A stretch of 37,679 bases of DNA from the NCBI GenBank assembly GCA_031269245.1, contig JAISZL010000056.1, positions 1 through 37,679 on the forward strand, written 5' to 3'. The position numbers were made by a program, and so were the translations under genes. Below, piece by piece: positions 1-37,679 of this stretch. This stretch comes from Synergistaceae bacterium. GTDB taxonomy: Bacteria > Synergistota > Synergistia > Synergistales > Synergistaceae. Each line of letters begins with the position of its first letter. The stretch's first letter is position 1. The notes below the pieces were generated by a model. The model saw only the letters and a list, made by a program, of their open reading frames with translations. It did no database searches and was not told the origin of the DNA.

Positions 1-1
1 A

Positions 2-370
2 GAGGCGGAAAAGGCATTTGACCTTGCCTTGTCACAATACGAGGCAAAGTATCCGAAAGCTATGGAATGCCTTGGCAAGGACCGCGCCGAGATGCTGACG
101 TTTTACGATTTCCCGGCCGAACACTGGAGTCACATAAGGACGAGCAATCCAGTCGAGTCAATGTTCTCGACGATCCGGCTGCGTACATCAAAGACCCGGA
201 ACTGCGGTTCACGCGATACTGCTCTTGCGATGATGTTCAAACTTGCTCAGTCCGCGGAGAGGCATTGGCGAAGATTGAAGGGGCACGGGTTGCTTGGGGA
301 AGTGATAGCTGGCGTCAGATTCAAGGATGGTATCCGTGATATAGGCCAAACTGGCAGGAGCGCCGCATGA
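2..370 (+). CDS. IS256-family (mutator-type) transposase, C-terminal part only
   Basis: This is the 3' end of a DDE transposase; the reading frame is open to the left edge of the window, so the 5' part lies outside. The visible 122 residues contain the family's C-terminal signature H-I-R-T-S-N-P-V-E-S, whose Glu is the third acidic residue of the DDE triad. A basic helical stretch follows (RLRTSKTRNCGS), then the usual tail with A-x-R-H-W-R-R-L-K-G. Enzymes of this family cut and rejoin the element's terminal inverted repeats. The stop codon overlaps an ATG of the downstream frame (ATGA), but that is a by-product of the insertion and not an operon. Whether the copy is intact cannot be judged from here. 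Family assignment is confident. Confidence 0.9.
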   Translation, partial: EAEKAFDLALSQYEAKYPKAMECLGKDRAEMLTFYDFPAEHWSHIRTSNPVESMFSTIRLRTSKTRNCGSRDTALAMMFKLAQSAERHWRRLKGHGLLGEVIAGVRFKDGIRDIGQTGRSAA

Positions 371-400
371 GTGACTCATACACCAGATTTGACAATAACT
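371..400 (+). mobile_element. Probable right terminus of the IS256-family element
   Basis: The 25-30 bases after the transposase stop contain ATTTGACAATAAC, which resembles the TTTGACA-type ends common in IS256-family elements. Methyltransferase-like coding sequence begins right after it, so the element must end at about 391-400. The left end and the target duplication are outside the window, so the exact boundary is inferred. Confidence 0.5.
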
Positions 401-567
401 CGATAGAGATATTTTATCCAAGAATGGTGAAAAATGGAATTATAATTGTACACGATTACACAACTACCCTTGGCGCAGGTCTGGCAGTTGACGAACTTCA
501 ACATGAACTAGGATTTGCGGCAGTTCCTCTTGGAGACATGTTGAGTATTGTGATAGTAAAAACTTAG
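394..567 (+). pseudogene. TylF/MycF-like O-methyltransferase, 3' remnant truncated by the IS
   Basis: About 57 residues remain of what looks like a class I SAM-dependent sugar or macrolide O-methyltransferase. The segment E-I-F-Y-P-R-M-V-K-N-G-I-I-I-V-H-D-Y followed by A-V-D-E-L matches the conserved TylF-family region 'lyPrl..GGiiivDDY ... AvdeF', which in the family holds a metal-binding Asp. Here the usual D-D-Y is H-D-Y. The SAM-binding N-terminal two thirds are absent and replaced by the IS. The open frame formally starts at the ATG at 367, but its first residues derive from the IS end. TylF-like enzymes are frequent in surface-polysaccharide clusters, which fits the genes downstream. 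A 66-residue product could be made but would not be a working enzyme. Confidence 0.6.
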
Positions 568-601
568 GGCCTATCCATCAATAACGTTTTTATAACTTTT
601 C

Positions 602-647
602 TTTCTCCAGATGATATCTACGTTTTCTCCGGATAACCTGGAGAAAA
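602..647. repeat. Repeated TTTCTCC motif and inverted repeat upstream of the radical SAM cassette
   Basis: TTTTCTCC (623-630) is inverted as GGAGAAAA (640-647) around a 9-nt loop. A further direct copy, TTTCTCC, sits at 602-608 and can pair with the same right arm. No U-run follows on the + strand, so it is not a canonical terminator. It lies 50-90 nt upstream of the first cassette gene and could be an operator, a leader hairpin or a relic. The rest of 568-695 is AT-rich and shows no gene. Confidence 0.4.
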
Positions 648-695
648 GCTTATTGTATGTAGGATATACCCTTAATATGAAATGTAAAGGAGTTA

Positions 696-2177
696 ATGTT
701 GCATATGAACAAGAATATTTTACTTATATACCCGCCTAAAAGATTTACTGACTCCACAAGGATTATGTATGATAAGGATATAACGCTTGCGCTTTTATAT
801 TTGGGAGGGGGCGCACGTTCTGCAGGAGCCAACGTAAAGTTTTTTGACATGGGTTTGCCCGAAAATTCGCAGGAAAAACTTGATGGAATCTTGGAGGATT
901 TTCAACCATCTGCAGTGGGTATAAACTGTTTATTTTCCGCGGTTTTTCCGAGTGTGCGGATTCTTGCACAGCGGATTAAGAATGTCAGTCCTAAAACGAA
1001 GATTGCCACAGGAGGCATGCACCCAACAATGTTTGGAACTGACATAATGCGCAATTGCCCTGAAATAGATGCAATCTGCATAGGAGAAGGTGACTTGACA
1101 TTTCCTCGTTTGCTGCGCTACTGGTGGGGTGAACTGAATTCCGACGACTTAGACGGCGTTATTATAAGAGTAACTGATAAAGTAACCGAGTATCCGAAAA
1201 AATGCTATATAACAGACCTCGACGGTTTACCTATGCCAGCGTATGATTTGCTGCAAATGGACAACTACCGCACGGACGTGAAAGGTTGGTATAACCCTGA
1301 TAGACTGAAAATCAATGAGGTAGTAATGCCAATTTTGACGAGTCGCAGTTGTCCTAACGCATGTAATTTTTGTTCAATGAGGCTTGTTATGGGACAGAAG
1401 TTGCGTATGCGTAATCCAGCGAGTGTTTTCAATGAAATCAAGTTTTTGCACAACACATATGGGATAAATTATTTCAAAATTCAAGACGATAATTTTACAT
1501 TTAACAACGAGCGCGCTTTGTCCGTATGTCAGCGAATCATCAACAGCGGATTGAAAGTATATTTTGATTTTACTAATGGGTTAATGATTCGCACACTTGA
1601 CTCGGAACTGATTAAAACGATGCGCAAAGCCGGTTTATTAAGAGCAAGTTTAGCGGTAGAAAGCGGTTCAGACTACATACGTAATACCATCATGAGAAAG
1701 AATGTTTCAAAAGAAAAAATTTCAGAGGTATTTCACATTTGCGGGGAGGAAGGCATAATACGTACTATCGTGTTACTGACAGGGATGCCAGAGGAGACAA
1801 GGCGAACAATGCAAGAGACTCTCGAATTTGTCGATATACTTTCCCCTGACTTCTACAGCCATTCATTGCTTAAACCCTACCCGGGAACCGTTTTATTTGA
1901 GCAATGTAAACGTGATGGTTTATTTACTAATGAGATGCAGAATTTGGATAATTTATGGACAGGCGAATTTTTCAAAACAGAACTCGACACTGAACATCAA
2001 CAAATCTTTGTAAAGCCATATTCCATGTCAATCGATGAATTGAGAACCGAATTTTTGAGACTTGATAGCTTTTTAAAATTCAAATGTTCTACTTGGTTAA
2101 ACAGAGTTAAAGAAAATGAAAAGAACACTATTTCGTCGGTCTATACTCGCGAACGAAATCTTTTGCCAATCCTGTAG
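696..2177 (+). CDS. B12-binding-domain radical SAM protein
   Basis: The protein has 493 residues and the two-part architecture of cobalamin-type (class B-like) radical SAM enzymes. The N-terminal Rossmann-like part (about 5-150) begins N-I-L-L-I-Y-P-P and contains G-I-N-C, A-T-G-G-M-H-P and I-G-E-G-D, typical of B12-binding domains in this superfamily. The radical SAM core has its [4Fe-4S] ligands at C219, C223 and C226 (CPNACNFC). K-I-Q-D-D-N-F-T-F, a gly-rich M-P-E-E-T stretch and K-P-Y-P-G-T follow as in BchE/MiaB-like relatives. Relatives methylate or rearrange unactivated carbons; the substrate here is unknown. AAAGGAG at 686-692 could serve ATG 696 (3 nt away) or ATG 705 (12 nt), so the start is uncertain by three codons. 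Codon use is AT-rich like the rest of the cassette and unlike genes beyond 5.3 kb. Confidence 0.85.
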   Translation: MLHMNKNILLIYPPKRFTDSTRIMYDKDITLALLYLGGGARSAGANVKFFDMGLPENSQEKLDGILEDFQPSAVGINCLFSAVFPSVRILAQRIKNVSPKTKIATGGMHPTMFGTDIMRNCPEIDAICIGEGDLTFPRLLRYWWGELNSDDLDGVIIRVTDKVTEYPKKCYITDLDGLPMPAYDLLQMDNYRTDVKGWYNPDRLKINEVVMPILTSRSCPNACNFCSMRLVMGQKLRMRNPASVFNEIKFLHNTYGINYFKIQDDNFTFNNERALSVCQRIINSGLKVYFDFTNGLMIRTLDSELIKTMRKAGLLRASLAVESGSDYIRNTIMRKNVSKEKISEVFHICGEEGIIRTIVLLTGMPEETRRTMQETLEFVDILSPDFYSHSLLKPYPGTVLFEQCKRDGLFTNEMQNLDNLWTGEFFKTELDTEHQQIFVKPYSMSIDELRTEFLRLDSFLKFKCSTWLNRVKENEKNTISSVYTRERNLLPIL

Positions 2178-2278
2178 GGGCAGGCGGCGACGGACAGGGT
2201 AGTCTTCAAGACATGCGGGCGAGTTTTGGCAAATCTTTCTGCCTGCGTAGCTATACACACATGAGAAGGGGTTTCTTT

Positions 2279-3109
2279 GTGAAAAACCATATCACCGAAG
2301 ATATTAATTTATTTATCCTAAATCTCACTTTAACATTGCGCTGCACTTTGAATTGTAAATTATGTGTTGCTGATGTCCCGAAATATTCAGTAAGTCCACA
2401 CTGGACAAAAGAATTCTTATACGGGGCAATCGACAAATGTTTTGCGATTATTAACAGAGTGGAGAGATTTCAATTAAGCGGTGGAGAACCACTTCTGCAC
2501 AAAGATTTTGTCGAAATTTTACAAAGAGCAATGCAATACAGCGATAGGTTCACTTTTTTGGGGATATTCTCTAACGGCGCAATTGTACCCAGCGGAAAAA
2601 TAATAGACCTTATTAAAAATTTTCCCCAGGAGAAAATCAAATTTTATATTTCAGATTATGGGGGATTATCTCCTAAAACCGACAATATTAAGAAGTTATT
2701 GACTAACGAATCTATCCCGTTTGAGGTTAAAACGTATTTTGGCAAGAATCAACATTTTGACGGCTGGATAGATTATGGAGAATACGCTTATCAAGGATAT
2801 TCTCCTGAACACTTTAGAGAGGTTTTCAGTAATTGTGCCGTCAGTAAGATTGGCGGTATTTGGAGTTGTCGATATGGTCAGTTGCATCGGTGCACACGCT
2901 CCGCAAGCGGAATGGATTTGAAAGCCATTCCCGAATCACCATCGGAGTATTTAGATTTATTTGCGGACTGCTCCATAAGCGACCAGAAGGAGAAACTGAG
3001 AAAGATAATGGATTTGCCATATTTAACAGCTTGTTTATATTGCACGGGCGATTTCGGGACAAACAACAAGCAAAAACGTTATCCGGCGGCGGAGCAGATC
3101 AAAAAATGA
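2279..3109 (+). CDS. Short radical SAM protein with probable auxiliary cluster (paralogue 1)
   Basis: The 276-residue protein has the radical SAM ligands C22, C26 and C29 (CTLNCKLC) and the SAM-binding L-S-G-G-E-P-L-L-H. In the C-terminal half are further cysteines in N-C-A-V, W-S-C-R, H-R-C-T and A-C-L-Y-C, which could bind an auxiliary Fe-S cluster as in SPASM/twitch proteins. It ends G-D-F-G ... K-R-Y-P-A-A-E-Q. I chose GTG 2279: AGAAGGGG at 2264-2271 is 7 nt upstream, and this start aligns with the paralogue at 4183, which has nearly the same distance to the first Cys. Its stop overlaps the next start (ATGA), so the genes are coupled. Function unknown; a carbohydrate- or peptide-tailoring role is inferred from neighbours. 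Confidence 0.85.
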   Translation: MKNHITEDINLFILNLTLTLRCTLNCKLCVADVPKYSVSPHWTKEFLYGAIDKCFAIINRVERFQLSGGEPLLHKDFVEILQRAMQYSDRFTFLGIFSNGAIVPSGKIIDLIKNFPQEKIKFYISDYGGLSPKTDNIKKLLTNESIPFEVKTYFGKNQHFDGWIDYGEYAYQGYSPEHFREVFSNCAVSKIGGIWSCRYGQLHRCTRSASGMDLKAIPESPSEYLDLFADCSISDQKEKLRKIMDLPYLTACLYCTGDFGTNNKQKRYPAAEQIKK

Positions 3110-4170
3110 ACATATACCTTAAAATATGGTTGGATAAGAACTTTGGCGATGATTTGATGCTGTATGAAATGGTTGATTTTTTCTCTTCGACTGGATATAT
3201 TTTTTACATTCATTGCAATGAAAAATTTCAAAAATTTTACAATGACTTGTTAAAAAAGTTTGCCAATATAAAATTGATAGATTGCCCACTTAGGGAAATA
3301 CGGAAATATGGGAGAGGTTTCTTCAAATGCGTAGTCCTTCTCGGTGGCTCTACGTTAATGGGAAACAGATATACGGGTTGCTATTATAGATTTCTAAATT
3401 GTCGACTTTTTGATAAATTAAGAAAAGAAGGCACTTTTTACGCAATTATCGGATGTAATACAGGGCCTTTCAAAAATTGCTTTACTGAGTTTTTCGTTAA
3501 AGAGGAACTGCGAAAAGCAAGGCTGATCACAGTGCGTGACAAAGCATCTTTTGATTACGTAAAGAAACATATTGAGGGCAGCGATTGTCGATATTTCCCC
3601 GATATATTATTTGGGATTTCTAAAACGTGTTTGCCGAATTCAAAAAGACAGCTAGGTATATCGGTGTTCAGCGGTGAGCACGAACGAACGGTGTCATTTT
3701 TGACGCAGTTATGCGATGAATATATATCTTATACCGATAATCGCATCAAATTACTGTGTTTTGACGTAGGCAGTAAAAGTGATCTTGCAACTGCCGAAGC
3801 GATACATAAGTCTGTAAGCAGAAAAGACAAAGTTGAAATAGTGAGTCATTCATCTGATTGCAATTATTTAATAGAATCAATTTCCGAATGTGACAGGGTA
3901 CTGGCAATTAGGTTTCATTCCGCAATAATTGCTTCTGTGTTGAATATTCCTTTCTTGCCGTTTTCTTACAGTAATAAAATGCACAATTTTTTATGCGATG
4001 TATATGAGACAGACAAAGATTTCCCTATCGCAAAAGTAAGTTCCTCGTCCGTTCCCGACTTTTTACAACAACTTTTAAATGATCCTATTATACCAAAACC
4101 TAATTGGGGTGATGGAAATATTGGCCATTTCACCGCACTAAAAGAAATTTTGGAAAAATCGCAAGAGTAA
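3106..4170 (+). CDS. Polysaccharide pyruvyl transferase family protein
   Basis: The 354-residue protein has the layout of the CsaB/WcaK-type family (GT-B-like fold). N-terminal K-I-W-L-D-K-N-F-G-D-D-L sits at the usual position of the N-x-G-D-D/E motif. L-L-G-G-S-T-L-M-G-N occupies the GGG-motif position. A-R-L-I-T-V-R-D-K-A-S and, near the C-terminus, A-I-R-F-H-S-A-I-I-A followed by I-P-F-L-P-F-S-Y-S-N-K-M are family hallmarks. Characterised members move pyruvate from phosphoenolpyruvate to a sugar as a ketal in exopolysaccharides or cell-wall glycans. The start ATG 3106 overlaps the preceding stop. The longer open frame upstream (from 2860) only shadows the radical SAM gene. It lies between two paralogous radical SAM genes, which suggests a shared glycan or small-molecule pathway. 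Acceptor unknown. Confidence 0.85.
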   Translation: MNIYLKIWLDKNFGDDLMLYEMVDFFSSTGYIFYIHCNEKFQKFYNDLLKKFANIKLIDCPLREIRKYGRGFFKCVVLLGGSTLMGNRYTGCYYRFLNCRLFDKLRKEGTFYAIIGCNTGPFKNCFTEFFVKEELRKARLITVRDKASFDYVKKHIEGSDCRYFPDILFGISKTCLPNSKRQLGISVFSGEHERTVSFLTQLCDEYISYTDNRIKLLCFDVGSKSDLATAEAIHKSVSRKDKVEIVSHSSDCNYLIESISECDRVLAIRFHSAIIASVLNIPFLPFSYSNKMHNFLCDVYETDKDFPIAKVSSSSVPDFLQQLLNDPIIPKPNWGDGNIGHFTALKEILEKSQE

Positions 4171-4182
4171 GGAGGATAGCCA

Positions 4183-5004
4183 ATGCAAAATTCTGATTTT
4201 AAATTTACGCTTGATAGGAGTGTAATAAATATTACATCTAGGTGCACATTAAAATGTAAGCTTTGTGTGAGTGGATGCCCCTACTTTTCCAACCCTCCAC
4301 ATTACAGCTTGGAAACTGTGAATAGAACTGCGGATAAGTTCTTTCAGATTGTTGACTATGTAGGGTGGTACGAATTTTCAGGCGGCGAACCGCTATTGCA
4401 TAATCAACTCCCTGATATGGTTGAACATGTGATAAAATATTCTAGTCAATTTGAAAAACTGTTAATCATCACCAATGGAACTCTTATGCCTACCGAAACT
4501 TTGGAGAAAGTATTAATTCAACATCGAAATAAAATGCTCATTCAAATAAGCCATTACGGTGCGGTCTCCATAAAAGCCGACGAATTTGCAAAACGCCTGA
4601 AAGACAATAATGTAGACGTTCAGATAAAAAAGTATTTTGGCAATGACCAACACTTCGGTGGTTGGGTAGACTACGGTGATTTCAAACTAAAAAACCGTTC
4701 AGAATCACAGCTCCAGTCAATCTTTTCGCGATGCGGCGCAACTAAAATGAACGGCAACATGACAACTCACAATGGAAAAATCCACTGGTGTGTCCCGTCT
4801 GCAAGGCTAATGACTGTTTTAGGTCACATCCCAGATGCGGATAGCGAATACATAGACTTATTCGACGACACATTATCCGTTCAAGAGCAACGAAAAAAAA
4901 TAGAAAACCTATATTCAAAAAAGTATATATCAGCTTGTAACTATTGTTCGGGTGATTTTGGGTCAGAAACCGCCAAAAGATACCCAGCGGGGGAACAGAT
5001 ATAA
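4183..5004 (+). CDS. Short radical SAM protein with probable auxiliary cluster (paralogue 2)
   Basis: The 273-residue protein is a full-length paralogue of the product of 2279-3109. Cluster ligands are C21, C25 and C28 (CTLKCKLC); F-S-G-G-E-P-L-L-H binds SAM. K-Y-F-G-N-D-Q-H-F-G-G-W-V-D-Y-G is almost shared with the paralogue (K-T-Y-F-G-K-N-Q-H-F-D-G-W). Candidate auxiliary ligands lie in R-C-G-A, H-W-C-V and A-C-N-Y-C. It too ends K-R-Y-P-A-G-E-Q. AAGGAGG starts at the preceding stop codon and is well placed for ATG 4183, so it belongs to the same transcript as the pyruvyl transferase. The paralogues have diverged in the region around 60-140, which may mean different substrates or a heteromeric pair. 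No function is assigned. Confidence 0.85.
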   Translation: MQNSDFKFTLDRSVINITSRCTLKCKLCVSGCPYFSNPPHYSLETVNRTADKFFQIVDYVGWYEFSGGEPLLHNQLPDMVEHVIKYSSQFEKLLIITNGTLMPTETLEKVLIQHRNKMLIQISHYGAVSIKADEFAKRLKDNNVDVQIKKYFGNDQHFGGWVDYGDFKLKNRSESQLQSIFSRCGATKMNGNMTTHNGKIHWCVPSARLMTVLGHIPDADSEYIDLFDDTLSVQEQRKKIENLYSKKYISACNYCSGDFGSETAKRYPAGEQI

Positions 5005-5206
5005 TTTCAACACAAAGGAACCTCTAAAAACCGGCTTTTAAATTGTTTTAGCCCCGACTTCGTAAGCGCCAAATAGCCTGTCACCTGTAAAAAAGAGCGG
5101 AAGAGGTCTCCCATTTCGAGATCCCAAACCTGTTTCCTTGACGGAAATGAACATCAACTCCTGGTGTTGGATGGGCGCCGCACTTTTTACTTGACGAACA
5201 CAGGGT

Positions 5207-5247
5207 TGAGAGTGCGAGGAAGCACAATCGGCCTCATCGCACTCTCA
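5207..5247. repeat. 11-bp perfect inverted repeat, possible hairpin
   Basis: TGAGAGTGCGA (5207-5217) is perfectly inverted as TCGCACTCTCA (5237-5247) around a 19-nt loop. No poly-U tract follows on either strand, so a simple intrinsic terminator is unlikely. It lies between the converging ends of the radical SAM cassette and the PilY1-like gene. Confidence 0.5.
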
Positions 5248-5255
5248 TATACCAA

Positions 5256-5309
5256 CTTGAAATCAAAGGCTTGAAGGGCGAAGCGTTAAAACACAGCCTG
5301 TTGACAGCG
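5256..5309 (+). repeat. Dispersed intergenic repeat, copy 1
   Basis: The left part, TTGAAATCAAAGGCTTGAAG followed by GGCGAAGCGTTAAAACA, and the right part, ACAGCCTG then GCGAATTGGTATC, recur in the same order at 22117-22212, where about 40 extra bases separate the halves. Shorter matches to the TTGAARTCAAA core lie at 31656, 33265-33287 and 36145-36165. All copies are outside genes. Confidence 0.65.
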
Positions 5310-5344
5310 AATTGGTATCAGTCTCCGGCAATGCCGCGGGCGAG

Positions 5345-8300
5345 CTACTTTCTCACCCAATGATTGACGATGTTCCCTCCCGGGTGCAAATTGACGCCGC
5401 CGCTCCCCGAGAGGTCCACCTGAGTGAAATCCTTCAACAATCTCACTCTGCGCTGCTCCGGGAAATACGCTTTCTGCGAAAGAAAGTCGTGCCTCAGAAG
5501 CAAGTGTGGCCCGGAATTGGACTCGACAAGATTCATACCGGTTATCTTTATCCCCTCGAACGTGATGTACTTTGGCCTGTTGGTCTTGTTCTCTCCATCC
5601 CAGAACACCCCGTCGCCGGTGGCAAGGTCCACCGCGTAGAGACGGCTGTCCCCGTTTATGCTTCTGACCAATCCGCACAGGCTCGCGTCATTTATGTCGA
5701 GTGGTCTTCTCTGGATGAATGTCGGCACGAAAAGGACGCCGGCGGCGAGCATGGGCTTGGCAGACACGTATTCGCGAAAATTCAGCACCGTGTCCTCCTC
5801 CAGCGGGATGAACCAGCCGGATTTGCCATCGGCATTGGTCAGGGTCTCCGCCCCGTCGCCCGTCAACAGCTTCCAGTCGGCGCCCCTTATCTTCGTCTCG
5901 GAGATCGCGCCGTCATCGCGGAACGCGAAGATCATCTGCCGTTTGTTCGGTATTATCCCGTCCGGCAGGGCGTCCGACGTCCTGCTCCCAACGTCTGAGG
6001 TGCCCCCGGCCAGCCACGCGGAGCCGCTCCACATACCGCATACAAGCCCGTGCGGGACGGAATAATTGTATTTCGACGAGCGCGCGTCCCCGCCGCTCTC
6101 CTGAAGGGTCGCCACGGTGTCTATCGCCCATTTGCCGGGGGCCAGGGTCTCCATCTCCCCTTTGCCGTTCACGCTCTCCAGCTTCACCCTGAAGATGTTT
6201 CCCCTGTTGTCCGACGCGTAGACACTGCCGACCCTGTATTTGTCCAGATCCGACCTGACGAGCGTTGGAGCCGAGACCATCATCCCCATGTAGGGCGCCG
6301 CGCCGGTGACGCCGCCGCCTATGTGAAGACCCGACGTCAGGGAACCGCTGTCGAACGCCCTTATCACACTCCCATCCTTGGCGTTGAGGAACAAGAGCGC
6401 CGCGCCCTCGCGCCCGTTGTTCTCAGGGTCGTAGACGCTCTGGGTCCCCCCGGCGAGCGCTATGAAATTCCTTTGCTCGCCCTCGCACCATCCCGTCACC
6501 CCCATAGCGGGCATCGGGCTGTTGAAGCCGATGTTCGAGAAGGCCGCTTCCCTGCCCGTCACCTTCGACATGGGGGCTATCGACGGCTCCGTCATATCTC
6601 CGTCCATGGTTATATGCGCGTCGCCCAGCTTCTCCCTGTACCACACGAGCCGAGGGCTCGACGGATCGGTGAGGCCGGAGTCAGCCGGGTCGGCCAATTT
6701 CAGCATGTAGAGCCCGCTCCCGCCCCTCCCCATAGCGCCAAGGATATACGTGCCCCACTCGCGGTCCTCCATCAAGGGACTGCCCTCCATCATGTCGATG
6801 CGCTTCTTCTGAAGCGAGCCATCCAGGATGTACGCGGGGTTCGACCTCAGACCCCGCGCGGCCCTCTCGCCGCCCGCGACGTTGCGCCACTGCGCCTTGC
6901 CGTCAACGACATCGGTTTTGAGCGTGGCGAGGCGCCACGGCAGCAGGACGGGCGGCAGCAGGATGGCGTCCGTCTCCTCCATAGTGGACGGCTTTATCAC
7001 GTGCAGCACCCCGTCGTTCCCCTGAGCGTACAGCCTCAGCTTGGAGTCGTTCGGAACGTGCCGCGCCGCCCATCGCCCGTACCCGGGCAGCGCGTCGGCT
7101 GACGCCGGGTAATCCCCGTAGGCGATACCGGATCCGCCGAGGTCCGCCAACATGCTCGAACGAGGGTATTCCGCGCTCTGGCCGGATTTTTTGTACGAGA
7201 AGTCGTAGCCCTGAAACCAGAGGTAAAACGCATCCTCCATCGGCGGAGAGTACCCGCTTATGTCCAGGCCCGATGCGGTCACCCTGGAGGCGGTCATCCC
7301 GAGCATCCTGCCCAGCCCTGTGCCGTTCCATTCCTTGAATCTTTTGCCGGCCTCGCCCTGGCCCCAGTACTTCAGCTTCCTGGCTCCTCTGGCGTTCAGC
7401 AGGTTTTTGCCGAACTCCAACCCCTCCGACATTACGGTGTTCCCTTCCTCGTCCTCCGACACAACGTAGCGCGTGAGCGTCGCGTCCCACTGGTTGCCCT
7501 CGACTATGCGGTAGGTCGTAGCGAACATGACCGACGTCCCGGCCTCGCCCTCCATGATCGGCGTCTCCGTCATAGCCCCGACGCCCGGTTGCTGCACCTG
7601 GCTCTCGTTCACGGCTATCAGGGCGGCGCGTATGTTGTTGAAGAGCGTCTCCACGTTGTCGGCGAAAAACGGGACGACCTCCGAGCCCGTGTCGTCGGGA
7701 TCGTCGCCCATTCCCGCTCTCGCCATGCGGGTGACGTTAGCCCTCATCTTTATCACCCTGTCCCTCTCGGGGCCCGAATTCATGGTGTCAGGATCCGCCA
7801 CGATGCCTATCACGATCGTCCGCACGGGGTTGTCCAGCTTGACCTCCCGGAGGTCGTAGTTCCCGTTGGAATCGACCTTCGGAGTGCCATCCGCGTTGCG
7901 CTCGAGCATTGTCACCTTGTTGTCCCGCGTGTGCGCGTACAGGTTTCTGATGGCATCGGCAACCGTGTACTTATACGCCCCCGGCACGTCCTCCGGTTCG
8001 ACCTCCTGCCCCGACGTTATCAGTATTACCCAGTTATCCTCGCACGACGATCTGATGGGGTACGAGACGTCGTCGAGATCCTTCCATGTGACGGCATCGG
8101 AGCCACTCGCCTTTACCCCGTGCGCTGTGTTCGACGTTTTGTTGGGATACTCGCTGGAAACGTAAATTTGGTTGCCCTGGGCATGAGCCCCGGTATACTG
8201 CTCCCCGTTCCAGTTCTGGTCCCACCACGTGTTTGGCTGATCCGTATTCTTGAAGGGAATGGAGAAGTTGCGGCTACCGTTCTTGAACACCGGCGGCGAG

Positions 8301-10228
8301 AAGAAGTCCAGCACGGATCCGGCAGCCTCCCCGGAACCGGCGTTGAAGAAAGCCCTCGGTATGCCGGGCGCGTCCAGCTCCGCGCTGAATTGGTTGAAGT
8401 TCGTGATGTAGTTGGCGTTCCGCTTCTTGAGCGAGTACCATATCCAGCCGTTGTCGATGTAGAGCTCCCGGTTCAGTTTCCACTCCGGCCTCGGGTCCGG
8501 GAATATGGCCTGCGGAAGGGAGAAAGAACCGGCCACCCCTATCTCCGGGTCCTTGTAAAAGTGCCACTGCTCCCACCTGTCCTCGTGATTGGGGTAATCT
8601 TGGGCGGCAACCTCGACTCCCCCGTCGGAGAGGTTGGGGTCGCCGTGCGTCTTGCCGCTCTTTATATCCGCGAAGCCGTTGATCCACAGCCTGAATTTGT
8701 CGGCGTGGCTTATATTCATGCCGGCGATTTTTTCACCGCCCTTGCCCGTCTTCTCCCACTTGTAGGAGTAGTCGTTTATGGGCACGTGAAGCGACGCCCT
8801 GTTCAGAACCTTGTAGGACGACCGCGCCCTGTCGTTCCACTCGTTCCCCCCCTGGGAACCCGCCTTGATGTTGTTCATGGAGTAGTTGAGCCCGATGGGG
8901 AGGTTCTGCCAGAGGACAACGTACTGCCCGTGTATGCCGCTCCAATAGCGCAGGTGCCCCGTTACGGGCGATGTCAGTATGCCGTTGCTGTACCATTTCT
9001 GCTCGTACTCCGTGCCAGGATTGGCTTTCTCCGTTATTCCAACCGGATTGTTGGTGGCGTGCCATTCAGCGATTTCCCGCGGATAAACCGTCTCCCCATG
9101 GTTCAAGCCCTTCCTCGGGCGGAACTCTCCATGTTGGAAGAACCTGCTCGGTATCAGTTTCCCATCGCCATCCCTCTGGTCCTTCATAAAGAACCTCATG
9201 GTCGGCACGTTCGAGCCGAACGGATCGACCCTGAAGATGCCGTTCATATCCGTGCGCCCTTTCAGGCCGCTGTGATTGCCCGTCTCAATATACCCGTTCG
9301 CCGGGGACAGGAACGTGGTCGCCAGCCCGAATCTGATGCTCTTGAACAAACTCTCTTCCTCGAGCAGCCGCCAGAGGACCAGTTTCGTCGCGTACATCCT
9401 GCTGTCGTTCGGAACGAGATCCCTAGATGTCCAGCTATCCGGCGGCGCGGCCCAGTAAGCCGGGTCCTTGAATACGAGCGCGTAAGGAAGGCCTTTGTCA
9501 GCGTTCAGCTTGTTGTACGTCCAATTGGCCGTCTGGGAGGCGCCCTGAACGCTCGCGGTGCCCGTGTTCCAAGATGTACTGCCCGGTTTTGACGGAACGG
9601 AGGCGAAATGGGTCTCCAGCTTCGTCGCCTGGCTGCCGTACGCCTCCTTGACGGCGCGCGCGGCCGCGGGGTCCTTGAACGGGAAATAATAGCGGTCCTT
9701 ATTCAGCTCCATGTCCTCGTCAAAATCCTTGCCCTTCTTGAAATCGTTCTCACCCAGCCTTTCGCGGCCATAGAGGTTGCGCTCCTTGCGCAAATCCACG
9801 CCGCTATACGCTGGCGGCATCATCCCGATGCCGAAGGTGGCGTGCCAGTTCGCCCTATTGATGTCCTCGAAATCCATCCCGTAGAGCTTCTTCGTCTGAA
9901 CCCAGTCGATGGCCTCCTCGTTGTTGTACCAGTCCCACTGCCGGACCGTCGTCGGCGTGACGCCCCTCGTGGTGTAGCTCATAGGCGGCGCGGCCTCCAC
10001 CATGAAGAGCACGTTGGCCTTCCTGGCGCCGCCAGTCGTCCTGTCGGTATCGTCGAGCGCCGCCTCGGATTTCAGGAGAGCCCTCGTGCCCATCTCCTCC
10101 AGCGAAACGGACGCCGCGCGAGCGGCGCGCACCCCGTCCCACAATGGCACCGATACCTGCGACATGAAGAACGCAAGCACCGCGGACGCGGTCAACCTCT
10201 TTGCAAAGTTCAAACTACTATGCCTCAT
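5345..10228 (-). CDS. PilY1-like type IV pilus-associated surface protein
   Basis: The 1627-residue protein begins with a signal peptide (basic F-A-K-R, hydrophobic core 14-28, A-R-A-A-S around 36-40). The start is ATG 10228, with GGAGGGG 5 nt upstream; the frame is open 76 codons further by chance. A VWA-like strand A-N-V-L-F-M-V-E-A-A-P-P-M-S lies near 71-84 and the matching later strand N-W-V-I-L-I-T-S-G-Q-E near 728, so the VWA fold is interrupted by some 640 residues. The C-terminal third (about 1060-1580) is a PilY1/PilC-type beta-propeller (L-R-L-Y-A-Q-G-N-D-G-V-L-H-V and V-Y-A-S-D-N-R-G-N-I-F-R-V). PilY1 proteins act at pilus tips in adhesion, mechanosensing and control of retraction. 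The metal-site D-x-S-x-S of VWA is replaced by E-A-A-P-P. No pilin or pilus assembly genes lie nearby. Confidence 0.8.
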   Translation of the reverse strand: MRHSSLNFAKRLTASAVLAFFMSQVSVPLWDGVRAARAASVSLEEMGTRALLKSEAALDDTDRTTGGARKANVLFMVEAAPPMSYTTRGVTPTTVRQWDWYNNEEAIDWVQTKKLYGMDFEDINRANWHATFGIGMMPPAYSGVDLRKERNLYGRERLGENDFKKGKDFDEDMELNKDRYYFPFKDPAAARAVKEAYGSQATKLETHFASVPSKPGSTSWNTGTASVQGASQTANWTYNKLNADKGLPYALVFKDPAYWAAPPDSWTSRDLVPNDSRMYATKLVLWRLLEEESLFKSIRFGLATTFLSPANGYIETGNHSGLKGRTDMNGIFRVDPFGSNVPTMRFFMKDQRDGDGKLIPSRFFQHGEFRPRKGLNHGETVYPREIAEWHATNNPVGITEKANPGTEYEQKWYSNGILTSPVTGHLRYWSGIHGQYVVLWQNLPIGLNYSMNNIKAGSQGGNEWNDRARSSYKVLNRASLHVPINDYSYKWEKTGKGGEKIAGMNISHADKFRLWINGFADIKSGKTHGDPNLSDGGVEVAAQDYPNHEDRWEQWHFYKDPEIGVAGSFSLPQAIFPDPRPEWKLNRELYIDNGWIWYSLKKRNANYITNFNQFSAELDAPGIPRAFFNAGSGEAAGSVLDFFSPPVFKNGSRNFSIPFKNTDQPNTWWDQNWNGEQYTGAHAQGNQIYVSSEYPNKTSNTAHGVKASGSDAVTWKDLDDVSYPIRSSCEDNWVILITSGQEVEPEDVPGAYKYTVADAIRNLYAHTRDNKVTMLERNADGTPKVDSNGNYDLREVKLDNPVRTIVIGIVADPDTMNSGPERDRVIKMRANVTRMARAGMGDDPDDTGSEVVPFFADNVETLFNNIRAALIAVNESQVQQPGVGAMTETPIMEGEAGTSVMFATTYRIVEGNQWDATLTRYVVSEDEEGNTVMSEGLEFGKNLLNARGARKLKYWGQGEAGKRFKEWNGTGLGRMLGMTASRVTASGLDISGYSPPMEDAFYLWFQGYDFSYKKSGQSAEYPRSSMLADLGGSGIAYGDYPASADALPGYGRWAARHVPNDSKLRLYAQGNDGVLHVIKPSTMEETDAILLPPVLLPWRLATLKTDVVDGKAQWRNVAGGERAARGLRSNPAYILDGSLQKKRIDMMEGSPLMEDREWGTYILGAMGRGGSGLYMLKLADPADSGLTDPSSPRLVWYREKLGDAHITMDGDMTEPSIAPMSKVTGREAAFSNIGFNSPMPAMGVTGWCEGEQRNFIALAGGTQSVYDPENNGREGAALLFLNAKDGSVIRAFDSGSLTSGLHIGGGVTGAAPYMGMMVSAPTLVRSDLDKYRVGSVYASDNRGNIFRVKLESVNGKGEMETLAPGKWAIDTVATLQESGGDARSSKYNYSVPHGLVCGMWSGSAWLAGGTSDVGSRTSDALPDGIIPNKRQMIFAFRDDGAISETKIRGADWKLLTGDGAETLTNADGKSGWFIPLEEDTVLNFREYVSAKPMLAAGVLFVPTFIQRRPLDINDASLCGLVRSINGDSRLYAVDLATGDGVFWDGENKTNRPKYITFEGIKITGMNLVESNSGPHLLLRHDFLSQKAYFPEQRRVRLLKDFTQVDLSGSGGVNLHPGGNIVNHWVRK

Positions 10229-10577
10229 GATCACCCCTCCATAATTATCGCGATGCTCAGCGTATTCATACGCAAACCGCAAAATCGAAAACACATCAGA
10301 CAGAGCCCCGCCAAAAACCTGGCAATACACAACATCACCTCGATGCAAAGCCAAACCGCGCAATGAGCATTGATTTGCCATGATATTAGGCAAAATATAT
10401 AGTAAATAAACAGTATTTATGTAATAAAGGCTAACAATAAAAGGTGAAGGGTACATGAGGAAAAATGACGATTATTTCTAAGCCTAATTGCGTATTTACA
10501 ATCAAAATAGATGTTGCTTAATGTGTCCTTGGATATTTCTTGCGACTTTTCACATGTAATTTATAAATATTTAAGCA
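10229..10577. other. AT-rich intergenic region upstream of the PilY1-like gene
   Basis: About 350 bases lie between the - strand PilY1-like gene and the + strand relic. The PilY1 frame stays open through much of it but lacks a second ribosome site. Several AT-rich stretches (around 10380-10440) could hold promoters in either direction; none matches the -35/-10 consensus well enough to call. No riboswitch or small RNA was recognised. Confidence 0.4.
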
Positions 10578-11146
10578 ATGCAAAATCAAGATCTAAAAAT
10601 CTGTAGTATATTGCTATATATGCTGATCAGCCTATTTCCTGTGGAGGAGTGTGAACGTTTTGAACTTGAAGGGGAGGCCATCGTGCTTTTGAAAAACGAC
10701 GGCGTCCACTCTGCGGCGGTGAGGACGGCGGAGGCCAGAGCGGCCTCCGTGGCAAAGTCCGCCGAGGCTGGGCTGGAGCGTGTCTACGAGACGCTTTCCA
10801 CCCGCTCCGGGTACGTCTTCGCCTTCATGAGGTCCGATTCCAAAACGTGGTATCCGGAAATCGTGAGCGGGGACGAAGTGGGATGGGCAGCCACGAACTG
10901 GAGCGAGACGAAGGTCAGCCTCGCCGCCCCGGGACCGTTACCGCCACCCTCACGCCCGATATGCCGGGCAAGCACACGCTGATCTTTGCCGTGAACACCG
11001 CGGACGGATATTACCCCGACTTGGCATTAGAGTTTTACACAGACGAAATCGACGGCGGGCTGACAGGATTTTCGGCGCTCATCCTGGCCGCGCTCTACGC
11101 GGCCCGCAGAGCGAAACTACCGCGGGGACATCGTCCTCGGATATGA
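10578..11146 (+). pseudogene. Relic of a subtilase-like Synergist-CTERM protein, frameshifted and internally deleted
   Basis: The first frame (to 10982) starts with a hydrophobic stretch. It continues E-G-E-A-I-V-L-L-K-N-D and L-S-T-R-S-G-Y-V-F-A-F-M-R-S-D, resembling the inhibitor I9-type propeptide of secreted S8 peptidases. A segment W-A-A-T-N-W-S-E-T-K-V-S-L-A-A-P-G is subtilase-like. After a shift near 10935 the downstream frame gives T-V-T-A-T-L-T-P-D and Y-Y-P-D-L-A-L-E-F. It then ends with D-G-G-L-T-G-F-S-A-L-I-L-A-A-L-Y-A-A-R-R-A, a Synergist-CTERM-like tail missing its Gly-Cys motif. The catalytic Asp, His and Ser regions of a subtilase are all absent. The match to S8 peptidases is from memory of the family, so the assignment is moderate; the reading-frame break is seen directly. 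Confidence 0.55.
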
Positions 11147-11161
11147 GGGAGGCATGAGACG

Positions 11162-11230
11162 ATGAAAGTAAAACCTCGTACGACTCTAAAAGAATCTCTT
11201 GACCTTGTGAAATTAATTGAAAAAGAGTAG
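11162..11230 (+). CDS. Possible 22-residue peptide
   Basis: ATG 11162 has a good Shine-Dalgarno sequence, AGGGAGG at 11146-11152, and encodes 22 residues (M-K-V-K-P-R-T-T-L-K-E-S-L-D-L-V-K-L-I-E-K-E), predicted mostly helical. It lies just after the peptidase relic, in the AT-rich patch that carries the reductase. It may be the N-terminal stub of a lost gene or a real leader peptide; no function can be given. Confidence 0.25.
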   Translation: MKVKPRTTLKESLDLVKLIEKE

Positions 11231-11296
11231 GCATTACAACATTTGTTCAAAAGGAAACGTTGTCACACAGAGTATACTAGCTTGGAGCTGAAATTA

Positions 11297-11875
11297 ATGA
11301 AACAAATATTAGTAATAATTGCCGGTGGAAGGCCGAATGGTAATACAAGCCAGCTTGTTGATTCATTTGCAAAGGGTGCGGAGGAATCGGGAAATCGAAT
11401 TGAAAGAATATCCTTGTTAAAAACAGAGGTAAAAGGTTGTTTGGGGTGCAATGCTTGCCGTTATGGCAAGCCATGTATTCAAAAAGATGGTTTCAACGGG
11501 CTGATATCCAAAATAAAGTCAGCCGACATAATTGTTTTTGCTTCCCCGCTCTATTTCTGGACGATTTCTTCCAGATTGAAAGCGCTTATTGAACGGTTTT
11601 ATTGTATCGCTGAAGAAGACGCGGCGCCTCCATTGGGAAGATACGAAAAATATCCTATAAAAGAATGTGCGTTGTTAATGACTTCCGCAGATGACTTCTT
11701 TTGGACTTTCGAACAAGCTGTCTCATATTATAAGTTTTCTTTGATAAATTATATCGGATTTATAGATAAAGGAATGTTACTTGCCGGAGGCTGCGGTGAT
11801 ACAAACGGAAAACCGCAAATTGATGAAACAAATCATTTGAAAGAAGCATATGAGTTTGGGAAAGCATTTTGCTAA
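11297..11875 (+). CDS. NADPH-dependent FMN reductase / iron-sulfur flavoprotein-like protein
   Basis: The 192-residue flavodoxin-fold protein starts M-K-Q-I-L-V-I-I-A-G-G-R-P-N-G-N-T, with the phosphate-binding loop of the FMN reductase family. G-C-L-G-C-N-A-C-R then K-P-C resembles the compact cysteine motif of ISF-type flavoproteins, which in characterised members holds a [4Fe-4S] cluster. A-S-P-L-Y-F-W-T-I-S-S is the conserved FMN-contact loop (canonical S-P-x-Y). It probably transfers electrons from a reduced nicotinamide or ferredoxin to a small acceptor. The start ATG 11297 follows GGAG about 9 nt upstream; an upstream in-frame ATG at 11243 has no good site. It stands alone and is AT-rich compared with both sides, suggesting transfer from another organism. 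Confidence 0.8.
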   Translation: MKQILVIIAGGRPNGNTSQLVDSFAKGAEESGNRIERISLLKTEVKGCLGCNACRYGKPCIQKDGFNGLISKIKSADIIVFASPLYFWTISSRLKALIERFYCIAEEDAAPPLGRYEKYPIKECALLMTSADDFFWTFEQAVSYYKFSLINYIGFIDKGMLLAGGCGDTNGKPQIDETNHLKEAYEFGKAFC

Positions 11876-12025
11876 AATCAATGTTTTTCCAGTAAAAACC
11901 AACCTTATATCCACAGAAGGATGCTACTTTGTCCATTTTACTCTATGGTATCCGCCAATCTCGGGTGCTGTCTTTGTGTTATAATTCATCTGTTTTCTAA
12001 AACTCACGGTAAGGGAGTGGTTACA

Positions 12026-12961
12026 GTGCATGACGCGCCGGTGAACGGCGGCGGCCGCGCCAAGGTCATAGCGGCCTATCTCGCTATATACATAATTTGG
12101 GGCTCGACGTATCTCGCGATAAGCATATCCATCGAAACGCTGCCGATGTTCTTCGCGAGCGCCGCCCGGTTCTTCACGGCGGGGCTCGCGCTCGTGATTT
12201 ATTCGAGCTGTGGGGGCGCGTCACGCCCCACACGGGCAAACATCGCCATAGCCGCCAAGAGCGGGTTCCTGTCGTTCTTCGTGTCGTTCGCGCTGCTCGC
12301 GTGGGCCGAGCGGATTCTCCCAAGCTCCGTCGCGGCGCTGATCGTGTCGATCGAGCCGGCGTGTTTCGTCATCTTCGACTGGATTTTTTTCCATGGCCCG
12401 AGGCCGAGCGGGAGGATAGCCGCGGCTCAGGCCATCGGCTTCATCGGATGCGCGGTGCTCATCCTCGCCGGGGGAACGGATGAATCGCTAGCGGGGGTGT
12501 CGCGAGCTAGGTACACGGTCTCCGCCGCGGCGGTGATCGTGTGCGGGTTCGCTTGGGTATACGGCTCCCTCCTGTCGTCAAAGTCGCGCGACTCGCACGG
12601 GGATTCCGCAATGGCGTCAGGACTTCAGATGCTCCTCGGGGGGACGTTCTTCATCATAGCCTCGGTGATTCGATGGGAGATTCCGAACATAGCGAATGGG
12701 TCCGCCGAGTCCTGGGCCGCCACGGCGTACCTGATCACCTTCGGATCGATACTCGCCTACTCCAGTTACATCTACCTCCTCAGGAGGGAACCCTCCTCCC
12801 GCGTCGCTACCCACACGTTCGTCAACCCCATCGTTGCGGTCGCCCTAGGCTGGGCGGTCGCTGGCGAACGGGTAACGCGCCACACCGCGTTGTCAGCCGC
12901 GCTCATCGTCATCTCCGTCGTCCTGACCGTCTACTCCACCCCGCCTGACCCGAGGAACTGA
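12026..12961 (+). CDS. EamA/DMT-superfamily transporter
   Basis: The 311-residue inner-membrane protein is composed of about ten hydrophobic segments forming two EamA repeats. The first carries I-I-W-G-S-T-Y-L-A-I-S and A-A-R-F-F-T-A-G, classic for YedA/RhaT-type drug/metabolite exporters. The second ends F-V-N-P-I-V-A-V-A-L-G-W, then G-E-R-V-T, a highly conserved closing motif. Family members export amino acids, nucleosides or other small metabolites; substrate unknown here. GTG 12026 is chosen because AAGGGAG lies 8 nt upstream; upstream in-frame ATGs lack ribosome sites and would add non-family sequence. Its last 31 bases overlap the end of the convergent flavoprotein gene. The 150 bases before it show no gene. 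Confidence 0.88.
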   Translation: MHDAPVNGGGRAKVIAAYLAIYIIWGSTYLAISISIETLPMFFASAARFFTAGLALVIYSSCGGASRPTRANIAIAAKSGFLSFFVSFALLAWAERILPSSVAALIVSIEPACFVIFDWIFFHGPRPSGRIAAAQAIGFIGCAVLILAGGTDESLAGVSRARYTVSAAAVIVCGFAWVYGSLLSSKSRDSHGDSAMASGLQMLLGGTFFIIASVIRWEIPNIANGSAESWAATAYLITFGSILAYSSYIYLLRREPSSRVATHTFVNPIVAVALGWAVAGERVTRHTALSAALIVISVVLTVYSTPPDPRN

Positions 12962-13512
12962 CGCAGGGATCTCCTGAGGTCCTCCGGACTTCGCGTCAGC
13001 GTGACGCCGGGGAAGCGCCCGAGTTCGTCCGAACGCATCAGGTCCAGCGCGCGCGGGCGCACCTCTACAGCCCTGCCGGACGGAGTGATCGAGATCATCT
13101 CTGGCTCCACGTCGGTGGGCAGGACATATATGGGAACCCCGCTCTTGCCGGCCTGCGCGAAGAAGTTCGACGCCAGCGAGTCGGCGATACCCAGTGCGCA
13201 CTTAGCCACAGTGTTAGACGTGGCGGGAGCTATCACGAGCGCGTCGTATCGGCCGGACGAAAAAAATATCAGCCTGGACGAGCTGGAGTCGTCCTCAAAA
13301 AAAACTCCGCGTGCCGCGCGCCTGAGGCGCTCCATCTGCCCGTATCGCTCCGCGACCTCCCTCCCCGCCCTGGTAAAATACAGGTCCAGGTCGACCGAGG
13401 AAGAGCCGATCGACAGTACGCACTCGCCGGACTCGGCCAAAAAGTGGCCCGCGCCGGTTACAACCCAGCAGATCGACGGACGCGCGCCCGCGCGGTCACA
13501 ACAGGCCGTCAA
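12931..13512 (-). CDS. Flavoprotein of the archaeoflavoprotein/DmrX-like group (PF02441)
   Basis: The 193-residue homo-oligomeric flavin-containing Cys decarboxylase-like fold protein has V-V-T-G-A-G-H-F-L-A-E-S at its nucleotide loop. Its core is V-I-A-P-A-T-S-N-T-V-A-K-C-A-L-G-I-A-D-S, then G-V-P-I-Y-V-L-P-T-D-V-E-P. This combination is typical of AfpA and dihydromethanopterin reductase DmrX-type proteins and not of UbiX. Those proteins bind FMN and accept electrons from ferredoxin; DmrX reduces a dihydropterin. The best start is TTG 13512, with GGAGAG 6 nt upstream inside the folE2 3' end; no ATG or GTG lies in frame before the conserved loop. It overlaps folE2 by 17 nt and is its translational partner, so a pterin/folate reduction role is inferred. 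Confidence 0.75.
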   Translation of the reverse strand: MTACCDRAGARPSICWVVTGAGHFLAESGECVLSIGSSSVDLDLYFTRAGREVAERYGQMERLRRAARGVFFEDDSSSSRLIFFSSGRYDALVIAPATSNTVAKCALGIADSLASNFFAQAGKSGVPIYVLPTDVEPEMISITPSGRAVEVRPRALDLMRSDELGRFPGVTLTRSPEDLRRSLRQFLGSGGVE

Positions 13513-14494
13513 GCCAGCTCTCCAGCGAATGCGCGCCTGTGACACGCGCCCCGCACCGGCACACGTCCGACGCGAGCTCCGCGCGCACGTCGCCCAACAG
13601 CCCGCAGCGCTCCGCGTAGGCGTTGTGCGCGTGTATGCTCTCGAAGTTCTCCTGACGCGCCAGGATGAACGCGTCATCGGGGAGAGACACGAGGTTCTGG
13701 GCGATGCCCTTTATCATCTCCCTCACCACGTCCTCCACGAACCGAGGGTTCGCGTGGGCCTTAGTCACGACGTGCAGCTCGTCCGGGCGCTTCAGCAGCG
13801 CGTATATCTCGGAGCTCATGGAGGACTCGACGAGCTCGACCAGACACTCCGCCGAAATCTCGGCCTCCGCCCCTATTATGAGCGTCCCCCTGCCCCTCTG
13901 ATTGTGGGAGGCCAGGGGCAGGAGCGCGATTATCTCGTCAGCCTGCCGGGCGCTGTAGCCCGACGCGATGAGCCGCTCACGGGACTGCTGGGCCACCATG
14001 AAGCGCGCGCACGGACAGACGGTGAGGCCATCCACCTCAACGCCCGTTGCCCTCCGTGTCCTTCGCCCGTCGCTTATCGCTATACCGATGAACGTGAACA
14101 GATCCTCCACCTCGCCGCCCGAGACGGGCGCGCGCTTCGTCATGGGGAACTGCGCCCTTATCCTGACCTCCGAGCGGGACGTGCCCTGCGTCCTGGCTAT
14201 GGCGAGCGCCATCCGCTCGGCCAGCGTCTCTATGTTGGGCGACGCCTCCGAGGCCATCTCCGACGCTATGCTCTCTATGTTCTCGGCGAAGCGAGACATG
14301 TGGACCCCGGAGCGAGCGGCATCAAGATGGGCGAACAGGTTCATCTCGGCAAAAAAGAGCGCGTGCGGCCGCGTCACCGCGTGCGCCTGGGGCTTGAGGC
14401 GAAGGACTCTCCTCAAGCCGGTCACGCCGACCCGCGACAGGTATATCCGTGTCGACGGAGGGTTCTCCTGAACGTCGTCGCTGAAGCTCTCCAT
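13496..14494 (-). CDS. folE2: GTP cyclohydrolase FolE2 (type IB, MptA family)
   Basis: The 332-residue protein catalyses the first step of tetrahydrofolate (or pterin) synthesis, GTP to 7,8-dihydroneopterin triphosphate or its cyclic phosphate. Characteristic segments are S-R-V-G-V-T-G-L near the N-terminus, F-P-M-T-K-R-A-P-V-S-G, the metal-binding Cys in T-V-C-P-C-A-R, S-H-N-Q-R-G-R-G-T and H-A-H-N-A-Y-A near the C-terminus. Type IB enzymes use metals other than strict zinc and replace FolE in many bacteria. The start ATG 14494 opens M-E-S-F-S-D-D; the site before it (GAGGGCGGCGGA) is only fair, and the longer frame would overlap rmuC. It sits 13 nt after rmuC and overlaps the flavoprotein gene. 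Confidence 0.92.
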   Translation of the reverse strand: MESFSDDVQENPPSTRIYLSRVGVTGLRRVLRLKPQAHAVTRPHALFFAEMNLFAHLDAARSGVHMSRFAENIESIASEMASEASPNIETLAERMALAIARTQGTSRSEVRIRAQFPMTKRAPVSGGEVEDLFTFIGIAISDGRRTRRATGVEVDGLTVCPCARFMVAQQSRERLIASGYSARQADEIIALLPLASHNQRGRGTLIIGAEAEISAECLVELVESSMSSEIYALLKRPDELHVVTKAHANPRFVEDVVREMIKGIAQNLVSLPDDAFILARQENFESIHAHNAYAERCGLLGDVRAELASDVCRCGARVTGAHSLESWLDGLL

Positions 14495-14507
14495 GATTCC
14501 GCCGCCC

Positions 14508-15869
14508 TCACGCATCGGGCGGCCCCTCGTCAGGGACGTCCAGGGCATCGAGCTCCTGGGACAGGGAATCCGACGGCAGATCCGCGACGTCGCGCAGGCG
14601 GCGTTCTATGGCGCGAGTGCGCTTCCCCGCGCCTTCGAGTTCGCGGCCCGCCAGCTCTATTCGGCTGCGGGTCTTGTCCAGAATGTCGCCGAACTTCGCG
14701 AACTCCGTCTTGACCTGCCCGAGCAGCACCCACACCTCACTCGACCGCTTCTCTACCGCCAAGGTCCTGAAACCCATCTGAAGGCTGTTCAGGAGAGCGG
14801 CCACAGTCGTAGGACCTGACATCACCACGCGATACTCCCTCATTATCCTCTCGGCAAGCCCGTCTATGCGGAGCACCTCGGAGTAAAGACCCTCGACCGG
14901 CAGAAAGAGTATCCCGAAATCCGTCGTATATGGCGCCTCGATGTACTTGCCGCGGATCTTCTTCGCCTCCTCCAGGACCCGGCGCTCCAGCGCCTTGCGG
15001 GACTCGGCGAGGGCCGCCGCGTCCGCGCGCTCCGACGACTCCACAACGCGCAGATAGTCCTCCTGCGGGAACTTCGAATCAATCGGAAGCCAGACCGTGT
15101 CGCCGTCCGATTGGCCCGGCAGCTTGACGGCGAACTCGACCCGCTCCTGTGAGCCGGGCTTGACCGCCACGTTGCGCTCGTACTGGTCGCGGTGAAGCAC
15201 CTGTTCGAGGAGCGCGCCGAGCTGAATCTCCCCCCATGTTCCGCGCGTCTTGACGTTAGTCAGCACCTTGCGGAGGTCTCCGACGTCGCCCGCCAGGTTT
15301 TTCATCTCGCCCAACCCCCGGTGAACCTTGTCAAGCCACTCGGACACGTTCGAGAACGCGACACCCAGCCGCTGTTCGAGGGTGGAGTGCAGTTTTTCGC
15401 CGACCAGTTCCCTCATCTTGTCGAGCTTCTGTTCGTTCGCGCACTGGATTTCCCTCAGCCGCTCCTCCACCGCGCCGCGCAGCGAGTCCAGCTTCGCCTC
15501 GGTGCTCATCGTGAGTTGCGCGAGCTGCCCCACCATGAGGTCGAGCGAGCTCCTCTGGGCCTCCGCTATGTCCCTCATGCGGTTGGACTGTGTCTCCCCA
15601 AGCGCCATAAAACTGCGGGATATCTCGCCGCGCTGCTCGCGCTCCGATGCCAGTATCATCTCCCGAAGCGACTCAGAGGACTCCCGGGAGGCGCGTTCGG
15701 CGGACAACAGCCGCCCGTCGAGCGACTCGATCTTGAGCGAAGCCAGGCGCGCGGACTCAGACGCGTCCCGGACAGCGTCACCCAGCCTGCCCAGGCGAAG
15801 GAAAAGCGCCGCCGCAAGCGTGAGCGCGACCAGCAATACCCCAACGGCAACCGCATACGCAAAAAACAT
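14508..15869 (-). CDS. rmuC: DNA recombination protein RmuC homologue
   Basis: The 453-residue protein has an N-terminal membrane helix (F-A-Y-A-V-A-V-G-V-L-L-V-A-L), a long coiled coil (about 30-190) and the RmuC nuclease-like domain. Recognisable segments are G-T-W-G-E-I-Q-L-G-A-L-L-E-Q-V-L, I-D-S-K-F-P-Q-E-D-Y, T-D-F-G-I-L-F-L-P-V-E-G-L-Y-S-E-V and the C-terminal R-T-L-A-V-E-K-R-S. RmuC limits recombination at inverted repeats and is thought to cut or process DNA structures. ATG 15869 has GGGGGAG 7 nt upstream. It is third in a - strand run that starts at 17834, and the gap to the gene before it is 80 nt. Confidence 0.92.
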   Translation of the reverse strand: MFFAYAVAVGVLLVALTLAAALFLRLGRLGDAVRDASESARLASLKIESLDGRLLSAERASRESSESLREMILASEREQRGEISRSFMALGETQSNRMRDIAEAQRSSLDLMVGQLAQLTMSTEAKLDSLRGAVEERLREIQCANEQKLDKMRELVGEKLHSTLEQRLGVAFSNVSEWLDKVHRGLGEMKNLAGDVGDLRKVLTNVKTRGTWGEIQLGALLEQVLHRDQYERNVAVKPGSQERVEFAVKLPGQSDGDTVWLPIDSKFPQEDYLRVVESSERADAAALAESRKALERRVLEEAKKIRGKYIEAPYTTDFGILFLPVEGLYSEVLRIDGLAERIMREYRVVMSGPTTVAALLNSLQMGFRTLAVEKRSSEVWVLLGQVKTEFAKFGDILDKTRSRIELAGRELEGAGKRTRAIERRLRDVADLPSDSLSQELDALDVPDEGPPDA

Positions 15870-15949
15870 GGATTTTCTCCCCCCCCAAACAGCTGTCACC
15901 AACCATTAATAGTTTCAAGTGTTTTCCCAACCAGCGGGGGCGCTACCCG

Positions 15950-16861
15950 TCAGGAGAGCGCACGAAGCAGTATCCACATCACGCAGAGGAACGCCGCGAC
16001 CGCGGCGGTCGCGAGGACCATCTGGATTCCCGGCACTTTGAGCTTAAAACCTCTCGGCGGAACGGCCGCGGATGCCATCTTCACCCTCACCCTGGAGGGG
16101 ACCCTGAACGCCCCTGAAACATCGTCGGACAGCTTCAACGCCACGACGGTCTCGCCATCCTCGCCGACATGCACGTCGATTACCTCTCCTGAGACGGTAC
16201 CGTCGAAGTCCCGCGAGGCACCGGTCATCAACTTGTAAAAGACCGAGTCCTCGGGCAGCCGGCAACGGACATCGAAGCCCTTTTCGAGCTCGCTCGCGGC
16301 CACTCCTGACACGGGATCAAGTGCCGGTTCGCACCGCACGAAGACGTCCGTCCCGCGCGGCGCGTCCTCCTCGCGCGAGTCGTCCAGCCCGCCGCCCGCG
16401 TGTTCCGCTTCGTCGCCGCCTGGCTTGGACAAAGCTGGGATCAGCTCGTCCAGACTGGCCTTGTCCGCGTCCATCAGTTCAAGGAACGCTATCGCCTTGA
16501 TCCCGAGGCTAGACGAGCAAAAATATGAGATCTCTCGCTCTATGGACCTGAGGTCGTTCAGTTTTTCGCCGCCCCGAAGGATCCCGGAGTTAAACACGAA
16601 ATCACGCATCTGGCCCTCTAATTTCCTGAAACGCTCAGGATGACCAACAGGCCTCTGCGCACTCACGAGCCGGAGCAGACCGGCCCAGGGGGTGTCCTTG
16701 TCTAATCGGCCGCCGCTGAACCTCACGCCCGCTAACTCCACCGACCCAGAGCCTATGACCGCCACCAGAGCGCCAAAGACCGAGTCCCCGGAGGCGTCCT
16801 TTCCATCTATAACGCACTTCGCCACAAAACACCCGCTTGAAACGTCTCCGTCGTATTCCAT
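15950..16861 (-). CDS. Tail-anchored protein of unknown function (paralogue A)
   Basis: I do not recognise this 303-residue family. It has no signal peptide, an N-terminal beta-like segment (C-F-V-A-K-C-V-I-D-G-K-D), a helical middle with S-I-E-R-E-I-S-Y-F-C and an acidic low-complexity linker around 145-170. A second beta-rich part follows (F-V-R-C-E-P-A-L-D-P-V-S-G-V-A, L-P-E-D-S-V-F-Y-K-L, V-R-V-K-M-A). A single hydrophobic helix lies at the extreme C-terminus, as in tail-anchored proteins with a cytoplasmic body. It is a tandem paralogue of the next gene upstream, 22 nt away. ATG 16861 has no strong ribosome site, but the start aligns with the paralogue. Confidence 0.8.
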   Translation of the reverse strand: MEYDGDVSSGCFVAKCVIDGKDASGDSVFGALVAVIGSGSVELAGVRFSGGRLDKDTPWAGLLRLVSAQRPVGHPERFRKLEGQMRDFVFNSGILRGGEKLNDLRSIEREISYFCSSSLGIKAIAFLELMDADKASLDELIPALSKPGGDEAEHAGGGLDDSREEDAPRGTDVFVRCEPALDPVSGVAASELEKGFDVRCRLPEDSVFYKLMTGASRDFDGTVSGEVIDVHVGEDGETVVALKLSDDVSGAFRVPSRVRVKMASAAVPPRGFKLKVPGIQMVLATAAVAAFLCVMWILLRALS

Positions 16862-16883
16862 CTGAATAAGTAATTTACTCCAA

Positions 16884-17834
16884 TCAGCCGTTGAAGAGGT
16901 AAAACAGCAGAACTATGGTCGAGACCGCCACGATCGTCCCGGCAATCCCCAACACAACCTCGAGCGGCAGATCGCTGAGTTTGAACTTACGCGGCGCGGA
17001 CGCGTTCTTCTCCTCCGCTCTCCGCGCCATCTTGACCCGGACCTTCCCTGGGAACTTCATGACCCCAGAGACGCCGTCAGAGAGGTTGAGGCTGACGGTG
17101 GACGTCCCCAGCTCATTCATAAGTATACCCGTCACCTGCGCGGTGACGATACCGTCAAACTCCCTTATATTTTTTGCCAAGAGCTTGAAAAAAATGGAGT
17201 CCTCTGGCAACTTGCCCAGAACACAATCACCTATCCTGAGCTCGTTCATCGCCACCCCGTTTACCGGGTCCAACACGGGCTCGCAGCGCAGGAAAATTTC
17301 CTCCTTCTCATTGGCATCGTCCGGCGCTTGCCTCGGCGGCGCATCCTCGGACGCCGTGTCTGACGAGGGTGTGCACTGTGTAGCCGCGTCCTCAGCGTTG
17401 CGCTTGGAGAACTCGAAAAGTTGAAGGTCCTCATCCGAGGCATCCTTATAATCTATGAACGAAACCGCCTTGAGGTGAAGGTTCTCCATGCAGTACCTGC
17501 TGATGGCCTGCTCGGCCTGCTTGGCGTTGTGGTTCTTCGCGACGCCGTTCAGCACCATGCTGCGCTCGAGATACTTGCAGACCTCCTCCTCGTGGTGCGT
17601 CACCGAAGGGTCCCTGTCCGTCAGCCTCTTCTCCTCTGTGTGGAGCAGGAGGATATCATCCCACCCCAGAGACTTCGGTGACTCCTCCAGCGAGAACATG
17701 ACGCTAAGGTACTTCGTGTCCCTTCTCGACACCACGCCGAGAAACGTGCCGTACCACGTCTGACCCTTGTCGTCCTTGGCGTCGATGAACCCCTTCAATA
17801 TGATGAAAACCTGAACATTCAAGTCTAAGTCCAT
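16884..17834 (-). CDS. Tail-anchored protein of unknown function (paralogue B)
   Basis: The 316-residue paralogue of the adjacent gene shares the order of blocks: V-F-I-I-L-K-G-F-I-D-A-K-D at the N-terminus, A-I-S-R-Y-C in the helical part, then an acidic Ser/Asp/Glu-rich linker. After that come F-L-R-C-E-P-V-L-D-P-V-N-G-V-A, L-P-E-D-S-I-F-F-K-L, L-S-D-G-V-S-G-V and V-R-V-K-M-A. A basic stretch precedes the C-terminal helix (V-V-L-G-I-A-G-T-I-V-A-V-S-T-I-V-L-L-F). ATG 17834 has AGAGGAG 7 nt upstream. It heads a run leading to rmuC and folE2. A TATAGT hexamer on the - strand at 17878-17883 could be its -10 box, at the edge of the integrase relic; the -35 is weak. No function is assigned. Confidence 0.82.
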   Translation of the reverse strand: MDLDLNVQVFIILKGFIDAKDDKGQTWYGTFLGVVSRRDTKYLSVMFSLEESPKSLGWDDILLLHTEEKRLTDRDPSVTHHEEEVCKYLERSMVLNGVAKNHNAKQAEQAISRYCMENLHLKAVSFIDYKDASDEDLQLFEFSKRNAEDAATQCTPSSDTASEDAPPRQAPDDANEKEEIFLRCEPVLDPVNGVAMNELRIGDCVLGKLPEDSIFFKLLAKNIREFDGIVTAQVTGILMNELGTSTVSLNLSDGVSGVMKFPGKVRVKMARRAEEKNASAPRKFKLSDLPLEVVLGIAGTIVAVSTIVLLFYLFNG

Positions 17835-17890
17835 ACGGATACTCCTCTCTTAGAGTCTTGGCTCCGTCTACGACTCCACTATACTACTGC

Positions 17891-18022
17891 ACTCCCGCCG
17901 CGAAAGCAATCGACAAAGGAATACCGATAGAACAGGTTCAACGATTGCTCGGACATGTTAAAATTGACAAAACAACGCGCTATGCGATGATCAATAATGC
18001 GAACGTCGGAAATTATCGATAA
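17891..18022 (+). pseudogene. Tyrosine recombinase (phage-type integrase) C-terminal relic
   Basis: Translated on the + strand this stretch reads A-K-A-I-D-K-G-I-P-I-E-Q-V-Q-R-L-L-G-H-V-K-I, then T-T-R-Y-A-M-I-N. This is the last part of the XerC/integrase catalytic domain, with the L-L-G-H box (catalytic His) and the T-T-x-x-Y nucleophile Tyr. It then stops at TAA 18020-18022; the typical ending K-Y-L-G continues in another frame, so a frameshift is likely. No N-terminal or Arg-I region is present upstream, where the - strand operon starts. It marks a past mobile element between two chromosomal operons. Confidence 0.75.
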
Positions 18023-18074
18023 GTATCTTGGATGGACAGTTCGCCGGACATCAAGCGGAGTGACTGGAGGGGCG

Positions 18075-19325
18075 ATGGTCTTCATGGGGAAATTCGACAG
18101 ATATTTCGACGACGACGCGCATGAGGAGCGCGAGCGCCTGGGTGCCCCGGCACGGCGCGGCGTCCTCACCGGCGGAGTCTCGGGTCTCCCTCCCGGCGAA
18201 TGGGTCGGCGACGGAGTTTACCTCATGGAGGCGCTCTACAGACTGGGCTCACCATATGGCGCCGGGACGATGGGCAACCCCGACGAGATGGAGACCATGC
18301 GGCACCTAGGCGCGTCGGGAACCTCGGTCTTCCTGGATCTGGAGACCACTGGCCTCTCCGGGGGCACTGGGACATACGCGTTCCTGTGCGGCATCGGCAC
18401 GGTGCGCGGCGATTTTTTCAAGGTGTCCCAATTCTTCCTGGAGAGCCCGGCCTGCGAGGCGCGATGGCTTGACGCCGTCGACTCGTCGATACCGCCTCAC
18501 GCGTGCCTCGTGACGTACAACGGCCGGACGTTCGACCTGCCGCTCCTCCGCACGCGGCACATCATGACGCGCAAAACGCCGCACTGGAGGGATCTCCCCC
18601 ACATCGACCTGCTTCACCTCTCCCGGAGGCTCTACAGGGGGTATCTCGAATCCTGCTCGCTGGGGAGCGTCGAGAGGAACGTGCTGCGGCTCGAGCGCGG
18701 CTCGCGTGACATACCCGGAGCTTTGATACCGGCGCTTTACACACGCTACCTGCAGTCGCGCGACGCCTCGGAGCTCGGCGGGGTGTTCTACCACAACGAG
18801 CTCGACATAGCGTCGCTGGCCTCGCTCTACTGCCACATAGCCCGCGTACTGGACGGTGCCGCCGGGGACCGCGGGGAGCTGCTGCGGGCTGGGGACATAT
18901 GGCATCGCCTCGGGCACGGCGACAGGGCGGCACTGCTGTGGAACATGGCGTGCCTGCCTCCCGAACCCCACGTGGACGCGATGTTCCGCAGGGCGCGGCG
19001 TTCTAAAAAAAACAACGATTTTGCCTCCGCCCGCGACGACCTCCTGTACGTCCTGCGCGGGCTTCGCGGCGGAGGGCGCCGCTCCGCGGACGGCATCTCC
19101 GAGCTGGACGTGCTGGAGGAGCTCGCGAAACTGGAGGAGCATCGCTTCAAATCGCCTGAGCGCGCGCTTGAGCACGTCGAGGCCGCCGCCGCGTGGCTCA
19201 GGTCGAACGGGTTCATGCTGGGGCGGGAGAGGGCGGCGTGGATTAAATCTATGGAGCACCGCGGGAAACGGCTCATCAAAAAAATACGCGCCGAACGCGC
19301 GTCAGAGGAGTTGCGCCATGACTGA
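18075..19325 (+). CDS. YprB/MrfB-like DEDD-family exonuclease
   Basis: The 416-residue protein has an RNase H-like exonuclease fold. The first metal motif is V-F-L-D-L-E-T-T-G-L-S-G-G-T-G-T-Y (D88, E90), the second Y-N-G-R-T-F-D-L-P-L-L, and the last H-N-E-L-D-I-A-S-L-A, as in the DEDD family. The C-terminal third has TPR-like helices (H-R-L-G-H-G-D-R-A-A-L-L-W and R-S-K-K-N-N-D-F). The length equals B. subtilis MrfB (YprB), which acts with the helicase MrfA in excision of mitomycin C lesions; an MrfA-like gene lies at 24150. GGAGGGG at 18066-18072 serves ATG 18075 (4 nt from GGAGG) or ATG 18084. The 3' end overlaps the MFS gene by 8 nt. Confidence 0.8.
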   Translation: MVFMGKFDRYFDDDAHEERERLGAPARRGVLTGGVSGLPPGEWVGDGVYLMEALYRLGSPYGAGTMGNPDEMETMRHLGASGTSVFLDLETTGLSGGTGTYAFLCGIGTVRGDFFKVSQFFLESPACEARWLDAVDSSIPPHACLVTYNGRTFDLPLLRTRHIMTRKTPHWRDLPHIDLLHLSRRLYRGYLESCSLGSVERNVLRLERGSRDIPGALIPALYTRYLQSRDASELGGVFYHNELDIASLASLYCHIARVLDGAAGDRGELLRAGDIWHRLGHGDRAALLWNMACLPPEPHVDAMFRRARRSKKNNDFASARDDLLYVLRGLRGGGRRSADGISELDVLEELAKLEEHRFKSPERALEHVEAAAAWLRSNGFMLGRERAAWIKSMEHRGKRLIKKIRAERASEELRHD

Positions 19326-20505
19326 GGCTGGAAAAACAATCTCGTCGGGGAACGCGGCGCTTCTCGCCTCGATTTTCCTGCCGCTCTACGCGATCTACTG
19401 CATGGAGCAGGTCTACTTCGTATACGGCAACGTCCTGCGGGATTACGGTTTCCCCCCGCAGGACATAGGGTGGCTGCTGGGCTCGTACTTCGTGACGATA
19501 ATGCTCTCGCGGCCCGTGGCGAGCTGGATGCTGGAGAACCTCGGCACAAGCCGCACCATGGCCGTGGCCAGCGCGGCGGGCTTCATAGGCTGTTCCATGC
19601 TGTTGGTGTTCAGGGGCCTGTACCCGCTCTTAGCCGGAAGGATCCTCTCCGGCGTCTCGTTCGGCGTCTTCACGACGGGGATCTTCTCATATCAGGCCAG
19701 CGCGGTCACGGAGAAGATGCGCGGCGCCTCGTTCGCGATCACGGTGAGCGGGGGGATGCTGCCAATGGCGACCGTGACGCCCCTCGGCGAGTGGCTGCTC
19801 ATCAACTCGCACGAGAGGATATATTTGACCATAGGGCCTGCCGCGTGCGTCATCTGTTACTTCCTGGGAAAGAGGCTGGGGGCTCGAAAAATCGCCTCCG
19901 GCGAGCAGCCGGAAGCGTGGGGCGGTTACAGGGACCTAATCTCGTTTCGCCCATACTTAGCACTCGTCATAACCGCCACGATCGTGTCGCTCGTAGACGC
20001 CGCTACGGTCTCCATGTCGCTCCTGGCGTCCGAGCGCCAGCTCGTCGCGTCATATTTCCTGGCCAGTTCCTCAGTGGCGGCAGTCATCTTCCGGCTCTGC
20101 TGCGCGGGCGTTTTGAACAGGCTGCCGCGCTCGGCCTGCCTCGCTCCGTGCGGGATACTGATGGGCTGCTCGCTGCTAGCTATAGCGATGGCGCCCTCCA
20201 ACACCTCGTTTCTGATATTCGGCGCCGCGTTCGGGATCGGCATAGGCGCGGCGTTCCCCATCTTCCTCGCGGCCACGAGCGACGTCCTCCCGCCGTCGCT
20301 CAGGCCTAAGGGCACCGCCTGCGCGCTCTTCCTGTACGACTTCGGCTGGTTCGTCACGCCCCTTCTCGTGGGCTACGCGACGCCCGTCTTCGGCATCGCC
20401 TGGACGTTCAGGTTCCTGGCGCTTGCGGCACTCCTTGCCCTGGGTTCCCTAACGGCGCTCTATTGGGCGCCGTCATACCTCAAAGGCCGCCGCGTCGGAG
20501 CGTAA
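19318..20505 (+). CDS. MFS transporter
   Basis: The 395-residue major facilitator superfamily protein has about twelve membrane segments. The N-terminal half includes V-Y-G-N-V-L-R-D-Y-G and a G-x-L-S-G-V-S-F-G stretch. The loop between helices 2 and 3 reads R-P-V-A-S-W-M-L-E-N-L-G-T-S-R, in the position of MFS motif A. The central loop carries K-R-L-G-A-R-K. Near the C-terminus are S-L-R-P-K-G-T-A and L-Y-D-F-G-W-F-V-T-P-L. Substrate unknown; sugar, drug or metallophore export are all possible. Its ATG lies inside the end of the exonuclease gene (ATGACTGA), so the two are co-translated, though a functional link is not obvious. A palindromic repeat follows 5 bases after its stop. Confidence 0.85.
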   Translation: MTEAGKTISSGNAALLASIFLPLYAIYCMEQVYFVYGNVLRDYGFPPQDIGWLLGSYFVTIMLSRPVASWMLENLGTSRTMAVASAAGFIGCSMLLVFRGLYPLLAGRILSGVSFGVFTTGIFSYQASAVTEKMRGASFAITVSGGMLPMATVTPLGEWLLINSHERIYLTIGPAACVICYFLGKRLGARKIASGEQPEAWGGYRDLISFRPYLALVITATIVSLVDAATVSMSLLASERQLVASYFLASSSVAAVIFRLCCAGVLNRLPRSACLAPCGILMGCSLLAIAMAPSNTSFLIFGAAFGIGIGAAFPIFLAATSDVLPPSLRPKGTACALFLYDFGWFVTPLLVGYATPVFGIAWTFRFLALAALLALGSLTALYWAPSYLKGRRVGA

Positions 20506-20510
20506 AGTGT

Positions 20511-20573
20511 AAAACCCCCCGCAAAGGGTCCAGGGAGCTAGCTCCCTGGCGGGCGTGGGCAGAGCCCGTGGTT
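20511..20573. repeat. GC-rich palindromic hairpin element with a 20-bp perfect palindrome
   Basis: CCAGGGAGCTAGCTCCCTGG (20530-20549) is a perfect palindrome, flanked by CCCCCCGC on the left and GGGCGTGGGCAGAGCCC on the right, with AAACC and GGTTT at the outer ends. It lies between the MFS gene and the promoter of the next gene. The layout (outer arms, inner palindrome, GGGCAGAGCCC) parallels 36193-36275. It could end transcription of the MFS gene, but no U-run is present. Confidence 0.65.
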
Positions 20574-20584
20574 TGAGAACGCGA

Positions 20585-20613
20585 TTGACCTAGAAATACC
20601 GAGGCGATATACT
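20585..20613 (+). promoter_or_regulatory. Sigma70-type promoter of the phosphohexomutase gene
   Basis: TTGACC (20585-20590) and TATACT (20608-20613) are separated by exactly 17 bases. Each differs from consensus at one position. The start codon is 42 bases beyond the -10 box. Confidence 0.7.
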
Positions 20614-20655
20614 GCGAATCACAGGCATAAAAACACACTGGGGGGAAGCGTTCGC

Positions 20656-22053
20656 ATGACAGCTAAAGCGCCGGAGGTCAAGCCTCACATTTTCAGGGAG
20701 TACGACATAAGGGGGTTGGCCGACGCCGAGCTGGGCGACGGGACCGTCACCGCCATCGGAATGGCGTATGGCACATACCTCGCTAACTTCGGGATATCAA
20801 CGGCCACGGTTGGCGGCGACGCGAGGATATCGACCCCGCGCATCAAGACCGCCGTGATTGAGGGCCTGCGGAGGGCGGGCGTATCCGTCATAGACATCGG
20901 CATGTGCTCCTCCCCCACCTTCTACTGGAGCCTCTATCACTTCGGCGTGGACGGCGGCGTGATGGTGACCGGCAGCCACAACCCGCCGGAGTTCAACGGG
21001 CTCAAACTGGCCCGAGGCAAATCCACGATATGGGGGGACGACATACAGGAGATATACAGGACAATCAGCGAGGGCAGGACCGTGGAGCCGCCATCGAGGG
21101 GAACCCTCCGCTCGGAGGACATATCCGACGCCTACACCGATATGCTCGTCTCGAAGATCGAGCTTGGCCCTCGCAAGCTCAAGGTCGCGCTGGACTCGGG
21201 CAACGGGACCGGGGGTATGTACGCGCCAAGATTCGCCCGCGCCATAGGGTGCGACGTGATAGAGCTGTTCAGCGAGCCGGACGGGCGCTTCCCGAACCAC
21301 CACCCCGACCCTACGAAGCGCCCGTACCTGACGTCCCTCATAGAGTCGGTGCGGGAGAACGGCACCGACTTGGGCATCGGCTTCGACGGCGACTCGGACC
21401 GCATCGGGGTCGTGGATGACAAGGGCCGCATGCTCTTCGGGGACCAGCTCATGCTGATATTCTGGCGGGAGATACTCCCCAAGAACCCCGGCGCCGCTGT
21501 CATAGTGGAGATAAAGAGCTCGATGATGCTCCCTGAGGAGACCGCGCGGCTCGGGGGCAAACCCATGTGGTGGAAGTCCGGGCACTCCCTCGTGAAGGCC
21601 AAGATGCGCGAGGAGAACGCGCTCTTCTCGGGCGAGGTGTCGGGCCACATGTTCTTCGCGGATGAGTTCTACGGCTTCGACGACGCCTTCTACGCCGCCG
21701 GCAGGCTGCTCCGCATCCTCTCCAACACGGACAAAAAGCTCTCTGACATCGTGGATGAGATGCCGTCCTACCCGTCCACCGCCGAGACGCGCTTCGCCTG
21801 CCCGGACGACATGAAGTTCGAGGTCGTCCGGCGCGTGAGGGAGGCCGCGGTGAGGGACATGGAGACCATAACGGTCGACGGGGTTCGGATAGTGCGCGAG
21901 AACGGATGGGGGCTCCTGCGGGCGTCCAACACCCAGCCGGTCTTGGTCGCCCGCGCGGAGGGGAGGAGCCAGCGCGACCTGGACGAGATGGCCTCCGACA
22001 TGAAGCGCAGGATAAGGGACGCCGGCGGCCCGGATTTCGAGTGGGAGTATTGA
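20656..22053 (+). CDS. Phosphomannomutase/phosphoglucomutase
   Basis: The 465-residue alpha-D-phosphohexomutase interconverts hexose 1- and 6-phosphates and supplies activated sugars for surface polysaccharides. F-R-E-Y-D-I-R-G is the N-terminal signature. V-T-G-S-H-N-P-P-E-F-N-G holds the phosphoserine. G-F-D-G-D-S-D-R-I-G-V binds Mg2+. G-E-V-S-G-H-M-F-F is the sugar-specificity loop. R-A-S-N-T-Q-P-V-L-V-A-R binds phosphate. The S-G-H-M-F-F loop and overall layout match the PMM/PGM group (AlgC-like) better than GlmM. GGGGGGAAG precedes ATG 20656 and a good promoter lies upstream, so it is probably transcribed alone. Confidence 0.9.
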   Translation: MTAKAPEVKPHIFREYDIRGLADAELGDGTVTAIGMAYGTYLANFGISTATVGGDARISTPRIKTAVIEGLRRAGVSVIDIGMCSSPTFYWSLYHFGVDGGVMVTGSHNPPEFNGLKLARGKSTIWGDDIQEIYRTISEGRTVEPPSRGTLRSEDISDAYTDMLVSKIELGPRKLKVALDSGNGTGGMYAPRFARAIGCDVIELFSEPDGRFPNHHPDPTKRPYLTSLIESVRENGTDLGIGFDGDSDRIGVVDDKGRMLFGDQLMLIFWREILPKNPGAAVIVEIKSSMMLPEETARLGGKPMWWKSGHSLVKAKMREENALFSGEVSGHMFFADEFYGFDDAFYAAGRLLRILSNTDKKLSDIVDEMPSYPSTAETRFACPDDMKFEVVRRVREAAVRDMETITVDGVRIVRENGWGLLRASNTQPVLVARAEGRSQRDLDEMASDMKRRIRDAGGPDFEWEY

Positions 22054-22116
22054 CACCGGCTCACGGCCGCAAGCAAAGGCGTCAAAAGATTTTGACGATG
22101 AGGCGCTTTTTAACAA

Positions 22117-22212
22117 TTTGAAATCAAAGACCTAAAGGGTGAAGCGTTAAAACAGGTTCGGTCAACCGCTCAGCCATATCAAAAACAGCCTGCTGATCGC
22201 GAATTGGTATCG
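22117..22212 (+). repeat. Dispersed intergenic repeat, copy 2 (with a 40-base insertion)
   Basis: TTGAAATCAAAGACCTAAAG, GGTGAAGCGTTAAAACA and, after about 40 extra bases, ACAGCCTG and GCGAATTGGTATC match 5256-5309 in order. A partial core, GTCAAAAGATTTTGAC, sits just upstream at 22081-22096. The whole gap 22054-22249 has no gene; it separates convergent genes. Confidence 0.65.
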
Positions 22213-22249
22213 CGAAATCGCTGGGACACGGTGCGGCGGCGAAACTTCT

Positions 22250-23137
22250 CTATGCCTCGCGCCCCCTGTAAAGTTTGTAAAGCCCCTGCGTTCCGTCCTC
22301 AGCCCCGCCGGACTCCGCGAGGCGTCTGTATTGCTCCAGCGCCGCGTCGAGCCCCTTCAGGCTCAAGCCGGCGGACGCGGCGGATTCGCCGGCGAGCGCC
22401 ATGTCCTTGACGAAGTGCTTCACGAAGAACCCCGGCGCGAAGTCGCCCTTCAGGATGCGCGGCCCGTAGTTGGAGAGGCTCCAGCTTCCGGCCGCCCCCG
22501 ACGATACGCACTCTATGAGCGCCGCCGCGTCCAGGCCGGACTTCTCCGCATAAGCCAGCCCTTCGCAGACCCCCAGCATCGTCCCGGCTATGATTATCTG
22601 GTTCGCGAGCTTCGCGGTCTGGCCGCTCCCCGCCGGGCCGAAGCGCTCGATGTTTTTGCCCATGACCCTGAAGAGGGGAAGGGCCCGCTCGTAATCGGCC
22701 TCGTCGCCCCCGAACAGGATAGACAGCGTCCCGTCCCGCGCACCCCTGTCGCCGCCAGTCACGGGCGCGTCGCACGCGCTGACGCCCCTGGCGCGTGCCG
22801 CCTCGTATATTCCGGCCGCGAGTTCGCGGCTGGAGGTCGTCATATCTATCAGGAGAGCGCCAACGCGGGCGCGCTCGACGATCCCCCCCGGCGACAGGTA
22901 TATCTCCTCGACGTCCTTTGGGAAGCCCACCATCGTTATCACGACGTCGCTCGCGGCAGACACGTCCCCAGGGCTCGCCATGAGCTCGGCCCCGCGATCC
23001 GCTAGAACCCGGCACTTCGACGCGGAGCGGTTGTGCACGCGCAGTTTATACCCCGCGTCCATCAGATGCCCCGCCATCGCGCCGCCCATGACGCCGATGC
23101 CTATAAAACCGACACTGGGAAGGGCCTCGCCCGTCAC
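22250..23137 (-). CDS. NAD(P)-dependent beta-hydroxyacid dehydrogenase (HIBADH/GarR family)
   Basis: The 295-residue protein has the family's Rossmann loop V-G-F-I-G-I-G-V-M-G (9-18). The substrate-binding segment D-A-P-V-T-G-G-D-R-G-A-R-D-G-T-L-S comes next (usual form D-A-P-V-S-G-G). The catalytic Lys lies in A-K-L-A-N-Q, followed by the all-helical C-terminal domain. Family members oxidise 3-hydroxyisobutyrate or reduce tartronate semialdehyde, succinic semialdehyde or glyoxylate; the actual substrate cannot be read from sequence. It starts with GTG 23137, which overlaps the stop of the upstream gene (GTGA), so the two are translationally coupled. The Asn of the usual K-x-x-N-N pair is N-Q here. 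Confidence 0.88.
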   Translation of the reverse strand: MTGEALPSVGFIGIGVMGGAMAGHLMDAGYKLRVHNRSASKCRVLADRGAELMASPGDVSAASDVVITMVGFPKDVEEIYLSPGGIVERARVGALLIDMTTSSRELAAGIYEAARARGVSACDAPVTGGDRGARDGTLSILFGGDEADYERALPLFRVMGKNIERFGPAGSGQTAKLANQIIIAGTMLGVCEGLAYAEKSGLDAAALIECVSSGAAGSWSLSNYGPRILKGDFAPGFFVKHFVKDMALAGESAASAGLSLKGLDAALEQYRRLAESGGAEDGTQGLYKLYRGREA

Positions 23138-23991
23138 CTGCGGACTCCCCTCAGTTCGAGGGACTTCTGCATGTCGAGAAGGGCCGCGTGCTGTGCCCGC
23201 AATCTCCCTATCTCGTCCCTCAGCCTGAGCTGCTCGCCCTCGATCCGCTCCGGGTCCTCCAGCATCTCGAGCCACTCGAACACTGGCTGTTCCCTGACGC
23301 TCGCTATCTTGTCCTTCACGAGCGCTATCCTGTCATCCAGTTCCTCGCGCTTTCTCCTCATGGCGCCCATGTCGCTCGGGAGATCGTACCCGTCGGGATA
23401 GTCGTCCGACATCATGAGAAGCGCCTTGAGGTGGAAGAGGTCCCCGGAGACGTAAGCCTGGTGAACGCTCGGCCAGAAGGCCATCGCCTCCTCGCTCAGA
23501 TCGAGGTTGATCTCGGGGTTGAGCTTGCGCGAGAGCTGGCGGTAGACGAGGCGGACCTCCTCTGAGTCCTCGGCCTCGGCCAACGACGAAAACCTGGCCT
23601 TGGCCCCCTCTATCTGAGATATCTCGTGGAGCAGGCGATTGTCCCACTCCTTGAACTCCCTGTCTATGCGGTAATTCAAAACCTCCTCGTGCGTCAGGTC
23701 CCCCCTGTCGATGCCGGCGCGGAGCAACGCTATCTTGCGGCGCGCTTTCATGACACCCACCTTGAGCTGCAAAAGCTCCACGCGCAGAGTACCCACTTTT
23801 ATGAGATAATTCGTACGAGTCCTTGGGATAACGACCCTGTTGATGTGCTCCAATTCCTCCAAGAGGGACGCCAACTCGCCGCGCAGCGCGCTGAGCTCCA
23901 GATAGAGCGAGTCGAAGTCACCCGGGAAATAGTCGCCGTAGGGCGCGTCGCCCCTGTGGCCGTCGTCTGATACGTCTTTGAACTGGCCCAT
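23134..23991 (-). CDS. Coiled-coil protein with a degenerate J-domain-like segment
   Basis: The 285-residue protein has no signal peptide. Residues 25-135 are a strongly helical coiled coil (L-S-A-L-R-G-E-L-A-S-L-L-E-E-L-E). A segment near 145-190 (V-R-L-V-Y-R-Q-L-S-R-K-L-N-P-E-I-N-L-D, then F-W-P-S-V-H-Q-A-Y-V-S-G-D) resembles J-domain helices II and III. The HPD tripeptide needed to stimulate Hsp70 is N-P-E here. A second coiled coil (205-275) ends the protein. Similar coiled-coil plus J-like proteins occur in clostridia. ATG 23991 has AAGGAG 8 nt upstream. The gene overlaps the dehydrogenase start. Role unknown; scaffold or non-canonical co-chaperone are guesses. Confidence 0.78.
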   Translation of the reverse strand: MGQFKDVSDDGHRGDAPYGDYFPGDFDSLYLELSALRGELASLLEELEHINRVVIPRTRTNYLIKVGTLRVELLQLKVGVMKARRKIALLRAGIDRGDLTHEEVLNYRIDREFKEWDNRLLHEISQIEGAKARFSSLAEAEDSEEVRLVYRQLSRKLNPEINLDLSEEAMAFWPSVHQAYVSGDLFHLKALLMMSDDYPDGYDLPSDMGAMRRKREELDDRIALVKDKIASVREQPVFEWLEMLEDPERIEGEQLRLRDEIGRLRAQHAALLDMQKSLELRGVRR

Positions 23992-24095
23992 AATCCCGCT
24001 CCTTTGGCGTAAGCAATCGCGAAAATATCACTTTATGTTATTTTACACCATAACTACTGAATAAAATCAAGTGAATATGCCGGCGCAAAAGAAGA

Positions 24096-24101
24096 TATAA
24101 T
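24096..24101 (+). promoter_or_regulatory. Possible -10 box (TATAAT) of the helicase gene
   Basis: A consensus TATAAT lies 48 bases before the start codon in an AT-rich divergent spacer (23992-24149). No good -35 hexamer is seen at 16-18 bases, so the call rests on the -10 alone. Confidence 0.35.
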
Positions 24102-24149
24102 ATCTTTAATAGCTTAGAATGGCTTTTTTATGACGGGGGTATCGAAGAC

Positions 24150-26426
24150 ATGAGGAATTCATTCTTTCCGAGGGAGGCCATGGACCTGATGGATTTCGTC
24201 AAGTGGCTGGACGGCCTGCTGGGGGATGTGGCCGCGCACAAGATCATCCCCGCCGCGGACGCGGCGTACTCGGACTGGCCCGACATATGCCCGGACCTCA
24301 TAAAAGCCCTCGAGCGGCGCGGAATAGGGAGATTGTACACTCATCAGGCACGGGCCGTCACGCTCGCCGCGCGGGGACGCGACTTCGTGATCGTCACGCC
24401 GACCGCGTCGGGCAAGACGATGTGTTACAACATACCGGTCCTCGACTCCATAATGAAATCCCCGTCGTCGCGCGCGATATACCTGTTCCCCACCAAGGCT
24501 CTCTCCCAGGACCAGCTCTCGGAGCTCCATGCCCTGGTGGAGGACATGCGCTTGGACGTTCGGACCTTCACTTATGACGGGGACACCTCGGGCGACGCGA
24601 GGGCAAAGGTTCGCGACGCGGGGCACATCGTCATAACGAACCCCGACATGCTTCACACCGGCATACTCCCCCACCACACTAAGTGGAAGAACCTGTTCGA
24701 GAACCTGAGGTACGTCGTCATTGACGAGCTTCACACGTACAAGGGCATCTTCGGCTCGCACTTCGCCCTCATAATGCAGCGCCTCCTGCGCATATGCGAG
24801 TTCTACGGCTCGCGCCCGACGTTCATCTGCTGCTCAGCCACCATATCGAACCCAGCGGAGCTGGCGTCGTCGCTCACCGGGCGCGAGGCCGAGAGCGTGA
24901 CGGAGAACGGCGCGCCGAATTGCGAGCGTCACGTGATATTCTACAACCCACCGATAGTGAACAGACAGCTCGGCATAAGGCGGTCGTCGCTCCTGGAGGC
25001 GGTCCGCATCGCCGGTGAGGCGGTAGCCAACGGGATAAGGACCATAGTCTTCAGCAGGTCTCGCGTGAATGTCGAGCTCATTCTGAAATACCTCCAGGAC
25101 GGGGCGAAAAAACGCGGCTTGCCGCCCGGCCGCATCGCTGGCTATCGAGCCGGCTACCTCCCCAGCGAGAGGCGCTGCATTGAGCGGGGACTGAGGAGCG
25201 GAGAGATCCGCTGCGTCGTCAGCACGAACGCGCTCGAGTTGGGTGTGGACATAGGCTCTCTCGAACTCGCCGTCCTCCACGGATACCCGGGCAGCGTAGC
25301 CTCGACCTGGCAGCAGATCGGCAGGGCGGGCAGGCGCGCGTCGGGCTCCGCCGCCGCCGCGGTGATGGTGGCCTCGTCGCTTCAGATCGACCAGTTCCTG
25401 TCGGCGAACCCGTCCTACTTCTTCGGAGCCTCGCCGGAGCGCGCGCGGGTCAACCCGACGAACCCGTACATTCAGATAGGGCACATAAAGTGCTCGTCAT
25501 TCGAGATCCCCTTTCACGAGGACGAAAAGCTCGGCCCCTGCGACACCAGGGAGGCGCTGGACTACCTCGCGCGCCACGGCGTCCTTCATCCCGCGGATGG
25601 CAGGTATTATTGGCAGGAGGACTCCTACCCGGCGGCCTCGCTCTCGCTCCGCAGCGCGACAAGCGAGAACTTCGTCATACACGACATCACCGACCCGGCC
25701 AACCCGACGGTCATCGGACAGATGGACAGGCGCACGGCACCCACACTGATATTCCCGCAGGCCGTGTACTTCCACCTGGGCGAGCCGTATCAGGTGCAGG
25801 AGCTCGACCACGAGGAGATGAGGTGCTGCGTGAAGAAGGCGGATGTGGATTACTACACCGACGGAGACGCGGCGGCGAGGATCGAGGTCCTGGACGAGTT
25901 GCGGCGCCGATCCGACATGGGCTGGGGCGAGGTGCTGCTCGCCGTCCGCCCGACGGTGTACAAAAAAATAAAGCTGCTCACGCACGAGAACGTGGGCTAC
26001 GGCTACATACACCTGCCAGAGGAACAGATGCACACCACCGCGTTCTGGATCAACCTGCCGGCCAGGGAAGCGCCGGGCGGCGCGGAGAGGGGCACGTCCC
26101 TCTCCGGCCTGGCAAACGTCGTGCGCTCAATAGCCCCGCTCTTCCTGATGTGCGACAGGGGCGACATAATAGTGAAGGGACACGAGCGCGACCCGCACTT
26201 CCGGGCGCCGACGCTCTTCGTCGCGGACAACGTGCCGGGCGGCATAGGACTTGCGGAGGCGCTCTTCGACGTCGGCCGGGGGCTCTTCAGGGCGTGCCTG
26301 GACGCGGTGTCGAACTGCAAGTGCGCGTATGGCTGCCCGGCGTGCATAGGCGCCGCAGTCGAGGACGCCGGGGAGAAGCGCCGCGTCGCCGAGCTGCTGG
26401 AGACGATATTAGGGAGCGAGGACTAA
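24150..26426 (+). CDS. YprA/MrfA-like superfamily 2 DEAD/DEAH-box helicase with DUF1998 domain
   Basis: The 758-residue protein has two RecA-like domains: T-P-T-A-S-G-K-T (83-90, Walker A), V-I-D-E-L-H near 192 (Walker B), C-S-A-T-I (motif III) and Q-I-G-R-A-G-R-R (motif VI). The C-terminal DUF1998 part ends with C723, C725, C729 and C732 (CKCAYGCPAC), a four-cysteine metal site found in MrfA. B. subtilis MrfA (749 aa) is a 3'-5' helicase needed, with exonuclease MrfB, for a mitomycin C excision pathway separate from UvrABC. Start: ATG 24150 is used; GGGAGG ahead of ATG 24180 and ATG 24189 makes a 10-13 codon shorter form possible. It is divergent from the J-like gene. Confidence 0.88.
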   Translation: MRNSFFPREAMDLMDFVKWLDGLLGDVAAHKIIPAADAAYSDWPDICPDLIKALERRGIGRLYTHQARAVTLAARGRDFVIVTPTASGKTMCYNIPVLDSIMKSPSSRAIYLFPTKALSQDQLSELHALVEDMRLDVRTFTYDGDTSGDARAKVRDAGHIVITNPDMLHTGILPHHTKWKNLFENLRYVVIDELHTYKGIFGSHFALIMQRLLRICEFYGSRPTFICCSATISNPAELASSLTGREAESVTENGAPNCERHVIFYNPPIVNRQLGIRRSSLLEAVRIAGEAVANGIRTIVFSRSRVNVELILKYLQDGAKKRGLPPGRIAGYRAGYLPSERRCIERGLRSGEIRCVVSTNALELGVDIGSLELAVLHGYPGSVASTWQQIGRAGRRASGSAAAAVMVASSLQIDQFLSANPSYFFGASPERARVNPTNPYIQIGHIKCSSFEIPFHEDEKLGPCDTREALDYLARHGVLHPADGRYYWQEDSYPAASLSLRSATSENFVIHDITDPANPTVIGQMDRRTAPTLIFPQAVYFHLGEPYQVQELDHEEMRCCVKKADVDYYTDGDAAARIEVLDELRRRSDMGWGEVLLAVRPTVYKKIKLLTHENVGYGYIHLPEEQMHTTAFWINLPAREAPGGAERGTSLSGLANVVRSIAPLFLMCDRGDIIVKGHERDPHFRAPTLFVADNVPGGIGLAEALFDVGRGLFRACLDAVSNCKCAYGCPACIGAAVEDAGEKRRVAELLETILGSED

Positions 26427-26446
26427 CGAAGAGACAAACCTCCCGC

Positions 26447-27970
26447 TCACGGCTTCATCGACTTCTCGATCTGATCCCACAGCTCCGGCTTCTCAAAACC
26501 CTTGCGCCAGAACGCCGCGCCCGCGAGATTGTGACGCTTCACCAGCTCGAGCCGAAGCGCTATGGACCTCTCGTCCTCGACCCATATCCTGTAGAGCTTG
26601 TCGCCGGACGTGTACTGAAAATAATTCTGCCCCGTCCCGGGCAGCCACTCGGCCTCCGCGCCGGTCTCCTCCATCCGCTGGTCGACCGACGCCATCGTCA
26701 TGGTCTTCGACCTCACGCGATTTTTCCCCTTGGCCGATTGCTCCTCCCACTCCCTCGTGTATAGGGGAACGCCTAAGAGCAGCTTCGACGCCGGTATCTC
26801 CGCGAGCGTCCTCTCGAGCCCAGCCCTCACCCACGGAATGGACGCGACCGAACCGGCCCTCGGGGACGACCCCCAGTGCTCGTCATAAGTCATGACGGCG
26901 ACGTAGTCCACTATCTTGCCGAGACGCGCCCTTTCGTAAGCGGCCGACCATTTGGACGGCACGGCGATGTCGATCGTGACGGACAGCCCCGCCGAGCGGG
27001 CGGCGTCGGCGAGTCTTTTGACGAAGGACGTGAGCCTCGCGGCGTCATCGTTCCCCACGTTCTCGAAGTCCACGTTGATCCCGTCCAGCTCGTACAGCTG
27101 GGCGTAGGCCAGCATCCTGGCTATGAACGCTTTTTGCCGCGAGACGTGGGCCAGAAAATTTTTCGTCCTGTCCCTCTTGAAGCCGTTCGAGACGAGCGCC
27201 CAGACCCTGTAGCCTCGCGCGTGAGCCGCCCTCGAGTAGGAGAGCTCTCCCCTGTTCGAGACGCTCCCATCCTCGTCGGCCAGAGCGAACCACGTCGGGG
27301 AGATCACCTTCACGGTCGGCAGCGCGTTCTCGGACGCGAGGTCCGCGTTCCCCGATATCACGTGATCCCATATCAGGCTGAACGGGCTCCCGGGACTTCC
27401 CCCCGATGGAATGTAAGCGGGCTTCGCGGATAGCGGCGCCTCGTTCGATATCCCCTCCATCAGGGGAATTTTGCCCACCACGAGCATCGAGGCTGCGTCC
27501 GGGCTGACGGGCTTCCTCTTCGCGTCGGTGAGCGCCGCGTTCACCCCGGTTATCCTCTCCATGCCGGTCATGTTGAAGTAAAAGCCCATGTCCCGGCTCT
27601 TGGCCGGGAACTCCAGCTCAATCGCGCCATCGGGAAGGAATCTTTCGAGCTCCGGCACCCCTAGAGCGCGGGCGGCGTCAGGCACACGCGCGGTGAACCT
27701 GTCCTTCGCGGAGCTCAGCTTCACCCCGCAATTCATGTCGTTCAGCAACTCCAACGGAACCCATACGTCGGAGACTACCTCCCCGCCCGCATGGGGCTTG
27801 ACTATGGCCATGTACGGCGTCCTGTTCGACCTGCCGCGCGTCACCATGCGCTCTATGGGGACGTTGACGGCGTTCTCGTCCGAAGCGGGATCGGCGGCGC
27901 AGGGCAGCGTTTGCGGGAGAAACGGCGTAAGCAGCAAAAACACCAGGAGCGCGGAGAGCGGATTTCGCAT
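26447..27970 (-). CDS. Secreted GH18-family glycosidase-like protein
   Basis: The 507-residue protein has a signal peptide (M-R-N-P-L-S-A-L-L-V-F-L-L-L) and an N-terminal domain of about 200 residues that resembles copper-amine-oxidase-like/peptidoglycan-binding modules of secreted proteins (V-W-V-P-L-E-L-L). A glycoside hydrolase 18 TIM barrel follows. Its catalytic strand reads L-D-G-I-N-V-D-F-E-N, with the acid/base Glu near 303; V-A-V-M-T-Y-D-E-H-W is the next barrel signature. This YaaH/SpoVK-type subfamily cleaves or binds peptidoglycan or N-acetylglucosamine polymers at the surface. ATG 27970 lies 4 nt after the preceding stop; ATG 27985 is possible and overlaps it. It is the last gene of a - strand run from 29533. 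Confidence 0.85.
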   Translation of the reverse strand: MRNPLSALLVFLLLTPFLPQTLPCAADPASDENAVNVPIERMVTRGRSNRTPYMAIVKPHAGGEVVSDVWVPLELLNDMNCGVKLSSAKDRFTARVPDAARALGVPELERFLPDGAIELEFPAKSRDMGFYFNMTGMERITGVNAALTDAKRKPVSPDAASMLVVGKIPLMEGISNEAPLSAKPAYIPSGGSPGSPFSLIWDHVISGNADLASENALPTVKVISPTWFALADEDGSVSNRGELSYSRAAHARGYRVWALVSNGFKRDRTKNFLAHVSRQKAFIARMLAYAQLYELDGINVDFENVGNDDAARLTSFVKRLADAARSAGLSVTIDIAVPSKWSAAYERARLGKIVDYVAVMTYDEHWGSSPRAGSVASIPWVRAGLERTLAEIPASKLLLGVPLYTREWEEQSAKGKNRVRSKTMTMASVDQRMEETGAEAEWLPGTGQNYFQYTSGDKLYRIWVEDERSIALRLELVKRHNLAGAAFWRKGFEKPELWDQIEKSMKP

Positions 27971-27974
27971 CGGT

Positions 27975-28307
27975 CTAACGACCATCAAGTTTGGACCTGG
28001 CTTCCCCGGCCACCTGCCTGGCATTGTCCGACGGCTGGGCGTATATCTCATCGGCGGTCTCGGCGGCCGCCTCGAGCCAGCTCCCGCTCACGCGCCCTAT
28101 CTCGACGATGGACGAGACCACGGCGCGCCTGACGCCCGGGTTTTCGCTGGAGGCGTACTTGCGCGCGAGGAAGAGCGCGTTGTCGATGAACCCGAACTCG
28201 ATGCCGTGCCCGCCATCGGACTCCGAAACTATCAGAGCTATCATCTCGAACCCCGAGCGTATGTCGTCAGGATCGCTGGAACCGGCCAATCGAGACGCCG
28301 CTCTCAT
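27975..28307 (-). CDS. Small helical-repeat (HEAT-like) protein of unknown function
   Basis: The 110-residue protein has no signal peptide and appears all-helical; E-N-P-G-V-R-R-A-V-V-S-S-I-V-E-I-G looks like a HEAT/armadillo repeat helix pair, a type used for protein-protein contacts. ATG 28307 is chosen because GGAGG lies 5 nt upstream; GTG 28319 is in frame but poorly placed. It lies 29 nt after the metallophosphoesterase gene and 4 nt before the GH18 gene, so it is in the same operon. The family is not recognised. Confidence 0.65.
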   Translation of the reverse strand: MRAASRLAGSSDPDDIRSGFEMIALIVSESDGGHGIEFGFIDNALFLARKYASSENPGVRRAVVSSIVEIGRVSGSWLEAAAETADEIYAQPSDNARQVAGEARSKLDGR

Positions 28308-28336
28308 TCTGTCCTCCACCGAGGTTCACCCTCCCC

Positions 28337-29533
28337 TCAAGCGCCCTCGCGCCTCAGATCCAGTATGACTACCTCGGGCCGCCCAACGGTTCGGACGGGC
28401 GGCCCCCAGACGCCAACCCCGCTGGATATATAGTAGTGGGTGGCGCCCTTCCTGTACAACCCGTAGTGTTTCTCGTACATCAACGCGACTATCAGGTTGA
28501 CCGGGAACAGTTGTCCCCTGTGGGTATGCCCGGAAACCTGAAGGGTGGCGCCGGAGTTCTCCGAGTCCTCCAGATCGAACGGCTGGTGATCCATCACTAT
28601 CATGGGTATGGAGCCGTCGCCGCGGCCATATTCCCCAACGTATTTCCTTATAATGCCGTCAATGCCCTCCCTCCGGCCCCCAATCCTCATCACGGTCCTG
28701 TCGTCCCTCCCGACCAGCAGCAGTTCGCCCTCCGGCTTGACCGCCTCGTCGCGCAGAAGCCTCACCGGGGTTTCGTCGAGGAAGCTCTTAAACTCGTCGG
28801 CGCCGGCGTAGTAATCGTGGTTTCCCATGACGGCCCAAGCCCCCAGCCTCGGCTTGAGCGATGAGAGGACGTCCGCGGCGGCGCGGCGGCGCTCGGTGGC
28901 GCGCAAAAAGGCCGCGTCGTCCACCGTGTCGCCCGCGAACAGCACGATGTCGGGGTTCTCGGAGGAGAGAATGCCAACTATCTTCTTGAGATAACCGGCG
29001 CCCCGGAACGCCCCTAGGTGCAGGTCCGATATGATGGCGATCCTGATGGAGCCGGGTGTCTGAGCGGCAGCGGCGCCGCGCTCCGCGCCCCACCGGATTT
29101 CATGCCTGACCACAGCTGGCACGTAAGCGTTCCACGCCCCGGCCAGCGTCACCAGCAGGCTCATGAGGAGGATGGTGAACACGATGTTGACCCGCGCGCC
29201 CAGTGAAAACGGAGGGGGGGTATGGGTGATCGCCACGATGCCGTTCAGCAGCCTCAGAACGTCCGCGACCGCTGTGATCAGAAAACCGTATATCATGGGA
29301 GAGATGTACAGGTATCCCAGAACGGCAATCAGCCTGTAAAGCCCGTCGGGCAAAATCGAGGCCAGCAGCCGTCCCAGAGGGAAGCAGAGCGCGAAGAAAC
29401 AGAGCGCGACACACGCCATGCCGCGAAATATTCCGCAGCCGGACAGGGTTTGGAAGAGCCTTGCCAAGATGTACGCGTTCATGGCGGCGTACACCGCGAG
29501 GACGGCCCAGAAAAACAACGCTGACGAGTGCAA
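28337..29533 (-). CDS. Membrane-anchored metallophosphoesterase (YkuE/YaeI-like)
   Basis: The 398-residue protein has about four N-terminal membrane helices (to roughly residue 140) and then a calcineurin-like phosphoesterase domain. Metal ligands are visible in I-I-S-D-L-H-L-G, F-A-G-D-T-V-D-D, M-G-N-H-D-Y-Y and S-G-H-T-H-R-G-Q. Relatives act on lipid- or nucleotide-linked phosphate at the membrane, for example UDP-diacylglucosamine or phospholipids. I prefer TTG 29533, because GGAGG lies 10 nt upstream and the region before it (near 29580) has a promoter-like TGTTAAAAT on the - strand. An ATG at 29599 is in frame but has no site; this is uncertain. Confidence 0.82.
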   Translation of the reverse strand: MHSSALFFWAVLAVYAAMNAYILARLFQTLSGCGIFRGMACVALCFFALCFPLGRLLASILPDGLYRLIAVLGYLYISPMIYGFLITAVADVLRLLNGIVAITHTPPPFSLGARVNIVFTILLMSLLVTLAGAWNAYVPAVVRHEIRWGAERGAAAAQTPGSIRIAIISDLHLGAFRGAGYLKKIVGILSSENPDIVLFAGDTVDDAAFLRATERRRAAADVLSSLKPRLGAWAVMGNHDYYAGADEFKSFLDETPVRLLRDEAVKPEGELLLVGRDDRTVMRIGGRREGIDGIIRKYVGEYGRGDGSIPMIVMDHQPFDLEDSENSGATLQVSGHTHRGQLFPVNLIVALMYEKHYGLYRKGATHYYISSGVGVWGPPVRTVGRPEVVILDLRREGA

Positions 29534-29614
29534 TTCCTCGACACCTCCGTTAGCTTGAAAAAACTTCGTGCTCTCTGGAAAAATTTTAACACATAACATA
29601 AAAACAGCGTTCCC

Positions 29615-31594
29615 CTAAAACATGAAACCCAACAGACGCCAGTCCGCCAAGAAAAACAGATAGCCCGTCTCCACGCAGGCCACGGCGGCGATGAGCAGCT
29701 TCTCTGCCCAGTGGTGTTCGGGGTTCAGGACGTTGGCCGCGATGCGGAACCACAGCCAGGCAAGCAACAGAGTGCCCCCCAGCGGCACTACGAAGAGAGC
29801 CTTCACCTGATACGGCACGAAGACGCTGAACTCATGCCCCTTGAAGTATATTGAGGCCGCGAGCCCTATCACGAAGGATATCTGCGCGAGGCAGAAGATG
29901 GAGGATATGTTCCACAGCTCCGTGTCGGAGCGCAGGTCCTTGTCCCACAGCAGCTTCCACCTGTTTATCTCGTTCCCGACAATGCAGCCGGAGAAAGAGA
30001 CGAGCGCCGTCAGCGCGAACAGAATTATCAGCCCGACCTGCCAGCGGCGGCCCTCGTGGGTTTTGAGCCTATCGTAGGTCCGGCTCACGCTCCCCATGAC
30101 CATAGCCTCGACCCGCCCCTCGCCGTCGCGCTGAAAGAACAGGTATTCCGGCTCCAAATTCGCGTTGTCGTCCACCCTCTGAAACAGGTCCCCGCTGAAC
30201 GCGGCTCCCGCCCGAATATCCGGGCTCGACGGGACCCAGCGGGTGGGCGGGATTTTCTCGACAGTGTGTTCGAGCAGGAGCGAACCACCGTCCACCGAGA
30301 CCTCGACCTGGTCCGCAAACATCCTGGCGGACTTCTCCGCAGTGCGCCGCGATATGAGGTTGGTCCTGTAGTTCCCCGCGACGTCACGCGTGAGGGCGGG
30401 TCCCGGGGAGCCCTCAGCGGGTTTCTTGTCCTCCTTGCCGCCGCCGGGGAATGGGAAAAAACGCCTCACTATCGCCGACGCCATCTCGTCGTAAAAATCA
30501 AGGCCGCTCACGTTGGCCGCGAAGAAAACCCCCAGCCCCTTCTCCGGCAGGAGCATCAAAAACCCGGAGTATCCGTCCATGTTCCCCGTCTGCCGCAGCG
30601 TCCGCCAGCCGAGGACTCGCTTCTCCAGGTATCCCAGGCCAACCCCGTCTATCATCGGGTGCGGCGAGAAATGACGCCTCATCATGCTTTTGGCGTACAT
30701 GTCGCCGAGCACTCTGTTCCCGCCAATCACGCCGCCCGCCAGCATCGCCGTCATGAAGCGGGCCATGTCGGAGGCGGTCGTGCTCATGGACATGGCGGGC
30801 ATGTCGTAGCGATACTCGTAAGGCAACGGCCTCCCCGCCGCGCTGTAGCCGACGGCGATCCTTCGAAGCTCGTCCGGCGCCGGGGAGAACGTGCTGCTCC
30901 CCATCCCAAGGGGCTGAAAGACGTGCCTCTTTATCGCGGGAGCGAAATCCTGCCTCGAATACCGCTCTATGATGGCTCCTATGAGCGCGTAGCTCATATC
31001 CGACCGGCAGTGAAAGCGGCCCGGCGCCGCGCTCCGCGCCGGCATCGTCTTATGCAGCCTGACACCGTAAGACCGCTCGTCCTCGGACGTCGGCGCGCGG
31101 ACCTCCAGCTTCTTGCAGTCGAACCCGGCGGTCTGCGTCATCATGAGCCTTATCGTGACCGGGGCGCCGAACGCCTCCGGCAGCTTCCACCTCCTCAGGT
31201 ACGCGTTCACGTCCTCGTCGAGCGACACACGACCGCGCTCGACGAGCTGCATCATGGCGATCCCCGTAGCCAGGCGCGATATGGGACCGACACGAAACAT
31301 CGTCCCGTCTGGAGTGACCGGCGTCTCAGACGCCGCGTCCGCGACGCCGTAGCCCTTGAGGTACAGTATCTCCCCGTTCCGCACGGCGGCGAAGGCCATC
31401 CCAGGGATGGACCGCTCCCTCTGGACGCCCGCCAGGTACCCGTCTATGAAGGACGCGAACTCCCTCTGCTCATCCGTAATCCGTGCGGCGGCTGACGCGC
31501 TGGAGGCGCGGGACCCGAGGAAGAACACGATAGCGATGAATGTGAAAACCGCCGGCGGCAGCCAGACCCGCCCCAAAAATTTTTCTCCTATCAT
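29615..31594 (-). CDS. Beta-lactamase-fold (class C/serine hydrolase family) membrane protein lacking catalytic residues
   Basis: The 659-residue protein has an N-terminal membrane helix (13-27), a beta-lactamase-family domain (about 45-380) and four or so C-terminal membrane helices (from about 500). The family active-site S-x-x-K is P104-I-S-R107 here (F-R-V-G-P-I-S-R-L-A-T; usual form F-R-I-G-S-x-x-K). The Y-x-N motif is replaced in F-H-C-R-S-D-M-S-Y. The usual H-T-S-G is Q-T-A-G, and H/K-T-G is Q-T-G. All three catalytic elements are thus lost while the fold is kept, indicating a non-hydrolytic role such as peptidoglycan sensing. ATG 31594 is chosen over ATG 31621, because a TATAAT box on the - strand overlaps the latter; neither has a strong ribosome site. 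Confidence 0.8.
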   Translation of the reverse strand: MIGEKFLGRVWLPPAVFTFIAIVFFLGSRASSASAAARITDEQREFASFIDGYLAGVQRERSIPGMAFAAVRNGEILYLKGYGVADAASETPVTPDGTMFRVGPISRLATGIAMMQLVERGRVSLDEDVNAYLRRWKLPEAFGAPVTIRLMMTQTAGFDCKKLEVRAPTSEDERSYGVRLHKTMPARSAAPGRFHCRSDMSYALIGAIIERYSRQDFAPAIKRHVFQPLGMGSSTFSPAPDELRRIAVGYSAAGRPLPYEYRYDMPAMSMSTTASDMARFMTAMLAGGVIGGNRVLGDMYAKSMMRRHFSPHPMIDGVGLGYLEKRVLGWRTLRQTGNMDGYSGFLMLLPEKGLGVFFAANVSGLDFYDEMASAIVRRFFPFPGGGKEDKKPAEGSPGPALTRDVAGNYRTNLISRRTAEKSARMFADQVEVSVDGGSLLLEHTVEKIPPTRWVPSSPDIRAGAAFSGDLFQRVDDNANLEPEYLFFQRDGEGRVEAMVMGSVSRTYDRLKTHEGRRWQVGLIILFALTALVSFSGCIVGNEINRWKLLWDKDLRSDTELWNISSIFCLAQISFVIGLAASIYFKGHEFSVFVPYQVKALFVVPLGGTLLLAWLWFRIAANVLNPEHHWAEKLLIAAVACVETGYLFFLADWRLLGFMF

Positions 31595-31619
31595 CTTCAA
31601 ATAACCACGTCCCCGCGTC

Positions 31620-31625
31620 ATTATA
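31620..31625 (-). promoter_or_regulatory. TATAAT -10 box upstream of the beta-lactamase-like gene
   Basis: A perfect TATAAT on the - strand overlaps an in-frame ATG (31621). Upstream TCAACA-like sequence at about 18 bases is a poor -35. If active, transcription would start downstream of that ATG, supporting the start at 31594. Confidence 0.4.
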
Positions 31626-31655
31626 CGATAGATGGCGAAATTTTGTTGATATCAA

Positions 31656-31673
31656 TTTGAGGTCAAAGACCTG
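31656..31673 (+). repeat. Dispersed intergenic repeat, core copy 3
   Basis: TTTGAGGTCAAAGACCTG matches the core of the family (TTTGAAATCAAAGACCTA at 22118). It lies between the divergent beta-lactamase-like and uracil permease genes. The remainder of 31626-31794 holds no gene; a TAAAAT near 31695 may be a -10 for the permease but lacks a good -35. Confidence 0.5.
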
Positions 31674-31794
31674 CGGTTTTGGCGTTTTTAGGCTAAAATT
31701 GCCTACGTCAGCGAACGACATCTCCGCGCGGGCGGTATGTGCGCGCCGCATATGGAGGTTACGTCTTTTCACACACTACGGAGGTGCATGTGTC

Positions 31795-33177
31795 ATGGGA
31801 AGGAAAAAAGTCATCTACGGCATAGAGGACAGGCCGAAGTTATCGGTGGCCGTCCTCGCGGGAGCACAGCACGTGCTGACGCTGTTCGGCGCCACCACGC
31901 TAGTCCCTTTGATATTCGGGCCGGGCATGGGCATGTCTCCGGCGCAGATCGCCTCGTTCATCGGGTGCGTCTACTTTGGGATGGGGGTGGCCACTCTGAT
32001 CCAGACGCACCCGAAGCTGGGCTCTGGACTTCCCATCGTGCAGGGCTCCAGCTTCAGCTTCATCCCACCCATAATGACGATTGCCGGCATCTATTCGTCT
32101 CAAGGACCCGAGGTCATCATGCGACACGTCGGCGGCGCCCTGATAGCGGGCGGAATAGTCCTTGGAATCGTCGGCTACACCGGTCTGGCCGGAAAAATCC
32201 GCAAGGTGATAACGCCGGTCGTCATAGGGCCCACTATAATGGCGATAGGGTTCTCCCTGGCTAAGACGGCCGTCGGGCTGAACGCTGCGAAATACTGGCC
32301 GGTGTCCCTGCTAGTCGTCGTCCTCGTCTTCTACTTCAGCCTCGTCATGAAGCACAGGTTCTTCAACATCTTCGCGGTGCTGTCATCGATAGCGGCGGCG
32401 TATCTGGTGTGCCTCGCCGGCACGCTCTCCGGCGTCTTTCCGGAGGGGCACGCGGCATACGTCAACCTCAATGCCGTGGCCGAGGCCGACTGGCTGAGGC
32501 TCGACGTGATCATGCCGTGGGGGGCGCCGAAGTTCGAACTGGCGGCGGTCGGCGCGATACTGGCCGGGTTCCTCTGCGTCATGATAGAGTCCATAGGCGA
32601 TTATCACTCCTGCGCGTTCGCCTCCGGCATCGACGACCCGACGGAGGCGCAGGTCAGCAGAGGCATAGGCGCAGAGGGGTTCGCCTGCGCGCTCTCCGGC
32701 ATCTTCGGCTCCGTCGGGACGACGTCGTACACCGAGAATATCGGCCTGATCGGCCTCACAGGCGTAGCGAGCCGCTACGTCGTCCGCATCGGGGCTGTCA
32801 TACTTATCTTGATGTCCTTCGTCGGCAAACTAGGCGCGCTCGTCGCGACCATGCCAAGCCCCGTCATAGGAGGGGCGTACATAACGCTCTTTGGCGCGAT
32901 AGGGGCCCTTGGGATTCAAAACCTCATGAGGGCCGATATATCGAGCCAGCGAAACATTCTCGTCGTCGGCTTCTCGTTCCTCATGTCGCAGGGGCTACCG
33001 GACTGGGTCGATCCCAACAGGGACCTCTTCGCCCTGTCGTTCCTCGGCGAGACGCTGGGAAGCACGGTGTGGGCCATACTCAAGACCCCTATGGCAGTGG
33101 CGGCGATCTGCGCCATCACCTGCGACTCACTGGTCCCCGGCACACCGGAGGAGCGCGGGATATCAGGAAGGACATGA
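31795..33177 (+). CDS. uraA: Uracil permease (NCS2 family)
   Basis: The 460-residue membrane protein has about fourteen hydrophobic segments. Q-H-V-L-T-L-F-G-A-T-T-L-V-P near the N-terminus is typical of UraA/PyrP. G-S-S-F-S-F-I-P-P holds the helix 3 substrate region. S-I-G-D-Y-H-S-C-A-F and G-T-T-S-Y-T-E-N-I-G-L match the E...N substrate-binding signature of helices 8 and 10 of nucleobase/proton symporters. It imports uracil by proton symport for salvage. ATG 31795 follows GGAGG with a 10-nt gap. The product may also carry xanthine or related bases, but T-T-Y/S-Y-T-E-N favours uracil. It is monocistronic, followed by a hairpin. Confidence 0.88.
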   Translation: MGRKKVIYGIEDRPKLSVAVLAGAQHVLTLFGATTLVPLIFGPGMGMSPAQIASFIGCVYFGMGVATLIQTHPKLGSGLPIVQGSSFSFIPPIMTIAGIYSSQGPEVIMRHVGGALIAGGIVLGIVGYTGLAGKIRKVITPVVIGPTIMAIGFSLAKTAVGLNAAKYWPVSLLVVVLVFYFSLVMKHRFFNIFAVLSSIAAAYLVCLAGTLSGVFPEGHAAYVNLNAVAEADWLRLDVIMPWGAPKFELAAVGAILAGFLCVMIESIGDYHSCAFASGIDDPTEAQVSRGIGAEGFACALSGIFGSVGTTSYTENIGLIGLTGVASRYVVRIGAVILILMSFVGKLGALVATMPSPVIGGAYITLFGAIGALGIQNLMRADISSQRNILVVGFSFLMSQGLPDWVDPNRDLFALSFLGETLGSTVWAILKTPMAVAAICAITCDSLVPGTPEERGISGRT

Positions 33178-33229
33178 GAGCAAAGCGGCCGTACTCCAGC
33201 GCGCGGCACGGCCATATTGGACATATTTA

Positions 33230-33255
33230 ATGAGACCATCTATAAAAGGTCTCAT
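33230..33255. terminator. Possible bidirectional terminator hairpin between uraA and rlmN
   Basis: ATGAGACC (33230-33237) and GGTCTCAT (33248-33255) form an 8-bp perfect stem with a 10-nt AT-rich loop, 53 bases after the permease stop and 54 before the rlmN stop. An A/T-rich stretch (CATTAAAATCTTTTAA) follows on the + strand. No clean U-run, so the call is tentative. Confidence 0.4.
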
Positions 33256-33264
33256 ACGAACTGT

Positions 33265-33287
33265 CATTAAAATCTTTTAACTTCAGG
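33265..33287 (-). repeat. Dispersed intergenic repeat, core copy 4
   Basis: On the - strand CCTGAAGTTAAAAGATTTT matches the family core (TTGAAGTCAAAAGATTC at 36145-36165). It lies between the convergent uraA and rlmN genes. Confidence 0.45.
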
Positions 33288-33308
33288 TCCCTGACCTGCA
33301 AACTGGCT

Positions 33309-34760
33309 TCAACCTCGGCCTCGCCCGAATCCTTTTCCGGGGTTGCCGCCCCTCGGGCGGCCTCCCCGCTTCGAAGCGCCGCGAGGCTCGCTGCCGCCTT
33401 CGGAGCGGCGCACCGCCTGCCCCCGGCGTTCGCCGTCAGGCTTTCGGCGTCCATCCGTTTGAAGTCCCGTCCCATCACGCGCCGGGGCTTGGCGGTGATG
33501 AGGCGCGCCCGCTCCAGCATGTCCCGCGTCCCTGGGCTTCGCATCGCGCCGCAACGGCTCCCGCCTCGCGCCGCCCCTCCGCTCGGACGCCTTTTCGCCT
33601 CGGGGCGTTGACGAGGTTCGAGTGACGGGACGCGCGGGCGGTGTTTTTTCGCGCCTCACGCCCCGCGCCTCCGGGGCTTTTGGTTGCGTTGGCTGAGGTG
33701 GTTGAATCGGTTGCGTCATCCGCGCTTCGCCGGACTGAGCCCCTCGGAGCTGACCGCACGCCGCGTTTATCTCCCCTCCGCGCTCGGCCCGTATCTCGGA
33801 CTCGAACCCGGCCGACCTCAGCACGCTCTGGAAACGCAGGACCGACTCCGGCTCGCTCCTCTCGTAACCCCCATCGTTGTCGTTGGCTGGTATCAGGTTC
33901 ACGTAAGAGTGGAGGCCGTGGAGCAGGCGAACCAGCTCTCGGGCGCTCTCTATGGAGTCGTTGCGGCCCTTGAAGAGCGCGTACTCGATCGTCACCCTGT
34001 CGCCGGTCGTCCTCTGGTACTCCCTCAGGGCGGACATGAGGCCGCGCAGCGGGTAGTTGGAGTTGCACGGGACCAGCTCGTCCCGCAACTCGTCGTTCGC
34101 CGCGTGGAGCGAGACCGCGAGCCGGACCCCGAGGCCGGACTCGGCGAGCGCCTCTATGCCCGGGACAATACCGGCTGTCGAGATCGTCATGTGTCTTATC
34201 CCAAGCCCGCGCATGTTGGGGTCGTTCAGGATGCGAACGGCGTCAAGCACGGCCTCCGTGTTCAGGAACGGCTCACCCATCCCCATGAACACGGCGTTGT
34301 TTATCTCCCTGCCGATGTGTCTCTCCATAGCGACGAACTGGCCCGCGATCTCGCCTTTCGTGAGGTTTCGCGAGAAACCGCCCTCGCCCGTCGCGCAAAA
34401 CGGACAGCCGACCGGACATCCGGCCTGCGTCGAGATGCAGGCGGTCAGCCTGTCGCCCTGCTTCAAGAGCGCCGTCTCGACCGTCTCGCCATCGCCCAGC
34501 GCCATCAGAAATTTTTTGGAGCCGTCCCTGGACTGCTCCTCCCGCACGACCTCGGGCCATGTGAAATCGAGCGACTCCGAGAGCCGCTCGCGCAGAACCT
34601 TGCCGAAATCCGTCATGGAATCGACGCGGAACACCCCGCGCTTCCAAAGCCAGCCGCACATCTGACCGGCCCTGTAGGACGGCTCCCCTATCCCTTCAAA
34701 ATACGCGGCCCAGTCGCCGAAGCTGTTCTCTATGGCCGCGCGTCTGCCATTGTCTCGCAA
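33309..34760 (-). CDS. rlmN: RlmN-like 23S rRNA/tRNA adenine-C2 methyltransferase with a long basic C-terminal tail
   Basis: The 483-residue radical SAM methylase modifies A2503 of 23S rRNA (and some tRNAs at A37). Cluster ligands are C115, C119 and C122 (CPVGCPFC). G-M-G-E-P-F-L-N-T, S-L-H-A-A-N-D, K-G-R-N-D-S and I-N-A-A-C-G-Q-L follow; C335 in the last is the transiently methylated Cys. The catalytic core ends near 340, the usual family length. About 143 extra residues follow, rich in Arg, Gly and Pro, with Q-P-P-Q-P-T-Q-P and an RGG-like end (S-K-R-G-G-R-P-R-G-G). I chose TTG 34760 because AAGGGGAG is 7 nt upstream and no ATG is in frame nearby. The gene is 36 nt after glyA, so they share a transcript. 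Confidence 0.9.
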   Translation of the reverse strand: MRDNGRRAAIENSFGDWAAYFEGIGEPSYRAGQMCGWLWKRGVFRVDSMTDFGKVLRERLSESLDFTWPEVVREEQSRDGSKKFLMALGDGETVETALLKQGDRLTACISTQAGCPVGCPFCATGEGGFSRNLTKGEIAGQFVAMERHIGREINNAVFMGMGEPFLNTEAVLDAVRILNDPNMRGLGIRHMTISTAGIVPGIEALAESGLGVRLAVSLHAANDELRDELVPCNSNYPLRGLMSALREYQRTTGDRVTIEYALFKGRNDSIESARELVRLLHGLHSYVNLIPANDNDGGYERSEPESVLRFQSVLRSAGFESEIRAERGGEINAACGQLRGAQSGEARMTQPIQPPQPTQPKAPEARGVRREKTPPARPVTRTSSTPRGEKASERRGGARREPLRRDAKPRDAGHAGAGAPHHRQAPARDGTGLQTDGRRKPDGERRGQAVRRSEGGSEPRGASKRGGRPRGGNPGKGFGRGRG

Positions 34761-34796
34761 TATATGACTCCCCTTAAATAAAACAGGTAAGTGTCC

Positions 34797-36065
34797 CTAT
34801 CTCACGCTCTCATAGAGGGGGAACGCGGCACCAAGCTCTGCCATGCGGGAGCGTACCGCGCGGCTCGCGCCCGCGTCATCCGGCGCGGACAGTACCTCGT
34901 CGAGCGCATCCGCTATCAGCCCCATTTGCTCCTCCTTCATCCCGCGCGACGTGACCGCCGGCGTCCCGAGCCGCAGGCCGCTGGTCACCATCGGTTTCTC
35001 CGGGTCGAACGGTATGGCGTTCTTGTTCGTGGTTATGCCCGCGGCCTCGAGAGCCCTCTCCGCGGCCTTGCCCGTTATACCCTTTGAGCGCAGGTCGAGC
35101 AGGACGATGTGGTTGTCCGTGCCGCCCGAGACTATCCTGAAGCCCCTCTCCCGCAGCCTCGCGCAGAGCGCCGCCGCGTTCCTCACGACCTGCGCGGCGT
35201 AGGACTTGAACTCCGGCTCGCCGGCCAGCTTGAAGCACGTCGCCTTCGCCGCCACGGCGGGAAGGAGCGGCCCGCCCTGCACACCGGGGAACACGGTCCT
35301 GTCGAGGTCGCGCGCGTACTCCGCCGAGCAGAGGACGAACGCGCCCCTCGGGCCTCGAAGCGTCTTGTGCGTGGTTGACGTGACGAACTGCGAGTGCGGC
35401 ACGGGGCTGTCGTGCGCGCCTCCCGCCACGAGGCCCGCTATGTGGGCCATGTCGGTGACGAGTATCGCGCCCACCTCGTCCGCTATCGCCCTGAAGCGGG
35501 CGAAGTCGATCGCCCTCGGGTAAGCGCTGGCGCCGGCGACGATGACCTTCGGGCCGCACTCGCGCGCGAGGCGGGCCACCTCGCCGTAGTCTATCGTCTC
35601 CGTCTCCGGGTCCACCCCGTATGCGGTGATCTTATACATCATCCCGGTGAAGTTGAGCGGGTGCCCGTGCGAGAGGTGCCCCCCATGATCAAGCCTCATG
35701 GCGAGCATCCCGTCACCCGGATTCATCACGGAGAAGTACGCGGCCTGGTTCGCCGTGCTGCCGGAGTGCGGCTGCACATTGGCGTGGTCGGCGCCGAAGA
35801 GTTTCTTCGCGCGCTCTATGGCTATCTCCTCTATCCGCTCGACGAACTCGCAGCCGCCGTAGTATTTTTTGTGGGGATAGCCCTCGGCGTACTTGTTGGT
35901 GAGGACAGATCCCATTCCCTCCATGATCGCGCGCGGGACGAAATTCTCGGACGCGATGAGCTCTATGTGCGTCCTCTGCCTTTCGAGCTCGGAGTTTATC
36001 AGGCCGCTTATCTCGGCGTCCAAACCCTCGAGGGACACCTCCATCATCTCGTTGAAAAACGCCAT
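34797..36065 (-). CDS. glyA: Serine hydroxymethyltransferase
   Basis: The 422-residue PLP enzyme interconverts serine and glycine with tetrahydrofolate, feeding one-carbon metabolism. Recognisable blocks are [30 protein letters not shown] and D-M-A-H-I-A-G-L. The PLP lysine lies in [21 protein letters not shown] lies near the C-terminus. The start is taken as ATG 36065, 11 nt after GGAGG; the in-frame ATG at 36083 spans that site and has no site of its own. A near-consensus promoter sits 50 bases upstream. It leads a two-gene transcript with rlmN. Confidence 0.95.
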
Positions 36066-36114
36066 CTTCGCAAAAACCTCCATGATGGTAAATAGTTTTG
36101 GTACAACGCATGAA

Positions 36115-36143
36115 ATTATACCCGCAACGCCGCCAAATGTGAA
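36115..36143 (-). promoter_or_regulatory. Sigma70-type promoter of glyA-rlmN
   Basis: On the - strand TTCACA (36143-36138) and TATAAT (36120-36115) are separated by exactly 17 bases; the -10 is perfect and the -35 has one mismatch. The predicted leader to ATG 36065 is about 43 bases. Confidence 0.75.
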
Positions 36144-36144
36144 A

Positions 36145-36182
36145 CATCGAATCTTTTGACTTCAAGCCCCCGATACCAAATC
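36145..36182 (-). repeat. Dispersed intergenic repeat, core copy 5
   Basis: On the - strand GATTTGGTATC is followed by GGGGGCTTGAAGTCAAAAG, ending ATTCGATG. The same two parts (GAATTGGTATC and TTGAAATCAAAG) occur in copies 1 and 2 but in the opposite order, as if a tandem unit had been cut at different points. Confidence 0.5.
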
Positions 36183-36192
36183 GGCAGGGCAG

Positions 36193-36275
36193 ACCGCACA
36201 GGGCGCTGCCCTGCACCCGCAAGGGGACTCGAGTCCACTTGACCCCTCAAGTAGGGTGCGGGCAGCGCCCGTGGT
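36193..36275. repeat. Long GC-rich palindromic hairpin element
   Basis: The outer arms (36193-36218 and 36254-36275) pair through GGGCGCTGCC...GCACCC and GGGTGCGGGCAGCGCCC. Inside lies AGGGG/CCCCT and a perfect palindrome, GGACTCGAGTCC (36225-36236). It lies between the glyA promoter and the DUF4430-like gene, 16 bases after the latter's stop, where it might stabilise the mRNA end or terminate. It resembles the element at 20511-20573. Confidence 0.65.
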
Positions 36276-36291
36276 CTACCCGCGCTTCGAG

Positions 36292-37053
36292 CTAATCGCG
36301 GTGCTTGCGGCTCACAGCCGCCAGCACCGCCGCCGCAGCCAAACCGAACGCCCCGGTGTCGCAGCCACCGCCGGAATTTTTCTCGCCGCCATCGGCACCG
36401 GGGCCCGGCGAGGACTCCGAGAGCCCCTTGAGCGCGGAGTCTACCGAGACCTGCGTGCTGTCCAGATCGCCCAGCGCGGACATGGCCGCCGAGTACGAAG
36501 CTCCGTAAGCGGATTTGTTCCCCGCCGCGTTTATCTCCGCGACTCTCCATATCAGGAGGTCCTTGTCCGCCTTCGTGCTAAACCCTAAATTGTTCGGGTC
36601 CTCGCCGAGGTCCGCCCCGAGCCGCTTCGTGTACTGCCAGCGCATCACGTCCCCGTCACGCATGGCATGGACTCCGGCGGAGGTGCCTAAGAACTCGTTG
36701 TTGACCGCCACCATCCAGCCGGAAAGCTCTCCCTCGCTGAACGCGCTCAGAAGCTCGCCCCTCGACGGGTCGTAGATCCCGCTCATGTAAAAATACTCTC
36801 CCGTCCCACTGGACGAATACGCCTCGACGCCGGGGAACTTAGACGAGAGCAGGGTGGTTATGACGTCCGCCGCAGTCTGCCCCTCAGGCAAGTCGACGAG
36901 CGTGGGCTCGACTATGAAGTCCTCGCCGAGCACAAGCTTCTCCACCGTCACGGCCACCCGCGCGGCGAGAGCGGGAGTGAGCGAAAGCGCGAACGCGAGC
37001 GAGGCCAAGAGCGGCAGCGCCGTCAAACGGCATAGTTTCCCCATTCTTTTCAT
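36292..37053 (-). CDS. Secreted DUF4430-like protein with Synergist-CTERM sorting signal
   Basis: The 253-residue protein has a signal peptide (basic N-terminus, L-L-A-S-L-A-F-A-L-S-L-T-P-A-L-A-A). A domain follows of the type found in DUF4430/transcobalamin-like proteins: V-T-V-E-K-L-V-L-G-E-D-F-I-V-E-P, L-P-E-G-Q-T-A-A-D-V, then G-W-M-V-A-V-N-N-E-F-L-G and D-G-D-V-M-R-W-Q-Y-T. A Gly/Ser/Pro linker leads to G-G-G-C-D-T-G-A-F-G-L-A, a hydrophobic helix and R-K-H-R-D, the phylum-specific sorting tail. Such domains recur in surface and corrinoid-related proteins, but the ligand here is unknown. ATG 37053 has AAGGGG 8 nt upstream; GTG 37062 is too close to it. It follows the next gene by 12 bases. 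Confidence 0.85.
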   Translation of the reverse strand: MKRMGKLCRLTALPLLASLAFALSLTPALAARVAVTVEKLVLGEDFIVEPTLVDLPEGQTAADVITTLLSSKFPGVEAYSSSGTGEYFYMSGIYDPSRGELLSAFSEGELSGWMVAVNNEFLGTSAGVHAMRDGDVMRWQYTKRLGADLGEDPNNLGFSTKADKDLLIWRVAEINAAGNKSAYGASYSAAMSALGDLDSTQVSVDSALKGLSESSPGPGADGGEKNSGGGCDTGAFGLAAAAVLAAVSRKHRD

Positions 37054-37065
37054 CGCGTTCACCCC

Positions 37066-37679
37066 TTATCGAGACATCTTCCTCATGGCGAGCGAAAAAA
37101 ACGCCGCCATGCCCGCCAACGCGAGCGCGCCCGCGTCGCACCCGCCTCCTCCATCCCCACCTAAACTGTCGCCGTCGCCAGGCTCACCCGCTAGCGTTAT
37201 GTCCGGCAGGGAGCAGTAAACCCCGGATACGCTGACCGCGTTCTTGTTCGGATACACAGCCTCGTTTCCGGGGCGCGTCCTGTGGCTCCCCAGGGGATCA
37301 CCCATGTGACCGCACTCTATGACGCCGCCCGAGAGCTCCACCCTGCCGGACGCGGGGACCGTCAGCGTGAGCGCGTTATTCTCCGACAGGTTGTACTGGA
37401 CTCCCTCGCCGCGCACATACCCCTGCGGAGAGCTGTACCTGACGAAGCAGGTGCCGGGGAATCCGGGGTTGTAAATAGCCGCTATCTTCTCCAGAGGCGT
37501 CTTTATACCGTCGAAACTTATCTCCAGCTCATCACCGGGGTTCAGGGCATCGTCCTCTTCCCAGACTGAATTTGAGAGGTTTTTGACGTTTATGTCTATA
37601 CCCTTGGCGTTTATCACGTGGTACTCGCTGAAATCAGCCCCCTCCGCGCTGACCTCCACGATGTTCCTGCCCTCGTGGA
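37066..37679 (-). CDS. Synergist-CTERM surface protein, C-terminal part only
   Basis: The frame is open to the right edge, so the N-terminus and signal peptide are outside the window. The roughly 204 visible residues contain a beta-rich region (N-P-G-D-E-L-E-I-S-F-D-G-I, P-G-F-P-G-T-C-F-V-R-Y) and V-S-G-V-Y-C-S-L-P-D. A Gly/Asp linker, G-G-G-G-C-D-A-G-A-L-A-L-A-G, a hydrophobic helix and R-K-M-S-R close the protein. The ending is the textbook form of the sorting signal and is the best phylum marker in the window. The stop (TAA) overlaps the ribosome site of the next gene, so the two are one operon. No domain family recognised for the body. Confidence 0.85.
   Translation of the reverse strand, partial: HEGRNIVEVSAEGADFSEYHVINAKGIDINVKNLSNSVWEEDDALNPGDELEISFDGIKTPLEKIAAIYNPGFPGTCFVRYSSPQGYVRGEGVQYNLSENNALTLTVPASGRVELSGGVIECGHMGDPLGSHRTRPGNEAVYPNKNAVSVSGVYCSLPDITLAGEPGDGDSLGGDGGGGCDAGALALAGMAAFFSLAMRKMSR

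Follow-up and report, generated by a model that had tools for sequence, protein, structure and literature searches.

A conserved pair of short radical SAM enzymes and a polysaccharide pyruvyl transferase at the end of a probable surface-glycan tailoring island in a Synergistaceae bacterium

What would three radical SAM enzymes and a polysaccharide pyruvyl transferase, encoded side by side on one strand, make, and do they belong together at all? The genes lie near the left end of a contig from a Synergistaceae bacterium (JAISZL010000056.1; 37,679 nucleotides, the whole of which is referred to here as the window). An initial annotation read them as the tail of an acquired biosynthetic locus, with a modified surface glycan or a small natural product as its likely output.

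Gene order, spacing and flanks

All four genes are on the forward strand with unbroken reading frames, and Pfam agrees with the families first assigned. The gene at 696–2177 encodes a B12-binding radical SAM enzyme (B12-rSAM; 493 residues) with an RSC(x3)C(x2)C motif. It is followed by the genes for two short radical SAM enzymes predicted to be of the twitch type, rSAM_A (2279–3109, 276 residues) and rSAM_B (4183–5004, 273 residues), between which lies the gene for a polysaccharide pyruvyl transferase family protein (PPT; 3106–4170, 354 residues). The start of rSAM_A is probably the GTG at 2279 behind AGAAGGGG, which gives 276 residues as in its orthologue at locus L007; the earlier choice, 2213, is less likely. 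With the GTG start, the gap between B12-rSAM and rSAM_A is 101 nt and comparatively G+C-rich (0.54). PPT starts at the ATG at 3106, in a 4-nt ATGA overlap with the stop of rSAM_A, and rSAM_B follows 12 nt after PPT, preceded by AAGGAGG. Given the revised starts, the overlap and the gaps, the tight unit consists of three genes (rSAM_A, PPT and rSAM_B), to which B12-rSAM is more loosely attached; the close packing first described for three of the genes holds for this trio, with the start of rSAM_A moved.

The G+C content is 0.40 for B12-rSAM, 0.39 for rSAM_A, 0.35 for PPT and 0.39 for rSAM_B against 0.625 for the rest of the window, and the region as a whole is AT-rich as described, with about 38% G+C where the chromosome has about 62%. 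The window spans its contig from end to end, and the left edge lies inside an IS256-family element; the right end of the element occupies 1–402 on the forward strand and encodes a transposase C-terminus [2–370; NF033543, E = 2e-18; PF00872, E = 7e-12]. Because the contig begins inside the element, what had been called an IS remnant may be a mere contig edge. The other flanking feature, a methyltransferase stub, stands. Contig C3 starts with the same IS256 sequence to about position 402 of the window and diverges beyond, which places the stub at 403–567 (forward strand). It comprises about 54 codons from the 3′ end of a TylF/Methyltransf_24-like gene cut by the IS, and is 50% identical to residues 245–299 of a TylF-family enzyme (PF05711, 300 residues; L019:4012–4914). 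The 5′ part was not found elsewhere in the genome assembly. Upstream of B12-rSAM, a terminator-like hairpin with a 10-pair stem (623–647, forward strand) is weak evidence; such hairpins are no commoner in the window than in shuffled sequence, and promoter-like sites show no clear excess over it. The downstream neighbour of the quartet is a large gene, putatively named PilY1-like going by its sequence.

The composition, the IS256-cut methyltransferase and the lack of a close copy in the sampled genomes of the same genus bear out the reading as the tail of an acquired locus. No glucose-1-phosphate cytidylyltransferase was found in this genome and no glycosyltransferase in the first 5 kb of the contig, so that the sugar pathway is missing, encoded elsewhere or lost. 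Nor does the window contain a flagellar-gene neighbourhood with glycosyltransferases, the arrangement of a flagellin-glycosylation island.

Recurrence and genomic context

The initial annotation reasoned that the order radical SAM–pyruvyl transferase–radical SAM with coupled starts, if found in unrelated genomes near glycosyltransferases, would support a pathway, and that an order confined to this strain, with homologues never neighbours elsewhere, would mean chance. The order is not confined to this strain, and the outcome favours a pathway. Orthologues of rSAM_A, PPT and rSAM_B recur together in a Spirochaetaceae MAG and a Lachnospiraceae MAG, which belong to two other phyla (loci L007 and L027). 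Identities to the window proteins are 63, 48 and 57% (the last also given as 58%) at L007 and 52, 36 and 49% at L027. In the radical SAM tree each of the three genomes contributes one sequence to the A-clade (SH-aLRT 100) and one to the B-clade (SH-aLRT 99). Both the order and the 4-nt ATGA overlap between rSAM_A and PPT are common to the window, L007 and L027. At L007 PPT is split across two frames; at L027 an Fe-S aldo/keto reductase gene lies immediately 3′ of PPT, and glycosyltransferases are present. The four-gene observation is real, and the recurrence of the orthologous trio in two other phyla puts it beyond chance. The short radical SAM enzymes and the PF04230 enzyme thus make up a unit that is conserved and, in part, translationally coupled. 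In its exact form the trio is rare: it occurs in one genome out of 397, in one out of 200 and, judged by spacing, in one out of 188, and was seen in three genomes among the matches listed; the scan of the genome collection relied on two short peptide patterns.

The PPT profile finds no match in the viral contigs searched, and rSAM_B none in phage records. Among plasmids, rSAM_B gives only a 31% match in a Nonomuraea record, a locus without annotation that was read as ORFs, and Brachyspira at 25–27%. PPT gives ordinary capsule-type plasmid matches, none adjoining a short radical SAM gene where read.

More widely, Clostridia and relatives of the host carry members of the short radical SAM family, often in tandem, in their surface-glycan islands. 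A PPT gene lies within about 10 kb of the short radical SAM gene in 13 of 22 loci, where 0.24 would be predicted on the basis of those genomes (Poisson P = 1e-18); as the baseline is whole genomes and not other glycan islands, this enrichment shows that PPT and the short enzymes share islands, not that they are specific partners. Flagellar genes adjoin the short radical SAM gene in six of the 22, in several cases flagellin, fliD and fliS. The islands encode glucose-1-phosphate cytidylyltransferase, family-2 glycosyltransferases, FkbM/TylF methyltransferases, aldo/keto reductases and PPTs, and RfbF is above the TIGR02623 cut-off in both flagellar-island examples examined. B12-rSAM is sporadic in such islands (4/22) and never a close orthologue. 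PPT alone was rejected as a marker of the system, other Clostridia PPT-like genes being located in exopolysaccharide loci; further members of the same closer PPT subfamily occur in ordinary exopolysaccharide loci that lack short radical SAM genes. This genome has a second PF04230 gene (contig C80), which does not lie in a glycan locus.

A comparable glycan locus rich in radical SAM genes is on plasmid pBHWA1 of Brachyspira hyodysenteriae, where one distant short radical SAM enzyme (24.5% identity) accompanies other radical SAM enzymes, RfbF and glycosyltransferases, and whose authors suggest LOS modification or glycosylation (PMC4267127). Unlike the window, the stretch read contains no PF04230 gene, and most of its radical SAM enzymes fit a SPASM-type profile instead. 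Apart from this conjecture, no literature linking the short radical SAM enzymes to glycans was found.

The enzymes

PPT matches PF04230 [PS_pyruv_trans; E = 6e-24, 85.8 bits, cut-off 25.3], and R144, R269, H271 and K291 are invariant in 16 PPTs. The R-x-H motif and the spacing from H to K (+20) equal those of R306, H308 and K328 in the ketal pyruvyltransferase CsaB of Paenibacillus alvei, whose PEP-binding residues are R148, R306, H308 and K328 (PMC10435577); the correspondence is made by motif and spacing, without a residue alignment. The PPT model (pLDDT 79) matches UDP-GlcNAc 2-epimerases and GT-B enzymes (TM up to 0.67), indicating a GT-B-like fold. Against the CsaB equivalog TIGR03609, PPT scores 75.9 bits (E = 3e-21), below the cut-off of 213.1, and its genomic context differs from that of CsaB. 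The PPT profile finds no match among PDB sequences.

B12-rSAM has a cobalamin-dependent radical SAM domain architecture (PF02310, 60 bits; PF04055, 68 bits) and reaches the cut-off of no NCBIfam equivalog (best 165 of 575 bits), which places it in no characterised subfamily. Its top solved relatives, over the radical SAM core and without a close match, are AprD4 from the apramycin pathway (E = 3e-16) and TokK, both with a cobalamin domain. Its nearest relative in the phylum (34%; genome G003) lies among housekeeping genes.

rSAM_A and rSAM_B are paralogous, as first noted, with 38% identity over 261 residues (E = 4e-69). The frames at 2213–3109 and 4183–5004 both give Radical_SAM-like Pfam matches; rSAM_A scores 29.0 bits against PF04055, just under the cut-off of 29.5, and rSAM_B 32.7. 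Exactly seven cysteines are invariant across 35 sequences of the family, those of CxxxCxxC, the motif of the SAM-cleaving cluster, and four more towards the C terminus (184, 203, 252 and 255) spaced C-x18-C-x48-C-x2-C. The AF2 model of rSAM_B (pLDDT 92) has a radical SAM fold, with SpeY, the spectinomycin dehydrogenase (PDB: 7WZV, 7WZX, 7X0B), as top match [TM 0.74 over the whole length, E = 3e-13], followed by anSME and BtrN; BtrN is the next match among sugar enzymes. Sequence-profile searching also recovers SpeY (E = 9e-12, including the auxiliary-cluster cysteine region) and BtrN (E = 6e-6) over most of their length. BtrN, the 2-deoxy-scyllo-inosamine dehydrogenase of butirosin biosynthesis, likewise combines CxxxCxxC with an auxiliary cluster that has four cysteine ligands (PMC9012708). 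From their sequences, then, rSAM_A and rSAM_B have the make-up of twitch-type enzymes with a predicted auxiliary cluster. Both relatives are distant, SpeY with 19% and BtrN with 16% identity, and BtrN acts on a free aminocyclitol. SpeY belongs to an antibiotic pathway that is not known to include a paired paralogue or a PPT partner. Pfam detects no SPASM domain, and none of the equivalogs in the curated NCBIfam library covers these short enzymes.

Proposed function and alternatives

The window probably carries the 3′ part of an island for tailoring surface glycans that was gained by horizontal transfer. No sugar-activation gene from its upstream part turned up here, so what the window holds is the tail. 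Most likely the short radical SAM enzymes and PPT work on one surface glycan, the former oxidizing an unactivated sugar alcohol and the latter adding pyruvate. With the 5′-deoxyadenosyl radical, each would take a hydrogen from a sugar carbinol carbon, and the auxiliary cluster would accept the second electron. The product would be a keto-sugar, formed in the manner of BtrN and SpeY with their aminoglycoside substrates; in islands that have a reductase the ketone would next be reduced and the centre inverted, and otherwise it would stay. PPT would add a PEP-derived pyruvate group to the same glycan, and B12-rSAM would either attach a C-methyl group or carry out some other radical modification. 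The upstream part has been cut off in this strain at the IS256 junction, so that what is made may be altered or absent.

The short enzymes could instead be radical epimerases like NeoN or HygY and achieve the inversion of a sugar carbon in a single reaction; we regard this as rather unlikely. They share the twitch scaffold, and HygY becomes a dehydrogenase when one cysteine is lost, going by a title in the reference list of PMC10991966, which would put the two activities one step apart. One-step inversion would also be economical in the 12 of 26 loci examined that have PPT and lack an aldo/keto reductase. The rSAM_A proteins of the window and L007 have two extra cysteines in common, at alignment positions 53 and 195. 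However, no eighth cysteine is conserved in the 35 sequences, no non-ligand cysteine is conserved family-wide or among the three rSAM_A or the three rSAM_B orthologues, and the top match by both fold and sequence is the dehydrogenase SpeY.

It is unlikely, on balance, that the quartet came together by chance from acquired pieces, is now decaying and serves no pathway in this strain, although the island tail is perhaps dead. The methyltransferase cut by IS256, the sugar-activation gene missing from the assembly, the G+C-richer gap before the trio and the ordinary number of promoter-like sites fit decay; the four open frames, the intact catalytic cysteines and PEP-site residues, and a trio order conserved across phyla argue against it.

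Between the two outputs first considered, the surface glycan is better supported than the natural product. An aminoglycoside-like small saccharide is doubtful, even though close solved relatives of all three radical SAM enzymes (SpeY, BtrN and AprD4) come from aminoglycoside pathways. Characterized PF04230 enzymes act on polymers. The related islands contain family-2 glycosyltransferases and flagellar genes, and none of their annotated genes was recognized as coding for a transporter, a resistance function or a cyclitol synthase. A peptide (RiPP) maturation cassette is highly improbable: the radical SAM core resembles AlbA, PapB and HxsC in NCBIfam weakly and far under every cut-off, there is no SPASM domain or obvious precursor gene between the quartet genes, and sugar enzymes are the neighbours in relatives.

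For the family as a whole, the surface-glycan reading extends, tentatively, to pairs of twitch enzymes as an anaerobic sugar-editing system. Such pairs might oxidize or invert unactivated carbons of hexoses that are already in place on flagellin or other surface glycans and that derive from CDP-glucose, no 4,6-dehydratase being involved. Pyruvylation or ketone reduction would be coupled to this editing, and the system would have spread horizontally across at least three phyla. The tandem pairs, their alternative partners (PPT or aldo/keto reductase) and their cultivable hosts, such as Anaerobacterium chartisolvens DSM 27016 at locus L013, make this chemistry directly testable. The radical chemistry now known chiefly from aminoglycoside antibiotics would then, if this is true, be a common route by which anaerobes diversify their surface and flagellar sugars.

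Layout of the gene quartet

The window is one entire contig (G000:C45, 37,679 bases) from a host assembly of 2.34 Mb in 98 contigs. S-layer-homology outer-membrane proteins (L032) give a hint that the host may belong to Synergistota. Four intact genes on the + strand encode a cobalamin-binding radical SAM enzyme (B12-rSAM, 696–2177), two paralogous short radical SAM enzymes (rSAM_A, 2279–3109 and rSAM_B, 4183–5004) and, between these two, a polysaccharide pyruvyl transferase (PPT, 3106–4170). Their G+C content is 35–40% compared with 62.5% in the remainder of the window, in agreement with the initial annotation of four AT-rich genes on one strand. The IS256 remnant and methyltransferase stub it placed beside them are also confirmed: bases 1–402 form an IS256 right end, a sequence with which contig C3 also begins before it diverges, and 403–567 encodes the final 54 residues of a methyltransferase of the TylF type, with 50% identity to positions 245–299 of an enzyme from an Oscillospiraceae island (L019). 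The remaining part of that gene was not found in the G000 assembly. Downstream of the quartet, native sequence opens with a large gene on the opposite strand, PilY1-like by sequence.

rSAM_A probably starts at GTG 2279, eight bases from a good ribosome-binding site (AGAAGGGG), and the resulting 276 residues equal the length of its orthologue in a Spirochaetaceae MAG (L007). The PPT start codon, ATG 3106, lies in an ATGA shared with the rSAM_A stop; the gap from PPT to rSAM_B is 12 nt, with AAGGAGG ahead of rSAM_B. The spacer from B12-rSAM to rSAM_A (101 bases, 2178–2278) is 54% G+C vs 35–40% in the adjoining genes, and is possibly the junction of two acquired pieces. A 33-bp stretch directly 3′ of rSAM_B (5062–5094) has a second copy at C24:57991–58023 (94%). 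The genome holds a third, distant short rSAM (30%) close to the end of contig C72 (L031:9452–10435).

Enzymes of the quartet

The AlphaFold2 model of rSAM_B (pLDDT 92) aligns along its full length with SpeY, the twitch dehydrogenase from the spectinomycin pathway (E 3e-13, TM 0.74); anSME and BtrN come next, and a sequence profile search concurs. Exactly seven cysteines are invariant in 35 family members, CxxxCxxC and four C-terminal residues (C-x18-C-x48-C-x2-C), by sequence the pattern of a twitch enzyme that carries a single auxiliary cluster. BtrN likewise has four Cys ligands to its auxiliary cluster, which is thought to take the second electron (PMC9012708). In NeoN/HygY-type epimerisation hydrogen is returned by a Cys (PMC10991966); no eighth conserved Cys occurs in the family or in either the rSAM_A or rSAM_B orthologue set, which favours dehydrogenation as the likelier reaction.

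PPT matches the PF04230 profile, its predicted model is GT-B-like, and R144, R269, H271 and K291 have the spacing of the PEP-site residues of CsaB, for which mutational data exist (PMC10435577). B12-rSAM carries both B12-binding and radical SAM domains and falls outside every named subfamily in an NCBIfam comparison; AprD4 is its best solved relative.

Recurrence of the trio

The initial annotation had left open whether this order, with coupled starts, is unique to the strain. A scan with both short rSAMs (one genome per species) gave at least 24 loci, two of which have the order rSAM_A–PPT–rSAM_B, both with the rSAM_A/PPT ATGA overlap: L007 (63/48/57% identity to the respective window proteins; PPT split over two frames) and L027 from a Lachnospiraceae MAG (52/36/49%), in which PPT and rSAM_B are separated by an Fe-S aldo/keto reductase and a glycosyltransferase. 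A tree of 53 family members groups the three rSAM_A in a single clade (SH-aLRT 100) and the three rSAM_B in a second (99); the duplication is therefore older than the spread, and the simplest reading is that the trio genes travelled together. The trio's PPT is present in 1/397 Lachnospiraceae and 1/200 members of L007's family, and at full strength in a single genome (G188) among 391 of its class. Among 188 genomes of the host phylum, only the window has two short rSAMs spaced to admit a PPT; in three others the pair is directly or almost adjacent. Thus the exact trio is rare, yet not confined to this strain.

Glycan islands and proposed function

Across 22 loci short rSAMs stand alone or in tandems of two to four copies. 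Their partners are glucose-1-phosphate cytidylyltransferase (RfbF), family-2 glycosyltransferases, FkbM and TylF methyltransferases, hexapeptide acyltransferase, FrhB-like protein, aldo/keto reductase and PPT; four loci (L011, L019, L025, L027) contain a B12-rSAM. A PF04230 gene is present in 13 of the 22 vs 0.24 expected in 398 kb (P 1e-18), the expectation coming from the 40 PF04230 genes counted in those genomes (68 Mb), a whole-genome control that mixes specific partnership with shared residence in glycan islands. In 26 loci, few and related, PPT and aldo/keto reductase show a tendency to mutual exclusion: 12 have PPT alone, 8 the reductase alone, 2 both, and 4 lack the two. In islands L008–L028 and L066–L068 this pattern looks as if they were alternative finishing steps. 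A single ORF joins a short rSAM to a family-2 glycosyltransferase in L009 (8162–9979) and in L025 (6921–8858); such a fusion would put the radical enzyme beside glycosyl transfer.

Six of the 22 loci (L008, L010, L011, L012, L015, L018) have flagellin, fliD, fliS, flaG or fliW within the stretch. In these clostridial flagellar clusters short twitch rSAMs lie inside or beside the cluster with RfbF and glycosyltransferases, apparently an undescribed kind of flagellin-glycosylation island. RfbF is above the TIGR02623 cut-off in both examples tested (L008, L012). A CDP-glucose 4,6-dehydratase could be recognised in none of the six. This suggests unmodified CDP-glucose as the donor, in which case subsequent enzymes would work on the sugar once transferred.

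Twitch sugar dehydrogenases, PPTs and rSAM-rich glycan loci are each already known, the last from Brachyspira pBHWA1 (PMC4267127). An open-access literature search found no paper in which radical SAM enzymes were tied to pyruvyl transferases or to flagellar glycosylation, such absence being weak evidence. The B. hyodysenteriae pBHWA1 block (L091), a published plasmid block tied to pig colonisation, holds a distant short rSAM, several further rSAM genes and RfbF; its rSAMs may also be sugar-modifying enzymes.

Beyond the architecture, conserved order, coupling and island context of the trio, which the analysis shows, each short rSAM would oxidise one hydroxyl of a surface-glycan sugar and PPT would attach a pyruvate group, the sugar being completed by reductases or methyltransferases in islands possessing them. 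Since glucose-1-phosphate cytidylyltransferase was not found in the G000 assembly and the upstream part of the island has been removed at the IS256 junction, the quartet in this strain could be a remnant, or could contribute to a glycan of the host.
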